Source: an uncultured Bacteroidales bacterium
Lineage (GTDB): Bacteria; Bacteroidota; Bacteroidia; Bacteroidales; Paludibacteraceae
Assembly: GCA_902782665.1 (NCBI GenBank)
Contig: CACZOA010000079.1
Location: 1 to 56,058, forward strand
DNA length: 56,058 nucleotides
Reading direction: 5' to 3'
In this document: one piece after another, positions 1 through 56,058 of the stretch
Position numbering within the stretch: the stretch's first letter is position 1
Layout: every line of letters starts with the position of its first letter
Translations under genes and position numbers: made by a program
The notes under the pieces: generated by a model
What the model was told of the DNA's origin: nothing
The model's input: the letters and a program-made list of their open reading frames with translations, nothing else
The model's database searches: none

Positions 1-2
1 GA

Positions 3-869
3 AATAATAATAATGGTTGCGATCAGAACCAGAACAACAATAACAACGGCGGCGATCAGAACCAGAACAACAATAACAACGGCGGCGATCAGAACCAGAA
101 CAACAATAACAACGGCGGCGATCAGAACCAAAACAACAACCAGCAACAGGATGATCCTGTCTCATACCCTACTCTCGTTCAAAACATCAAACACGGAGAT
201 GTTTACCGTATCGTAAACAAGAAGAGCGGAAAGGTGATGACAATCGAGAATGGTTCTGATTTGAAGCAGGTCAAGAGAGACGAGAATGATAAGAAGCAGA
301 TGTTCCGTCTAAAGGAGACAGACGGCTACTACTTCATACAAAACGATGATACAAGGCTCATGCTGACAAACAAATATGTCAACAACGACGGAACTAAGAT
401 CAGTCAGGAAGAGATAAGTGAATACGACAATCCAAGCCAGAAATGGTCAATAAAGAAAGTCAACGAATGGTTCACATTCTCCAACAAGAGCGACTATAGC
501 GCAAGCAAAGTGCTTTCAGTGGAAAATGCATCAAAACAAGACAATGCTGATGTCGTAATCTACACGTCGAACAATCAGGACGAACAGCTATGGGGTCTTG
601 AATATGTATACACTCCAACTGCTGTCGACAATATTCTATTCAAAGATTGTGTGTTGACTCCTACTGTGATAAACAACGAGTTCCATATCGTGACATCCAC
701 AGGAGAGGAGACAATCGTCGACATCTACACTCCTAATGGTGTTCACTGCAAACATATCGAGAAGGAGTGTACATACGATGTGAGCGATCTTGCAAAAGGT
801 AATTACATTGTTGTGGTGAGCGGATTGGACGGAAACAGAATTCTTACTCAGCTGATCATCAAGAAGTAA
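3..869 (+). CDS. Secreted RICIN-like domain protein with T9SS sorting domain, 5' truncated by window edge
   Basis: The reading frame is open from base 3, so the N-terminus lies outside the window. The first part is a low-complexity linker built from an 11-residue unit (GGDQNQNNNNN). Next comes about 150 residues resembling a RICIN/CBM13-type beta-trefoil: the pattern YRIVNKKSGKVM, a block ending in QKWSI and a third ending in EQLWGLE are the usual alpha/beta/gamma subrepeats. The last ~75 residues (from about TAVDNILF to LTQLIIKK) look like a type A T9SS C-terminal sorting domain. The protein is therefore probably exported across the outer membrane and may bind carbohydrate; any catalytic domain would be upstream and unseen. 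A strong terminator follows at 891-926. The family call for the trefoil is from pattern only. Confidence 0.75.
   Translation, partial: NNNNGCDQNQNNNNNGGDQNQNNNNNGGDQNQNNNNNGGDQNQNNNQQQDDPVSYPTLVQNIKHGDVYRIVNKKSGKVMTIENGSDLKQVKRDENDKKQMFRLKETDGYYFIQNDDTRLMLTNKYVNNDGTKISQEEISEYDNPSQKWSIKKVNEWFTFSNKSDYSASKVLSVENASKQDNADVVIYTSNNQDEQLWGLEYVYTPTAVDNILFKDCVLTPTVINNEFHIVTSTGEETIVDIYTPNGVHCKHIEKECTYDVSDLAKGNYIVVVSGLDGNRILTQLIIKK
15..146 (+). repeat. In-frame 33-bp tandem repeat (four units)
   Basis: Four consecutive 33-bp units lie at 15-47, 48-80, 81-113 and 114-146. Units two and three are identical over the full length. The first differs at one codon (Cys for Gly) and the last degenerates towards its 3' end. 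They encode a flexible Asn/Gln/Gly linker in the T9SS protein. The count may vary between strains, because identical in-frame units can slip. Confidence 0.9.
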
Positions 870-890
870 CAATCTCATAAAATTCATAAA

Positions 891-926
891 AGACATCTTC
901 AGAAATGGAGATGTCTTTTTTTTTTT
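891..926 (+). terminator. Rho-independent terminator
   Basis: An 8-bp stem (AGACATCT/AGATGTCT) with a 10-nt loop is followed by ten T residues. It sits 22 nt after the stop of the secreted RICIN-like gene. Confidence 0.85.
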
Positions 927-1011
927 TGCAAAAAAATTTTAGATAAATTTGTAACAACCTCTGTTTTTCGCCTACCTCTTATAAAAGTTTAACCAATAAA
1001 TACAAAGAGTT

Positions 1012-1680
1012 ATGGAAACAAAGGTTTTTAATTTGATCATTTTGGATGAGAGTGGAAGCATGTCATGCATCAAGCGTCAGGCATTAAACGGTCTGAACGA
1101 GACACTGCAGACAATCAGAAAGGCCCAGGAAAAATATCCTGAGCAGAAGCAGTTGATAAGCATCGTACCGTTTGAATCATTCAACATCCGCTTGCTAAGA
1201 GACAAAGTTTCCATCAAAGATGTTGAGGATCTGAAGGCAGATGAATACAATCCTGGAGGTTCTACTCCTCTTTTCGATGCTATCGGATTCGGAATCAGCA
1301 GCATAAAGAAAGAAGTGACGGAGGACGACAGTGTACTTGTAACCATCATCACAGATGGCGAGGAAAACAGCAGTCGAGAATACTCCGGCAAGGCAATCGC
1401 AGCCTTGATTGACGAGTTGAAACATAAAGGCTGGTTGTTCACCTACATCGGAGCCAACCAAGACGCTGTCAAAGTAGCGATGTCGATGAATATCAGCAAT
1501 GCCCTCAACTTCCAACAGGATGAGGAAGGTACAGCGGAAATGTTCAGACGCGAAAGGAAAAGCAGAGAACGCTTCTTTAGTAAAAGTGCCTTATTCGGCA
1601 TGATGTCCAAAGAAAGTGCAAGAATGGCAAAACAAGAGATAGCCTGTGATAGTTCATATTTCGACGACACAGACGACTAA
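1012..1680 (+). CDS. von Willebrand factor type A domain protein
   Basis: This 222-residue cytoplasmic protein is almost entirely a vWA fold. It has the MIDAS start DESGSMS near residue 12, a Thr in the GGSTPLFDA loop (second metal-coordinating segment) and the TDGEEN motif near residue 115. There is no signal peptide or membrane segment. The basic tail (ERKSRERFF) and acidic end are not a recognised domain. TerY-like vWA proteins of this size act as metal-dependent binding platforms, but no partner is proven. The stop is 16 nt before the next gene, so the two are probably cotranscribed. A TAAATTTG box at 944-951 could be the -7 element, but no well-spaced -33 element is seen. Confidence 0.85.
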   Translation: METKVFNLIILDESGSMSCIKRQALNGLNETLQTIRKAQEKYPEQKQLISIVPFESFNIRLLRDKVSIKDVEDLKADEYNPGGSTPLFDAIGFGISSIKKEVTEDDSVLVTIITDGEENSSREYSGKAIAALIDELKHKGWLFTYIGANQDAVKVAMSMNISNALNFQQDEEGTAEMFRRERKSRERFFSKSALFGMMSKESARMAKQEIACDSSYFDDTDD

Positions 1681-1696
1681 CATATAAAAAGTAAAG

Positions 1697-2650
1697 ATGA
1701 AGCAAAAAATCTACAACCTGCTGATGGTAAACTATAGAGGTTTACTCGAAAGCTGCTATCGGCAGGTTTTCTTCACAGATTCAACAGAACCAGCAGTCAA
1801 GACATTTGACGATTACCTGTCGGATTTCTATCTGTACCTATATGAGGCAAAGCCCAAGCATGTCCAAGGCGACGTGAGGGGCTACTATCTTCAGCAGATA
1901 CGTGATGAGAAAGCCACACCTGAATGGCTGCGTACGACATTCAGACATTTTCTGTTGGAAGAGAACAAGATCCTAAGGGAAATGCAAGAGACTCTGGCAG
2001 AGTACCGTCAACAATTAGCGACTTCATTAAACAGCAAAACTATAGATTATACGCTTATGCACGTCGGTTTTGCCATCGCATGGTTTAATCAGCACGAGAC
2101 AAGTGAAGACAAGTATCTTTTCTTCCGCAGTGCCTACAAACATTTCAAAGGATTCTATTCGTGGCCATCCAATGATCTCGACGATAAAGATGTAGCCATG
2201 ATATTGGGCATTGAGCAAGGCACACTCCGTACCCGGACATCCAGGCTGTGTGCTAAAGTGAAGAAATTAGTGAATGAGTTGAACGACGCATACATCACGA
2301 CACTGAACAAGCAGTCTCTTGAGATAGCCAAGGAAATATACGAGACAGACAATCCAGACATAGAATCCATACTGGAGGATCTGTTAGGAGAAGCGGAAAA
2401 AGAGTTGCCACAATACGAAGAGATAGTCAAGCTCAGAAAGAAGAAACGGGTATCAGCAGATGGTATATTCGACAAATTGAAACGTGCATCTGTATTTGGA
2501 TCCATGAAAGAAAAACGCACATGTGAATGTGAATTTGTACAAGACACATTGTGTGAAGAGATTGACATCGAACCTTCAGTAGCTATATCTCCAAAACCTA
2601 ACAACAGAATTGTGAGCATATTCAAGAATCTCATTGAAGGTAAGGATTGA
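1697..2650 (+). CDS. Sigma-70-like (ECF-type) regulator with C-terminal extension
   Basis: This 317-residue protein has no signal peptide. Residues ~1-100 resemble a sigma region 2 (acidic/aromatic helices, DDYLSDFYLYLYE, then PEWLRTTFRHFL). Around residues 165-190 a helix-turn-helix (DVAMILGIEQGTLRTRTSRL) matches the sigma region 4 pattern in which a short helix is followed by a T-R-S recognition helix. The remaining ~120 residues are charged and unrecognised and are not part of a standard ECF sigma factor. It follows the vWA gene after 16 nt. No anti-sigma gene is adjacent, so the vWA protein is the obvious candidate partner, by inference. It could instead be a sigma-derived DNA-binding protein that no longer binds polymerase. 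Confidence 0.6.
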   Translation: MKQKIYNLLMVNYRGLLESCYRQVFFTDSTEPAVKTFDDYLSDFYLYLYEAKPKHVQGDVRGYYLQQIRDEKATPEWLRTTFRHFLLEENKILREMQETLAEYRQQLATSLNSKTIDYTLMHVGFAIAWFNQHETSEDKYLFFRSAYKHFKGFYSWPSNDLDDKDVAMILGIEQGTLRTRTSRLCAKVKKLVNELNDAYITTLNKQSLEIAKEIYETDNPDIESILEDLLGEAEKELPQYEEIVKLRKKKRVSADGIFDKLKRASVFGSMKEKRTCECEFVQDTLCEEIDIEPSVAISPKPNNRIVSIFKNLIEGKD

Positions 2651-2686
2651 TAGAGCATTCATCTTTTTATAAATGAAATATTGTAT

Positions 2687-2717
2687 AGAGACGTGGGGAA
2701 TCCGCGTCTCTTTTTTC
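2687..2717 (+). terminator. Rho-independent terminator of the vWA/sigma-like unit
   Basis: The stem AGAGACG/CGTCTCT (2687-2693 with 2705-2711) is followed by a T-rich tract. It lies 37 nt after the stop of the sigma-like gene. Confidence 0.8.
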
Positions 2718-2742
2718 TTTTTGATTTCGAAACCTATAAGTC

Positions 2743-2777
2743 AAAAAAAGAGCCGGTACAAATCATTGTACCGACTC
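2743..2777 (-). terminator. Terminator of the first xylanase gene
   Basis: A 12-position stem with one mismatch (2750-2761 with 2766-2777) is followed, reading the minus strand, by seven T residues. A nearly identical structure follows the second xylanase. Confidence 0.85.
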
Positions 2778-2806
2778 TCAAGGTAAAATGTAATAAGATA
2801 TAAAAA

Positions 2807-4840
2807 TTATTTCTTAACAACGAGCTTCTTTACAACTGTCTCACTTGGAGTTGTGATTCGAAGCATGTATACACCACTAGCGACATCCTCAAGTGAAATC
2901 TCTGCCTTATCAGAAACTTTCACAATAGAACCTGCTAGAGAAACGAACTCAGCCTTAACCTCGTCGCCAGCGCCGATAATCTTAATCTTTGAAGACGCAG
3001 GATTAGGGATAATTGTGATGACGTTGTTGTTAGCGTACTCTGATACACCTGCTGTCTTACTTAATGAGATCCAGTCAATATCGATCCAATCCTTGTCGAT
3101 AGCAAGTTTCAACACCTGCTCTCCCTTAGAAAGTTTCATTGTACCAGCATCTACCTCTGCAAATGTACCCCAGCTTCCTGTGTTATCAACAGAAATCTCT
3201 TTAGAAGTGTTTCCTATAGAAACTGTCAACTTACCTCCGTCAGAATTACCTGTACCGACTCTCAAAGTCAATTTGTATTCAGCGTCATCAGCAACGTCGA
3301 CAGTGTAGTTCATCCACTCACCTTTCTGGCAATGTCCGACAGCCACACCATCTTTAATTTCCTTGATATCAACATCATCCGAACGATAGAAGTTAGAGAA
3401 ATCATCACATGTATTACCGTCGCTCAAATCATTATAAGCTTTTCCAGCATAACCATTGTCATAGTTCTCAGCCTCAATCTTGCCTGGGATAACAGCAGGA
3501 GTGCCTGAGTAAGGACCTACTTTAATAACCTTGATTGTCACAGAGCTTGAGACCTTGCCTTCGCTTGACTGAGCAGAAACCTCAATCTTAAACTCTCCTG
3601 CCTCAGTTGGAGTCCAAGTAATCTTAGAACCTGTTCCAAGTTCATTTCCACCTAAAGAATATGTAATTCCACTTGCACCTTCCATCTCAGCAGAGATAGT
3701 CACAGTCTGACCCAACTCAATAGTAGTCTCAGATGCAGAAACGATCAAGCTTGGACCACCTGCACTCTTTCCACAGAATTTAGCTTTTGCATTCTTAGCG
3801 TCATCAGTAGCCATATATGTTTTAAGCCACTTCATACCGCTACGATCAGCTCCTGAACTTGTCACCAGACCAGTGTTGTCTCTCCAAGTAGCACCATTCA
3901 CAAATCCCCAGATTGTGATACCAGATACGAAATCAGCCTCCCACATTGGCTTGAAGGTATTCTTCATGATTGTTTCATAAGTGTTTTCATCACCTTGTGA
4001 AATATCAAACTCAGTGATGTAGCACTGCAACTCTTTACCTGCTTTCTGAGTGATGCTGTTGTGAATCTCCTTCAATGTGTTACCGAAGTTAGAGATCTGA
4101 TTATTCTTGTAATAGTCATCCAAATCGTGACTCTGGTGTCCGTAGGCATCAATTGGAGCTCCCTGTTTAACCAACGAAGAAACAAGATCTACGAAATCAT
4201 TTTTCTGCCAAGTGAAAGTGTTGTAGTCGTTATAAATCAACACTGCATTGGGGAATCTTTCACGAGCCATTCTGAATGCCTCAGCGATCCATTTGTAGTC
4301 GTATGGGTTAGAGCTGTTACCCAAAGCCTGACTCAATGCATTTTTCAAGTCCATCGCTCCACTTTCACCCTCAGCATGACCCTTGATAGCCTCGTTAACG
4401 ACATCGATGACTGCCAAATCAGGATATTTTATGGCAACCGCATCCATCCAATATCCGACTTGCTCTTTCAATTTGCTTCCTGTCACACCTTTCAAACATG
4501 ATGGAAACTGGCTGGTCCATACAAGACAGTGGAATTTGAACAACACACCATTCTCCTTACACCATTTGTAATGAGCATCCGAAGATTTCCAGTTCCATTT
4601 CTGGACACCCTCCTGAGCACTGTTTACAGTACAGTTAACAATTGTTCCCCACTTAGATTCATTCTCACATGTAAGCTGGTCCCACAAAGTTTCATACTTC
4701 AAGCCTCCTACATTTGGCTGAATCTGTCCACGTGTTGTGATGTTACCCAAGAACTTACACTTGTTGTCTTTTGCAAGCTGTGCTTGTGCCTGCCCCACTA
4801 ATAAAAGTGATGCAGCAATAGAGAATAAAAGTTTTCTCAT
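2807..4840 (-). CDS. GH10 endo-1,4-beta-xylanase with Ig-like, CBM6 and T9SS domains (copy 1)
   Basis: This 677-residue secreted enzyme should cleave internal beta-1,4 links of xylan. The signal peptide is residues ~1-20 (cut after AQA). The GH10 barrel spans ~22-355, with acid/base Glu150 in DVVNEAI and nucleophile Glu277 in ITEFDIS; WGFVNGATW is the usual late-barrel tryptophan segment. An Ig-like domain (~364-440) leads to a CBM6-type module (~447-592: IPGKIEAENYDNG, EWMNYTV, DWIDIDW). A type A T9SS sorting domain ends in VVKKLVVKK. It is the last of three tandem paralogues on this strand, but it has its own promoter (4877-4905) and terminator, so it can be transcribed alone. CBM6 ligands include xylan and beta-glucans, so the exact target is inferred. 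Confidence 0.93.
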   Translation of the reverse strand: MRKLLFSIAASLLLVGQAQAQLAKDNKCKFLGNITTRGQIQPNVGGLKYETLWDQLTCENESKWGTIVNCTVNSAQEGVQKWNWKSSDAHYKWCKENGVLFKFHCLVWTSQFPSCLKGVTGSKLKEQVGYWMDAVAIKYPDLAVIDVVNEAIKGHAEGESGAMDLKNALSQALGNSSNPYDYKWIAEAFRMARERFPNAVLIYNDYNTFTWQKNDFVDLVSSLVKQGAPIDAYGHQSHDLDDYYKNNQISNFGNTLKEIHNSITQKAGKELQCYITEFDISQGDENTYETIMKNTFKPMWEADFVSGITIWGFVNGATWRDNTGLVTSSGADRSGMKWLKTYMATDDAKNAKAKFCGKSAGGPSLIVSASETTIELGQTVTISAEMEGASGITYSLGGNELGTGSKITWTPTEAGEFKIEVSAQSSEGKVSSSVTIKVIKVGPYSGTPAVIPGKIEAENYDNGYAGKAYNDLSDGNTCDDFSNFYRSDDVDIKEIKDGVAVGHCQKGEWMNYTVDVADDAEYKLTLRVGTGNSDGGKLTVSIGNTSKEISVDNTGSWGTFAEVDAGTMKLSKGEQVLKLAIDKDWIDIDWISLSKTAGVSEYANNNVITIIPNPASSKIKIIGAGDEVKAEFVSLAGSIVKVSDKAEISLEDVASGVYMLRITTPSETVVKKLVVKK

Positions 4841-4876
4841 AGCATTTTCATTTAGTTAGCATTAGATTTTCAGTCA

Positions 4877-4905
4877 CAAACATAATCTATATTATTTCAT
4901 TACAA
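4877..4905 (-). promoter_or_regulatory. Bacteroidetes-type promoter of xylanase copy 1
   Basis: On the minus strand TTG (4903-4905) is followed after 18 nt by TATGTTTG (4877-4884), matching TAnnTTTG. The start codon lies about 37 nt downstream. The same arrangement precedes the other two xylanases. Confidence 0.65.
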
Positions 4906-5142
4906 TTCTCTTAATTCCTTTTTTTCCATGATGGGTATTCACTTTGACTGAAAATGTACGGATTTGACGATTTTTTCGCTGTTTGGGCTGAATTTATAGA
5001 TATTAGTTTCTTAATTTCTCAAGTCACGCTTTATTTTATGTTGATAAACTTAACATTTTATCCTGCCAACTCTTCCAATGTATAATAGTGTAACATTTCA
5101 CATAGACAAACGTACAAAAGGCATGGTTGGAGGAATTTAGAC

Positions 5143-5177
5143 AAAAAAAGAGCCAGCACAAATCACTGTGCCGACTC
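5143..5177 (-). terminator. Terminator of xylanase copy 2
   Basis: Stem 5150-5160 with 5167-5177, followed on the minus strand by seven T residues. It is clearly related to the terminator of copy 1, so the duplicated unit included the 3' flank. Confidence 0.85.
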
Positions 5178-5206
5178 CCTAGGTAAAATGTAATAAGATA
5201 TAAAAA

Positions 5207-7219
5207 TTATTTCTTCACAACAAGCTTCTTAACAACTGTCTCATTTGGAGTTGTGATTCGAAGCATGTACACTCCGTTTGCAACGTCGTCAAGAGAAACA
5301 ACAGTCTCATTCGAAACCTTAACTACCGATCCTGCTAGAGAAACGAATTCAACCTTGACATCGGCTCCGGCTCCAAGAATCTCAATATTTGAAGACGCTG
5401 GATTAGGGAAGATTGTGATGACATTGTTGTTAGCATAATCTGCAACACCTGTCTTGTCTTTCTCGAATGAAATCCAGTCAATATCAATCCAATCCTTGTC
5501 AATAGCAAGTTTCAACACCTGCTCTCCCTTAGAAAGTTTCATTGTACCAACCTTTACATCAGCGAATGTACCCCATTCACCAGTCTGGTCGATAGAAACT
5601 TCTTTCACTACATTGCCAATAGAGACAGTCATCTGACCTCCATCTGAATTACCAGTTCCGACTCTCAAAACAACATCATAGTCACCATCTTCTTCAACGT
5701 TGACTGTGTAGTTCATCCACTCACCCTTCTGGCAATGTCCAATAGCGACACCGTTTGAAATCTTCTTGATATCAACATCATCAGAACGGTAGTAGTTAGT
5801 ATAATTGTCACATGAATTACCGTCGCTCAAATCATTGAATGCTTTTCCTGCAAAACCATTGTCATAGTTTTCTGCCTCAATCTTACCTGGAATAGCAGCA
5901 GCTGTTCCACCGTAAGGGCCAACCTCAACAACTTTGATTGTAACAGAGCTCTTTACAGAACCCTTGCTTGATGTAGCAGAAACCTCAACTTTAAACTCTC
6001 CTGCCTCTGTTGGAGTCCAAGTCACCTTTGAACCAGTACCAATCTGAGCTCCACCTACAGAATATGAAATCTGAGAAGCTCCATCCATCTCAGCGGAAAT
6101 AGTGACAGACTTGCCCAACTCAATTGTAGACTCAGAAGCCGACACTACCAAACTTGGTCCACCAGCAGCCTTACCACAGAATCTTGCTCTTGCGTTCTTA
6201 GCCGCATCAGAAGCCATATACTGTCTCAACCAAGTCATAGCAGGACGGTCCTGACCATTCTTGATCAATCCTGAATCGTCTACCCAAGTAGCACCATGGA
6301 CATAACCCCAAAGAGTGATACCAGCCACAAAATCAGCCTCCCATGCGATAGGAATCTGCTCTGAGTAACGTGTCTTCTGACCATTGTCTCCCTGCTTAGC
6401 GATATCATACTCAGTCAAATAACAAGCCAACTCTCTACCAGACTTGTTTGTGATCTGGCTGTGGATATCATACAAACGAGACTTGAAATCATTTCCGCTC
6501 ATATCATTCAAGTCGTGGCTCTGGTGTCCGTACGCATCGATAGGGGCACCTTGTTTAACCAAAGTAGAAACAAGATCGATGAACTCGTTCTTCTGCCACT
6601 GGAATGTGTTATAGTCATTATAAACAAGGACAGCATTAGGGAAGAACTTACGAGCCAACTTGAATGCCTCTGTAATCCACTTATAGTCGCCTGGATTAGT
6701 ACTACCACTCATAGCCTGGCTCAAGTTTTTCTTAAATGTCTTAGCCTGACCGTTGTTGTCACCTTCAGCGTGACCTGGGATAGCCTCGTTAACAACGTCG
6801 ATGATTGTCACATCAGGGAACTTTTTAGAACAAGCCTCAATCCAAATCTCAACCTGCTTTCTCAAACGATCACCTGTGAAATTAGCCAAATAACTTGGAT
6901 ACTGAGAAGTCCAAAGCAAACAGTGGAACTTAAACTGTACTCCGTTCTGCTTACACCAGTTGTACTCATTTTCTGCAGAACGCCAGTTCCATGATCTCAA
7001 AGCCTCATCAACACTTGACACTTCTTTATTTGCAATAGAACCCCACTTTGTCTCATTCTCAGGAGTCAACTGCTCCCACATCGTAGCATAATCAGAAGGT
7101 ATACTTCCTCTAGTTGTAATGTTACCAAGGAACTTACAAGGATTTCCTTTTGATAACTGTGCCTGCGCCTGGCCCATTAATAAAAGGGCAGATGCAATAG
7201 TGAATAAACATCTCTTCAT
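5207..7219 (-). CDS. GH10 endo-1,4-beta-xylanase with Ig-like, CBM6 and T9SS domains (copy 2)
   Basis: This 670-residue paralogue has the same architecture as copy 1: signal peptide ~1-20, GH10 ~22-350, Ig-like ~357-433, CBM6 ~440-585, type A sorting domain to the end. Acid/base is Glu145 (DVVNEAI) and nucleophile Glu270 (LTEYDIA). It lacks the short insertion (NVGGLKYE region) seen near residue 45 of copy 1 and is close to it in the Ig, CBM6 and tail parts, while the catalytic domain differs more. That suggests paralogues whose accessory modules stay alike through recent duplication or gene conversion. A promoter at 7262-7290 precedes it. Confidence 0.93.
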   Translation of the reverse strand: MKRCLFTIASALLLMGQAQAQLSKGNPCKFLGNITTRGSIPSDYATMWEQLTPENETKWGSIANKEVSSVDEALRSWNWRSAENEYNWCKQNGVQFKFHCLLWTSQYPSYLANFTGDRLRKQVEIWIEACSKKFPDVTIIDVVNEAIPGHAEGDNNGQAKTFKKNLSQAMSGSTNPGDYKWITEAFKLARKFFPNAVLVYNDYNTFQWQKNEFIDLVSTLVKQGAPIDAYGHQSHDLNDMSGNDFKSRLYDIHSQITNKSGRELACYLTEYDIAKQGDNGQKTRYSEQIPIAWEADFVAGITLWGYVHGATWVDDSGLIKNGQDRPAMTWLRQYMASDAAKNARARFCGKAAGGPSLVVSASESTIELGKSVTISAEMDGASQISYSVGGAQIGTGSKVTWTPTEAGEFKVEVSATSSKGSVKSSVTIKVVEVGPYGGTAAAIPGKIEAENYDNGFAGKAFNDLSDGNSCDNYTNYYRSDDVDIKKISNGVAIGHCQKGEWMNYTVNVEEDGDYDVVLRVGTGNSDGGQMTVSIGNVVKEVSIDQTGEWGTFADVKVGTMKLSKGEQVLKLAIDKDWIDIDWISFEKDKTGVADYANNNVITIFPNPASSNIEILGAGADVKVEFVSLAGSVVKVSNETVVSLDDVANGVYMLRITTPNETVVKKLVVKK

Positions 7220-7261
7220 AGCGTTTTCCTATTAGTTAGTATTAGATTTGCGTTTCTGCCA

Positions 7262-7290
7262 CAAACATATTCTTTATTCTTACATAACAA
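7262..7290 (-). promoter_or_regulatory. Bacteroidetes-type promoter of xylanase copy 2
   Basis: TTG (7288-7290), 18 nt, TATGTTTG (7262-7269) on the minus strand. The spacing is identical to copy 1, and the start codon is about 43 nt downstream. Confidence 0.65.
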
Positions 7291-7510
7291 TTCTCTTTCA
7301 TCCCCTTTTTTCTTAGCATTTTCCCGCAACGACAGAATTGATGCGAAATTGGTACATAAGCCTATATTTGGACAAAATGTATAGACAAATATCACATTCG
7401 TGTTATAACAATCTATGTTTGGCATCTATTGGCTTAACATTTTCCCTTTTTCTCCACTCAAAAAGCAATATCAAGTAACAATCCACATGGACTGAAGTAT
7501 AAATTTGAGA

Positions 7511-7544
7511 AAAAAAAGGGCCAGCCCATCAATTGAGCCGGCCC
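7511..7544 (-). terminator. Terminator of xylanase copy 3
   Basis: GC-rich stem 7518-7528 with 7534-7544 (two mismatched positions), followed on the minus strand by a run of T. Confidence 0.8.
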
Positions 7545-7582
7545 ACAAACTAAGCTAAACTAAAATATTATGAAACCATAAT

Positions 7583-9658
7583 TTACTTTTTAACCACAAG
7601 CTTCTTCACCACTGTCTCGTTTGGAGTTGTGATTCGAAGCATGTATACGCCGTTTGCAACGTCGCCAAGAGAGATCTCAGCCTTATTTGATTCTTTTACC
7701 ACAGAACCTGCAAGAGAAACGAACTCAACCTTAACGTCGTTTCCAGCACCTATAATCTCAATTTTTGAAGACGCTGGGTTAGGAATAACTGAGATGACAT
7801 TATTATTAGCATAATCAGCCACACTTGAAGGGTCTTTCTCAAATGAGATCCAGTCAATATCGATCCAATCCTTATCGATAGAAAGCTTCATTACATGCTC
7901 TCCCTTCGTAAGTTTCATTGTTCCGGCACTCACCTCTGCGAATGAACCCCATTCTCCTGTCTGATCAATAGAAACCTCCTTCACAATGTCGCCAATAGAG
8001 ATTGTCATCTTTCCACCGTCAGAATTACCTGTTCCGACTCTCAAAACCACGTCATAGTCTCCATCCTGAGTAACATTAATTGTGTAGTTCATCCACTCTC
8101 CATTCTGACAATGTCCGATTGCGATACCATCAGAGATCTTCTTGATATCAACATCATCCGAACGATAGTAATCTGTATAATCGTCACATTTATTACCGTC
8201 GCTCAAATCAAAGAATGCCTCACTTGCAAAACCCTTGTCGTAGTTTTCGGCCTCAATCTTTCCTGGAATAGATGCAGGCTCACCACCGAATGGACCTACC
8301 TCAACAACCTTAACAGTCAATTTTGCAGTTGCACTCTCATTATTACTATTGTAACCTGTAGCCTCTATATTATAGACGCCAGCCTCCTCAGGTTTCCAAT
8401 AGAACTCACATGGGAACACCCATTTGTCCTTGATTTCTATTCCGTTAGCATTGAACTTAATATTCTTTGCATCCTCCATTTCTGCAGTAAACAACACAGA
8501 ATCACCTAAAGCGATTGTAGTAGAAGATACGCTCAAAGACAAACGAACACCTGAACCAGCATCCTTACCACAAACAGTAGCTGAAGCATTCTTTGCCTTA
8601 TCTGTCGCCATATACTGCTTCAACCAAGTCATAGCAGGACGTTCAGTACCATCTTTGTACAAACCAGAATCGTCGACCCATGTTTTACCATAAATCCATC
8701 CCCAAAGAGTGACACCAGGAACATAGTCTGCCTCCCACATAGTTGGGAACTGCTCAGAATAACGAGTCTTCATGTTTTCGTCTCCCTGATTTGCGATATC
8801 ATACTCAGTGATATACTGTGGCAACTGAGTCTTGTTGTGAATCTCTTCCAAAGCGGATTTAAACTGATCTCCACCCATCTCATTCAAATCGTGAGCCTGA
8901 TTTCCAGCCGCATCGATTGGACCACCACAAGCCTTGATTCCGTTGACAAGATTTATAAACTCAGTCTTCTGCCACTGGAATGTGTTGTAATCATTATAAA
9001 TCAAAGTCGCATTTGGCCAACGCTCACGTGCCAAACGGAATGCCTCTGCCAACCATTGGTATGAATTGGTATTAGGGTATCCATTTGTATTGCAATTGTA
9101 ACTTGGACGTGTGCCAGTCTCCCTTTCTGCTCTATCCTCCGCTAATGAACCCAACGCCTCAATGATTTTAGTCTGCTTATAAGGAGAATGGTAATCCCCG
9201 CCAGAATAGATAGCCTCGTTAACCACATCAATAATTGTCAAATCAGGATAATGTTTCTGCACCTCATCATACCATTCGATAATAGCTTTTTTGGTGTCGT
9301 CCACACTCAACGATTCAATGAATGATGGATGCTGGCTACCCCAAATCAACGCATGGTATTTAAAGATGATTCCATTCTCTTTGCAATAGTTGTATGTTCT
9401 GTCAGCATTGTCCCAATTGAAACGACCAAATCCCTGATGCACAGAACCCCATTTAGTGGCGTTCTCACATGTGACCTGATCCCATAAATCTTTATATTTA
9501 TAAGCACTTTCATTTTCCTGAGGATCACAATACTCCTGCCAATTATATGAAGTCGTAATGTTACCCAAGAATTTGCATTTATTATCTTTGGCTAGTTGTG
9601 CCTGCGCCTGTACGACCACTAGAAGCACAGATGCAATAGTGAATAAAAGTTTTTTCAT
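7583..9658 (-). CDS. GH10 endo-1,4-beta-xylanase with Ig-like, CBM6 and T9SS domains (copy 3)
   Basis: This 691-residue enzyme is the most diverged of the three. Signal peptide ~1-20; GH10 ~22-365 with acid/base Glu148 (DVVNEAI) and nucleophile Glu285 (ITEYDIA). It carries an insertion after the acid/base strand (about residues 150-200, with two Cys-free turns and an NCNTNGYPNTN stretch) and has AGNQAHDL where the others have YGHQSHDL, so its substrate-binding cleft probably differs. The middle Ig-like domain (~375-455) is unlike copies 1 and 2, whereas the CBM6 (~460-605) and T9SS tail are again close. The different barrel joined to the same tail fits specialisation on a decorated xylan, by inference. 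Confidence 0.92.
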   Translation of the reverse strand: MKKLLFTIASVLLVVVQAQAQLAKDNKCKFLGNITTSYNWQEYCDPQENESAYKYKDLWDQVTCENATKWGSVHQGFGRFNWDNADRTYNYCKENGIIFKYHALIWGSQHPSFIESLSVDDTKKAIIEWYDEVQKHYPDLTIIDVVNEAIYSGGDYHSPYKQTKIIEALGSLAEDRAERETGTRPSYNCNTNGYPNTNSYQWLAEAFRLARERWPNATLIYNDYNTFQWQKTEFINLVNGIKACGGPIDAAGNQAHDLNEMGGDQFKSALEEIHNKTQLPQYITEYDIANQGDENMKTRYSEQFPTMWEADYVPGVTLWGWIYGKTWVDDSGLYKDGTERPAMTWLKQYMATDKAKNASATVCGKDAGSGVRLSLSVSSTTIALGDSVLFTAEMEDAKNIKFNANGIEIKDKWVFPCEFYWKPEEAGVYNIEATGYNSNNESATAKLTVKVVEVGPFGGEPASIPGKIEAENYDKGFASEAFFDLSDGNKCDDYTDYYRSDDVDIKKISDGIAIGHCQNGEWMNYTINVTQDGDYDVVLRVGTGNSDGGKMTISIGDIVKEVSIDQTGEWGSFAEVSAGTMKLTKGEHVMKLSIDKDWIDIDWISFEKDPSSVADYANNNVISVIPNPASSKIEIIGAGNDVKVEFVSLAGSVVKESNKAEISLGDVANGVYMLRITTPNETVVKKLVVKK

Positions 9659-9727
9659 AGCATTTCCCTCCCTATTAAATTAAATCCTTTTGTTTTAGTT
9701 GTAAGATCTCAAATCCTTTTGTACTGG

Positions 9728-9758
9728 CAAACATATCCTTTTTCTCTTTAATTCCAAA
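9728..9758 (-). promoter_or_regulatory. Bacteroidetes-type promoter of xylanase copy 3
   Basis: TTTG (9755-9758), 19 nt, TATGTTTG (9728-9735) on the minus strand; the start codon is about 70 nt downstream. Confidence 0.65.
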
Positions 9759-9853
9759 TCCATTTCCCTATTTTTTTCTTCACATTTTCCCTATTTCGGC
9801 ACAAAATTGTCGTAAAACATATTTATCCTGCTTTTGAATGAAATTAACATTCG

Positions 9854-9881
9854 TTAACATATTTAACTTAAAATATGTTAA
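9854..9881. promoter_or_regulatory. Operator-like inverted repeat TTAACATATTT
   Basis: The arms TTAACATATTT (9854-9864) and AAATATGTTAA (9871-9881) are exact reverse complements around a 6-nt centre. A similar GTTAAAATATGT follows at 9899-9910. The position between two divergent genes suggests a regulator site, but AT-rich context makes chance symmetry possible. Confidence 0.4.
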
Positions 9882-10053
9882 TTTAGTTCGTATGAAATGT
9901 TAAAATATGTAAAATTCATCAAATCCGAAAGTAGAGACAAATACATTTGTAACATCAAACAGAGATTATTGTATGTTCGGCTTGTTTTGAGGCATGAATA
10001 CAAAATCGTCTTCGAGATTCTAGAAAACTCATAAAAAAACTAAAAAAATAAAA

Positions 10054-12102
10054 ATGAAAAAAAGCAAAAATTCTATCTCTGAGGCATCTGAAATAAGATG
10101 GAAGAGATTCTCAAATGAGAAATTTGCAACGTTCAAAAGCATGCACAAGTCAATTTCCATCGGAGTATTAAGTGTTGCGACGCTACTGTCTGCCGACTTG
10201 AAGGCTCAGACTCAGCCTGACTCTACGTCTACCGAACTGAACTATCAGCTTCAAGACATTGAGGTGACAAGTGAACGTGTTCCACTGACGTTGTCTGTCG
10301 TTCCACGTATGGTGACTGTGATGACCAAAGAAGACGTGAGTGCAGCGTCGGCACAAAGCATCAACGACCTGCTTGAATACGCAGTGGGCGTGGATGTGCG
10401 TCAACGCGGGGAAATGGGTGTACAGTCTGATATTTCTGTCAGAGGCGGGACATTCGACCAAATCACAATCCTACTTAATGGCATCAACATCTCGTCACCA
10501 CAAACAGGCCACTTATCCTCTGACTTCCCTGTAAGCATGGAGGAAATCGAACGTGTGGAAGTGCTAGAGGGTCCAGCAGCCCGACTGTTCGGAACTTCCG
10601 CATTCAACGGAGCCATCAACATCGTCACCAAATGTGATACGTCAAGCCATGTGGCTGGCCATATCTTTGGAGGAAGTTACGGATACGGAGGCGGTGAAAT
10701 GTCGGCAAATCTATCTGCGAAGAAAGTTCAACAACAGATTTCCGGTGGATTCCGTCGTGCCGACGGCGACCAGGAAAATAGTGATTTCAGACAGACAAAG
10801 GTTTTCTATCAAGGAAAACTTTCAAATTCATCAATCAAAGTGGACTGGCAGACGGGAGTGAGCAGTCAGGACTATGGTGCCAACACATTCTACTCTGCCG
10901 CCTACCCTAACCAGTGGGAATCAACAACCAAATGGATAACATCTGTGAAAGCGGAAACAAACAGCCGCATCCATTTCGTGCCGTCTATCTACTGGAACAG
11001 ATCAAAAGACCATTTTCAACTTATCCGAGACACTCACAAAGGAGAAAATTTCCACCAGTGCGACGTTTATGGCCTAAATCTTGGTGCATGGATCGAGACT
11101 AAGATCGGGAAAACGGCTTTCGGTGCGGAGATGCGTAGCGAAAATATAATCTCCACCAATCTAGGAAAAGAGACAGCAGACTCCATTGCAGTACGTGGAG
11201 AAAACGATCTGTTCTACAATAAGAAAGATGGCAGGGACAACATATCCTACTATGCCGAACATACATTCCTGCTGAAAAAGTGGACTCTGTCTTTTGGTGC
11301 AATGGCTCACAAAGTGACGAATCTCAACACAAAAATGAAAATTTATCCCGGTGTAGACATCGCATTCCGTCCTAACGACTATTGGAAAATATCAACATCA
11401 TGGAATATGGCAATGCGTCTGCCAACATTCACAGACCTCTATTACAAGAGTCCGACAACAGAAGGAAATGTGGGTCTTCAACCGGAAGAGTCGTCGGCGG
11501 TGGATCTGGGAACTAGATTCCGCAACCGTGGAATCGAAACCAACGTCGCACTATTCTATCACCATGGCAAAAATATGATCGACTGGGTGATGTATTCCCA
11601 AGATGACATTTTCCACTCCGCAGGATTCGAACTTGATAACATCGGAGCTGAGATCAACGCTTCGTTCTTTGGAAGAGAGGTGTTTGGAGACAGATGCGCA
11701 TTAAGAAAAATCTCTTTCGGATACGCTTATATCCATCAGGAGAGAGAGGATGACGTCGAGATATACAAATCGAACTATGCACTTGAATATCTGCGACATA
11801 AACTATCAGCAAGTGTAGAGTCAAGAGTAGTGAAAAAACTTAACGCCACTCTATCGTTACGTTATCAGGACAGAAATGGAAGTTATATCAAATATGATGA
11901 AAATCATAAGTCGACGGGATTGCTTGTAGACTACGAGCCATACACTTTGATCGATTTGAAACTTTCATGGGATGCCAACAACTGGAGTATCTATGCAATC
12001 GCCAACAACATCTTCAATGTAAGTTACTACGACCTTGGAAACATTCCACAGCCAGGAATTTGGTTGAAAGCAGGAGCAAAATTCAAGATCTGCAAGAAAT
12101 AA
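10054..12102 (+). CDS. TonB-dependent outer-membrane receptor (BtuB-like architecture)
   Basis: This 682-residue protein has an extended N-terminus of about 50 residues ending in a signal peptide (GVLSVATLLSADLKAQ). A plug domain follows (~65-180: DIEVTSERVP, SINDLLEYAVGVDV, VRGGTFDQITILLNG, ERVEVLEGPAARLFGTSAFNGAINIVTK) and then a 22-strand-type barrel. It lacks the carboxypeptidase-like N-terminal domain of SusC proteins, which points to import of a small ligand such as a corrinoid or siderophore. The BtuB assignment rests on overall layout; no riboswitch, BtuG or ABC genes are beside it. The gene is divergent from xylanase copy 3 and convergent with the PAAR-like gene, sharing a terminator. 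Confidence 0.8.
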   Translation: MKKSKNSISEASEIRWKRFSNEKFATFKSMHKSISIGVLSVATLLSADLKAQTQPDSTSTELNYQLQDIEVTSERVPLTLSVVPRMVTVMTKEDVSAASAQSINDLLEYAVGVDVRQRGEMGVQSDISVRGGTFDQITILLNGINISSPQTGHLSSDFPVSMEEIERVEVLEGPAARLFGTSAFNGAINIVTKCDTSSHVAGHIFGGSYGYGGGEMSANLSAKKVQQQISGGFRRADGDQENSDFRQTKVFYQGKLSNSSIKVDWQTGVSSQDYGANTFYSAAYPNQWESTTKWITSVKAETNSRIHFVPSIYWNRSKDHFQLIRDTHKGENFHQCDVYGLNLGAWIETKIGKTAFGAEMRSENIISTNLGKETADSIAVRGENDLFYNKKDGRDNISYYAEHTFLLKKWTLSFGAMAHKVTNLNTKMKIYPGVDIAFRPNDYWKISTSWNMAMRLPTFTDLYYKSPTTEGNVGLQPEESSAVDLGTRFRNRGIETNVALFYHHGKNMIDWVMYSQDDIFHSAGFELDNIGAEINASFFGREVFGDRCALRKISFGYAYIHQEREDDVEIYKSNYALEYLRHKLSASVESRVVKKLNATLSLRYQDRNGSYIKYDENHKSTGLLVDYEPYTLIDLKLSWDANNWSIYAIANNIFNVSYYDLGNIPQPGIWLKAGAKFKICKK

Positions 12103-12123
12103 ACCAGATTATTTGATATATAC

Positions 12124-12170
12124 ACGAATCACCATGGAATAACATAGATTATTTATGGTGATTCGTTTTA
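12124..12170. terminator. Hairpin between convergent genes
   Basis: A perfect 12-bp stem (ACGAATCACCAT/ATGGTGATTCGT, 12124-12135 with 12155-12166) is followed by a short T run. It lies between the stops of the TonB receptor (+) and the PAAR-like gene (-) and can serve the receptor. Confidence 0.7.
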
Positions 12171-12177
12171 AATCCTC

Positions 12178-12594
12178 TCATTCCACAGCTAAAGGATTCA
12201 TATCCGACCTATGCTCCACCTTGACCACATCCGGCACTGTCACTGAAGGGATCGAAATCTGCCCTGTAGTGGAGAAAGATATACACATAGGACATCCCAA
12301 CGCACATGTTCCCTTGCTGTCATTGGTCAAAGGATTGGAAACTCTGTTTATCTTCATTCCCGTATAAACATTATCCCATTTTGTGATAACAGCCGCACAC
12401 GGTTTGGGCATGTTAGGCACCATATTGCATGTGCCAAATGCCGGAGATTGGAATGTAGGCCCAATAGACATACTTGTTGCCACCAACTTACCATTGAAAT
12501 AAACATTAGTATTATCCAACACATTAATCATGGCAGGTGCGACTCCAAACTGACAGGTAGCCATAGCTCCTTTCACAATAAATTCATCTTTCAT
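12178..12594 (-). CDS. PAAR-like (DUF4280 family) spike-tip protein
   Basis: The 138-residue protein opens with FIVKGAMATCQFG and contains SIGPTFQSPAFGTCNM, CAAVITKWDN and GTCALGCPMCISF. The pattern of paired Cys with Gly/Pro turns is typical of DUF4280 PAAR-like proteins, which cap the VgrG spike of contractile systems in Bacteroidetes. No signal peptide is present, as expected for a protein loaded in the cytoplasm. It lies 191 nt after the Hcp gene on the same strand. No VgrG, sheath or effector gene is next to it, so it is an orphan spike module that would rely on a T6SS elsewhere in the genome. Confidence 0.75.
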   Translation of the reverse strand: MKDEFIVKGAMATCQFGVAPAMINVLDNTNVYFNGKLVATSMSIGPTFQSPAFGTCNMVPNMPKPCAAVITKWDNVYTGMKINRVSNPLTNDSKGTCALGCPMCISFSTTGQISIPSVTVPDVVKVEHRSDMNPLAVE

Positions 12595-12742
12595 TTCATC
12601 TTCTTTTTTCGGGAATCTTCCAACTTATATCTATGAATATCAATCACATGCAACCATACAGCATGTCACCAATAGATTTTGAATTTTCTATTGGACATTC
12701 TCGTTACTGCCTATCTCATAAAATCCTCATTTTTCAAAATAC

Positions 12743-12780
12743 AAAAAGGAGAAGGGTCATAAAAACCTTCTCCTCTGTTT
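12743..12780 (-). terminator. Terminator of the Hcp gene
   Basis: Stem GGAGAAGG/CCTTCTCC (12748-12755 with 12766-12773), with A runs on the plus strand upstream that become T residues on the minus strand. It separates Hcp from the PAAR-like gene, so cotranscription would need read-through. Confidence 0.65.
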
Positions 12781-12785
12781 TTTGA

Positions 12786-13178
12786 TTAAGCCTTCGGCCA
12801 ATTCTCCTCATATTCCGCACCACCAATCTTGATGACTTGTGCAGAAATAGTGACACTGATTGACATAGGAGCCGTTCCTACAATGTCAATACCCTCGGCA
12901 AACTCAATGATGTAAGCGTTCTCGAAAGATAGCTCCTTCATCATTCCTTCCTCGTCGCCTTTCTTAAAAACAATGCTTCCATTGAATGGTTTGAACTGAT
13001 TAACCATTGTCTCCAAAATGGTTGTGTCTTCTGTTGACTCAACTCTTACTGTGATTCTGCCTCCATAAATGTTGGATGATGGACGTCCCTTTGAATCAAC
13101 ATCACGCTTAAGGGAATAACTGCAGTCGAGCACATCGTACTCCTTACCGCCTAGATTTAAACTAGATCTAAATGACAT
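12786..13178 (-). CDS. tssD: T6SS tube protein, Bacteroidetes Hcp/TssD type
   Basis: The 130-residue protein matches the Bacteroidetes TssD (Hcp-like) family: MSFRSSLNLGGKEYDVLDC at the start, a central INGRITV-like strand (IYGGRITVRVES), a FKKGDEEG turn and the late segment ISVTISAQVIKIGG. Hexameric rings of this protein stack into the tube that the contracting sheath pushes out, and small effectors can ride in the ring lumen. The length is as expected. A TATCTTTG box lies at 13277-13284 upstream on the minus strand. No other tube or sheath gene is in the window, so this is an orphan copy. Confidence 0.85.
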   Translation of the reverse strand: MSFRSSLNLGGKEYDVLDCSYSLKRDVDSKGRPSSNIYGGRITVRVESTEDTTILETMVNQFKPFNGSIVFKKGDEEGMMKELSFENAYIIEFAEGIDIVGTAPMSISVTISAQVIKIGGAEYEENWPKA

Positions 13179-13485
13179 AACATAAAAAATTTAATTAATA
13201 ACTAAACACACGACACATTCTAAAAACTAATCCCAATATGTAGATCGTTTTTTACTGTTACCGTAATTGTTTGACGCAAAGATAGTGGGATTTTATATGT
13301 TATAAAATAAAATTGATATAAAATTCTCTTTGTTTTAAAGAAATTTAACATACAAAACCATCACATATAAATTCAATTATTGAATGATAAGGAAGTCACT
13401 TCAACCAATTAATTTAAACAAAAAAGCAGGAGAATCATCAGACTCTCCTGCTTCCATATTTAAGTCATTATGCTTTGGGCATTTC
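13179..13485. other. Intergenic region upstream of Hcp
   Basis: These 307 bases carry no gene. A candidate -7 box TATCTTTG sits at 13277-13284 (minus), about 100 nt before the Hcp start, without a clear -33. The terminator of the coiled-coil gene is at 13419-13453. Confidence 0.5.
13419..13453 (-). terminator. Terminator of the coiled-coil protein gene
   Basis: A perfect 10-bp stem AAGCAGGAGA/TCTCCTGCTT (13424-13433 with 13444-13453), followed by T residues on the minus strand. Confidence 0.85.
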
Positions 13486-14742
13486 TTAGAATTTCATAAC
13501 AAGAGCTAGACCATTACCTCTCGCCTCCATGTCGAATTCTGGCTTCCAGCTTGTTTCTGTTGGAACCTCTGCTGGTATCTCAGCAGGAGCTGCATTTGGA
13601 TCAACATTATATCTGTTGACGATCTCATTAACTTTCTTATGAGCTCTCTTCTCCTTGATGATTCCCCATACAAGCAAAGCAGCACCAGAAGCGTAGCATC
13701 CAATCATAGGATACAAAGTAGTCTTCTTATAGTTTTTCGCGTCGTCCATATCCGACTTGAATGAAGGTTTGTAGAAATCTTTGTTATAGTTATCTGTGCC
13801 GTTTGCGATATATGCATTATATATACTAGAAGCTAATGTAACGTCCGACTCAGCTTGAACAAATCCGTCCTTTGCTGCATTATAATTACCTTCTGCACTT
13901 GCCAACTCTTCTGCCGCACTGTTCTTAGCAGCTTCCGCAGCATCCAACTGATTTTTTGTAACGTTTCCTATCACCTCATAACCACGCTTTGCCTGCTCAT
14001 ATGCTGAATTAGCGTTATTATAGTCATCCTGTGCATTATTCAACGCATACTTTGCACCATCCACCGTACTTTGAGCATCAACCAACTTTGCGTTAGCGAC
14101 ATTAATATTGTCATTCAAACTGTTGATCTTTGCTGCATAGTTTGCGTTAGCCTCAGCCACGTGGTTTTCGTATGCTGATTTCTTATCATCATAATCCTTT
14201 GAAGCCCAGATGTATTGTGCAGTCCACAATCCACCACCTACGATCAAAGCACCACCAGTGAAGATCATCGCTCTACCTACACGCTCGCTCTTGTGTGCAC
14301 GTGTGAAATCAGTCCAATCCTTGCCTAAAACAGAGTGAGCCTGCTCCTCAGAGATGCTGCGTCCCCACTTCAACAGACCAGATTTCTCCTTTCTTGCATA
14401 CTCCAAATAATCATTTGAAATTGGCATTGTATCAGCCAATGCTACCGAGTCGACGGGAGTCTCTGCAACTACTGCATCTTCTACCTTCGTCTCACCGACT
14501 GGACCAGAGAACGAGATCACCTCCTTCTGTCCGTTTTCATACTTAAGCATAAGGATGTCTGCTTTCTTCTCCACGAATGTAGGACCATTCTGGTTTTTCC
14601 ACTGCTTAAACTTAACTTTGTTTGAGCTGACTTCCAATATTCTACATTGGATTTCTTCACCGTCGCGCTTCACTATAACATCTTGCGCGATAGCCGAGGC
14701 GATTGACGCCATCGACGCTAGGACTAAAAATAGTCGTTTCAT
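13486..14742 (-). CDS. Exported coiled-coil protein of unknown function
   Basis: The 418-residue protein has a signal peptide (~1-19, cut after AIA). A small beta domain at ~21-78 (DVIVKRDGEEIQCRILEVS ... KADILMLKYENGQKEV) recurs at the N-terminus of many Bacteroidetes envelope proteins. A hydrophobic segment at ~157-179 is followed by a long Ala/Asn/Asp-rich coiled coil (~182-310), a second hydrophobic segment (~345-362) and a Pro/Glu-rich stretch (AEIPAEVPTE). The extreme end, GLALVMKF, resembles a terminal barrel strand. A periplasm-spanning or envelope-tethering role is possible. The specific function is not recognised, and proximity to Hcp may be coincidental because each gene has its own terminator. 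Confidence 0.7.
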   Translation of the reverse strand: MKRLFLVLASMASIASAIAQDVIVKRDGEEIQCRILEVSSNKVKFKQWKNQNGPTFVEKKADILMLKYENGQKEVISFSGPVGETKVEDAVVAETPVDSVALADTMPISNDYLEYARKEKSGLLKWGRSISEEQAHSVLGKDWTDFTRAHKSERVGRAMIFTGGALIVGGGLWTAQYIWASKDYDDKKSAYENHVAEANANYAAKINSLNDNINVANAKLVDAQSTVDGAKYALNNAQDDYNNANSAYEQAKRGYEVIGNVTKNQLDAAEAAKNSAAEELASAEGNYNAAKDGFVQAESDVTLASSIYNAYIANGTDNYNKDFYKPSFKSDMDDAKNYKKTTLYPMIGCYASGAALLVWGIIKEKRAHKKVNEIVNRYNVDPNAAPAEIPAEVPTETSWKPEFDMEARGNGLALVMKF

Positions 14743-15067
14743 TGTTTTTTTGTTCTTCCCGATTCCGTGAGGATTTATTTATACACAATTACATTATACA
14801 AACGTCGGAATCTTACCCATTATAGTGATTTACTATCATTCAACATTTTGACTAAACGAGTAAACGTTCGTAGGATTTAAATATCGTCCGCAAAAATAAT
14901 TATTTTTCGGAAATTATAACAGATAGCCTAAAAATAAAATTATGAACATCTTACTAACAAAAAAGCGAGAAGATTTTCATCCTCTCGCTTTGTTTATAAG
15001 TTCATAGTTCTAGGCCACAGGGCTCTCATCTAACATCAAAGCCCTAACCTCTAACCCTTAACTCTCA
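14743..15067. other. Intergenic region downstream of fumarase
   Basis: No gene is visible in these 325 bases. They include the fumarase terminator hairpin (14961-14996). A degenerate stretch at 15000-15066 contains repeated CTAACC/CTAACCC words and looks like simple-sequence intergenic filler. Confidence 0.5.
14961..14996 (-). terminator. Terminator downstream of fumarase
   Basis: Stem AAGCGAGA/TCTCGCTT (14963-14970 with 14983-14990) with an inner GAT/ATC extension. The plus-strand A run gives T residues on the minus strand. It lies ~75 nt after the fumarase stop, with a low-complexity stretch between. Confidence 0.75.
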
Positions 15068-16717
15068 TTACTTCTTGCAACCTGGGCACCAAGGCTGTAG
15101 CTGTTTGAAGAAGTCGTTACCCTTGTCATCCACCAAGATAAATGCAGGGAAGTTCTCAACTTCAATCTTCCAGATAGCCTCCATTCCTAGTTCTGGGTAC
15201 TCTACGCACTCAATGCTCTTGATATTGTTCTGAGCAAGGATAGCTGCAGGTCCACCGATTGAACCAAGATAGAATCCACCATGCTTCTTACATGCGTCTG
15301 TGACTGCCTGGCTACGATTACCCTTAGCAAGCATGATCATGCTACCTCCATGATCCTGGAACTCATCTACGTATGGGTCCATACGACCTGCTGTTGTTGG
15401 TCCCATAGATCCACATGGCATGCCTTCTGGAGTCTTGGCTGGACCAGCGTAGTAGATAGGATGATCTTTGATGTACTGAGGCAAATCCTCTCCTGCATCA
15501 AGTTTAGCTTTTAGCTTAGCGTGTGCGATATCACGACCTACGATGATTGTTCCGTTCAAAGACAAACGAGTTGCGACTGGATACTTAGAAAGGATCTTGC
15601 AAACCTCGCTCATTGGCTGGTTAAGATCAATCTTAACTGCATCGCCCTCACCTGCACTTCTCAACGACTCTGGAATCAACTCGTATGGTTTGTCGTCCAT
15701 CTTCTCGATCCAAATACCGTCCTTGTTGATCTTACACTTGATGTTACGGTCTGCCGAGCAAGAAACACCAAGACCGATAGGGCAAGATGCTCCGTGGCGT
15801 GGAAGACGGATGATACGAACATCATGAGCCATATATTTACCACCAAACTGTGCTCCAAGACCAATCTTGTGAGCCTCCTCAAGAATCTCCTTCTCTAGCT
15901 CTACATCACGGAACGCACGACCTGTCTCATCTCCTGTTGTTGGAAGAGAATCATAGTAGTGTGTAGACGCAAGCTTAACTGTAAGCAAGTTTTTCTCTGC
16001 ACTTGTTCCACCGATCACAAATGCGATATGGTATGGAGGACAAGCAGCTGTACCTAGGCTCTTCATCTTCTCGATCAAGAATGGGATCAAAGTGCCACGG
16101 TTCTGGATTCTTGCCTTTGTCTCCTGATATAGATATGTCTTGTTGGCAGAACCACCACCCTTAGTCACACAAAGGAACTTATACTCCATTCCCTCTGTAG
16201 CCTCGATGTCGATCTGAGCAGGAAGGTTACACTTTGTGTTGACCTCATCAAACATATTAAGTGGAGCGTTCTGTGAATAACGAAGATTCTCCTCTGTGTA
16301 TGTCTTGTAAACACCCTTAGATAGAGCCTCCTCATCGCAGAAGCCTGTCCAAACCTGCTGTCCCTTCTCTCCGTGGATAATTGCAGTACCTGTATCCTGA
16401 CACAAAGGAAGTTTTCCCTTTGCAGCCACCTCTGCATTGCGAAGGAATGTCAAAGCCACATACTTATCATTCTCTGATGCTTCTGGATCGTTAAGGATCT
16501 TAGCAACCTGCTCGTTGTGTGAACGACGTAGCATGAAAGATACATCACGGAATGCTGCGTTCGACATTGCTGTCAAAGCCTCTGGAGTGACTTTTAGAAT
16601 CTGATGTCCCTCAAATTCGCTTACTGAGACTCCCTCTTTTGTAAGCAAGTAGTATTCTGTGTCGTCCTTGCCCAACTGGAACATAGGAGCGTACTTAAAC
16701 TCTGGTGCTTTAGCCAT
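15068..16717 (-). CDS. fumA: Fumarate hydratase, class I (iron-sulfur)
   Basis: The 549-residue enzyme interconverts fumarate and malate, here probably in the reductive branch that makes succinate. Class I signatures are the cluster cysteine in CQDTGT (Cys106), the segment [18 protein letters not shown], and [16 protein letters not shown] in the C-terminal beta domain. The alpha and beta parts are fused, as in the E. coli FumA type. The product is cytoplasmic and oxygen-sensitive, consistent with an anaerobe. Two inverted repeats lie upstream between it and the ROK kinase gene (16741-16762 and 16786-16809). They have no T tract and may be leader structures or transcript-end hairpins of the kinase gene. 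Confidence 0.95.
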
Positions 16718-16825
16718 AATTTATTTTAGTTTTTAATGGATAGACGGAATGACTCACGTCTACATATTATAATCTAATTCATTGCGGAGACGCTACACAC
16801 TTCGTCTCCACTGATGCGTTTTCAA

Positions 16826-17785
16826 TTACCAAGCAAGCGCTGATGCTCCAAGGATAGCAGCGTCGCCATCCTTAAGCTGAGATGTCAACACCTTGATCTT
16901 GCCACGGAATGTTGGCATAAGGTTTGCATCCATTGTTGCCTTCAAATCGTCGATGAATAGGTCTGCACTCTTTACAGGACCACCAAACATCACGATTGCC
17001 TCTGGAGAAGAGAACTTAACGAAGTCTGCGAATGCCTCACCAAGGATGACACCTACACTCTTCATAACCTCTTTACCGATCTTGTCGCCCTTACGTGCTG
17101 CGTTGCAAACATCAAGACCAGTGATCTTGTCAAGAGGAATCTCACGAAGAACAGATGGCTCGTTTGAAGCCTGAAGAAGCTCCTGAGCGGAACGGATAAT
17201 ACCAGTAGCAGAAGTATAAGTCTCAAGACATCCCTTCTGTCCACAACCACACTGGCGACCGCCACGACGAACAATGACATGACCTAGCTCACCTGCGTTA
17301 CCGTCATGACCGTAAACAAGCTTTCCGTTGCAGACGATACCTGATCCGACTCCTGTACCAAGAGTGATCATGATGAAATCCTTCATGCCTTTTGCAGCAC
17401 CATACATCATCTCACCGATTGTTGCAGCATTAGCATCATTTGTAAGAGTGCAAGGCACACCGAACTTGTTTGTAAGGATCTTAGCGAACTCGATAGTGCC
17501 TTTCCAAGGAAGGTTTGCAGCATTTTCGATATTACCTGTATAGTAGTTTGCGTTAGGAGCACCTACACCGATACCCTTGATCTTATCAATTCCACCGTTC
17601 TCTGCGATAAGCTTTGAAAGAGCTGAATGAAGTTCATTGATATACGCGTCAAGGTCAGCGCCAAACTGCTGTGTCTTGATTGAACTACTTGCAATCACTT
17701 TACCGTTAGCGTCTACAATTCCAAACGCTGTGTTCGTACCACCTACGTCAATACCTACGACGTAAGGCTTTACCATATCAGTCAT
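16826..17785 (-). CDS. ROK-family sugar kinase (probable glucokinase)
   Basis: The 319-residue kinase has the ATP-binding start VVGIDVGGTNTAFGIVD, the catalytic segment LTNDANAATIGE and the ROK zinc motif CGCGQKGCLETY near residue 185, after GELGHVIV. Length and motifs fit bacterial ROK glucokinases, which phosphorylate glucose at C6 with ATP. The gene starts 56 nt after the stop of the MFS sugar porter on the same strand, so uptake and phosphorylation are probably coupled. Other hexoses or N-acetylhexosamines cannot be excluded from sequence alone. There is no N-terminal DNA-binding domain, so it is an enzyme and not a ROK repressor. Confidence 0.9.
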   Translation of the reverse strand: MTDMVKPYVVGIDVGGTNTAFGIVDANGKVIASSSIKTQQFGADLDAYINELHSALSKLIAENGGIDKIKGIGVGAPNANYYTGNIENAANLPWKGTIEFAKILTNKFGVPCTLTNDANAATIGEMMYGAAKGMKDFIMITLGTGVGSGIVCNGKLVYGHDGNAGELGHVIVRRGGRQCGCGQKGCLETYTSATGIIRSAQELLQASNEPSVLREIPLDKITGLDVCNAARKGDKIGKEVMKSVGVILGEAFADFVKFSSPEAIVMFGGPVKSADLFIDDLKATMDANLMPTFRGKIKVLTSQLKDGDAAILGASALAW

Positions 17786-17841
17786 AATTATATATTGTTT
17801 TTTTATTTTTTATTTATTTCAATTTTGTAGCAAAGTTAGCA

Positions 17842-19284
17842 CTATTTGCGAATTGTGCAACCCTTAAATCCATACCACATCAAATAAACATAGCAGACAA
17901 TCGGCAATGCGAATGCCATATGCACTCCGATATTGTCAGCCAACAATCCTTGCAATGGTGGAACTACCGCACCTCCAAGAATCATCATCACCAACAGAGA
18001 TGAACCTTGAGCCGTATGCTCCTCCAACTCTTTAATCGCCAATGTGAAAACATTTGAAAACATAATTGAGTTGAACAAGCCGACAGCCAAAATACACCAC
18101 AATGATATCATTCCTTCAAACAACAGCATCGCTGTCAGAAGAACTATATTAATAGTTGCGAAAATTCCTAACGTGCGAGACGGAACACTTTTCGCCGAAA
18201 TGAATGCCAAATAATTCAAAACCATATATCCTATAAAAGGCAACAATGTCATCAAATCGAAATTAGTGATAGTATATATCAAGAAGAATCCTGCTATCGC
18301 AACACCTGCCATTAACGAATACTTTTTCACACTATCTATATTACTCATAGAAAGAGAGCCAACAAATCTTCCTATCATCGCGCCTCCCCAATAGAATGCC
18401 AAAAAGCGTCCTGCAGTAAACTCCTCTGTGATTCCCACACACTCCTTCATATAAGTGACAAGGTTACTGCCTATCGTCACCTCTCCTCCTACATAGAAGA
18501 ATATCGCAAACATTCCGAATACCAAATGTGGATACTCAAGTGCACTTTTCTTTGCTTTTGACACGGTTCCTGATATCACAATCGAAACGGACGTATCTGA
18601 ATCCAACATTTTCTCGTCTCCTTCGTCTTCCTTCTTGTGGTTTCTCATATCTGGAATCTCAGATAAAAAAATAGTCACCGCCAAAAAAAGAAGAATACAA
18701 GCTAATGCCAAATAAGGAATCTGTACTGCCTGAGCACCTCCTCTGTATGGATCTGAATCATTAAAGAAATTGAATATCACATAAGAACCTACAATAGGTG
18801 CAATTGTCGTACCAAGAGAGTTGAAACCCTGTGATAGATTCAATCTACTTGACGATGTTTCCGGTGTTCCCAACATAGAAACCAAAGGATTCGCTGAAAT
18901 TTGAAGAAACGTGAACCCTGTTCCAAGCAGGAACAATGCTAACAAGAAGATCGGAAAACTAGGCGTCATAGAGCCAGCCTCCTGAAAAAATATCAGACAT
19001 GCAGCTGTCGACGTGAGCAATCCTGCTATTATCGCATTCTTATATCCGACCTTGTCTATAGGATCTCCAATATGCCTGCTTACCAAAAAATATATCAATG
19101 ATATCACAAAATATGCAGTAAAGAAAGCAAACTGAACCAGATTGGCCTGGAAATTTGACAACTCAAATACTGATTTGAAATATGGAATCAACATATCGTT
19201 AAGACATGTGATGAAACCCCATATAAAGAATAATCCAGTAAGGATTACCAACGGAAACGTATATTTCTTCTCTTCCATATTCAT
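17842..19284 (-). CDS. MFS sugar transporter of the fucose/glucose:H+ symporter family
   Basis: The 480-residue inner-membrane protein has about 12 hydrophobic helices. Family marks are the opening FIWGFITCLNDMLIPYFK and the helix-5 segment SSSRLNLSQGFNSLGTTIAP, typical of FHS (FucP/GluP) porters that import glucose, galactose or fucose with protons. A larger charged loop (~residues 210-245) splits the two halves, as usual. It lies 11 nt after the stop of the TonB receptor and just before the ROK kinase. That order (outer-membrane receptor, inner-membrane porter, kinase) suggests one sugar-acquisition unit. Confidence 0.9.
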   Translation of the reverse strand: MNMEEKKYTFPLVILTGLFFIWGFITCLNDMLIPYFKSVFELSNFQANLVQFAFFTAYFVISLIYFLVSRHIGDPIDKVGYKNAIIAGLLTSTAACLIFFQEAGSMTPSFPIFLLALFLLGTGFTFLQISANPLVSMLGTPETSSSRLNLSQGFNSLGTTIAPIVGSYVIFNFFNDSDPYRGGAQAVQIPYLALACILLFLAVTIFLSEIPDMRNHKKEDEGDEKMLDSDTSVSIVISGTVSKAKKSALEYPHLVFGMFAIFFYVGGEVTIGSNLVTYMKECVGITEEFTAGRFLAFYWGGAMIGRFVGSLSMSNIDSVKKYSLMAGVAIAGFFLIYTITNFDLMTLLPFIGYMVLNYLAFISAKSVPSRTLGIFATINIVLLTAMLLFEGMISLWCILAVGLFNSIMFSNVFTLAIKELEEHTAQGSSLLVMMILGGAVVPPLQGLLADNIGVHMAFALPIVCYVYLMWYGFKGCTIRK

Positions 19285-19295
19285 TAATATGTATG

Positions 19296-21710
19296 TTAAA
19301 AATCTACCCTAAGTTTCAAATTCAATTGTCGTCCTGTCAGATAATTAGGCACTGGACATTGCTGACCATCAGCGGTCTTTATCCAACTGTAACTGCTCAC
19401 ATTATTTATCGCAAACAGATTCAAGCAATCAAAAGACAATCCTATACCACGCAGTTTGCGTAACACTGGCTTTTTCATCACCTTGTCTCTACCTTGCACC
19501 AAACTGTAAGTGGCTCCTATGTCAGCACGAGTGTAAGAGCCAGATGTATATCTGTCTCTATCTATATCTCCTGGCTTTCCATAACGAAATCCACCTGCGA
19601 AATTCAAAGTCAGATTGACTTCCAGCTGATCTATGTTTGGAAATTTGTCTTGGAAAAACAAAGACACATTATACACTCGGCTATTTGGTGAATACATGTA
19701 GCCTTTTCCATCTCCATAAATATTATCTCTCGCACGAAGCCAACCCACACTGATCCAAGAATCGGAACCAGGAACAAACTCTCCAAAAAGTTTCACATCC
19801 GCACCAACCACATAGCCAATGCCGTTATTTTCTCCATCATAGATGATTTCCACATTGTCAACAGTATATGGAATCAACCTATCTATGTATTTTCCATAAA
19901 TTTCGTAAGTGAACTTGAACGGACGTTTCCACATTGAAAAATATTTATCCGCACCCACCACAAGCTGCCATGATCGAGGGGACTGTATCTTATCATTGAG
20001 TCGCACCTCCACGTCGCCATCAGCATTCTTATAGGTATTTCTCAACTCTTTATAGAAAGGAGACTGGAAATATCTACCTATCGCCCAACGAAATCCCCAA
20101 TTAGACCATTTTTCTGGGAAATAAGCGACTGATGCTCGTGGGCTGACCAACAGTTCATCATTGAACGACCAATAATTGAAACGCAAGCCTGACGTAAAAA
20201 TCACTCGTCCCTTATCAGTCTCCCCCTGTAATGTGTTTTGCAAAAACGTTATAAATCTTGTGGATTCCATCCCTATGTCGGAATACTGATTTGAGAAGAC
20301 GGGAAAACAATCATTACGCAACGGCTGGGAATAGCCTGAAGAATCACGCATCTCCCACTCCTCAATTTTATCATCCACTTTCTCTTTCTGCAATGTCAAT
20401 CCCCATCTCAAAACATTCTTAGCCAGTTTGACTTCGCCCAAATGAGAAAGGCTAACAATATTTGTTTCCAAACAATTACGGGCATGTTCGATGTAGGCAG
20501 CGACACCTTGTGAATAATCAACATTCATAACATTGTCAGGCACAATGCTACTCAAGAAATATTCTCCTCCAATATCATACGTCACATTTTCCTCAGACTT
20601 GTATCCATTGCCAAGCAAAGAGAGTTTGACATTCTTACGTGGTTTGAAATCTAGAGATAGGTTTCCAAAACAACTGCGATAATCATCAACCTCTCCTCCA
20701 TCATAGAAAACCTTAAACTTTTTTGTTTCTGCGATAGAACCGAACTGAGTTTCTCTTGTCTTTGGAATGTAGTTATATTTGTTTCTTGCGATATTACCAA
20801 GCAAAGAGATTTCCCACTTTGGTGAGATCTCCAATGTAAGATACGTTTGGTAATCAATGAAATCAGTATCGTAATTACAGATTGAAGAATCCGCATTTTG
20901 CTTATTCAAAAGATATGCTGACGATTTGTATCGGAATCCATGCAATTGAGAGAATTTACCCGTTTTGCTTCCGAGCGACGCAGAGGCTCCCAAAAAACTT
21001 CCCGACACACTACCTTCAAACTTACGCTCTGGCTTACGGTAGCGGATATCCAACACAGAACTCATCTTGTCGCCCACCTCAGCGGCAAAACCACCGGAAG
21101 AAAACTCCACACTCTCAACCATGTCAAGATTGACGAACGACAGACCTTCCTGCTGCGCGCTACGCACCAACTGAGGACGGAAAATCTCTATTCCATTGAC
21201 ATAGACACTATTCTCATCATAACTTCCTCCTCGTACAGAATACTGCTGAGACAACTCATTAGTGGAGACGACACCAGCCTGGCTCTTGACCAAACCCTCT
21301 ACTCCACCTGTGACAGTGGGCACATTACGCATGTTGCTCACGTCGATAAGCACTACAGTATTTGATTGTTTGCGTTGTGCCACGACCGACACACTATCAA
21401 GAACGATATTATCTTCCTGCAAACGGACTCGCAAATATCCCGACAGTTTTGTGATTTTGAATCTTTCCTCCACATAGCCAAGCATCGAGATAGATAAAAT
21501 CGCAGTATCACTCTTAACATCCAAAGAGAAACGGCCATCCTCATCTGTCAAAGTTCCGACAGTAGTGCCCAACAACGCTGCAGAGGCATCGCTGATAGGA
21601 AGATTTTCCATATCAGTGACACGTCCGCCAATGGTCCACGCCATCGACATCTGCGATATCAGCGTTATTATAGCCGCTATGTAATATTTGTAATTCAACA
21701 TTTGCTGCAA
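19296..21710 (-). CDS. TonB-dependent receptor with carboxypeptidase-like regulatory domain
   Basis: The 804-residue outer-membrane receptor has a signal segment (~1-24), a carboxypeptidase D-like domain (~27-100: IGGRVTDMENLPISDASAA ... GTLTDEDGRFSL) and a plug (~105-225: SVSVVAQRKQ, VEGLVKSQAGV, YSVRGGSYDENSVYVNG). A barrel ends in LNLKLRVDF. It has no SusD partner and is shorter than SusC, so a small or oligomeric ligand is likely. It begins 9 nt from the queH stop and ends 11 nt from the MFS porter, so it is almost certainly cotranscribed with both. The ligand could be a sugar (downstream neighbours) or a queuosine-type base (upstream neighbour); the sequence does not decide. Confidence 0.88.
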   Translation of the reverse strand: MQQMLNYKYYIAAIITLISQMSMAWTIGGRVTDMENLPISDASAALLGTTVGTLTDEDGRFSLDVKSDTAILSISMLGYVEERFKITKLSGYLRVRLQEDNIVLDSVSVVAQRKQSNTVVLIDVSNMRNVPTVTGGVEGLVKSQAGVVSTNELSQQYSVRGGSYDENSVYVNGIEIFRPQLVRSAQQEGLSFVNLDMVESVEFSSGGFAAEVGDKMSSVLDIRYRKPERKFEGSVSGSFLGASASLGSKTGKFSQLHGFRYKSSAYLLNKQNADSSICNYDTDFIDYQTYLTLEISPKWEISLLGNIARNKYNYIPKTRETQFGSIAETKKFKVFYDGGEVDDYRSCFGNLSLDFKPRKNVKLSLLGNGYKSEENVTYDIGGEYFLSSIVPDNVMNVDYSQGVAAYIEHARNCLETNIVSLSHLGEVKLAKNVLRWGLTLQKEKVDDKIEEWEMRDSSGYSQPLRNDCFPVFSNQYSDIGMESTRFITFLQNTLQGETDKGRVIFTSGLRFNYWSFNDELLVSPRASVAYFPEKWSNWGFRWAIGRYFQSPFYKELRNTYKNADGDVEVRLNDKIQSPRSWQLVVGADKYFSMWKRPFKFTYEIYGKYIDRLIPYTVDNVEIIYDGENNGIGYVVGADVKLFGEFVPGSDSWISVGWLRARDNIYGDGKGYMYSPNSRVYNVSLFFQDKFPNIDQLEVNLTLNFAGGFRYGKPGDIDRDRYTSGSYTRADIGATYSLVQGRDKVMKKPVLRKLRGIGLSFDCLNLFAINNVSSYSWIKTADGQQCPVPNYLTGRQLNLKLRVDF

Positions 21711-21719
21711 ATGTAATAA

Positions 21720-22328
21720 TTATTTTCTTGCAAATGCACATCCGCAATAACTTTGACGATAAAGAGCCAGTTCATTGCTGAGTTGCAAACTGCGTTCATA
21801 CCCCTTCTTTCTTTTGAAGTCGGTAGGCAAATACTCTATTCCCTCTTCTTTTGCAATGCCACGCCCCACTGCGCTTATCACATCAGTATTCTTTTTAGGT
21901 CCGATAGTCAGTGTTGTCGCAAAAAAATCGCAACCATACAGTTTGGCCATTTGGGCTGTTTTCCTCAACCGTAAAGAAAAGCACAATGTGCATCTTTCTC
22001 CCTGTTCCTCATCTTTCTCATGGCCTCGCACAAATTGCAAATATTCAGAATTGTCGTAATCAACGTCCACAAATTTCACGTCAGCATAATCCGGATTTTC
22101 TTTCACCATTCGAATCAGTTCAGACTTACGTTTCTCGTACTCCTGCTGCGGCATGATGTTAGGATTATAGAAAAGAAGGGTCAATCGAGTAAGCGGATGT
22201 ATTCTCTCTATACTTGCAGAAGCACACGGTGCGCAACAGACATGAAGCATCACCATCGGCTTTTTCCCGTCGACTGCATACTTCGATAAAATCTTCATCA
22301 TCGTATTGTCCGCATTCTCTCGATTCAT
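21720..22328 (-). CDS. queH: Epoxyqueuosine reductase QueH
   Basis: The 202-residue enzyme catalyses the last step of queuosine formation at tRNA position 34, reducing the epoxide. It shows the QueH cysteine sets: HVCCAPC near residue 30, CTLCFSLR near 112, and YCGCAF at the C-terminus, which hold metal and iron-sulfur centres. The central segment FYNPNIMPQQEYEKR is also characteristic. It is the non-orthologous replacement for the cobalamin-dependent QueG. It heads a minus-strand unit with the TonB receptor 9 nt downstream and is divergent from the expansin gene. No other queuosine genes are in the window. Confidence 0.93.
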   Translation of the reverse strand: MNRENADNTMMKILSKYAVDGKKPMVMLHVCCAPCASASIERIHPLTRLTLLFYNPNIMPQQEYEKRKSELIRMVKENPDYADVKFVDVDYDNSEYLQFVRGHEKDEEQGERCTLCFSLRLRKTAQMAKLYGCDFFATTLTIGPKKNTDVISAVGRGIAKEEGIEYLPTDFKRKKGYERSLQLSNELALYRQSYCGCAFARK

Positions 22329-22417
22329 ATTGCAAAAATAGCAATAATAGATATATGTCTGTAATTTTTTCTATCTTTGTTGTCAACAGAAATGCACATA
22401 CTTTTTACAACATTAAT

Positions 22418-23296
22418 ATGAGAAAAATACTACTTTTCATACTATCGCTAACTTCTGCGCCTCTACTTGCACAGACGGCTTGCGACACCACTTGGTTTAC
22501 AGGAGAAGGTACTCAATATGGAGGAATTGCCGGCACAAACGGAGGCAACTGCGGAATATTTGTCGACGAAGGTGATTTCTACCATTGTGCCATGAACCAC
22601 GAGCAGTATGACGAAAGCATGACATGTGGAGCATGCGTACATGTGATCGGACCAATCGGTGAAATCGACCTGAAGATTGTGGACAGATGTCCGGAATGCA
22701 AACATGGAGATATTGACCTCAGCACTGATGCATTCACAAAAATAGCCAAACTTGAAGATGGCAGAGTCCCTATCAAATGGTGTTTCATTCCATGCCGAAA
22801 AAGTGGTGGAATCAGAGTGAAATACGAGCCAGGAATGAGTCAATTCTACTTTAAAATGGCAATCTACGACCATTTATATGCGATTGATATGCTTGAATAT
22901 CAGAAAAAAGACGGTAGTTGGGAAGAAATCAAACGCACAGACTACAACTATTTTGTGGAGAATGCAGGAATAGACGAGGATAAAAGCAAAATAGGTCCGT
23001 ACACCTTCCGCATCACAGCTTCGACAGGAGAATCCATCATCATAAAGGATGTTGAATATAAGGAAGGTGAAGAAGTGGAGACGGGAGTTCAGTTTTCCCT
23101 TACAGAATGTGACGCAAACAATACAGCGTCAAAAACAATGTCTTCACAAAAAGACGATTTAATTCCACCATTCCAAGTTTTTGATGTAGACGGCAAATAC
23201 ATAGGAGAATACGAAACAATGGATGACATTCCGTCTTTTTCAAAAGCTTTGATTATCAGGAGCAAATCATCAGGAATCAAATACCTACAAAAATAG
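22418..23296 (+). CDS. Secreted bacterial expansin (double-psi barrel plus CBM63-like domain)
   Basis: The product is 292 residues when started at 22418, where a clean signal peptide begins (MRKILLFILSLTSAPLLAQ). An upstream in-frame ATG would add about 68 untypical residues overlapping queH. Residues ~22-125 match the expansin D1 barrel: TWFTGEGTQYGG, GNCGI, CAMN, CGACVHVIGP, and VDRCPECKHGDIDLS, which holds the essential Asp. Residues ~130-225 resemble the CBM63-like D2 (IRVKYEPGMSQFYFKMAIYD, GSWEEIKRTDYNYF, FRITASTG). The last ~60 residues (FQVFDVDGKYIGEYETMDDIP) look like a diverged T9SS sorting tail. Expansins loosen cellulose/xyloglucan contacts without hydrolysis. They are uncommon in Bacteroidetes. 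A TATCTTTG -7 box is at 22372-22379. Confidence 0.88.
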   Translation: MRKILLFILSLTSAPLLAQTACDTTWFTGEGTQYGGIAGTNGGNCGIFVDEGDFYHCAMNHEQYDESMTCGACVHVIGPIGEIDLKIVDRCPECKHGDIDLSTDAFTKIAKLEDGRVPIKWCFIPCRKSGGIRVKYEPGMSQFYFKMAIYDHLYAIDMLEYQKKDGSWEEIKRTDYNYFVENAGIDEDKSKIGPYTFRITASTGESIIIKDVEYKEGEEVETGVQFSLTECDANNTASKTMSSQKDDLIPPFQVFDVDGKYIGEYETMDDIPSFSKALIIRSKSSGIKYLQK

Positions 23297-23344
23297 GAAT
23301 GTAGGGGAAAACATAACAGCAGGATACTTTCTCACAAAAAAATT

Positions 23345-23395
23345 ACTAGTTCTGAAATAGCGTTACAATAAAAGTAATGTTATTTCAGAGCTAGT
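23345..23395 (+). other. 22-bp stem-loop downstream of the expansin gene
   Basis: Arms 23345-23366 and 23374-23395 pair over 22 positions around a 7-nt loop. Nineteen positions are Watson-Crick. The other three (23350, 23360 and 23362) are G-T pairs, read from the plus strand as G-U; on the opposite strand they would be A-C mismatches. This favours a plus-strand RNA, for example the expansin 3' end. There is no following T tract, so it is not a classical terminator. Confidence 0.6.
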
Positions 23396-23513
23396 CATAA
23401 TAAAACAAAACCATACAGGTAACTTAAAAAAGCAAGACAAACAACACTGTCATTCATTAACTATAGACGAGCGTCATTGCCTGCAAATTAATATTTAAAG
23501 ATTAAGGTCAGGT

Positions 23514-23684
23514 TTACTCCTGATCACTAAGCATGGCAACATTATCTGTCACCGATTCTTGGTTCTCTGAAGCTGTCACATTATTCTCATTCTTAACGTC
23601 ATCAACATCCTCTAAATACTGAGTGCTTATCAACAATGTGAGAAGCGCGACCAAGCAAAAAAGTAATTCATAAATTTTTTTCAT
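23514..23684 (-). CDS. Small membrane or exported peptide, hypothetical
   Basis: This 56-residue frame starts MKKIYELLFCLVALLTLLI, a signal or transmembrane helix, and continues with an acidic, Asn/Ser-rich tail (EDVDDVKNENN). It has no recognisable domain. Support is modest: start with two lysines, hydrophobic core and plausible length between two gene-poor flanks, next to two lipoprotein genes on the same strand with similar MKKI- and MEKL- starts. No strong ribosome-binding site is visible, which is common in this phylum. Confidence 0.45.
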   Translation of the reverse strand: MKKIYELLFCLVALLTLLISTQYLEDVDDVKNENNVTASENQESVTDNVAMLSDQE

Positions 23685-23818
23685 AGTTATTAAAGTTTGC
23701 TTTATTAAACCTCTTTATCACAACGCAAATATACAAATCACATAAATTCAACCATTTAATAATTCTGTTAAATAAACTTAATACAATTGTTAAATAAATT
23801 TAACACAATTTTAACACA

Positions 23819-23850
23819 CAAAAAAAGAGACGCTGCAAAAGCAACGTCTC
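23819..23850 (-). terminator. Terminator of lipoprotein gene 1
   Basis: Stem GAGACG/CGTCTC (23827-23832 with 23845-23850) extended by TGC/GCA across a mismatch, followed by T residues on the minus strand. Confidence 0.8.
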
Positions 23851-23877
23851 CATACGTTTTTCTAAACAAGAATTGTA

Positions 23878-24396
23878 TTACTGCTTAGTGAAAGTTGTCT
23901 CTCCAGCACCAGCTTTAATATCAGCATTAGCAGCCTCTGTACCACTTGCCAAAACTGAATTTGCCTTGCAGATAAACAATACCTTCTCAGGGTTTGCCTT
24001 AGCGTCAGACATAGAAGCAGCAGTAACATAACCGTCAGAAGCTACAATAGCATACGACTTATCTGCGTTTGCACTACCGATAGTGATAGAAGCACCTGAG
24101 ACTGTAACTGTAACAGTTGATCCAGTAACGTCAACAATTGACAAAGATGCTCCAGAAATGCCAAGTTTAGCATTTGAAATAGAGTAAGAATCACCTGCTA
24201 CCGCTGTGATGGAAGTCTTTGCTTCACCAGCAGGCTTGTTATTTCCTTGACCCTCGTCATTGTTGTTATTATTGTCGTTGTTGTTCTGCTCCTGCTTTGG
24301 AGTCTCCTCTTCATCCTCATCCTCTCCACAAGATGCGAAGAACAAAGAAGAAGCGATTACTGACATGGCTACAGCCAAATTAAAAATTTTCTTCAT
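23878..24396 (-). CDS. Putative lipoprotein, tandem paralogue 1
   Basis: The 172-residue protein has a lipoprotein signal (SLFFASC, Cys at residue 23) followed by acidic Glu/Asp and an Asn/Gln-rich spacer. The mature part (~62-172) is a beta-rich domain rich in Ser/Thr/Val/Ala that ends with KANPEKVLFICKANSVLASGTE and AGAGETTFTK. The neighbouring lipoprotein shares this domain throughout (AGDSY/AGDTY, LGISGASLSIV/LGITGVSVSIV, AKANPEKVLFIC/AKANPKNVLFVC). The family is not recognised. Acidic residues directly after the Cys are consistent with surface export in Bacteroidetes lipoproteins. A TACGTTTG -7 box lies at 24424-24431. Confidence 0.75.
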   Translation of the reverse strand: MKKIFNLAVAMSVIASSLFFASCGEDEDEEETPKQEQNNNDNNNNNDEGQGNNKPAGEAKTSITAVAGDSYSISNAKLGISGASLSIVDVTGSTVTVTVSGASITIGSANADKSYAIVASDGYVTAASMSDAKANPEKVLFICKANSVLASGTEAANADIKAGAGETTFTKQ

Positions 24397-24423
24397 TTTG
24401 TTATTACTTTTAGTTCAACACTA

Positions 24424-24431
24424 CAAACGTA
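24424..24431 (-). promoter_or_regulatory. Candidate -7 box of lipoprotein gene 1
   Basis: TACGTTTG on the minus strand fits TAnnTTTG, 28 nt before the start. The flank TTTAGTTCAACACTACAAAC is almost the same as that of the paralogue. No -33 match is seen. Confidence 0.4.
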
Positions 24432-24575
24432 CTAATTAATTAAACTATTACATAAGAAAAAGTCTTAATTTTTCTTAAAGCTGATAAAATCCAAACTTAT
24501 AGTAATAAAAACTGAATCAAATGAGCTATTTAATCACATACTATAATAATAAGATAAGTTACTCAAAACTATTTA

Positions 24576-25082
24576 TCAATATAGATAATCCCACTTTTTG
24601 AAAATCGTTTTACTAGAGCCACTTTTAATTTCAGCCATATCTGATTCCGTACCACTCACCAAATAAGACCCATCCTGACAGACAAACAACACATTTTTAG
24701 GATTTGCTTTAGCTTCCGCTCTACTTGTTTCCACATAGCTTTTATCCTTCTCCACATAAACGACACATGACATGAATTCTTCAGAATCACTAATTGTAAT
24801 AGTATTACCTGTAATCGAAAGTGTAATAAAAGAATCCTCAACTTTCACTATCGACACAGAAACGCCTGTAATACCAAGTGCTTCGTTATCAATCACGTAG
24901 GTATCGCCAGCATAAGCTTTTATTGAAGACACTGAAACACCAGGCTGGATGTTGTATGTCTGATCTTTTTCCTCACTGATTATCTGCTCCTTGTTATCTG
25001 TATCTTCATCTTCACAAGAAGTGAGAAAAAGTGGAGAAGCAAACACAGACAAAGCCAAAGACAAATTGAATAATTTCTCCAT
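24576..25082 (-). CDS. Putative lipoprotein, tandem paralogue 2
   Basis: The 168-residue paralogue of the preceding lipoprotein has Cys23 in LFLTSCEDEDTD, followed by acidic residues. It lacks the Asn/Gln repeat spacer and ends with an extra KKWDYLY. Several serines and alanines of copy 1 are replaced by larger or charged residues, so the two have diverged well beyond recent duplication. No domain is recognised. Conserved paired features (single Cys in VLFVCQDG, the SGTE turn) suggest the same fold. The upstream flank also resembles copy 1. Confidence 0.75.
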   Translation of the reverse strand: MEKLFNLSLALSVFASPLFLTSCEDEDTDNKEQIISEEKDQTYNIQPGVSVSSIKAYAGDTYVIDNEALGITGVSVSIVKVEDSFITLSITGNTITISDSEEFMSCVVYVEKDKSYVETSRAEAKANPKNVLFVCQDGSYLVSGTESDMAEIKSGSSKTIFKKWDYLY

Positions 25083-25106
25083 GTTTATATTTTTAGTTCA
25101 ACACTA

Positions 25107-25114
25107 CAAACATA
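25107..25114 (-). promoter_or_regulatory. Candidate -7 box of lipoprotein gene 2
   Basis: TATGTTTG on the minus strand, 25 nt before the start, in the same flanking sequence as the paralogous gene. No -33 match is seen. Confidence 0.4.
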
Positions 25115-25547
25115 GCAGAAACTAAGCTTCCACTTTGATAAAAAGACATTACATTTTCATTAAAACTCACAAAACATTAACAAAAAAGCAAAAATGATAA
25201 AATCAAGACTATTAATTCAGATTTTTAAGACAATCACATGAAAATTCTCGGTCAAATGGACATTTTTGCGTTTTATATGATTGAAATTTACATCATATTT
25301 AATCGATTTTTCCTACTCTAAATGCGTAAAATTATGACTTTCTAAAAAAAAGGCATTTTTTGCCGATTTTTTATCCGATACATCCAACCTACTTGTCATA
25401 TATTCGCAATGTAAACGAAAAACAAATATCTCTAATAACAATAAACAAAAACTAAACTATAAAACTAAAATAACATAAACACATACTTTTTTCAACTGTT
25501 AAGTTATTTAGAACACATACAATAATTATATACTCTAATACTCTAAT

Positions 25548-25780
25548 AACGTAGACTTGAAAAAATTCTATCTTTTCTATCAACGTTAGCTTCGAAAGAA
25601 GCAAGTCCTAATTTCCTTTTACTTTCACATTGTTCGGAAGAACAATGTGAAAGATAGGAAGGGGAAAAGGAAAATTAAAAATGAAAGTCTAGTTGTAAGG
25701 TAATATATGATAACTCAGGTTGATAGGGGTCGAGATGACTGCTGCAACACAAAAAAGAGACGCTATCGCGTCTTTTTTTT
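25548..25780 (+). ncRNA. Candidate structured non-coding RNA
   Basis: Closing stem P1 pairs 25548-25558 with 25685-25694 (10 bp, one bulged G). Inside are a 5-bp hairpin with a GAAA loop (25589-25602) and a perfect 14-bp hairpin with a GGAA loop (25622-25653); both loops are GNRA type. The long hairpin is extended by 25609-25620 with 25665-25677 (12 bp, one bulged A). A different, mutually exclusive or pseudoknotted pairing joins 25572-25581 with 25653-25662 over 10 positions, including two G-U pairs. An intrinsic terminator closes the stretch at 25751-25780. Both flanking genes run on the minus strand, so nothing annotated explains a plus-strand terminator. The 5' end and promoter are not identified. 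It could also be a palindromic repeat element. Confidence 0.5.
25751..25780 (+). terminator. Intrinsic terminator without a matching gene
   Basis: The stem AGACGC/GCGTCT with a TATC loop is flanked by six A and eight T residues, which extend the stem further. It works best on the plus strand, where no coding gene ends. It is symmetrical enough to act on both strands. Confidence 0.8.
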
Positions 25781-25840
25781 ATGTCCATAAGTGAACAATA
25801 AAAGGCAAGGCAAACCCAAACATGGAATCGTATTATCATA

Positions 25841-25870
25841 AAAAAAGAGAGACGCGGAAGCGTCCCTCTT
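25841..25870 (-). terminator. Terminator of the GH5 gene
   Basis: Stem GACGC/GCGTC (25851-25855 with 25860-25864) with a GGAA loop and flanking AGAG/CTCT, then T residues on the minus strand. Confidence 0.8.
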
Positions 25871-25897
25871 CATTAAAATTGCGTCTAGTTAGTATAA

Positions 25898-27799
25898 TTA
25901 TCTTACAACTACCTTGTAAGCTTGATTTCCTACCTTAACCACATAAGTTCCATTCTGCAACTTGACTGATGTCATAAAGTCAGTCGCTTCAGTCTTGGCT
26001 ACCAGTGTTCCCAACATAGTATACGCTTCTATTGCCTTACCCGCCGCACCAAGCACTGCGATACCACCGTCGACAGGGATAATGTTGGCAGCTACCGCGT
26101 CTACATTATCAACAGAAGAATTTCCATCATCAAGTTTCAACATCAAAGAGATGGCGTTTGCTGTGATTGAAAGGATTGCCTTTCCATTGTCAGACAAATA
26201 CTCACCGTCGTTTCCGCTCCAAATGTTTGGCAATGAATTCTTATACTGAGCAGCCTCCAAATCCTTTTTCACAATCGGATTTGTGAACTCATATCCGTTG
26301 ATTATGATCTTATTAACACTGAATGTATACGATGAATCATTAGTATACACCAAATAGCCTAAGTTAGTAAAGCCGTCCTTCTTTGATGCAGGAGACAAAT
26401 CAACATCGATATTTTTTGCTGTGCCAGAAATCTCTTTTGAAACCTCATCCCAACCTGAATACTGGCATTTGAATATCGGATTCTCTTTTGCACCGTTGAC
26501 TGACAGATTAACGATATAACTTGTGATCAACTCAAGTTTTGTCTTTGGAGCAGTCGTGTCAATCTCAATTTCCTGATCGAACGCCTCATTGATAGCCTCT
26601 ACAATATAAGTACGGGCGACACTGTTCGCAGATCTGTTGATTGTGGCAAATCCTTTCGCTGTGCTTAGATGACCATTGTCCCAAAGCACTGGCACAGCTC
26701 CTACACGACGTGCATTCTCACAAAGTGTCTTAGTCCAATAAGCAGTGTATTTGGAATTCTCTGAATCATAAGCAGTCTTATCAACAGTGCCATACTCACC
26801 TACAACAACAGGATAACCCTGTGATGTGAACCAAGTCTTCAGTTTATCAAACTGACCAGACATCGTGCTTTCACTATTTGCACCCTGGCCATAAGTAGTA
26901 CACTTCTTAGAATTTTCCGACCATGCCTCATCACCCCAGCGAGTCACGCCTTCATCTGTGTCGTCACCACAAAGATCCCAAGGAGCGTAGTAGTGGACAG
27001 AAATCATAAGACGATTGCCAGAAACAGATCTGTCAAGGTATTTGTCTTCAGGAATCTTGAATCCTCTTGCCTCAGAAGTCAAATCAATATCAGTGTTCCA
27101 ACCAGGAATCAAAAGCCAACGTTTTGCATTGTTCAAGCTGATAGGACGCACCGTCTCAACAAAAATCTGATTATAATCATTGATATTCTGGTAGTAATTT
27201 GCATTTGGATATGTGCCACCAGTTGACTGCCACTCATAAGTGCCGTCAAACACTTCATTCATGGATTCGAAGATCAAATGCTCATCATAATCCTTGAACA
27301 TTGTGGCGATCTGCTCCCAAAAAGCCTTATACTTAGCCTTGATCTCACTCTGATTGTTGCTGTCACAAAGAAGCCAGCTGCCAGTCACCCCATGATATCC
27401 GTCACCATGTATATTAGTGATTACGTAAAGATCCTCAGCCAACGCCATATCCACTACCTCTTTGACTCTTGCAAGCCAAGCCTCATCAATCTTATAATCA
27501 GGAGCTGATCCGATCTTGTTCAAATAAGAGACTGGAATACGAATAGTGTTGAAGCCACTATTCTTGATCAGTTTTATCAAAGCAGAGGATGTCTTAGGAT
27601 TTCCCCATACGGTCTCACTCGGAGTGCCATTTGAGTTTGCCTCCAATGTGTTGCCTAAGTTCCAACCCGCGCCCATAGCCTCAACCATTTCATACTGGCC
27701 AAGGTCGTCAAACTGATTGTCTGCAAAAACAGACACGGACGTAGAGAGCATTGTCGCACCCAATCCGAAAGTTAAAACATTTTGTAGTCGTTTATCCAT
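25898..27799 (-). CDS. GH5 endoglucanase (subfamily 4-like) with T9SS sorting domain
   Basis: Started at 27799 (MDKRLQNVL) the protein has 633 residues and a signal peptide to about residue 27. An upstream in-frame ATG would add 20 residues before it. The GH5 barrel spans ~33-425: GAGWNLGNTLEA and WGNPKT are GH5_4-type marks, Glu182 in ESMNEVFD is the acid/base, and Glu335 in VVVGEYGT the nucleophile. Known GH5_4 enzymes cut cellulose, mixed-linkage glucan, xyloglucan or xylan. A second beta-rich domain (~440-565, with TNLGYLVYTNDSS) is unrecognised and may bind glycan. The end (~570-633) is a type A T9SS domain (LQNGTYVVKVGNQAYKVVVR). Confidence 0.9.
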   Translation of the reverse strand: MDKRLQNVLTFGLGATMLSTSVSVFADNQFDDLGQYEMVEAMGAGWNLGNTLEANSNGTPSETVWGNPKTSSALIKLIKNSGFNTIRIPVSYLNKIGSAPDYKIDEAWLARVKEVVDMALAEDLYVITNIHGDGYHGVTGSWLLCDSNNQSEIKAKYKAFWEQIATMFKDYDEHLIFESMNEVFDGTYEWQSTGGTYPNANYYQNINDYNQIFVETVRPISLNNAKRWLLIPGWNTDIDLTSEARGFKIPEDKYLDRSVSGNRLMISVHYYAPWDLCGDDTDEGVTRWGDEAWSENSKKCTTYGQGANSESTMSGQFDKLKTWFTSQGYPVVVGEYGTVDKTAYDSENSKYTAYWTKTLCENARRVGAVPVLWDNGHLSTAKGFATINRSANSVARTYIVEAINEAFDQEIEIDTTAPKTKLELITSYIVNLSVNGAKENPIFKCQYSGWDEVSKEISGTAKNIDVDLSPASKKDGFTNLGYLVYTNDSSYTFSVNKIIINGYEFTNPIVKKDLEAAQYKNSLPNIWSGNDGEYLSDNGKAILSITANAISLMLKLDDGNSSVDNVDAVAANIIPVDGGIAVLGAAGKAIEAYTMLGTLVAKTEATDFMTSVKLQNGTYVVKVGNQAYKVVVR

Positions 27800-27913
27800 A
27801 ATCAAATAATTATATACTATATATAATGCGAAACTATGAAAAAAAGAGATATAAGACAATATATATAGTAATAACGTATTGTTATTGATACTTTATTCCA
27901 CCACAAAAGAGAC

Positions 27914-27946
27914 AAAAAGACAGAGAAGTCACCCTCTCTGCCTTTC
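27914..27946 (-). terminator. Terminator of the CotH gene
   Basis: Stem CAGAGA/TCTCTG (27921-27926 with 27935-27940), extended across a mismatch by AAAG/CTTT and followed by T residues on the minus strand. Confidence 0.6.
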
Positions 27947-27977
27947 CTAAAATTGAAATGATATGAAAAATATGAGT

Positions 27978-30900
27978 TTATTTCTTTACAAGTTTGATCA
28001 CCTTGCCGTCGATCTTCAACAAGTAAACTCCGGCTTTGTAATCACCTCCGAATGACATGCCTGCATATGCGTCGCCAGACTCAATCACCTGACCAACCAT
28101 ATTAGACACTACATATTCACCATCTACGTTGATTGTCCACTCCGAATTTGTCGGATTTGGATAAACAATCTCATCTGAATCTACATCAGAAACGCCAGCC
28201 AACTGATCTGTACATACTCGAGATCCATTCTCTGTAGTAGGAGTTGCCAACTGATTTCCAATATTTGAATGTGTACAAACCTCAAAGACTGTCAAATCTG
28301 ATGATCCATCAGTCTTTCTTCCATACGATCCGTTCTGCTCATGCTTTTGGATTGTGACCTCATCAATCACCTCTTCCTTACCTGCATAAGGCAAAATCAA
28401 CTGAAGTTTTTGAGAAACTTCTGCACTCAACTTGAAGTTTAGATGCAAAGGTCCGCTTGCAGGCTCTTTATCAGCCCAAAGCATTACTCTTCCCTTTGCC
28501 GGGATCACAGTAGACGAATAATCATATGGAATCTCAGATGATGCATTAGCAGTCACATTTTTTACTATCATACCTGCCAAATCAACGTCATAACTCTCAC
28601 TATTGTAGATCTCAATCCAGTCTGGCTTAGATCCGTACTCATCTTCTGTTTTATTGTTAGAAGCACAAACCTCGTTGATGAACAACTTAGGAAGTTTGAA
28701 ATCAGCGTCGGCTGCGAATACCACCTCAATATTCATTCCTGAAGCCGCTACTGTATCTAGGTAAGACGTTGCAGTACCATTCTTTGTCTCTCCATTGATT
28801 TTCCACGACTGAATCTTATATCCTGTTGGCACACGCAATTCTACTTTTAGTCTCTCTCCTATATATAGCTGACGGCTATAATCAGAAGTGTTAGCAATCT
28901 TGTTGACCAAGAATTTATATTCAGGAGCATTTCCACTAAAGGTCATGCGAACCAAGACATTGGCTTTAGTCGACTGTACACCATAGTGGTAGACAAGCTG
29001 TTTCTCTATAATGTCAGGACGTTGCTGAGCAAAATTCATCATGCTTTGAATAGCATTGTCATACTGCTGCTGTGTGCCACCTCCAATATTTCCAGCTTCA
29101 ATCGTCGCACAAGCCTCCTCTTTAACAAGGGCCGATATAGAATCACACACTGTTGTAATACGAGTCTGAGTAAACAGCGTCTCAAGCAAATATGTGTATC
29201 TATCCAAGAAGTGGTACTTGAAATCCTCATTCTGCATACATCCATTGAATAGAGTACAATATTTTGCGTCTACAATCGCGCCGAAACCGAATCCTCCCAT
29301 ACCGAGGCCACCGCCGATGCCGCCACCGCCGATACCGCCACCTGGCCAAGTATTACCTCCTGTATTTGAAGCTCCCGAGTTGTCAGTAGTATTTCCTTTC
29401 ATACAGAAATTCAACATATTGCTGGATGGAGTTGAACTTGTAGACAAACCGAAATCTGTGTCAAACAAAATCCAACGGAATTTACCACCGTCTTTCTTTC
29501 TCCAGACTTTTATGTTGTTGTTTACCCAATCCGTATTCGCAATAAACTGCTGGATAATCTGATAATCAATATACTCATCGATATCCATCATCTGAGACAA
29601 TTTATCGTAGAAGTCCGCATCTGCGTTATTACTAGCGGCATACTGCTCCATATTATAATATGCCTCATCCGTTCCAATTTGAGCCACATACTTACCGACA
29701 TCTTTCATCACACGAAGATATTCGATCTCATCCTCTTCGTAACCATAATTAGACTCTATATAATCCTCATCTGTACGTTCACGAAGACCCATCAAGCCCT
29801 TATACTCACCATTCAAGAAGTAAGCGACAGGCTGGTAAGCCTGATAGTCAACATTCAATCCTTTTACAAGCGACTGCATGAATCCTTCTCTCCAACGTGG
29901 ATGCATATAAAATCCATTTCCTCCATTACGAAGGGCAAGGGCTTTATATTTTGTGTAGCTTCTGTCCTTGAAAAATTTAGTGTATTGGAATTTGTTGCTT
30001 CCTGTACGCTTGTTAGCCTTGATCTTAAAGCTCTTTACAGTATGTTGACGAGAACATGCTCCAAACACACCTACTTCAACCTCCTGATTGTCAACTACCT
30101 TACCGTCGACTATATATTCAAAGTTAGCAGGACGCATCCATTTTTGATAATAGTTGGCACGATTATTATCCGTTGAACATGTCGACTGAGCTCCATTAGT
30201 ACCCTTCACACATAATCCAAGCTGATTATCGTAGAAATGTTCATCGTCTGAAGAGATTGAGACAATCGGCAGTTTGGAAGTACCGCAAGTAGCATAAATC
30301 TCATCTGTGAACAAATAAGATCCTGTAACAACGTCGCTATAAAGTTTACCATCTTTATATGCTCTCGCACGTACAACAGCCGTCTTATTGAGAGCGATTG
30401 GCGAATCATACACCAAGCCTTTTTCTTCTGTAGGCATACTTCCATCCAGAGTATAATATATCTTGGCTCCATCTGTAGAACACTGAAGTTGAACAGTGGC
30501 ATTGCCACCAGCATATATCACACCTGGCTCTGTTCCTGCAAATTTAGGAGACGCTACTCTGTCCGATATACTATAAGCTGCAGTATTTTCTGTTCCAGGC
30601 GAAGGGATCATATATCCACCGTCGCCATAGGAAATATGCGGATACTGCTTTGGATATTCCATTGAAATAGTCTGTGAACCATTTGAAAGAATCAGTTTGC
30701 CCGCATCAGACGTAAGTTTTTGAGATACTGTACCAGCAAACAATGGATTAATATTGGAAGCGGTATTACCATTCGTTTCATCAACATCATCCTTTGCAAA
30801 GAAAAGCAAGTTGTAACCTTTCTTGATAACATGCGATTGAGAGAGACGTAATGTCCATTCCGTCTTTCCTTCCTTCTCATTTGTCACAGTCCAACCATTA

Positions 30901-31100
30901 AGATCGAGCTGTTCTCCATCGTTATAAATCTCAACATAACCATTATAATCATATATATCGCTGACTATAGTGGAAATATTGCTCGGCATAATCTCAGTGA
31001 TTTTTAGAGCTGCAGATGCGGTGACTGCAGACAGACAGCCGGCCGAAATTGCCAGTGTCCTAAAAAGACTGAGTACATTGAATGAGTATAAGTTTTCCAT
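27978..31100 (-). CDS. CotH-kinase family surface protein with two lamin-tail domains and T9SS tail
   Basis: The 1040-residue exported protein has a signal peptide (~1-30, cut after ASA). Then come a lamin-tail domain (~32-150, ITEIMPSN ... GWTVTN), a chitobiase-C/FN3-associated segment (~195-270, YYTLDGSMPT), and a CotH kinase-like domain (~278-560). The latter shows RNGGNGFYMHPRWREGF, PVAYFLNGEYKGLMGLRERTDEDYI and the metal-binding DTDFGL near residue 550. A Gly-rich insert (~583-612) follows, then a second lamin-tail domain (~803-930) and a type A T9SS domain. CotH of Bacillus is an atypical protein kinase on spore coats. Relatives accompany fibre-degrading enzymes in gut microbes, where the role is unknown. 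Confidence 0.88.
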   Translation of the reverse strand: MENLYSFNVLSLFRTLAISAGCLSAVTASAALKITEIMPSNISTIVSDIYDYNGYVEIYNDGEQLDLNGWTVTNEKEGKTEWTLRLSQSHVIKKGYNLLFFAKDDVDETNGNTASNINPLFAGTVSQKLTSDAGKLILSNGSQTISMEYPKQYPHISYGDGGYMIPSPGTENTAAYSISDRVASPKFAGTEPGVIYAGGNATVQLQCSTDGAKIYYTLDGSMPTEEKGLVYDSPIALNKTAVVRARAYKDGKLYSDVVTGSYLFTDEIYATCGTSKLPIVSISSDDEHFYDNQLGLCVKGTNGAQSTCSTDNNRANYYQKWMRPANFEYIVDGKVVDNQEVEVGVFGACSRQHTVKSFKIKANKRTGSNKFQYTKFFKDRSYTKYKALALRNGGNGFYMHPRWREGFMQSLVKGLNVDYQAYQPVAYFLNGEYKGLMGLRERTDEDYIESNYGYEEDEIEYLRVMKDVGKYVAQIGTDEAYYNMEQYAASNNADADFYDKLSQMMDIDEYIDYQIIQQFIANTDWVNNNIKVWRKKDGGKFRWILFDTDFGLSTSSTPSSNMLNFCMKGNTTDNSGASNTGGNTWPGGGIGGGGIGGGLGMGGFGFGAIVDAKYCTLFNGCMQNEDFKYHFLDRYTYLLETLFTQTRITTVCDSISALVKEEACATIEAGNIGGGTQQQYDNAIQSMMNFAQQRPDIIEKQLVYHYGVQSTKANVLVRMTFSGNAPEYKFLVNKIANTSDYSRQLYIGERLKVELRVPTGYKIQSWKINGETKNGTATSYLDTVAASGMNIEVVFAADADFKLPKLFINEVCASNNKTEDEYGSKPDWIEIYNSESYDVDLAGMIVKNVTANASSEIPYDYSSTVIPAKGRVMLWADKEPASGPLHLNFKLSAEVSQKLQLILPYAGKEEVIDEVTIQKHEQNGSYGRKTDGSSDLTVFEVCTHSNIGNQLATPTTENGSRVCTDQLAGVSDVDSDEIVYPNPTNSEWTINVDGEYVVSNMVGQVIESGDAYAGMSFGGDYKAGVYLLKIDGKVIKLVKK

Positions 31101-31215
31101 AGTACGTTATTTTAATAAGAATATGTGTTTTCTTTTCCGATGTAATTTGAATGTCTATCTAATGACAGACTCTAAATCACAATCTTCATTCGAGCTTAGA
31201 GTAATAAAGTTTTAG

Positions 31216-31245
31216 CAAATGTAGTTTTTTTTATATACAGACAAA
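31216..31245 (-). promoter_or_regulatory. Bacteroidetes-type promoter of the CotH gene
   Basis: TTTG (31242-31245), 18 nt, TACATTTG (31216-31223) on the minus strand, about 115 nt before the start codon. The long 5' leader is unremarkable. Confidence 0.6.
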
Positions 31246-31339
31246 GAGAAACTGTATTTTTCTACATATAGAACACACTTTTTCACCAAAAGTATGCTGA
31301 ACAGCTATCAATATTATCTCTATATGGATACTCCGAATT

Positions 31340-32359
31340 TTACCAATAAACAACCGGACAAGGATACCTCTCCACAGTACGGATGATATATATCAAAGCG
31401 ATTTCATGTGACCAAGATCCGTTCTTTTTTTGTGACGTAAATAAATCATATACATAATAGGCTTGGAAATTCTTAATCGAAGTTCCTACCATAAATGAAA
31501 CATAAGAGACCTCAGACAAATCTGACTTCAATGATATGCCTGCCATAAACGGAGAGAAGAATCCTCCCACACCGAAATCCAACTGTTTCCATACATCCTG
31601 TTTCTGATACGTCGCGTTTGCAAACAGATACGTGTCTGACAATGTATTACGTCCGAACAAACCATTAGTAAGCTCCAAATCCTTAATGTAGTTGAGATGA
31701 CCAACAAAACGACGATACAAAACATTATTTCCTGTCTTTTGAAATCCGTTTTCTGGTTCAGACAAGTGGTACATGGCTGCACCCAAGGTCAAAAATCCCT
31801 TAAAACATAAAGCAGCGCCCACATTGAAATCCGCAAAACGGAAAGTCTCGTTTTCAAACTCTTCTGTTGTAGCAGTGCCATACAGATTACCAGTACCTAA
31901 ATCATATTGGTCGGCGAACGTCACTTTGCTTAAGTCAAACTTGTTTATGAATAACGACCCCTGCACTCCGAGACGTAGGAAGATACCATCATTTGCCGTG
32001 ACTGAGAATTTGTTCGCTTTTCCACTCTTCAACTGGAAAGTATGGGCATAAACCAAACCTATCTCATTCGTTCTGTAGATACCAGCAGCATAACTATCCA
32101 TCGCATACGACAGACCTGCGGAACACATTCGTTTGTAGAAATTCTGGTCGTACGAGGCTCTGACAGTATTGTACTTATTCCCCAATTTTGGCCACTGCTG
32201 ACGATAGTTCAAACCCAAACGTATAGCGTTTGCGTTTCCAGCCATCGCAGGATTCAGACTAAATGGCACAATATTATGGTTGGAGAATGTGTAATCCTGT
32301 GCATGGGCACACATCCCCGCCATCCATATTGACAATATTATTTGTAGAAGTCTTTTCAT
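31340..32359 (-). CDS. T9SS-associated outer-membrane protein PorP/SprF
   Basis: The 339-residue protein has a signal peptide (~1-20) and the family opening YTFSNHNIVPFSLNPAMAGN, followed by GLNYRQQWP and SYDQNF. Repeated amphipathic strands ending in aromatic residues form a predicted outer-membrane barrel. PorP/SprF proteins are needed for export or surface display of partner proteins with type B T9SS tails, and each is usually encoded beside its partner. Here the partner is the 1529-residue gene 8 nt upstream, so the pair is translated from one transcript. The family has many paralogues per genome, so this need not be the core PorP. Confidence 0.92.
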   Translation of the reverse strand: MKRLLQIILSIWMAGMCAHAQDYTFSNHNIVPFSLNPAMAGNANAIRLGLNYRQQWPKLGNKYNTVRASYDQNFYKRMCSAGLSYAMDSYAAGIYRTNEIGLVYAHTFQLKSGKANKFSVTANDGIFLRLGVQGSLFINKFDLSKVTFADQYDLGTGNLYGTATTEEFENETFRFADFNVGAALCFKGFLTLGAAMYHLSEPENGFQKTGNNVLYRRFVGHLNYIKDLELTNGLFGRNTLSDTYLFANATYQKQDVWKQLDFGVGGFFSPFMAGISLKSDLSEVSYVSFMVGTSIKNFQAYYVYDLFTSQKKNGSWSHEIALIYIIRTVERYPCPVVYW

Positions 32360-32367
32360 CTCATCTT

Positions 32368-35300
32368 TTATCTTACAAGGGTAACAAATCCACGATTTTC
32401 ACCGTCTCTTTCAAGGTTTCCAAACTTACACTTGTATTTGTAAACCCATCCATATACACCCCATGGACACTCCTTTCCGTTCCATTTTCCATCCCAACTG
32501 TCTTCCATTCCTCTTCCTTCATACATAATCTCACCAAGACGGTTGTATATGATATATGAGAATTCGTCAACGTAGCGGCCTCCATAGAATCTGAAGCCAT
32601 CGTTTTTCTCGTCGCCGTTAGGAGTGAATGCCTCTGGAGCCCAAATATCTTTCCATACATACAATGATGTAACGCCCTCATACACACATCCTGCGGCATC
32701 CACAGCACGTACTAACACACTTACAGAATCTCCCACTTTTTCTGTTTCATAACGGTAATTCATTGTACGTCCTTTCAACTCTTGAGCTGTAGAATATGGC
32801 TGCCATGTCCATTCTGCCTCAACTGGCGATAATCCAACAAACTGAACTGTTGGGTTTGTCTCATCGATCCATCCAGGAGTGACAGAGAAATCAAATGTAC
32901 GACGGTTCGCAAGAGTCACACTTTTATAAGTTGACGAAACACATCCATTTTCATCTCGACCGACCAACGTGAACTTTGTGTCAGCAAAAATGGCTATTTC
33001 CATAGACTCAGAATTGTAGTTTGCTGACAGATCCTCTGGTTCAGGTTCAGCACTCCACTCATAGAAAATAGCACCCGACGCAGAAAGTCTGACTTTGTCT
33101 CCCTCATCAGCACATCCTTCTACCGACGACAACTTGATGTCAAGTTTAGGAAGTTTGTAAACATCTAGTTCGTATGGCACAGTGTTAGTACAACCATTAT
33201 CATCTGTTCCTGTGACATAATATGTAGTGGTCAGCATTGGATACTGAGTAATTGTAGGGCCAACCTCATTTGTATTCCATTTATACGATTTTGCTCCTGA
33301 TGCAGTAATCGTAGCCTTATCACCAGGACATACTATCTTATCTCCTGTGATTAGCACATTAGGCGGAGTCAGCTGATGAATAAAGATATTCATATCTGAC
33401 GAACAATTCAAACGAGTTCCGACTAGTTTTACGTACATATCTGATTCTGGAATGAAATCTAGATTTGGAGTATAGACGGTATCATTTCCATAATACCATT
33501 CAAATGTAGTGGCTCCCTGAGCACGTAAGTGCACATATTCACCCTTACATGCATCCACACTACCCAAATAAGAAAGCACAGGTGGATCAACAGGAAGAAT
33601 TGTGAATGAAGCTGTATTCTCGCAACCGAAGGAATCCACACCAATAACCTCAAATGTAGTCTCTCCAGTAATTTTCTCAACCAAAGTCTCACCCTGTTTA
33701 CCGTGTTTCCATGAATAATCCATAGCACCAGATGCGACTATCGTTGCGACGCTATCTTTGCAAACGTTTATATCACCAGTTATCGTAACATTTGGCACCT
33801 CTCGCAATGACACAGTCACAACTTTTGTTGACTGACATCCATTATCACCAATACCAGTCAATGTATATTTTGTAGGGACAGACGGAGAAACTTCCAATGA
33901 CTCTCCATCCAAACCATAACCCCAATTATACGTAGCCGCACCATGAGCCTTAATTGAAGTGTATTTTCCAGGACAGACAACACTATCTCCATCAACCCAC
34001 AATTCTGGTACAGGAAGAGTTCCTAGGATAGCACTTGCTTGCGACACACATCCCTTACGACTTCCTGTCACAGTAACTTTTAATGTCTCTTCATTTATCT
34101 TGAATGCTCGGTGTGCTCCCTTCACTCCATCATGCCATTCATACTCGATAGCACCAACCGCATCGACCTTGGCGGCTTCACCCGGACAAACCTCAAAATC
34201 GCCAACTATTTCTATAATAGGACGAGCAATCGTATCCACATAAGTCGAATCTTTCGACTTACAGCCATTCTTATCTGTACTTTCAAGTTTGATCCATACA
34301 GGCTCCCTCACTAAGAAGCTTGTCTCTTTCTGGAAATCAAAATACGTATCTCCAGCATACCATCTCTGACTTTCTACATTTCCTTGAAAAGCCAATTCCG
34401 CTTTGTTGCCTACACAAACGCTGTCTGGAGCAATGATATCCACCTGAACCGGAATGTTGACATTGACAATCTTTGTGACAGGATTTGGACATCCTTCCAC
34501 ACTATAACCTACAACCTGATACTCTGTTGGTCCATCTGGAATATCAAATGCGACAGAATCACTTCCTGCTGGAGGATAAATCCATTCTATTCTATCCGGA
34601 GTTCCAACAACAGACAATTTAACAGTATCTAATGCACAAACTTCATCTTTAGATAAAATAGCAACCAAAGGAAGCTGGAATACGTATACTGGAACAGACA
34701 TCGAATCCGTACAACCATTCAAACTCACCTTTACTTTCCAAATCTCATTTTCTTTGATTTTCTTTTGCAAAGTTGAATTAGTTGAACCATCTTGCCACTC
34801 AAACGTATATCCCTGTGCGGAAAGCATTGAGACTTTCGCCTGTTCGTCTGGACAAACCTCATCCACCAAATCTGCTATCTGCACAAGTGGACTCTGCTTG
34901 ATACGCACTTTTCTGCTCGCAGTTCCTTTACATCCATATTTATCATAACCTATCACAGTATATGATGTATCTGAATAAGGCATTATCTCCATTGAAGGAC
35001 CACTATAAACAATATCTTGTCCTGATAAAGGATCTTTACCCAAGTCCCATTCGTAGTTTTCCGCTCCTATACCATAAACATTAGATCTTTCTCCAGAACA
35101 TAGTTCATCTGGAGCCCAAAGATCAACTATTGGTGATGGATTTACATGAATTTTAATGGAATCTTCAGCAATACAACCAAAATTTAATGAAATTGCTTGA
35201 CATTTATATGTCTGTGTCTGTGTAGGAATAACTTGAACACGAGATCCCGTTTTTCCATTACTCCACGCATACGTGCACGACACCAGACTGGATGCGGTAA

Positions 35301-36957
35301 TACGCGTTGAATCTCCAGAACAAACGGTATCTTTTGTCGCACTCAACTTGATATTTGGCATCAAAACTCGATTGATATATAGAGAGTCGTCATATCCACA
35401 AGAAAGGTCGTCAACCACATGAACATAAAACCAACTACTATTATCAATTGTCACCTTCGTACTAAAGTCATTGCTTATTATCGTCTTTGACGAATCCATC
35501 CAAGTGACAGTTGAATTTTGAGATATGTTCTGTGCGAACAACTCTACAGTCGCTCCCTGACAAACAGTGTCCTGGCCATCTATAATCACAGTAGGATAAT
35601 CAGGAATAGTCACATTGAAAGAGTCCGTTCCCGAACATCCATGCTTAGTTACGGCCGTCAGTTTCACCTTATAATTACCATACTTTGTATATGTATGCTC
35701 TGTATTTTCCAAAACAGAGTTGTGTCCATCACCAAAGTCCCAATTATACTTGAACAATTCATCATCTGTAGTATTCAAAGTAGATGCGTTTGTAAACTCC
35801 ACAAAGCCGCTACATCCGACGTTAAATTTAATATCTGGCTTTACAGAGACAGGAAGCAATTCCGTCTCCAATGTTATCGAACTACAACTTGCCAACTCTC
35901 CTCGCATAGTACATGTATACTTAGAATTGGAAGTCATCAATCGACGGTCAATTTCCACTTCACTACTGTCTGCCCCATTAAAAATGAACATTGGGCTATC
36001 ATTTCCGTCTACCTTCCATTCATAATGAGCAAAACCCTTAGGAGCCTTAATTGTGGCATTCTCTCCACTACTCTCACAGTTGTTCACATCCAACACCAAA
36101 TCTGTTGTCTCAGCATAGAAATATCCATATGCCTCATGTCCTCCAGCACCTTCTTTATTATTCTGCACACGCAAACAGTCATGGGTCATGAATGTGATTG
36201 TCACCTCATAACCGACTTTGTTTGTCAAATCATAAATTGTTGATGTCCAAGGCAAATAGGCATAATTTGACAATCTGTTTCTGTCTGAAGAGTACGCACA
36301 AGGCACTGTCGGTTGTTTCAAATATGTAGCAGTCTTGTTGGCTGTACTTTCAAATGACGCACATGCCTCTGTTGATACTACTCCACTAGGACTCTTAAAC
36401 TCTACATTCATTCCAAAATGTGGAATTTGCTCTCCTGAATGTTCTGCTCTTGCGTTAGGTCCAGTAGAAACCGGATCATGAAGCACACAAGCAAAATTCA
36501 AAATCAGGGCTTTTGATTCTTCTGTAACAACAAACTTATATGTTGCTCTCTCGGCTGCAGCCTTAACTGTTCCGTTTCCTTCCGCACCAGATCCATATCC
36601 TGGAGTTCCTATTCGCATCGTAATCGCACCATCAGAAAACGGATTTTGCTTAAACTCATCACAACTAATAATCGGATCATATGACGAAATTGCCGCATCT
36701 ATAAGTTTGAAACGATCGTTCTCTCGCGTCACAGAGCTTGTCCATTCATACGTACATGTGCTATCCGCCTGACGATAAAAGCTTCCTGTTTCCATCGTCC
36801 AGCCATTGAAATTTCCATCTGAGAAATCAATATTAGGGGCTCCCACATCTCTTGCAGAAACCTTAACTGATGATAATAAAAATAGTAGCAAGCAAATCAC
36901 ACATCTAAATTTCGCCCGCTTCAGCATAGCTGAATTTTGAATCTCGGTTTTTATCAT
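32368..36957 (-). CDS. Giant PKD/Ig-repeat surface protein with type B T9SS domain
   Basis: The 1529-residue protein may begin at 36957 or at the in-frame Met at 36927. Both precede a signal peptide (CVICLLLFLLSSVKVSA). An N-terminal beta-sandwich region (~40-290) is followed by a PKD domain (~375-455, YNWDFGDGHNS ... HTYTKYGNYKVKL). Twelve tandem Ig/PKD-like units of about 70-80 residues follow, most with one Cys near each end (VCPGDKATITASGAKSYKW ... GCT type). The last ~95 residues (IWAPEAFTPNGDEKNDGF to VTLVR) are a type B sorting domain as in SprB-like adhesins. Immediate coupling to PorP/SprF supports surface display. A gliding or adhesion role is inferred, and no binding target is evident. 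Confidence 0.92.
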   Translation of the reverse strand: MIKTEIQNSAMLKRAKFRCVICLLLFLLSSVKVSARDVGAPNIDFSDGNFNGWTMETGSFYRQADSTCTYEWTSSVTRENDRFKLIDAAISSYDPIISCDEFKQNPFSDGAITMRIGTPGYGSGAEGNGTVKAAAERATYKFVVTEESKALILNFACVLHDPVSTGPNARAEHSGEQIPHFGMNVEFKSPSGVVSTEACASFESTANKTATYLKQPTVPCAYSSDRNRLSNYAYLPWTSTIYDLTNKVGYEVTITFMTHDCLRVQNNKEGAGGHEAYGYFYAETTDLVLDVNNCESSGENATIKAPKGFAHYEWKVDGNDSPMFIFNGADSSEVEIDRRLMTSNSKYTCTMRGELASCSSITLETELLPVSVKPDIKFNVGCSGFVEFTNASTLNTTDDELFKYNWDFGDGHNSVLENTEHTYTKYGNYKVKLTAVTKHGCSGTDSFNVTIPDYPTVIIDGQDTVCQGATVELFAQNISQNSTVTWMDSSKTIISNDFSTKVTIDNSSWFYVHVVDDLSCGYDDSLYINRVLMPNIKLSATKDTVCSGDSTRITASSLVSCTYAWSNGKTGSRVQVIPTQTQTYKCQAISLNFGCIAEDSIKIHVNPSPIVDLWAPDELCSGERSNVYGIGAENYEWDLGKDPLSGQDIVYSGPSMEIMPYSDTSYTVIGYDKYGCKGTASRKVRIKQSPLVQIADLVDEVCPDEQAKVSMLSAQGYTFEWQDGSTNSTLQKKIKENEIWKVKVSLNGCTDSMSVPVYVFQLPLVAILSKDEVCALDTVKLSVVGTPDRIEWIYPPAGSDSVAFDIPDGPTEYQVVGYSVEGCPNPVTKIVNVNIPVQVDIIAPDSVCVGNKAELAFQGNVESQRWYAGDTYFDFQKETSFLVREPVWIKLESTDKNGCKSKDSTYVDTIARPIIEIVGDFEVCPGEAAKVDAVGAIEYEWHDGVKGAHRAFKINEETLKVTVTGSRKGCVSQASAILGTLPVPELWVDGDSVVCPGKYTSIKAHGAATYNWGYGLDGESLEVSPSVPTKYTLTGIGDNGCQSTKVVTVSLREVPNVTITGDINVCKDSVATIVASGAMDYSWKHGKQGETLVEKITGETTFEVIGVDSFGCENTASFTILPVDPPVLSYLGSVDACKGEYVHLRAQGATTFEWYYGNDTVYTPNLDFIPESDMYVKLVGTRLNCSSDMNIFIHQLTPPNVLITGDKIVCPGDKATITASGAKSYKWNTNEVGPTITQYPMLTTTYYVTGTDDNGCTNTVPYELDVYKLPKLDIKLSSVEGCADEGDKVRLSASGAIFYEWSAEPEPEDLSANYNSESMEIAIFADTKFTLVGRDENGCVSSTYKSVTLANRRTFDFSVTPGWIDETNPTVQFVGLSPVEAEWTWQPYSTAQELKGRTMNYRYETEKVGDSVSVLVRAVDAAGCVYEGVTSLYVWKDIWAPEAFTPNGDEKNDGFRFYGGRYVDEFSYIIYNRLGEIMYEGRGMEDSWDGKWNGKECPWGVYGWVYKYKCKFGNLERDGENRGFVTLVR

Positions 36958-37162
36958 AATGTGTCCACATTGGGTCCTAAAGGACTAACTAAATACCCTA
37001 TTAAAAACACTGCATCCAAAATTTGGAATACTTTGCAATACTAATAAAAAAATGTTAAAAAAAACAAATAACTGAAAAAAAAGCATAAAAATCACTTAAA
37101 AATATACAAAAACAGAGGTGACAATGTAACAAATCACAAAAAATTCCGTTTAAATGATTCAT

Positions 37163-40100
37163 CTAAAAATTAACATCCAATCCGAATGCAAACGTCATGC
37201 TTCTCGGATACGCGGAATAATCCACAGAAGGTGTGGCCGACGTCGCTCTTCTCACACTGACCTCAGGATCAAAACCGCTGTATTTTGTCCAGCAAAAAAG
37301 GTTGCTGGCTGACGCATACACACGCACCTTCGACATATTTACCTTCTTAACCACATTGCTTGGCAACGTATAGCCCAATGTCAACTGCTTCAGACGAAGG
37401 AACGAACCGTCTTCAACAGCCCACGAATGGAACACATACCTCGCCATTATCGGCGACCACATTGTGGCATCTGCATTTATCTGTGCCATCTCCTCCGGCG
37501 ACGCTAATCCGCCATCTCCATTTAAATATGTCCAACATCCTTCTACGTCAGCAGACATATTTCTATATGAGTATTTGTTGGTCGTGGTATTCTCAATTTT
37601 ATTGGCATTGTACACGTCTCCTCCATATTTCCAATAGAAATCGGCTGACAAGTCAAAGCTCCAGATCTTGAAATTCAAGCCTAATCCTCCAGTATGCTTC
37701 GGCAACGCGTTTCCTATCACCACCTTATCCGATTCATCAATCGTACCGTCGCCATTCTGATCCTTCAAACGCAATGATCCGGGGCGGATAGTGCCAGCCA
37801 ACAATGTGGCATCAGAAACAATGCCTTCCTTTAATTTGTATGCACCGTCTTCATACTCAAAGTCATCCACTGTATACCAGCCATCCGTTTCATATCCATA
37901 CATCCTGCCTACGCTCTCCCCCACCTCAAGGATATAATCTCCTGTGATCTCCGAACCTGCCCAACCAGATGACATCTCCATCTTGTCCGCTCCACCTAAG
38001 CTTTTGACCTTCGTATCTGCAAAAGCAATATTAAAATCGACGTCGAACTTGAAATTCTTTCTGTTGACAACACCTATGTTCAATGACAACTCCACTCCCT
38101 TATTCTCTGTAGATCCGACATTCTGCATCATGTAAGTATATCCAGAAGAGTATGGAAGTTTTGTCTGCAAAAGCAAATCCTCAGTTGTATTGCGATAGAT
38201 ATCAAATGTCAGTTGGATTCGATTGTTTAGTAAACCAAGATCAAGACCGATATTGCGCGAAACCGTTGTCTCCCAAGTAAGATCAGGATTTGGTTTATAC
38301 TCTCCCGTCTTCAAATATGAGAGATATTCACCATCAATCTCTAGCACTCCGTCAGCATCAGATGGCGACGAATAGACCTGCTGGTAAAGATTATTGCTGA
38401 TGCGATTGTTTCCCGTCGCACCGATACTGTATCTCAATTTCGCATTGCTTAAAACTTTTGATACTGAAGATTGAGCGATAAAATCCTCTTCACTGAATCT
38501 CCAGCCAACTGAAGCTGATGGGAAATATCCCCATTGTTTGTCCGACGCAAATTTGCTTGATCTGTCGGCTCTGTAAGTAGCTGAAAACAAATATCTTTCC
38601 TTAAAAGAATAGTTTGCACGTCCAAAATACGACAAAATCACATCATTAGGCAAGACTGCTGAATTGGACGGTTGCGGAGAACCAAGACTCATGTTGGCAA
38701 TACACTGCTCAGCATTCAAATATTCAGGGAAATATCTGCTTTCGCTTTGAATATAGCTTTCTTTCTTCTTTATAAATTCTTCTCCGACAAGTAATGTTAA
38801 AGAATGACGTTTCAGTTTCTGCAAAGGATAAAAATGAGCAGTGTTGGAATTTCTGAAAGTGGACTGACGTAAGTTGAGGACAGATGCCATTGGAGCGTTT
38901 CCATTCTTCAATGCCTGCGACGTGCCGACTCCATAACAGCGATCCGTCTCACGGAACAAACCATCCACACCAATCTGCGAATTCAAATTGAAAAATGAGA
39001 CGGGGGAAATCGTAACACCAAAATCGCCCTTCACTCCATTCTGAATATGCTTACGATAATCGGCGTTGTTCACCTCAATCGGATTATACGTGCTCGACAC
39101 AGTCTCAAACTCATCCACGTCTTCAATATTCAAAGGGGAATAAAGGAATGCATTTCTCAAGCGGGCATCCGTATTGCTGCCTTCCGTCGAGACTCCCGCA
39201 CCATTCTGCACCTTATTAAAATATGAGGTTTTCAAATCAAACGACAAATATTTTGACACCTCATGATTGATATTCATGCCAAAATTATGTCGACGCGAAT
39301 TCTGCCCGACAACAATTCCATTGTTATCATTGAAATCGTATGCTATTTTGAATGCTGTTTTGTCGTTTTTATAAGTCGTGATAACAGACTGATTCATGAA
39401 GAATCCGTTCTCACCAAACAATTGATCCACCCAATCATTCTGCGCGACAGACTGATATTTGGCAAGTTCATCGTAAGAACCATACACGGAAGTAAATGAT
39501 TCCAATGCTTCCTCGCTCTTCATCGCAGCTGTCTCATAACAGAATTTCGCATAATCGTATGGCGACAACACCTTCAGTTTATTCTTAAAAGTACGGAATC
39601 CGTATTGAGATTTATACGATGTCTTCAAGCCATTCTCTTTTGCTCTCTTTGTAGTGACCAAAACAACACCAGAAGCTGATCTTGCACCATAGACAGCAGC
39701 AGCTGCTGCGTCTTTCAACACATCTATCCTCTCAATGTCGGAAGGAGATATATTGGAAATATTGTCGACGGGAAAGCCATCCACTATATATAAAGGAGCA
39801 TTATTACCGGTGATAGACGTACCGCCACGCACTGTGATTTCAACCTCACCCATTTCGCCACCCTCACTCATCGACACATCAACACCTGCAATCTTACCCT
39901 GTATTGCATTTTCAACATTGCCATTTTCACCTTGAATAGACTGTGATGGAGAAAGAGTCGCATTGGCACCAGTCAAATCTTTTTTGCGGGCCACACCATA
40001 ACCGACAACAACAATCTCATCTATATTATAAGAAACAGGTGATGAGACAGAGTCATTATCATTATAAGTAAATATATATTCGTCAACAACAGAACGTTTT

Positions 40101-40201
40101 TCTTCCTTTTCCAGTTCCTCAGCACACACATCGACACAGAAAGAGATTGCGCCAAGAAACGACACAAAAGACATTACATTCTGATGTAGTTTTGAATCCA
40201 T
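37163..40201 (-). CDS. SusC/RagA-like TonB-dependent receptor without adjacent SusD
   Basis: The preferred start at 40201 (MDSKLHQN) gives 1012 residues. It is 9 nt after AAGAAGG, whereas the ATG at 40210 abuts that sequence. A signal peptide (~1-28) leads directly to the TonB-box-like EIVVVGYGVARKKDLTGA, so the usual N-terminal carboxypeptidase-like domain is missing. The plug has the SusC marks VRGGTSITGNNAPLYIVDG, SDIERIDVLKDAAAAAVYGA and ASGVVLVTTK. The barrel ends in MTFAFGLDVNF. A SusD lipoprotein normally follows a SusC gene, but here the next genes are the type B adhesin and PorP/SprF. The receptor may use a distant SusD or act alone. Ligand unknown. Confidence 0.92.
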   Translation of the reverse strand: MDSKLHQNVMSFVSFLGAISFCVDVCAEELEKEEKRSVVDEYIFTYNDNDSVSSPVSYNIDEIVVVGYGVARKKDLTGANATLSPSQSIQGENGNVENAIQGKIAGVDVSMSEGGEMGEVEITVRGGTSITGNNAPLYIVDGFPVDNISNISPSDIERIDVLKDAAAAAVYGARSASGVVLVTTKRAKENGLKTSYKSQYGFRTFKNKLKVLSPYDYAKFCYETAAMKSEEALESFTSVYGSYDELAKYQSVAQNDWVDQLFGENGFFMNQSVITTYKNDKTAFKIAYDFNDNNGIVVGQNSRRHNFGMNINHEVSKYLSFDLKTSYFNKVQNGAGVSTEGSNTDARLRNAFLYSPLNIEDVDEFETVSSTYNPIEVNNADYRKHIQNGVKGDFGVTISPVSFFNLNSQIGVDGLFRETDRCYGVGTSQALKNGNAPMASVLNLRQSTFRNSNTAHFYPLQKLKRHSLTLLVGEEFIKKKESYIQSESRYFPEYLNAEQCIANMSLGSPQPSNSAVLPNDVILSYFGRANYSFKERYLFSATYRADRSSKFASDKQWGYFPSASVGWRFSEEDFIAQSSVSKVLSNAKLRYSIGATGNNRISNNLYQQVYSSPSDADGVLEIDGEYLSYLKTGEYKPNPDLTWETTVSRNIGLDLGLLNNRIQLTFDIYRNTTEDLLLQTKLPYSSGYTYMMQNVGSTENKGVELSLNIGVVNRKNFKFDVDFNIAFADTKVKSLGGADKMEMSSGWAGSEITGDYILEVGESVGRMYGYETDGWYTVDDFEYEDGAYKLKEGIVSDATLLAGTIRPGSLRLKDQNGDGTIDESDKVVIGNALPKHTGGLGLNFKIWSFDLSADFYWKYGGDVYNANKIENTTTNKYSYRNMSADVEGCWTYLNGDGGLASPEEMAQINADATMWSPIMARYVFHSWAVEDGSFLRLKQLTLGYTLPSNVVKKVNMSKVRVYASASNLFCWTKYSGFDPEVSVRRATSATPSVDYSAYPRSMTFAFGLDVNF

Positions 40202-40332
40202 GAATATCATCCTTCTTTCTTAATGTGAATCACTAAAATAGCGAGTGAGACAATACAAAAATAAGTTTTTTGTGCTTACTCTTCAAAAACGAAATGCAAA
40301 ATATCCCCTAATGAGTTTTTTTTCAAATACTT

Positions 40333-40364
40333 TTTGCAAATAAGACAATCTTTCTCTACTTTTG
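40333..40364 (+). promoter_or_regulatory. Bacteroidetes-type promoter of the HU gene
   Basis: TTTG (40333-40336), 20 nt, TACTTTTG (40357-40364). The start codon is 26 nt downstream. Confidence 0.75.
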
Positions 40365-40389
40365 TATCAAATTTTGAAATTTAAGAAAG

Positions 40390-40689
40390 ATGACAAAGGC
40401 AGAATTAGTTAATGAGATATCTGTACGCACAGGAATTAGCCGTGAAGATACGCTTATTGTAGTTGAGGGTTTTATGTCGGAGGTTAAGAGAGCGATGCGT
40501 AAAGGTGACAACATTTACTTACGCGGATTCGGTACTTTCCTAGTAAAGACAAGAAAAGAGAAGACTGGTAGAAACATCACTCAGAAGAGCACAATCATCA
40601 TCCCTGAGCACAAGATAGCTGCGTTCAAGGCGACAAAGGACTTCATTTATGAGAATGGAGACTATATGAGCGTAGAAGGCAAGAAATAA
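40390..40689 (+). CDS. HU/IHF-family DNA-binding protein
   Basis: The 99-residue nucleoid protein has the HU N-terminal dimerisation helices (MTKAELVNEISVRTGISR), the segment IYLRGFGTFLVKTRKEKTGRN, and a beta-arm that inserts in the DNA minor groove (NITQKSTIIIPEHKIAAFKA). It bends and compacts DNA and is abundant in Bacteroidetes. A canonical promoter lies directly upstream. The 29-residue basic protein gene follows after 42 nt with a common terminator, so the two form a short operon. Confidence 0.95.
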   Translation: MTKAELVNEISVRTGISREDTLIVVEGFMSEVKRAMRKGDNIYLRGFGTFLVKTRKEKTGRNITQKSTIIIPEHKIAAFKATKDFIYENGDYMSVEGKK

Positions 40690-40731
40690 GCCGGAATTGA
40701 ACTTTAGTAAAAATTATTAATACATTAGATT

Positions 40732-40821
40732 ATGCCAAGCGGTAAGAAGAGAAAAAGACATAAAATGTCTACTCACAAGCGCAAAAAAAGACTAAAGAAG
40801 GATCGTCATAAGAAGAAATAA
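40732..40821 (+). CDS. 29-residue highly basic protein (AURKAIP1/COX24-type small ribosomal protein)
   Basis: The product begins MPSGKKRKRHKMSTHKRKKR and ends KKDRHKKK; about 60% of residues are Lys or Arg. This length and pattern (MPSGKKRKRHKM, THKRKKRL, RHKKK) recur at the same place in many Bacteroidetes. They match the short AURKAIP1/COX24 domain, which in mitochondria and some bacteria is a small-subunit ribosomal protein. It would bind rRNA by charge. The gene follows the HU gene after 42 nt and precedes a terminator. Easily missed because it is under 30 codons. Confidence 0.8.
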   Translation: MPSGKKRKRHKMSTHKRKKRLKKDRHKKK

Positions 40822-40851
40822 TCCTTCGCGGTATTTTGCAAAAAGAAAGCT

Positions 40852-40901
40852 AAGAACAAACGTTGATTGCCGTAAAAAGCTCAGTGTTTGTTCTTTCTTT
40901 T
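40852..40901 (+). terminator. Terminator of the HU/basic-protein operon
   Basis: A perfect 10-bp stem AAGAACAAAC/GTTTGTTCTT (40852-40861 with 40886-40895), followed by a T-rich tract. Confidence 0.8.
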
Positions 40902-41037
40902 TATCTAAGACCATAAAGACAATGCAATCAATTGTTATTCAAAACATTATCCCGTCTAGACACGAATATGGGTTTATCATACAGATGTCTTACAAATTTA
41001 TAAGATTGCAATTTGTCCTCAAAAAAAACAATTAAAA

Positions 41038-42666
41038 GTGAATAACGAACTTATTATTGACGTTCAGGAAAACGAAGTAAAGATTGCCCTCCTTGAGGAC
41101 AAGAAACTCGCATCCTACCACTCGGAGAACAGAGGAACGGAAAACAAGTACGCCGTGGCCAACATCTATCTGGGCAAGGTAAAGAAACTAATGCCTGGAC
41201 TTAACGCCGCCTTCATCGACGTGGGATACGACAAAGGTGCATTTCTCCACTATCAGGACCTAGGCAGAGGCTATCGCTCAACACAACGATTCCTTCGCAA
41301 CGTCCTTATGGAAGGAAGCCGAGCACCTAAAGTGCAGGATGTAGAGCTTGATCCAATCTTGGAAAAGAACGGTGACATCAAGGATGTTCTTGCTCCAGGA
41401 CAGGAAATATTGGTGCAGATTGAGAAAGAGCCAATCTCTACAAAAGGTCCACGTCTGACTGCGGAAATCACCATCGCGGGAAGATTCCTCGTGCTTGTCC
41501 CATTGTCTGACAAGGTGTTCGTGTCTCAGAAAATCAAGTCGAATGCAGAAAGGAAACGTATCAAGGAGATCCTTTCCAAATGTCTGCCTAAAAACTTCGG
41601 CTGCATCGCACGTACAATGTCGGAGGGCAAAGAAGAGGCTGATTTCAAAGAAGAACTTGAAGATTTGATCAACAAATGGGAGGACATGGTTGCCAACCTC
41701 AACAAAGAGGATCTGCCCAAACTTGTGCTCAAAGAGATGGACTCTGTGACTGGCCTGCTCCGCGACACGCTCTCTCCTGACTATGACAGCATCGTCGTCA
41801 ACGACAAGAATGTCTACAAAGAGGTCATCAGCTACGTAAACCAAATCGCCCCAGAAAAGAAAGATATCGTCCAGTATTACGAGGATGACATTCCATTGTT
41901 TGATTTCTACAAGGTGACCAAACAGATCAAGAGTTCATTCGGCAGAACAGTCGTGTTCAAGAACAGCGCGTATCTGGTGATCGAGCAGACAGAAGCTTTG
42001 ATGGTGATCGACGTCAACAGCGGAAACCGTTCAAAAAGCAGCAACGACCAGGAGACAAACGCGCTTGAAGTCAACCTTGCAGCCGCTGACGAAATCGCAA
42101 GACAATTGCGTCTACGTGATATCGGAGGTATCGTAGTGATCGACTTCATTGATATGGCCAAGGGAGAAAACCGCGTCGCTCTATACGACAGAATGCGTCA
42201 GAACATGGCTCGCGACAAAGCCCGCCACAACATCCTGCCATTGAGCAAGTTCTGCCTAATGCAGATCACACGCCATCGTGTGCGCCCAGTAACCAATATC
42301 AAGACAGAAGAGGTTTGCCCTACTTGCCACGGAACAGGAAAGGCTCAGCCGTCAATCCTGTTTGAACATGAGATCGAAGAGAAGATCCGTTATGTGAAGG
42401 AAGAGAAGAAAATCACAGATTTCACGATTTTCGTGCATCCATACGTCTACACATATTTAAATAGTGGATTCTTCTTCAACAGTTTGAAATGGAAGTGGCG
42501 CCGCAAATACTGTAAATTCAATCTGCTGAAAAACGAAGATTTCGGTATGCTTCAATATAAGTTTATCGATAAGGATGGAGCAGAAATAAGCCTAAACCCC
42601 GAAAAAGAAGAATTAGCGATAGAAGAAGCTATCGAAGAAAGCCAAGATAAAGGCTCAAAGAAATAA
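41038..42666 (+). CDS. rng: Ribonuclease E/G family endoribonuclease
   Basis: The 542-residue enzyme starts with GTG (MNNELIIDVQE). It has an S1 RNA-binding segment (~40-125), the catalytic metal site residues in VIDVNSG and VVIDFIDM, and the zinc-link CPTCHGTG (~residue 435). Length and the lack of a long disordered tail fit RNase G and not full-length RNase E. It processes the 16S rRNA 5' end and participates in mRNA decay in the cytoplasm. It follows the HU operon terminator by 136 nt, and a strong terminator lies just after it. I saw no convincing promoter in the gap. Confidence 0.95.
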   Translation: MNNELIIDVQENEVKIALLEDKKLASYHSENRGTENKYAVANIYLGKVKKLMPGLNAAFIDVGYDKGAFLHYQDLGRGYRSTQRFLRNVLMEGSRAPKVQDVELDPILEKNGDIKDVLAPGQEILVQIEKEPISTKGPRLTAEITIAGRFLVLVPLSDKVFVSQKIKSNAERKRIKEILSKCLPKNFGCIARTMSEGKEEADFKEELEDLINKWEDMVANLNKEDLPKLVLKEMDSVTGLLRDTLSPDYDSIVVNDKNVYKEVISYVNQIAPEKKDIVQYYEDDIPLFDFYKVTKQIKSSFGRTVVFKNSAYLVIEQTEALMVIDVNSGNRSKSSNDQETNALEVNLAAADEIARQLRLRDIGGIVVIDFIDMAKGENRVALYDRMRQNMARDKARHNILPLSKFCLMQITRHRVRPVTNIKTEEVCPTCHGTGKAQPSILFEHEIEEKIRYVKEEKKITDFTIFVHPYVYTYLNSGFFFNSLKWKWRRKYCKFNLLKNEDFGMLQYKFIDKDGAEISLNPEKEELAIEEAIEESQDKGSKK

Positions 42667-42670
42667 TACA

Positions 42671-42700
42671 AAAGGCGGAACAAATGTTCCGCCTTTTTTT
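42671..42700 (+). terminator. Terminator of rng
   Basis: A perfect 12-bp stem AAAGGCGGAACA/TGTTCCGCCTTT with a 2-nt formal loop, then T residues. Confidence 0.9.
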
Positions 42701-42726
42701 CATTTGCAATATATAGTCATGTAATA

Positions 42727-42767
42727 AAAAACAAAACGGCCAAGGATTTCATCCCCAGTCGTTTTGC
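42727..42767 (-). terminator. Terminator of the dap genes
   Basis: Outer stem CAAAACG/CGTTTTG (42732-42738 with 42760-42766) with an inner GGAT/ATCC helix, followed by T residues on the minus strand. Confidence 0.7.
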
Positions 42768-42814
42768 ATTATGACACATTTTTAGAAATAACATCGTTTT
42801 CGTATTTCTACAAT

Positions 42815-44035
42815 CTATCCAAGTCTCTTCATGGCTTCGATTGTAGCGTCTTTGTCTCCCAACGCAGAGAATCGTATATATCCTTCTCCACTGACTCCAA
42901 ATCCGACACCAGGAGTGGCAACAATATTCTTCTCCTTCAACAAGTAATCAAAGAAACTCCACGAATCCATTCCGTCAGGCGTCTTTGCCCAAACATACGG
43001 ACTGTTTTTGCCTCCGAACACAGTATACCCAGCAGCTTCAAGACCATTCCTGATTATCTTGGCATTAGTTATATAATAATCGATCATATCCTTCACCTGT
43101 CTCTTTCCTTCCTCACTGTAGACAGCCTCAGCCGCACGCTGGATAACGTATGCAGTGCCATTGAATTTTGTGCACTGGCGACGGTTCCATAACTTATTCA
43201 ACTGAACTTTCTCCCCCTTCTCATTTGTTGCCAACACACTCTTTGGTATGATAGTCAGGCCGCATCTCGTGCCTGTGAAACCAGCAGTCTTTGAGAAACT
43301 ACGGAATTCAATAGCACATTTTTTTGCTCCTTCAATCTCATATATCGAATGAGGCACATCAGCCTCCTGAATGAAAGCCTCGTATGCAGCGTCGAACAAG
43401 ATCAAAGCATCGTTAGCTAGAGCATACTTCACCCACTCAGCAAGCTGCGACTTAGTCAATGTTGTGCCAGTAGGATTGTTTGGGAAACAGAGATAGATCA
43501 CATCCACTTTCTCTTTTGGTAGTTCAGGCACAAAACCATTTTCTGCCGTGCATGGAAGATAAACGATTTTGCTCCAACGTCCGTCAGCAAGCAAATCGCC
43601 AGCTCTTCCAGCCATCACATTCGTGTCGACATAAACAGGATAAACAGGATCTGTGACAGCCACAATATTTCCCAACCCCAGAATATCACCTATATTACCA
43701 GTATCACTTTTTGCACCGTCGCTGATGAAAACCTCATCACTTTCAAGAGATACTCCACGAGGTTCAAAATCATTCTTTATAATTGTATCAATCAAGAATT
43801 TATATCCCTGTTCTGGGCCATATCCTCGGAAAGTAGACTGGTTTGCCATCTCATCCACCGCCTTATGCATAGCCTTTATGACCGCGTCGCACAATGGCAA
43901 AGTAACATCACCAATACCCATGCGGATAATTTGTGCAGACGGATTAGACTCTTTATATGCAGCCACTCTCTTTGCTATCTCAGAAAACAGATAACTGCCT
44001 GGCAGTTTCTGAAAATTATCATTAATCGTTACCAT
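42815..44035 (-). CDS. dapL: LL-diaminopimelate aminotransferase
   Basis: The 406-residue PLP enzyme converts tetrahydrodipicolinate and glutamate directly to LL-diaminopimelate, bypassing the acylated branch of lysine synthesis. It shows the DapL start [20 protein letters not shown], the PNNPTGT segment, and the PLP lysine in [14 protein letters not shown]. Length equals the family's. It lies 25 nt downstream of dapF, so the last two steps before DAP decarboxylation or murein synthesis are cotranscribed. DAP is used in peptidoglycan and lysine. Confidence 0.96.
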
Positions 44036-44060
44036 ATACCAACTTATCTGAATTGTATAA

Positions 44061-44894
44061 TCAAATTTCTACTTCGCCCTCAAAAACAGTTGTTGCAGGA
44101 CCGGTCATGTAGACGTGATTGTCTTCCCCACTCCATTTTATATGAAGGTCACCGCCTCGCAGTTTCACACAAACATCACGGTCAGTCAATCCATTTAGCA
44201 CACAAGCCACAGCAACAGCACAAGCACCCGTACCACAAGCCATTGTCTCGCCTGCACCACGTTCCCACACTCTCATTTTCACTTCTGAACGATTATGAAC
44301 CTCAACAAACTCTGTATTTGTTTTGCGAGGGAATACAGGATGACACTCGTATGATGGGCCAATTTTCTCAAGATCCAACGAGTCGACATTGTCTACAAAA
44401 ATCACAGAATGAGGATTTCCCATACTGACACAGGTAGTCAGATTTGTTTTGCCTAACACCTCGATCGGCTGGCTGACCACCGTCGGCAAATCAAATGTGG
44501 TCGGTATATCCAAACCTTTCAAGATCGGCTCACCCATATCCACCGTCACCATATCAACCTTTCCGTCTACAACATGAAAATCAAGGAATTTAACTCCTGC
44601 AAGAGTTTCAAGAGTCACTTTTGTCTTATTTGTCAGCCCCTTATCATATACATATTTGCCGACACAACGTGATGCATTACCACACATCTCCGCCTCTGAA
44701 CCATCAGAGTTGAACATACGCATTCTAAAATCACACGTCTTGCTTGGCAAAATAATCACGATACCGTCGGAACCGATACCAGTGTGACGGTCGCTCAACT
44801 TAATTGCCGTCTCACTCAGATTGTCTATCTTTTCAGTCGCTCCATTGATATAAATGTAATCGTTGGAGATTCCATGCATTTTAGTAAACTTCAT
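44061..44894 (-). CDS. dapF: Diaminopimelate epimerase
   Basis: The 277-residue enzyme epimerises LL- to meso-diaminopimelate with two cysteines acting as acid and base: Cys in [10 protein letters not shown] and Cys in [10 protein letters not shown]. The start [15 protein letters not shown] at 44894 is chosen because AGGAGG lies just upstream of it. The longer frame from 44933 would place that site inside the gene. dapL follows after 25 nt. The leader contains a 9-bp hairpin at 44927-44953 whose role is unknown. Confidence 0.96.
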
Positions 44895-45374
44895 CGCTCT
44901 CCTCCTTTTCCAGTTCATTTTATAAAGGGGCAATCAATTAATAAGATTGCCCCATTAAATTCGGTTCGCTTTACGTTTTTTCACTGCAAAGCAGTTACGA
45001 TTATATAAACGCATAGCTCGTTTTATGTTCAATCCGTTCGTTTTACAAATGCAAAATTAAGGCTATTTGAGCATCCGTATGTGATTTCATTTGCATTTAT
45101 ATAAGAAAAACGTATTCACTTTTAAAATAAAAGCAAAGAGGTATGATCAAGTTTCATTTTATAATAAAAATAGCAAAACAAGTAACATTATATTACAAAT
45201 CAAATATACAATACTTTCACACACATTTTATGTTAAAAAAATCTAACGGACGTTTAGCACACAAACTTTATACATTTAGTCGTTTTAGTCAACAAATAAT
45301 AGTTGTTTGATGATAATTTTGCAAATGGCTTTATGTAAATTTGCAAAAGTAAAACAGCGTGTATACATAACGAT
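44895..45374. other. Divergent intergenic region between dapF and the efflux operon
   Basis: No gene is seen in these 480 AT-rich bases. A perfect 9-bp hairpin (GGGGCAATC/GATTGCCCC, 44927-44953) and a smaller one (ACTGC/GCAGT, 44983-44995) lie in the presumed dapF leader. A TAATTTTG box at 45052-45059 (minus) could drive dapF. TAATTTTG (45314-45321) and TAAATTTG (45336-45343) precede tolC on the plus strand, but no -33 has proper spacing. Confidence 0.5.
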
Positions 45375-46961
45375 ATGAGAAGACAAATAATTTCAGTACT
45401 AACAGCATTGATATGCAGTATCCAATTAACAAACGCAGAGACGCATGTGTTGACTCTTGACAGCTGCCGTGCATTGGCTATCCGCAACAACAACGACTTG
45501 AAAATGGCTGATGCAAAGAAACAGAAAGCCTACTACGACAGAAAAGCAGCATTCACAAAGTTTTTACCACGCATCACCGCCACCGGAGCATACATCCTTT
45601 CATCCAGAGACATCAGTCTTCTTTCCGAGGAGACTCAAGACAAGCTAAACAATCTTGGAACAAACGCTGGAACAGCTATGGGGCAGAGCATGCAACAGAT
45701 GTCCCAACAAGGAATGCAGCAAATGATGCAAGAGGCGATGCAAAATCCAGCATTGCTTCAGATGATGATGCAGAATCCACAGCTAGCACAGATGATGCAA
45801 AGCATGCCTGGCATGGCTCAAAACATGACTCAAGGCATGGCAAACAATTTGTCTTCTGCCATGGCTCCCAAACTAAATGCCATCGGTTCGGATATCGTAA
45901 AAGAATTTGAAATAGACAACACCAACGTCGGTGTCATCTCCGTGATGCTGACTCAACCTTTATATATGGGCGGTAAAATCGCAGCCTACCATAATATAAT
46001 GAAGAAAGTGGAGCAATTGACTACCGCCCAAACAGTCGGAAAAGAGAACGACGTGATAGTTGAGACAGACGAAGCCTATTGGAGAATCGTCGGACTACAA
46101 TCGAAGAAAAGATTGGCGGAAAGCTATCTCCGCACTATCGACACTCTCAATAAAGATGTGGAAAGACTTATCGAAGCCGGATTCGCAACCAAAGCGGACG
46201 GTCTGAAAGTAAAAGTCAAACTGAATGAAGCCAAAGTTTCAGTGATTCAGGTTGAAAACGGCATCACTCTATCTAAGATGTTACTTTGCCAGATTTGTGG
46301 ACTTGACATGAACTCAGACATCGAACTTGCCGACATCAATATCGACGCAGAAGGTTTCGTAGTGCCAGAGACATCATCCGCAGCCAACGTAGAAGAGGCT
46401 CTGAACGCACGATATGAGATGCAAAGTCTTGCTCTTGCAAAAGAGATTGGTGAAGAGAAGGTGAAGATCGCAAGAAGCGAATACCTTCCTACATTGGCTC
46501 TTATGGGTGGATACACAACAACAAACCCATCCGCATTCGATGGAATCAAAAACGAATTTGGTGGAATGTGGAACGTAGGTGTCGTATTGAAAGTGCCTGT
46601 TGTCACTTGTGGAGAGAGAATATACAAGGTGAGAGCGGCTAAGGAAGAGGCTAGAATCGCTGAATACCAGTACGACGAGGCTAAAGAGAAGATCACATTG
46701 CAAGTCAACCAGAACATGCAGAAGGTGACAGAAGCCAGCCAACGTCTCCAGACAGCAAAAGAGAGTTTGAAAGAGGCTCATGAAAACCTTCGCTATGCTG
46801 AGGTGGGATTGAAAGAGGGAATGATCCCCGTCGCAGACGTCCTTCAAGCAGAGACCGCATTGCTAAAAGCTCAAAGCACAGCGGTAGAGGCTGAAATCGA
46901 CCTTCTATTGGCAGACTTGTATTTGAAGAAATCACTCGGCAAAATACAAATGCCCCACTAA
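45375..46961 (+). CDS. TolC-family outer-membrane efflux protein with Met/Gln-rich insertion
   Basis: The 528-residue protein has a signal peptide (~1-21) and the TolC opening LTLDSCRALAIRNNNDLKMADA. Two repeated helical-hairpin halves form the trimeric outer-membrane channel and periplasmic tunnel (second half starts near VEEALNARYEMQSLALAKE). Between about residues 100 and 165 sits a low-complexity insertion with 17 methionines and many glutamines (QNPALLQMMMQNPQLAQMM), where normal TolC has the first extracellular strands. The gene heads a four-gene plus-strand unit with the HlyD protein 89 nt downstream. Substrate unknown. Confidence 0.92.
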   Translation: MRRQIISVLTALICSIQLTNAETHVLTLDSCRALAIRNNNDLKMADAKKQKAYYDRKAAFTKFLPRITATGAYILSSRDISLLSEETQDKLNNLGTNAGTAMGQSMQQMSQQGMQQMMQEAMQNPALLQMMMQNPQLAQMMQSMPGMAQNMTQGMANNLSSAMAPKLNAIGSDIVKEFEIDNTNVGVISVMLTQPLYMGGKIAAYHNIMKKVEQLTTAQTVGKENDVIVETDEAYWRIVGLQSKKRLAESYLRTIDTLNKDVERLIEAGFATKADGLKVKVKLNEAKVSVIQVENGITLSKMLLCQICGLDMNSDIELADINIDAEGFVVPETSSAANVEEALNARYEMQSLALAKEIGEEKVKIARSEYLPTLALMGGYTTTNPSAFDGIKNEFGGMWNVGVVLKVPVVTCGERIYKVRAAKEEARIAEYQYDEAKEKITLQVNQNMQKVTEASQRLQTAKESLKEAHENLRYAEVGLKEGMIPVADVLQAETALLKAQSTAVEAEIDLLLADLYLKKSLGKIQMPH

Positions 46962-47050
46962 ATAATTAACATTCGTCAATGTCAGCAATCTTCGTCAACA
47001 TTGGCGGAAAGCGGAAAACAAAAAAGTAAACAAAATAAAAACACAATAAG

Positions 47051-48019
47051 ATGAAAAATAACGGTGTGATCATTATCGCGATCATTGTAATCGTCGTAAT
47101 TCTATCAGTAATTCTAATTGGATTAACTCATTCGACTCCAGAACCAGTCATTCAGGGAGAAGTTGAAATATCAGACTATCGTTTGTCTTCTAAGGTTCCT
47201 TCTCGTGTGATGGAGATCAAAGTGAAGGAGGGAGACTTCGTAAAGAAGGGAGACACAGTTGCTATCATGGAGGCTCCTGAAGTTGCAGCCAAACTGTCTC
47301 AGGCAGAAGCGGCAAGACGTGCAGCACAGGCATTGCAGAACAAGGCTCAGGCAGGCACACGCAGTGAGCAGATTGAGGCAGCATACGAAATGTGGCAGAA
47401 GGCAAAAGCCGGTCTTGATGTTTACGAGAAGACATACCAGAGAGTCGAGAAACTATACAACGAAGGTGTGATCGCAGCACAGAAGAAAGATGAGGCATAC
47501 GCTCAACTAGAAGCTGCCAAAGCTACAGAGAAAGCTGCCAAATCACAGTATGACATGGCTATGAACGGTGCCCAGAAAGAGGACAAGGATGCCGCAGCCG
47601 CTCAGGTGGCAAGAGCAAGAGGTGCTATCGCAGAAGTGAACTCATATATCAACGAGACTATCATCCGTGCTTTGGCTGACGGTGTTGTGACTGAAATTTT
47701 CCCTGAAGAGGGCGAGTTGGTTGGTTCAGGAGCCCCAATCATGAATGTGGCTAAAGCCGACGGTGCTTATCTAACATTCAACATCCGTGAAGATTTGCTA
47801 AAGGAATTTGAGATTGGCAAGACAGTCAACGTCTATATTCCAGCAAAAGACACTACAATCAACGCCACAGTAAGCGGAATGAAGAATGTAGGCAGCTACG
47901 CAGTATGGAAAGCAACAAAAGCACTTGGACAGTACGATCTTAAGACATTCGAGGTAAAGATGCGTCCAGAGTCTCAGAATCTGCAGTTGGCTGCAGGAAT
48001 GAGTGCGATTGTCAAGTAA
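47051..48019 (+). CDS. HlyD/EmrA-type periplasmic adaptor
   Basis: The 322-residue protein has one N-terminal membrane anchor (IIIAIIVIVVILSVILIGL). A lipoyl-like half (VPSRVMEIKVKEGDFVKKGDTVA), a long coiled coil (~75-190, ANEW-free, Ala/Glu/Lys-rich) and the second lipoyl half (TIIRALADGVVTEIFPEEGELV) follow. It should bridge the inner-membrane permeases to the TolC channel. It lies between the tolC gene and the first permease and is followed by a short degenerate repeat at 48017-48056. Confidence 0.92.
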   Translation: MKNNGVIIIAIIVIVVILSVILIGLTHSTPEPVIQGEVEISDYRLSSKVPSRVMEIKVKEGDFVKKGDTVAIMEAPEVAAKLSQAEAARRAAQALQNKAQAGTRSEQIEAAYEMWQKAKAGLDVYEKTYQRVEKLYNEGVIAAQKKDEAYAQLEAAKATEKAAKSQYDMAMNGAQKEDKDAAAAQVARARGAIAEVNSYINETIIRALADGVVTEIFPEEGELVGSGAPIMNVAKADGAYLTFNIREDLLKEFEIGKTVNVYIPAKDTTINATVSGMKNVGSYAVWKATKALGQYDLKTFEVKMRPESQNLQLAAGMSAIVK

Positions 48020-48056
48020 ACGATAGACGATAAACGATAGACGAAAGACGATGGCT
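48017..48056 (+). repeat. Degenerate ACGATAGACGATA tandem repeat
   Basis: The words ACGATAG, ACGATAA, ACGATAG, ACGAAAG and ACGATGG follow each other immediately after the HlyD stop. The next 30 bases (GGCTGATGGCCGGTGG) are also low in complexity. It looks like simple-sequence spacer between two operon genes. Confidence 0.6.
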
Positions 48057-48107
48057 GATGGCCGGTGGCTTCGTCATTAAATTTTCAAAATAAACTGATA
48101 AAAGAGT

Positions 48108-49289
48108 ATGGATATAAAGTCAATTTTTAGCAGATTAAAAAAGTTGGCTATTAGAGAGGCCGAGATATCAAGACGTCGTCCGCTCTACCTATTCTGTATG
48201 CTTATTGCTCCCGTCTTCTTCAGTTTCATGTTTATCAACGTGATGGAAGAAGGAGCTCCAGATGAGATTCCTGCAGCTGTGGTCGACGACGATAACAGCC
48301 AGGTGTCACGCACGCTTCTACGTACACTTGACGCCATGCAGGAGACAGAACTGACAGTGAAATACAAAAATTTCTCCGATGCCAAGGATGCCCTACGTAA
48401 AGGAGAGGTTTTCGCAATTGTGCATGTGCCACAGGGGCTATCCGAAAAAGCACTTACACAACGCACTCCTACAATCTATTTCTACACCAACGACGCATAC
48501 TTCTTGGCAGGATCATTCCTTTTCAAGAACATGAAAGTGTTAGGAGAGTTGTCGGGGCTTGCGATCACCAAAGCGACACTGTCGGCTAAAGGTTTGGATG
48601 ACGACAGGATAATGGGATTGATTCAGCCTATCACAGTTGAGTCACACCCGTTGAACAATCCTTCGCTCAACTACTCCATCTATCTGACTAACATGTTTAT
48701 ACCAGCGATATTGCTTCTTATAATATTCATTGCGACATGTTATTCGATCGGTTTGGAATGGAAACGAGGCACACAGAAGAAATGGTATAAAGATGCAGGA
48801 GAGAATGTGGTGATTGCTTTAGCTGGGAAACTGTTGCCACAGACAGCCGTCTACATGCTGATGTTCGCATTCATGGACGTCTATCTCTATAAAATCAATG
48901 GATTCCCGATCGCATGCTCGTTGCTTCGACTTCTTGGCATACAGCTGTTGGTAACACTCGCGTCGCAAGCATTCTCTACAGCCATCTTCGGAATCCTAGC
49001 CGGACAGATGCGATTGGCAATGAGTGTGGCATCTCTGCTCGGAGTGTTGTCAATCTCATTGTGCGGATTCACATTCCCAGTCATGGCAATGCCAAAAATC
49101 ATGGAGGCGATCTCATGGCTGTTGCCATTACGCCACTATTATCTGATATATGTCAATCAAGTGCTCGACGGATATTCCATCATCTATGTATGGAAATCAT
49201 TCGCGATACTTGTGGCAATACTCGGACTTCCTCTGCTTTTCATCAAAGTGTATGAGAAAGCATTCAACGAGGTGAATTACAAAGCATAA
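48108..49289 (+). CDS. ABC-2 type transporter permease (first of pair)
   Basis: The 393-residue inner-membrane protein has the YhhJ/YbhR layout: one N-terminal helix (~24-44), a periplasmic domain (~45-190, with AAVVDDDNSQVSRTL) and five C-terminal helices (~195-385). No Walker A or ABC signature is present. It belongs to a drug- or lipid-export complex with the upstream HlyD and TolC proteins. It is followed after 11 nt by a paralogous permease, so the pair probably forms a heterodimer. Confidence 0.9.
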   Translation: MDIKSIFSRLKKLAIREAEISRRRPLYLFCMLIAPVFFSFMFINVMEEGAPDEIPAAVVDDDNSQVSRTLLRTLDAMQETELTVKYKNFSDAKDALRKGEVFAIVHVPQGLSEKALTQRTPTIYFYTNDAYFLAGSFLFKNMKVLGELSGLAITKATLSAKGLDDDRIMGLIQPITVESHPLNNPSLNYSIYLTNMFIPAILLLIIFIATCYSIGLEWKRGTQKKWYKDAGENVVIALAGKLLPQTAVYMLMFAFMDVYLYKINGFPIACSLLRLLGIQLLVTLASQAFSTAIFGILAGQMRLAMSVASLLGVLSISLCGFTFPVMAMPKIMEAISWLLPLRHYYLIYVNQVLDGYSIIYVWKSFAILVAILGLPLLFIKVYEKAFNEVNYKA

Positions 49290-49300
49290 AAAAGACAAAG

Positions 49301-50458
49301 ATGAAGATACTTCAAATATGCTATAATGAGTTTAAGGAGATTTTTTCCGACGTCGGTATCGTGATCTTCGTGATCATTCTTCCGCTCGCATACCCTTTGC
49401 TCTACGCCTACATCTACGACAACGAAGTGGTGAGAGAGGTTCCTGTGGTAGTGGTGGACGACAGTCAGACCAACACAAGCCGAGAGTTCCTACGTCGCTG
49501 TGACGCGTCGCCAGATATAAAAATCATCTCGCACGCCACAGGAATGGAGAATGCCCGCACATATCTCGAAAGCATGGATGCCTACGGTATCATACGTATT
49601 CCACGTGAATTTTCCAACGATATCGCGGCAGGTCGCCAAACAGTGGTCGGTGTCTATTGTGACATGGCAAGCATGATGTATTACAAGAACCTGATGATCA
49701 CCGTCGCTGTCGTGGCACAGAACATGAACAAAGAAATAAAAGTGAGCAAATTAGGAAGCTCCACAGACCGTGAGGCAGAAATTTCCGCAGCTCCTATAAA
49801 CTACGAATCCAAAGCGATGTACAACCCGCAGAGCGGATATTCATCGTTCCTGATTCCTGCGGTGCTGATGCTTATCATCCAGCAATCTCTGATGTTGGGA
49901 ATCGGAATGCACATGGGAGGAACACGTGAGCAGAACTTCGGTTTTGCTATTCCTAAAGGAGATCTATACAGGAATCCCGTCTACATTTACCTTGGCAAGA
50001 TGCTTGCCTATTTCATAATCTATATTGTAGACGCGGTATATTTCTTCGCAGTAGTCAACAAAATATTCGGATTGCCACAGATGTCGACATTCGGCACATA
50101 TCTCGCATGGATGGTACCATATCTGATCGCGTGCATTTCATATTCAATATTGTTCTCAGTATTAGTGTACCGACGTGAGGACTGCATCATGCTGTTCGTG
50201 TTCTTAAGTTTGCCACTGATATTCATCTCAGGAATCAGCTGGCCAATCTCAGAGATACCACAAAAATGGTTGTATTTCTCATATCTGTTCCCGTCATCAC
50301 TTGGAATACACGCATACGTCCGCACCAACACTATGGGTGCATCAATCAATGACATAGCGTTCTACCACTGGGGATTGATCATACAGGCGGCAGTCTACAC
50401 AAGTCTTTCGCTCATCTTCTACTATTGGCAGCTGAAGAAGAGAAAGATCGAAGAATAA
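49301..50458 (+). CDS. ABC-2 type transporter permease (second of pair)
   Basis: The 385-residue paralogue of the preceding permease has the same plan: helix ~15-35, periplasmic domain ~40-190 (VVVVDDSQTNTSREF), five C-terminal helices. The C-terminus (LKKRKIEE) is cytoplasmic. The two permeases plus HlyD and TolC make up most of a tripartite exporter, but the ATPase is not encoded in this unit. A strong terminator at 50481-50527 closes the operon, so the ATPase would have to come from elsewhere. Confidence 0.9.
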   Translation: MKILQICYNEFKEIFSDVGIVIFVIILPLAYPLLYAYIYDNEVVREVPVVVVDDSQTNTSREFLRRCDASPDIKIISHATGMENARTYLESMDAYGIIRIPREFSNDIAAGRQTVVGVYCDMASMMYYKNLMITVAVVAQNMNKEIKVSKLGSSTDREAEISAAPINYESKAMYNPQSGYSSFLIPAVLMLIIQQSLMLGIGMHMGGTREQNFGFAIPKGDLYRNPVYIYLGKMLAYFIIYIVDAVYFFAVVNKIFGLPQMSTFGTYLAWMVPYLIACISYSILFSVLVYRREDCIMLFVFLSLPLIFISGISWPISEIPQKWLYFSYLFPSSLGIHAYVRTNTMGASINDIAFYHWGLIIQAAVYTSLSLIFYYWQLKKRKIEE

Positions 50459-50480
50459 CATTATTCCGTTTTGAATGTAA

Positions 50481-50527
50481 TGGACAGGGATTCCTCCCTG
50501 TCCATCCAACGGATCATTTTTTTACAA
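50481..50527 (+). terminator. Terminator of the efflux operon
   Basis: A perfect 10-bp stem TGGACAGGGA/TCCCTGTCCA with a TTCC loop, enclosed by a CCGTT/AACGG helix, then seven or eight T residues. Confidence 0.9.
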
Positions 50528-50556
50528 TTCCGGTCAAATAATCCAAAAAAACGTAG

Positions 50557-50564
50557 TATTTTTG
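50557..50564 (+). promoter_or_regulatory. Candidate -7 box of the nfn operon
   Basis: TATTTTTG fits TAnnTTTG, 35 nt before the nfnA start. No -33 element has the proper spacing. Confidence 0.4.
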
Positions 50565-50598
50565 TAAAAATTGACAAAACTAAAGCATTTTCTTACCA

Positions 50599-51417
50599 AT
50601 GAGTAAAATAGTAAGTAAGGAGTTCTTTTCAGAAAACGTGGTGAAACTGGAGGTTAAAGCCCCATTGATTGCCCGTTCGAGAAAAGCTGGACACTTCGTT
50701 ATCGTGCGTGTTGACGCTAACGGAGAGCGTATTCCGTTGACTATTGCGGATTCGGACACAGAGAAGGGTACAATTACTCTTGTGATTCAAAAAATTGGTG
50801 CATCGTCCACCAAAATCACCAACCTAAATGTTGGAGATGAGTTATTGGATGTAGTAGGTCCGCTTGGTAAGGCAACCCATATCGAGAAATTCGGAACAGT
50901 AGTATGTTCTGGCGGTGGTGTTGGTGTAGCCCCACTTCTTCCTATCATCAAGGCTATGAAGGCTGCAGGAAACAAGGTTATCTCAGTGTTGGCAGCCCGC
51001 ACAAAAGATCTTGTCATCCTTGAGGAACAAGTACGCGAGTATTCAGATGAGGTAGTGATCATGACAGACGACGGTTCATACGGCAAGGCAGGTCGTGTGA
51101 CAGACGGAATTGAAGAGATCGCAAAACGAGAGAAGATTGATCTATGTGTGACAATCGGACCAGCGATCATGATGAAATTCGTGTCGTTGCTAACAAAGAA
51201 ATATGATATTCCTACAGTAGCGTCGCTTAACACAATCATGGTCGACGGAACAGGAATGTGTGGTGCATGCCGAATAACAGTAGGTGGCAAAACAAAGTTT
51301 GTGTGCGTTGACGGTCCAGAGTTTGACGCCCACCAGGTAGATTTCGATGAGATGCTTATGCGTCTTGGTGCTTACAGAGAGCAGGAGCAGGAGGCAAAAG
51401 CAAAAATAGCAAAGTAA
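50599..51417 (+). CDS. nfnA: NADH-dependent reduced ferredoxin:NADP+ oxidoreductase, small subunit NfnA
   Basis: The 272-residue flavoprotein has an N-terminal FAD-binding barrel (~1-95, HFVIVRVDANGERIPLTIAD), an NAD-binding domain (~98-215, VCSGGGVGVAPLLPIIKAM), and a C-terminal [2Fe-2S] site (MCGACRITVGGKTKFVC). In NfnAB this subunit takes hydride from NADH and passes electrons to the large subunit. The large subunit bifurcates so that NADPH is made from NADH and reduced ferredoxin, which is useful in anaerobes. Homologues are also named sulfide dehydrogenase or dihydroorotate-dehydrogenase electron subunit. The nfnB gene starts 8 nt downstream. Confidence 0.92.
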   Translation: MSKIVSKEFFSENVVKLEVKAPLIARSRKAGHFVIVRVDANGERIPLTIADSDTEKGTITLVIQKIGASSTKITNLNVGDELLDVVGPLGKATHIEKFGTVVCSGGGVGVAPLLPIIKAMKAAGNKVISVLAARTKDLVILEEQVREYSDEVVIMTDDGSYGKAGRVTDGIEEIAKREKIDLCVTIGPAIMMKFVSLLTKKYDIPTVASLNTIMVDGTGMCGACRITVGGKTKFVCVDGPEFDAHQVDFDEMLMRLGAYREQEQEAKAKIAK

Positions 51418-51425
51418 AGAAGATT

Positions 51426-52871
51426 ATGGCAACAGATAGAAACGAAGCGTGGAGAGAAGAACTACGCAAAGCTAAATCACCTAAAGAGCGTACTGCGCAG
51501 CCACGTGTGCAGATGAACTCGCTTGATCCAAAATACAGAGCAAGATGCCGTGAGGAGGTAAACCAAGGTTTGACAGCTGAACAGGCTGTAGCTGAGGCTA
51601 GCAGATGTATGGACTGCCCTAATCCTACTTGTATGACAGGATGTCCGGTCAGCATCAACATCCCAGGATTCATCAAGAACATCGAACGTGGCGAGTTTAT
51701 CCAGGCTGCAGATGTGCTAAAGGAGACAAGTGCCCTTCCAGCTGTTTGCGGACGTGTTTGTCCACAGGAGAAGCAGTGTGAAAGCCAGTGTATGTATGTC
51801 AAGATGAAGAAGGAGCCGGTTGCTATCGGTTATCTTGAAAGATTCGCTGCCGACTACGCTCGTGAGAACGACACAAAGAAGTCCGCTCTAAACATAAAGA
51901 AGAACGGCATCAAGATAGCTGTAGTAGGAAGTGGTCCTGCAGGACTTTCTTTCGCTGGCGACATGATAAAGAAAGGATACGACGTCACTGTATTCGAGGC
52001 ATTGCACGAAATCGGAGGAGTGTTGAAATATGGTATCCCAGAATTCCGTCTTCCTAACAAAGTGGTAGAGGCAGAAATCGACAATCTACGTGCTCTTGGC
52101 GTTGTGTTCATCAAAAACTGCATCGTAGGAAAGACTATCACAGTAGACGAGTTGAAAGCCGACGGATTCAAAGGCATCTTCGTCGCATCAGGAGCCGGAC
52201 TACCACGTTTCATGGGCATCGAAGGTGAGAACCTGACAGGTATCATGTCAAGTAACGAATATCTAACCCGCGTCAACCTAATGGACGCAGGCAATCCAGA
52301 TACCGACACCCCTGTTTTGAAGGGCAAGAACGTAGTCGTTGTGGGAGGTGGAAACACAGCCATGGACTCAGTGCGTACAGCCTTGAGAATGGGAGCAGAG
52401 AGAGCCATCATCGTATATCGCCGTAGCGAGGAAGAGATGCCAGCTCGTCTTGAGGAGGTTCACCACGCAAAAGAGGAAGGCGTTGAGTTTATGACACTTC
52501 ACAACCCTATCCAATATATCGGCGACGAGAATGGACGCGTCACAAAAGTCCGTTTGCAGAAGATGGAACTTGGCGAGCCAGATGCGAGTGGACGTAGAAG
52601 CCCAGTTGAGATTCCAGGAGCCATCGAAGAGATTGAATGCGACGAGGTAATCGTCAGCATCGGTGTGTCACCTAACCCAATCGTTCCAAACTCAGTAGCA
52701 GGTCTTTCTGTAGGCAGAAAAGGCACTATCGAGGTCAACGAGAACATGCAGAGCAGCATACCAATGTTGTTTGCCGGAGGTGATATCGTAAGAGGTGGAG
52801 CGACAGTGATCCTGGCTATGGGAGACGGACGTCGTGCTGCAGCCGCAATGGACGAATACTTGAATAAATGA
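51426..52871 (+). CDS. nfnB: NADH-dependent reduced ferredoxin:NADP+ oxidoreductase, large subunit NfnB
   Basis: The 481-residue protein starts with an iron-sulfur domain with cysteines in CMDCPNPTCMTGCPVSINIP and CGRVCPQEKQCESQC for two [4Fe-4S] clusters. Two dinucleotide folds follow (VVGSGPAGLSFAGDM and VVVGGGNTAMDSVRTALRMG). It is often annotated as GltA-like glutamate synthase small chain, but coupling to nfnA and absence of a large glutamate synthase subunit make NfnB more likely. The complex is cytoplasmic. A terminator at 52901-52928 ends the operon. Confidence 0.92.
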   Translation: MATDRNEAWREELRKAKSPKERTAQPRVQMNSLDPKYRARCREEVNQGLTAEQAVAEASRCMDCPNPTCMTGCPVSINIPGFIKNIERGEFIQAADVLKETSALPAVCGRVCPQEKQCESQCMYVKMKKEPVAIGYLERFAADYARENDTKKSALNIKKNGIKIAVVGSGPAGLSFAGDMIKKGYDVTVFEALHEIGGVLKYGIPEFRLPNKVVEAEIDNLRALGVVFIKNCIVGKTITVDELKADGFKGIFVASGAGLPRFMGIEGENLTGIMSSNEYLTRVNLMDAGNPDTDTPVLKGKNVVVVGGGNTAMDSVRTALRMGAERAIIVYRRSEEEMPARLEEVHHAKEEGVEFMTLHNPIQYIGDENGRVTKVRLQKMELGEPDASGRRSPVEIPGAIEEIECDEVIVSIGVSPNPIVPNSVAGLSVGRKGTIEVNENMQSSIPMLFAGGDIVRGGATVILAMGDGRRAAAAMDEYLNK

Positions 52872-52900
52872 TAATTCAATAAGCGTAATGCTATATTATA

Positions 52901-52928
52901 AAAAGACGGGGGAAACCTCGTCTTTTTG
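52901..52928 (+). terminator. Terminator of the nfn operon
   Basis: Stem AAAAGACG/CGTCTTTT extended by GG/CC around a GAAA loop, ending in T residues. Confidence 0.85.
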
Positions 52929-53021
52929 TTTTATACTCTGCCCTATTCCACGTATCATTCCACATTATTCACATAAGAAACAGAGAAAGAGACCTAATTT
53001 TCAAAAAATCCTCATTTTTCC

Positions 53022-53052
53022 TTTGTACATTCAAATTTAAACATTACCTTTG
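53022..53052 (+). promoter_or_regulatory. Bacteroidetes-type promoter of tRNA-Gln
   Basis: TTTG (53022-53025), exactly 19 nt, TACCTTTG (53045-53052). The mature tRNA begins 41 nt downstream. Confidence 0.8.
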
Positions 53053-53092
53053 CGTCGCAATTGAGGGAAACAACCCGAGGTTGACACATGAT

Positions 53093-53163
53093 TGTCTTGT
53101 GGTGTAATGGTAGCACATCAGTTTCTGGCACTGCTTGTCAGGGTTCGAGTCCTTGCAGGACAA
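53093..53163 (+). tRNA. tRNA-Gln (anticodon CTG)
   Basis: The 7-bp acceptor stem TGTCTTG pairs with CAGGACA, with the weak U1-A72 pair typical of glutamine tRNAs. The D arm is GTGT/GCAC. The anticodon arm has loop TTCTGGC, giving CTG at positions 34-36, with a mismatch at the outermost stem pair. The T arm CAGGG/CCTTG encloses TTCGAGT. The CCA end is not encoded. It reads CAG codons, has its own promoter and a terminator directly after it. No other tRNA is nearby. Confidence 0.88.
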
Positions 53164-53164
53164 C

Positions 53165-53194
53165 AAAAAAAGACGCTTTTCAGCGTCTTTTTTT
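53165..53194 (+). terminator. Terminator of tRNA-Gln
   Basis: AGACGC/GCGTCT with a TTTTCA loop, flanked by A and T runs that extend the stem. Confidence 0.88.
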
Positions 53195-53467
53195 GTTTAT
53201 AACAATCATAACATTATAACGAGACCAACAATAACGAAACAGCCCAGGGTTTACACCCTGGGCTATATTTCGTTTATTTATATCCAATCTGGGCGACCAC
53301 AAGGGATCGCCCCTACGATCAAAATCAATTCCACAAACGTATTCTCCGACAATTACGCATTACGAATTATGCATTATGAATTGATCATTACACGCACGTC
53401 CGTGCGTCTCTACGAGAATTCCCAGATGTGTGGATTATCCCAACAATTACGCATTATGAATTATGAA
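53195..53467. repeat. Cluster of intergenic palindromic and dispersed-type repeats
   Basis: This gene-free stretch contains a nested hairpin (AACGAAA with TTTCGTT outside, AGCCCAGGG with CCCTGGGCT inside; 53233-53274). It also has a GGGCGA/TCGCCC palindrome near 53291-53312 and an ACGCACG/CGTGCGT palindrome near 53393-53409. Two copies of an ACAATTACGCATTA(C/T)GAATTA-type word lie near 53349 and 53442. Such words are familiar as dispersed intergenic repeats in Bacteroidetes and other bacteria. No transposase is present. Confidence 0.65.
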
Positions 53468-53890
53468 TTACGAATTCATAATATAACAATTTGTCTCTTT
53501 TCTCTCAAACCCAAGGGATTGGTATAATAGGTTGGCGACGATACGTTTGGGATTCGACGTCAGATGCAGTTCTATCGGTGCCAACTTCTGTGCCTCAGCC
53601 AACACATGCTCCATCAACTGTTTGCCAAGATGCTGTCCTCGATAGTCTGACAACACAACCACATCTTCTATTGATGCTTTTGCTCCTGTGGGTGAATGAA
53701 AAACACAGAGTGTCGCACAACCGATGATCCGATCATTCTCCTGAACGACGTAGAGATGACAATTTCTGTCTTCTATCGTTGCCTTCAGTTTCTCCTCTGT
53801 AAAAACACAACGTTCAGACAGCTGTCGCATAAGTGTAGCTATCTGAACGTATGTATTATTGCTATATGTAGTGAGTTCTACTATATTCAC
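53468..53890 (-). CDS. GNAT-family N-acetyltransferase
   Basis: The 140-residue enzyme starts with GTG overlapping the cupin stop (GTGA), so translation is coupled. GNAT marks are the central beta bulge ASIEDVVVLSDYRGQHLGKQL, with the acetyl-CoA loop motif R-G-Q-H-L-G-K, and the late segment LYQSLGFERKETNCYIM. Substrate is unknown. Position at the end of a surface-polysaccharide gene string suggests a sugar or amine acceptor, but general metabolic GNATs look the same. Confidence 0.88.
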   Translation of the reverse strand: MNIVELTTYSNNTYVQIATLMRQLSERCVFTEEKLKATIEDRNCHLYVVQENDRIIGCATLCVFHSPTGAKASIEDVVVLSDYRGQHLGKQLMEHVLAEAQKLAPIELHLTSNPKRIVANLLYQSLGFERKETNCYIMNS

Positions 53891-54282
53891 TTTTTTTGCA
53901 TCACATCTTCCGGAGCAACTGGCTCATACGCACCATCTTTTGCCTCGAAAATGACACATGGCTCGTTGACTTCCACCGTATGCCATGTGCCGGCAGGTAT
54001 CTGAACCATCAAATTGCCTGTGGATGGACCAAGCTCGAAACGTGCTGTCTCATTACCATTGTCGTCGAAAAACACCTCCGTCAACTTGCCTCTCAACACT
54101 GTCATCGACTCTGTGGTCTTGGTATGGCGATGAATCGGCACAATTGTACCTGGCATCATCGCATTGATTATACGCTGTGAATTATCTGCGTTCGTAGTGC
54201 GCATATCAAACGCCGTACGCTTACGTTCACTACTAGCAGCCTGCTCCAACAGCTTATCTAAAAATTTATTATCGATTATCAT
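53887..54282 (-). CDS. WbuC-family cupin metalloprotein
   Basis: The protein is 131 residues from the ATG at 54282, or 134 from a GTG at 54291. It is a cupin with metal ligands in PGTIVPIHRHTKTTESMTVL and IPAGTWHTVE, the latter a second His-containing motif. WbuC-type cupins occur in O-antigen and capsule gene clusters, where their reaction is not established. It overlaps the GNAT gene by 4 nt and is 57 nt from the glycosyltransferase gene on the same strand. Confidence 0.85.
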   Translation of the reverse strand: MIIDNKFLDKLLEQAASSERKRTAFDMRTTNADNSQRIINAMMPGTIVPIHRHTKTTESMTVLRGKLTEVFFDDNGNETARFELGPSTGNLMVQIPAGTWHTVEVNEPCVIFEAKDGAYEPVAPEDVMQKK

Positions 54283-54338
54283 ATTTTTCACGTATTACAT
54301 TGGCATTGAGAAAGCTAAACTCTCATTCCTCAACAGTC

Positions 54339-55388
54339 TTATTTTTCTTCTTCCTCTTCCTCGCTGTATTTTTCTACCACCTCTTTCTTTTTCTTCCTCC
54401 AATCGACATACAATCCTTTGGATTTCAAATACTCTTCATGTAGGTGGTAGTATTTCATCTTAAACAGGATATATGCCACGCATAACAAGGCAGAAACGAT
54501 TGCGAAATATGTGTATTGATCGACAGGTAGGAAAATAGCACCTAACGATATCACCAACTGTAGCAACATATAGATGCTTGACACTAACACATGCGGCATC
54601 TTCAACTCATTCGCCATCAACTGATAAGCATGTTTTCTATGTGGCATACTGATGTCTTCATGTAACAATAGTCTGTGACAGATAGTGAGACATCCGTCAA
54701 CTCCATACACCAACAACAAGAACACTGCCCAGAAATTTGCGGTGTATGACACGTATCTGCCTATCAAAAAGACAATGGCAAACGCAATTGAGACAGCACC
54801 CACGTCGCCTGCAAAACATCTAGCTTTCTTGCGGAAATTGAAGAAACAGAAGATCACGACACTCATCGTCAACACTATCAATAGATTTCTGTCGATGAAA
54901 TGACTCTCCTCATTCAACAATATCAATGGTATCAGCACAGACAATGAATATCCTCCTGTGATTCCATTGATTCCATCCATGAAATTATAGACATTGATCA
55001 CTCCTGTGCAGAACACTATTCCAACTGCGATGAACCACCAATACCTGAGATCAAGATAGCCCCACTGCTGGAACAACAGCAACATTGCCGCGAAATGGAC
55101 CATCAATCTGTATCTCGGACGCACCGTCTTCACGTCATCCAAGAAACTTACAGCTCCGATCATGAGCAAACCAAGCAAAAACCACGGATACCTAAATCCA
55201 TTAAAGGCGGCATAAAGGATAGCTCCAAAAATGAAAATTATACCTCCTCCAAGGAGTGTGATCTGAGTGTGTGACGATCGCAAATTCGGTTTGTCGATAA
55301 TATCATATTTATCGGCTATTCTAAAATATAGCAGTTCTGCAACAAGCAGGATCGCAAAAATTATCACATGCGGCAATATATTCTCCAT
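54339..55388 (-). CDS. Undecaprenyl-phosphate sugar-1-phosphate transferase (WbpL/WecA-type)
   Basis: The 349-residue inner-membrane protein has about ten helices. It belongs to the MraY/WecA family (GT4 polyprenol transferase): FLDDVKTVRPRYR, NVYNFMDGINGITGGYSL, FAGDVGAVSIAFA and MPHRKHAYQLMAN are the cytoplasmic loop motifs, of which DGINGI and HR-H are characteristic of WbpL-like enzymes. It should start an O-antigen or capsule repeat by placing a sugar phosphate on undecaprenyl phosphate. The C-terminus is a Lys/Glu-rich tail (RKKKKEVVEKYSEEEEEEK). The gene lies beside a sugar epimerase, as in WbpV/WbpL pairs. Confidence 0.92.
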   Translation of the reverse strand: MENILPHVIIFAILLVAELLYFRIADKYDIIDKPNLRSSHTQITLLGGGIIFIFGAILYAAFNGFRYPWFLLGLLMIGAVSFLDDVKTVRPRYRLMVHFAAMLLLFQQWGYLDLRYWWFIAVGIVFCTGVINVYNFMDGINGITGGYSLSVLIPLILLNEESHFIDRNLLIVLTMSVVIFCFFNFRKKARCFAGDVGAVSIAFAIVFLIGRYVSYTANFWAVFLLLVYGVDGCLTICHRLLLHEDISMPHRKHAYQLMANELKMPHVLVSSIYMLLQLVISLGAIFLPVDQYTYFAIVSALLCVAYILFKMKYYHLHEEYLKSKGLYVDWRKKKKEVVEKYSEEEEEEK

Positions 55389-55617
55389 TGTTTGTTTCTT
55401 TTATGCAGCTGACAACACAAATCAGACCACATTAGGTTTTTCTTTTGATTTTTTCTAATACTTTTTACTTAATTTTTTCATTAAAAGTCAAGTTGTCTCG
55501 TCATTGACTTTCACGTCTGACGAAAAATCTTGCGAAAATATATAATTTTCTAGTTCTTTCTTCCTAATACAGACGGATTTTTATCCACAGAATATTTACA
55601 CCCCGGGCAGAAATGCA

Positions 55618-56058
55618 CTAGGCGTTGTAGTTTAGGCTTTCTGCAACTCGCTTCAAACTTTCGTCGAAGCTTACCAACTGATAGTCAAAATCCATTTTCG
55701 ACATCTCCGGATCATAATAGTATGTAGCAAACATCTTATTGATCGGTTGCAGCACAAAACTTCCCAACCATACAAATGGATTGAACAATTTAGTGATCCA
55801 TACCTTATGTCCTGATGCCTTTGCAAAATAACGGATAATCTCCACTGTGTCTGCCTGCTCACGATTCTGCGGATAGAATGTTCCTTCCAACTGTCGTATT
55901 ATCGCCTGCTTCACAAACTCCGCAAGATTATCTATATACAGCATCGATCGCTTATTATGCCATTCTGGAAATACAGGCACCTTCGTCGCCAACTTAGCCA
56001 AACGAGGGAAATTACCCTTCGCATTTGGTCCGTAGATCATACATGGACGAAGAATACA
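55618..56058 (-). CDS. NAD-dependent sugar epimerase/dehydratase, 5' truncated by window edge
   Basis: The frame stays open to the last base of the window, so the N-terminal Rossmann half (GxxGxxG) is not visible. The visible 146 residues include the family's late segments RPCMIYGPNAKGNF, RSMLYIDNLAEFVKQAI and YPQNREQADTVEIIRYFA. WbpV-like enzymes of this type make the nucleotide sugar used by the neighbouring WbpL-like transferase, which fits the gene order. The sugar product cannot be read from this part. The stop is followed by a 229-nt gap before the transferase. Confidence 0.85.
   Translation of the reverse strand, partial: CILRPCMIYGPNAKGNFPRLAKLATKVPVFPEWHNKRSMLYIDNLAEFVKQAIIRQLEGTFYPQNREQADTVEIIRYFAKASGHKVWITKLFNPFVWLGSFVLQPINKMFATYYYDPEMSKMDFDYQLVSFDESLKRVAESLNYNA

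Follow-up and report, generated by a model that had tools for sequence, protein, structure and literature searches.

The question raised by this locus is whether the interval between a lipoprotein-like gene and a GH5 cellulase gene, in the 56,058-nt stretch of DNA analysed here (the window), encodes an RNA of its own and, if it does, what that RNA acts on. A sequence-only reading of the window had proposed an undescribed, trans-acting or regulatory structured RNA at this position. Comparative data make it nearly certain that positions 25399-25779 of the plus strand are a real, free-standing and undescribed structured RNA gene. The RNA is predicted to be ~365 nt long, its start being placed by a Bacteroidetes-like -7 promoter box and the conservation of this box, and the likely transcript start lies ~135 nt before the start given in the sequence-only reading. 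Compared with the -7 consensus TAnnTTTG, as given in an excerpt of PMC7366714, the box is exact in two of the seven homologues (G004 and G007) and has one mismatch in the other five; no -33 box was clearly recognisable upstream of the gene. A short dyad (GGCA-TTTTT-TGCC, 25352-25364) lies within a conserved T-rich block ~35-47 nt upstream of the -7 box and may be a regulator site. The parts of the gene and its neighbours are given below, where C23 sRNA is a second, predicted RNA, encoded on contig C23 of the same genome, and CUCUAAUA is the match to its seed.

24576-25082, minus strand: neighbouring lipoprotein-like gene, 168 aa, no Pfam match
25399-25408, plus strand: putative -7 promoter box, TATATTCGCA; TATATT[CT]GCA in 7/7 homologues
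25411-25524, plus strand: AU-rich leader, 110-130 nt, start approximate; holds site A and one CUCUAAUA copy (25430)
25451-25496, plus strand: site A, complementary to C23 sRNA; computed seed duplex of -32.7 kcal/mol in the window
25525-25558, plus strand: 5' strand of the closing helix; pairs with 25685-25711
25533-25556, plus strand: site B, CUCUAAUACUCUAAUAACGUAGAC, within the 5' strand of the closing helix; invariant in 7/7 homologues
25589-25602, plus strand: hairpin 1; GAAA loop in 6/7 homologues, one double change in the MAFFT columns (G007)
25606-25671, plus strand: terminal arm, including the 14-bp hairpin 25622-25653; double changes, one at the hairpin base and two at the tip
25685-25711, plus strand: 3' strand of the closing helix; 25 pairs in total in the computed fold
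25719-25748, plus strand: tail hairpin; 94.7% of cells paired, one double change
25752-25779, plus strand: intrinsic terminator, 12 bp, 4-nt loop and U run; conserved in 7/7 homologues
25898-27799, minus strand: neighbouring GH5 cellulase gene; Pfam Cellulase, 1.6e-57

The folded domain of ~190 nt is rod-like and consists of the closing helix, a large internal bubble and the terminal arm. A folding energy of -79.2 kcal/mol was computed for 25540-25790 (z = -7.2, 0 of 200 shuffles as good), and the G007 and G004 homologues showed the same fold plan, with z values of -7.7 and -7.6; the minus strand of the same stretch also folds well (z = -5.95). All of the elements described in the sequence-only reading were recovered. 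The closing helix 25548-25558/25685-25694 is present with one bulged base (25551), and the fold extends outward from it to 25525/25711; the extension helix is the outer arm 25606-25620/25657-25671, present in the sequence; and the strong plus-strand terminator is found at 25752-25779. Being close to symmetric, with T runs on the two strands, this terminator could also serve the minus strand, on which the pattern scan for terminators had itself placed it. Both of the hairpins described as carrying GNRA loops are present, that at 25622-25653 with 14 perfect pairs, and the GAAA loop of the smaller one is kept in six homologues, but the GGAA loop is of GNRA type in just three of the seven.

The predicted structure is well kept among the homologues (98.5% of 594 cells paired), and both partners had changed in 5 of its 85 pairs, where shuffles averaged 1.4; none of 500 shuffles reached 5, and slid controls gave 0 to 2. 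One of these double changes lies in hairpin 1, three in the long hairpin and one in the tail hairpin; each of them is contributed by one sequence, in most cases the most divergent. All 25 pairs of the closing helix are invariant in the seven homologues, so that covariation says nothing about this helix. The sequence-only reading had also described an alternative pairing, 25572-25581 with 25653-25662, and suggested that the two pairings could form a switch. The alternative helix does have 10 of 10 standard pairs in the window, but it showed no covariation: without a double change it did no better than shuffles, and pairing fails in 4 of its 70 cells. Hence, an internal switch is not supported; compensatory changes occur in the predicted fold and not in the alternative helix. 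Between the window and G007 the core is identical at 214 of 225 positions (95%), the leader at 82 of 102 and the upstream flank at 66 of 104, and the third codon positions of the GH5 gene are 49.7% identical.

The window RNA was found in seven of the nine genomes of Candidatus Scybalocola, a genus placed in the Paludibacteraceae (taxonomy and a partial text of PMC8957277), and in none of the 349 other genomes of the family. The homologue set comprises the window (G000), G001, G002, G003, G004, G006 and G007; none was found in G005 or G008. A BLAST search of 25400-25800 over 61 genomes returned near-full-length homologues in the window's own genome and in six of the eight others of the genus, and among the matches listed from the other genomes only short ones were seen, the best of them (E = 1.3e-6) in the terminator region. 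A covariance model built on the core detected the same number in 358 family genomes, all in the genus and with one full match each, under stricter filters with which weak distant matches could be missed; weak reverse-strand matches to the long hairpin appeared in six genomes. A mobile or phage origin was discarded: there was no blastn match in phage or plasmid records and no exact 20-mer in viral contigs, and each genome has a single full match.

The GH5 gene adjoins the RNA on the 3' side in six of the seven homologue loci; in G007 it is inverted and lies on the other side of the RNA. On the 5' side, the RNA directly adjoins lipoprotein-like genes in the window, G004 and G006, from which it is separated by one plus-strand gene in G001, G002 and G003. 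Two tandem lipoprotein-like genes of one family, without a Pfam match, occupy 23878-25082 of the window, and their number and neighbours vary among species. A gene judged from its protein to be DNA cytosine methyltransferase-like was seen between GH5 and the RNA in G007 (L033, -1551 to -547 relative to the RNA core). As the sequence-only reading had stated, the neighbouring genes do not account for the RNA, since both run on the minus strand and the RNA has its own terminator. A riboswitch or cis-acting leader was rejected on the orientation of these neighbours in the window and the conservation of the terminator in all seven homologues. A small protein gene was likewise rejected: no ORF is common to the seven homologues, and indels in the tail shift the reading frame. 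An ATG run of 24 aa occurs in five of them, with lengths of 19 and 47 in G004 and 15 in G007; minus-strand frames within the RNA gene reach at most 17 aa, and a minus-strand frame of 74-98 aa overlaps the gene in G003 and G006 only.

At the gathering cut-off of Rfam 15, the sole match in the whole window was a tRNA at 53093-53163, and within 25300-25900 the best match up to E = 10, on the minus strand, scored 30.6 bits where the cut-off is 55. The RNA agrees with its earlier description as undescribed and structured, being conserved in seven of nine genomes of the genus and belonging to no Rfam family at cut-off; covariance searching gave homologues in 7 of the 358 family genomes. Bacteroidales-1 RNA (RF01693) has a promoter and a terminator. 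It resembles the window RNA in being a non-coding RNA of Bacteroidales and differs in its locus, which is separate from the window RNA in 9/9 genomes. The Rfam description suggests that RF01693 is a 6S RNA of Bacteroidales. A ~190-nt folded part with a closing helix, a large internal bubble and a terminal arm would suit a second, rod-like 6S RNA that binds RNA polymerase; we consider this extremely unlikely. Searching 25300-25900 up to E = 10 gave no match to RF00013, RF01685 or RF01693, the first two stayed below their cut-offs in all nine genomes, and the window RNA was not found in G005 or in the other genera searched. With no match of the three families at the window RNA, 6S RNA was set aside. 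The RF01693 locus (L068, 1501-1690) lies in G000 beside a gene judged from its protein to be RsmI-like methyltransferase.

One important question is then what a free-standing RNA of this kind might act on. The best match of the window leader elsewhere in its own genome was on contig C23 (E = 1.4e-5; 42 query bases at 86%). On the minus strand of this contig lies a predicted sRNA gene of ~110 nt, antisense to the leader of the window RNA, with a promoter-like layout (TTTG-N19-TAATTTTGC), a strong hairpin plus T run at its end, and the pairing stretch AUGUGUUUAUGUUAUUAGAGUUUUAAGUUUA. This unit is nearly invariant in the seven of nine genus genomes in which it was found (none was found in G005 or G007), and its flanks vary. 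Searching the 358 family genomes placed C23 sRNA in the genus only; G007 and six genomes of other genera gave only short weak matches, and no Rfam match was obtained up to E = 0.5. Both RNAs occur in six of the nine genomes and neither in G005 (91% complete), and a single one was found in G007 (the window RNA; 78% complete) and in G008 (the sRNA; 64% complete). This co-occurrence fits a joint function. In G007 a 29-base stretch like the sRNA in the sense orientation, at 90%, is located ~380 bases past the terminator of the window-RNA homologue (G007:C34:21498-21526; L048, 1501-1529), and no promoter or terminator was recognised there. The C23 sRNA locus of G000 is 99-100% identical to those of G001 and G002 and 91-92% to those of G003 and G006, unlike the window RNA (contig C79), which is nearest to G003 (98%) and G006 (96%); these discordant relatives would be explained by recombination or by a mis-binned contig in the metagenome-assembled genome.

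The duplex computed between the sRNA seed and site A reached -32.7 kcal/mol in the window, G003 and G006, -29.1 in G001 and G002, -40.3 in G004 and -36.2 in G007, so that the pairing is conserved in 7/7 homologues at -29.1 to -40.3 kcal/mol; one seed stretch, invariant in the seven sRNAs found, was used for all of them. Target shuffles gave z = -6.9 for the sRNA-leader duplex (0/500), and sRNA shuffles gave z = -7.1 to -7.4 with the leaders of the window, G004 and G007 (0/400 each). When 2726 sub-windows on both strands of the 56-kb window were paired with the seed, the best four partners (-32.7, -24.0, -24.0 and -22.5) all started at 25398-25521 of the plus strand, the next values being -22.2 and below. 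The G004 leader forms 30 uninterrupted pairs; it deviates from a perfect complement at three positions, each an A-to-G change by which a wobble pair is retained. Because the sRNA does not vary along the paired stretch, two-sided covariation is not observable for this RNA-RNA duplex. The seed match CUCUAAUA occurs in three to five copies per homologue, in the leader and the closing strand, against shuffle means of 0.013-0.049 (0/1000), and the three plus-strand copies of the 56-kb window all lie in the window RNA.

Site B forms 16 pairs with the sRNA, two of them G-U, over 25541-25556, and this pairing is weaker than that of the leader. The invariant CUCUAAUAACGUAGAC of this site, in the closing helix, gave z = -3.9 (1/500) with target shuffles and z = -3.3 (3/400) with sRNA shuffles. 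The mean unpaired probability was 0.73 for site A and 0.22 for site B, which is mostly buried in the closing helix. With full-length sRNA, two of seven runs (the G006 sRNA, and the G008 sRNA with the window RNA) placed the best duplex on the site-B side and not in the leader. A computed joint fold of both RNAs preferred the leader duplex and left most of the closing helix intact, which makes invasion by the sRNA at site B speculative. Neither the conserved leader nor the second RNA, which is complementary to it, figured in the sequence-only reading; both point to RNA-RNA control instead of an internal switch, and the trans-acting role proposed there is plausible.

Possible mRNA partners of the sRNA were sought in the same genomes. 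The exact 16-mer ACTCTAATAACATAAA occurs at 11 places in the nine genus genomes, namely the sRNA locus (7) and a site upstream of a gene for a secreted esterase with a CBM6 domain (Pfam) (4). This esterase site lies 20 nt before the ATG in G000, G003, G006 and G008, and in G007 it has one mismatch and lies 11 nt before the ATG. The esterase start region paired with the sRNA seed at -30.0 in G000 (0/500 shuffles), with a z value of -6.4 that is after the fact, because the gene was picked by search. In seven genomes the values range from -22.1 to -30.9, the weakest, in G001 and G002 (-22.1), being at about the level of the best chance sites in the window; the 35 start regions of window genes gave a median of -11.2 and a best value of -17.4. 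The leader (at -32.7) and the start region of the esterase (at -30.0) therefore pair with one stretch of the sRNA, whose use on the mRNA is predicted. Within the window, the GH5 and CotH start regions showed no pairing with the sRNA (z = -0.3 and -0.4), and that of the lipoprotein gene, at -14.5 the fourth best of the 35, was at background level.

Lesser candidates are a CotH-family gene in G002 (-26.5) and a set of CBM6 genes (-18.1 to -19.6) that, judged from their proteins, are presumably xylanase-like. Secreted CBM6 enzyme genes (L156, L160, L161 and G000:C39:15390-15420) share a 5' UTR such as TCTAAACTCTAAATAAAAAAACACAATG, whose complementarity to the sRNA seed is moderate. The idea of a wide regulon marked by CTCTAA ahead of the ATG was discarded, since motif counts in G000 were not above controls: CTCTAA-N3-22-ATGAA had 36 occurrences in the genome and its reversed control 62, and ACTCTAATAACATAAA with up to two mismatches had 9, its control 11. 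In the absence of enrichment of the CTCTAA motif, the esterase alone remains, followed with less support by the CotH gene of G002 and the xylanase-like CBM6 genes.

The best single explanation, to which we give about an even chance on the sequence comparisons, is that the window RNA is a target-mimic sponge for C23 sRNA. The sRNA would probably repress the secreted esterase-CBM6 mRNA by pairing at its translation start region. The leader of the window RNA would imitate an esterase-type start region, but with AUA at the position of AUG, and the transcribed RNA would bind the sRNA through the CUCUAAUA seed matches in its leader and closing strand; the titrated sRNA would then release the esterase, and perhaps other fibre-degrading mRNAs too. 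The folded domain may stabilise the RNA or bind a protein. In the weakest step of this scheme, the sRNA may invade the closing helix at site B, by which the domain would be opened or destroyed. Conservation is higher in the folded core than in the leader, a fact that a sponge alone does not explain and that was counted against it.

This conservation is what favours a regulated effector, in which the sRNA would bind site A, invade site B and open the domain, so that the sRNA controls the RNA and the domain carries the function, for example protein binding. No part of the RNA is better conserved than the core, the 25 closing pairs do not vary, and site B, in the 5' strand of the closing helix, can form its 16 pairs with the sRNA in all seven homologues; yet the computed joint fold retains the closing helix and uses the leader, and the domain has no recognised partner or output, which leaves this reading possible but unlikely. 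It is slightly less probable that both roles are combined in a three-RNA circuit, where the sRNA that blocks the esterase would be antagonised by an RNA acting as multi-site sponge and as conformational device, with docking at the leader, invasion of the closing helix and a switched state of the domain.

The complementarity might instead have no role, as a relic of shared ancestry between two loci copied in opposite sense, the window RNA being a structured regulatory RNA of unrelated function. The 42 query bases at 86% likeness are what a copied segment would also give, and the sRNA stretch holds no changes that could test the pairing. However, species in which half of the third positions have changed still keep a pairing of -29 to -40 kcal/mol, the G004 changes allow wobble pairs, there is a second, separate site as well as repeated seed matches, and the motif also stands at a third locus, the esterase start region; we regard a relic as a degree more doubtful still. 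That CUCUAAUA(AC) is a protein-binding RNA motif, with the window RNA as a protein decoy and the antisense sRNA as competitor, appears very unlikely: a short motif is indeed repeated in a mostly unpaired leader, but conserved identity to the sRNA complement spans ~30 nt, far beyond such a motif.

Target-mimic sponges that titrate sRNAs in bacteria are named in an excerpt of PMC7366714, and an RNA antagonist of the sRNA PinT is reported in part of PMC12721325. Like these sponges, the window RNA is a separate RNA with several mRNA-like sites complementary to an sRNA seed; unlike the known ones it is ~365 nt long, has its own gene, combines the sites with a large folded domain of high conservation and is known from sequence alone. 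No sRNA sponge of Bacteroidota was present among the literature matches listed, which were open-licence papers. In Bacteroides thetaiotaomicron, the sRNAs GibS and FopS pair near the start codons of carbohydrate-use mRNAs and repress them, as outlined in sections of PMC7366714 and PMC11697453, and C23 sRNA is similarly predicted to pair at the start region of a carbohydrate-use gene. The action of C23 sRNA on the esterase, and its titration by the window RNA, are proposed by analogy with these systems. The targets differ, being susC and BT_0771/BT_3893 for GibS and FopS and a secreted esterase, by prediction, for C23 sRNA. The antagonist differs too: FopS is antagonised by the protein RbpB (PMC11697453, in part), whereas the antagonist of C23 sRNA would be an RNA.

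The structured RNA is a candidate for a new family with homologues at hand, and the predicted duplexes are exact enough for simple tests. The control of polysaccharide use by sRNAs in Bacteroidota is a recent finding, according to portions of PMC7366714 and PMC11697453. If the sponge reading is true, a gene-encoded antagonist of such an sRNA, lying beside a cellulase gene, would add an RNA layer to fibre digestion in these uncultured bacteria of the herbivore gut.
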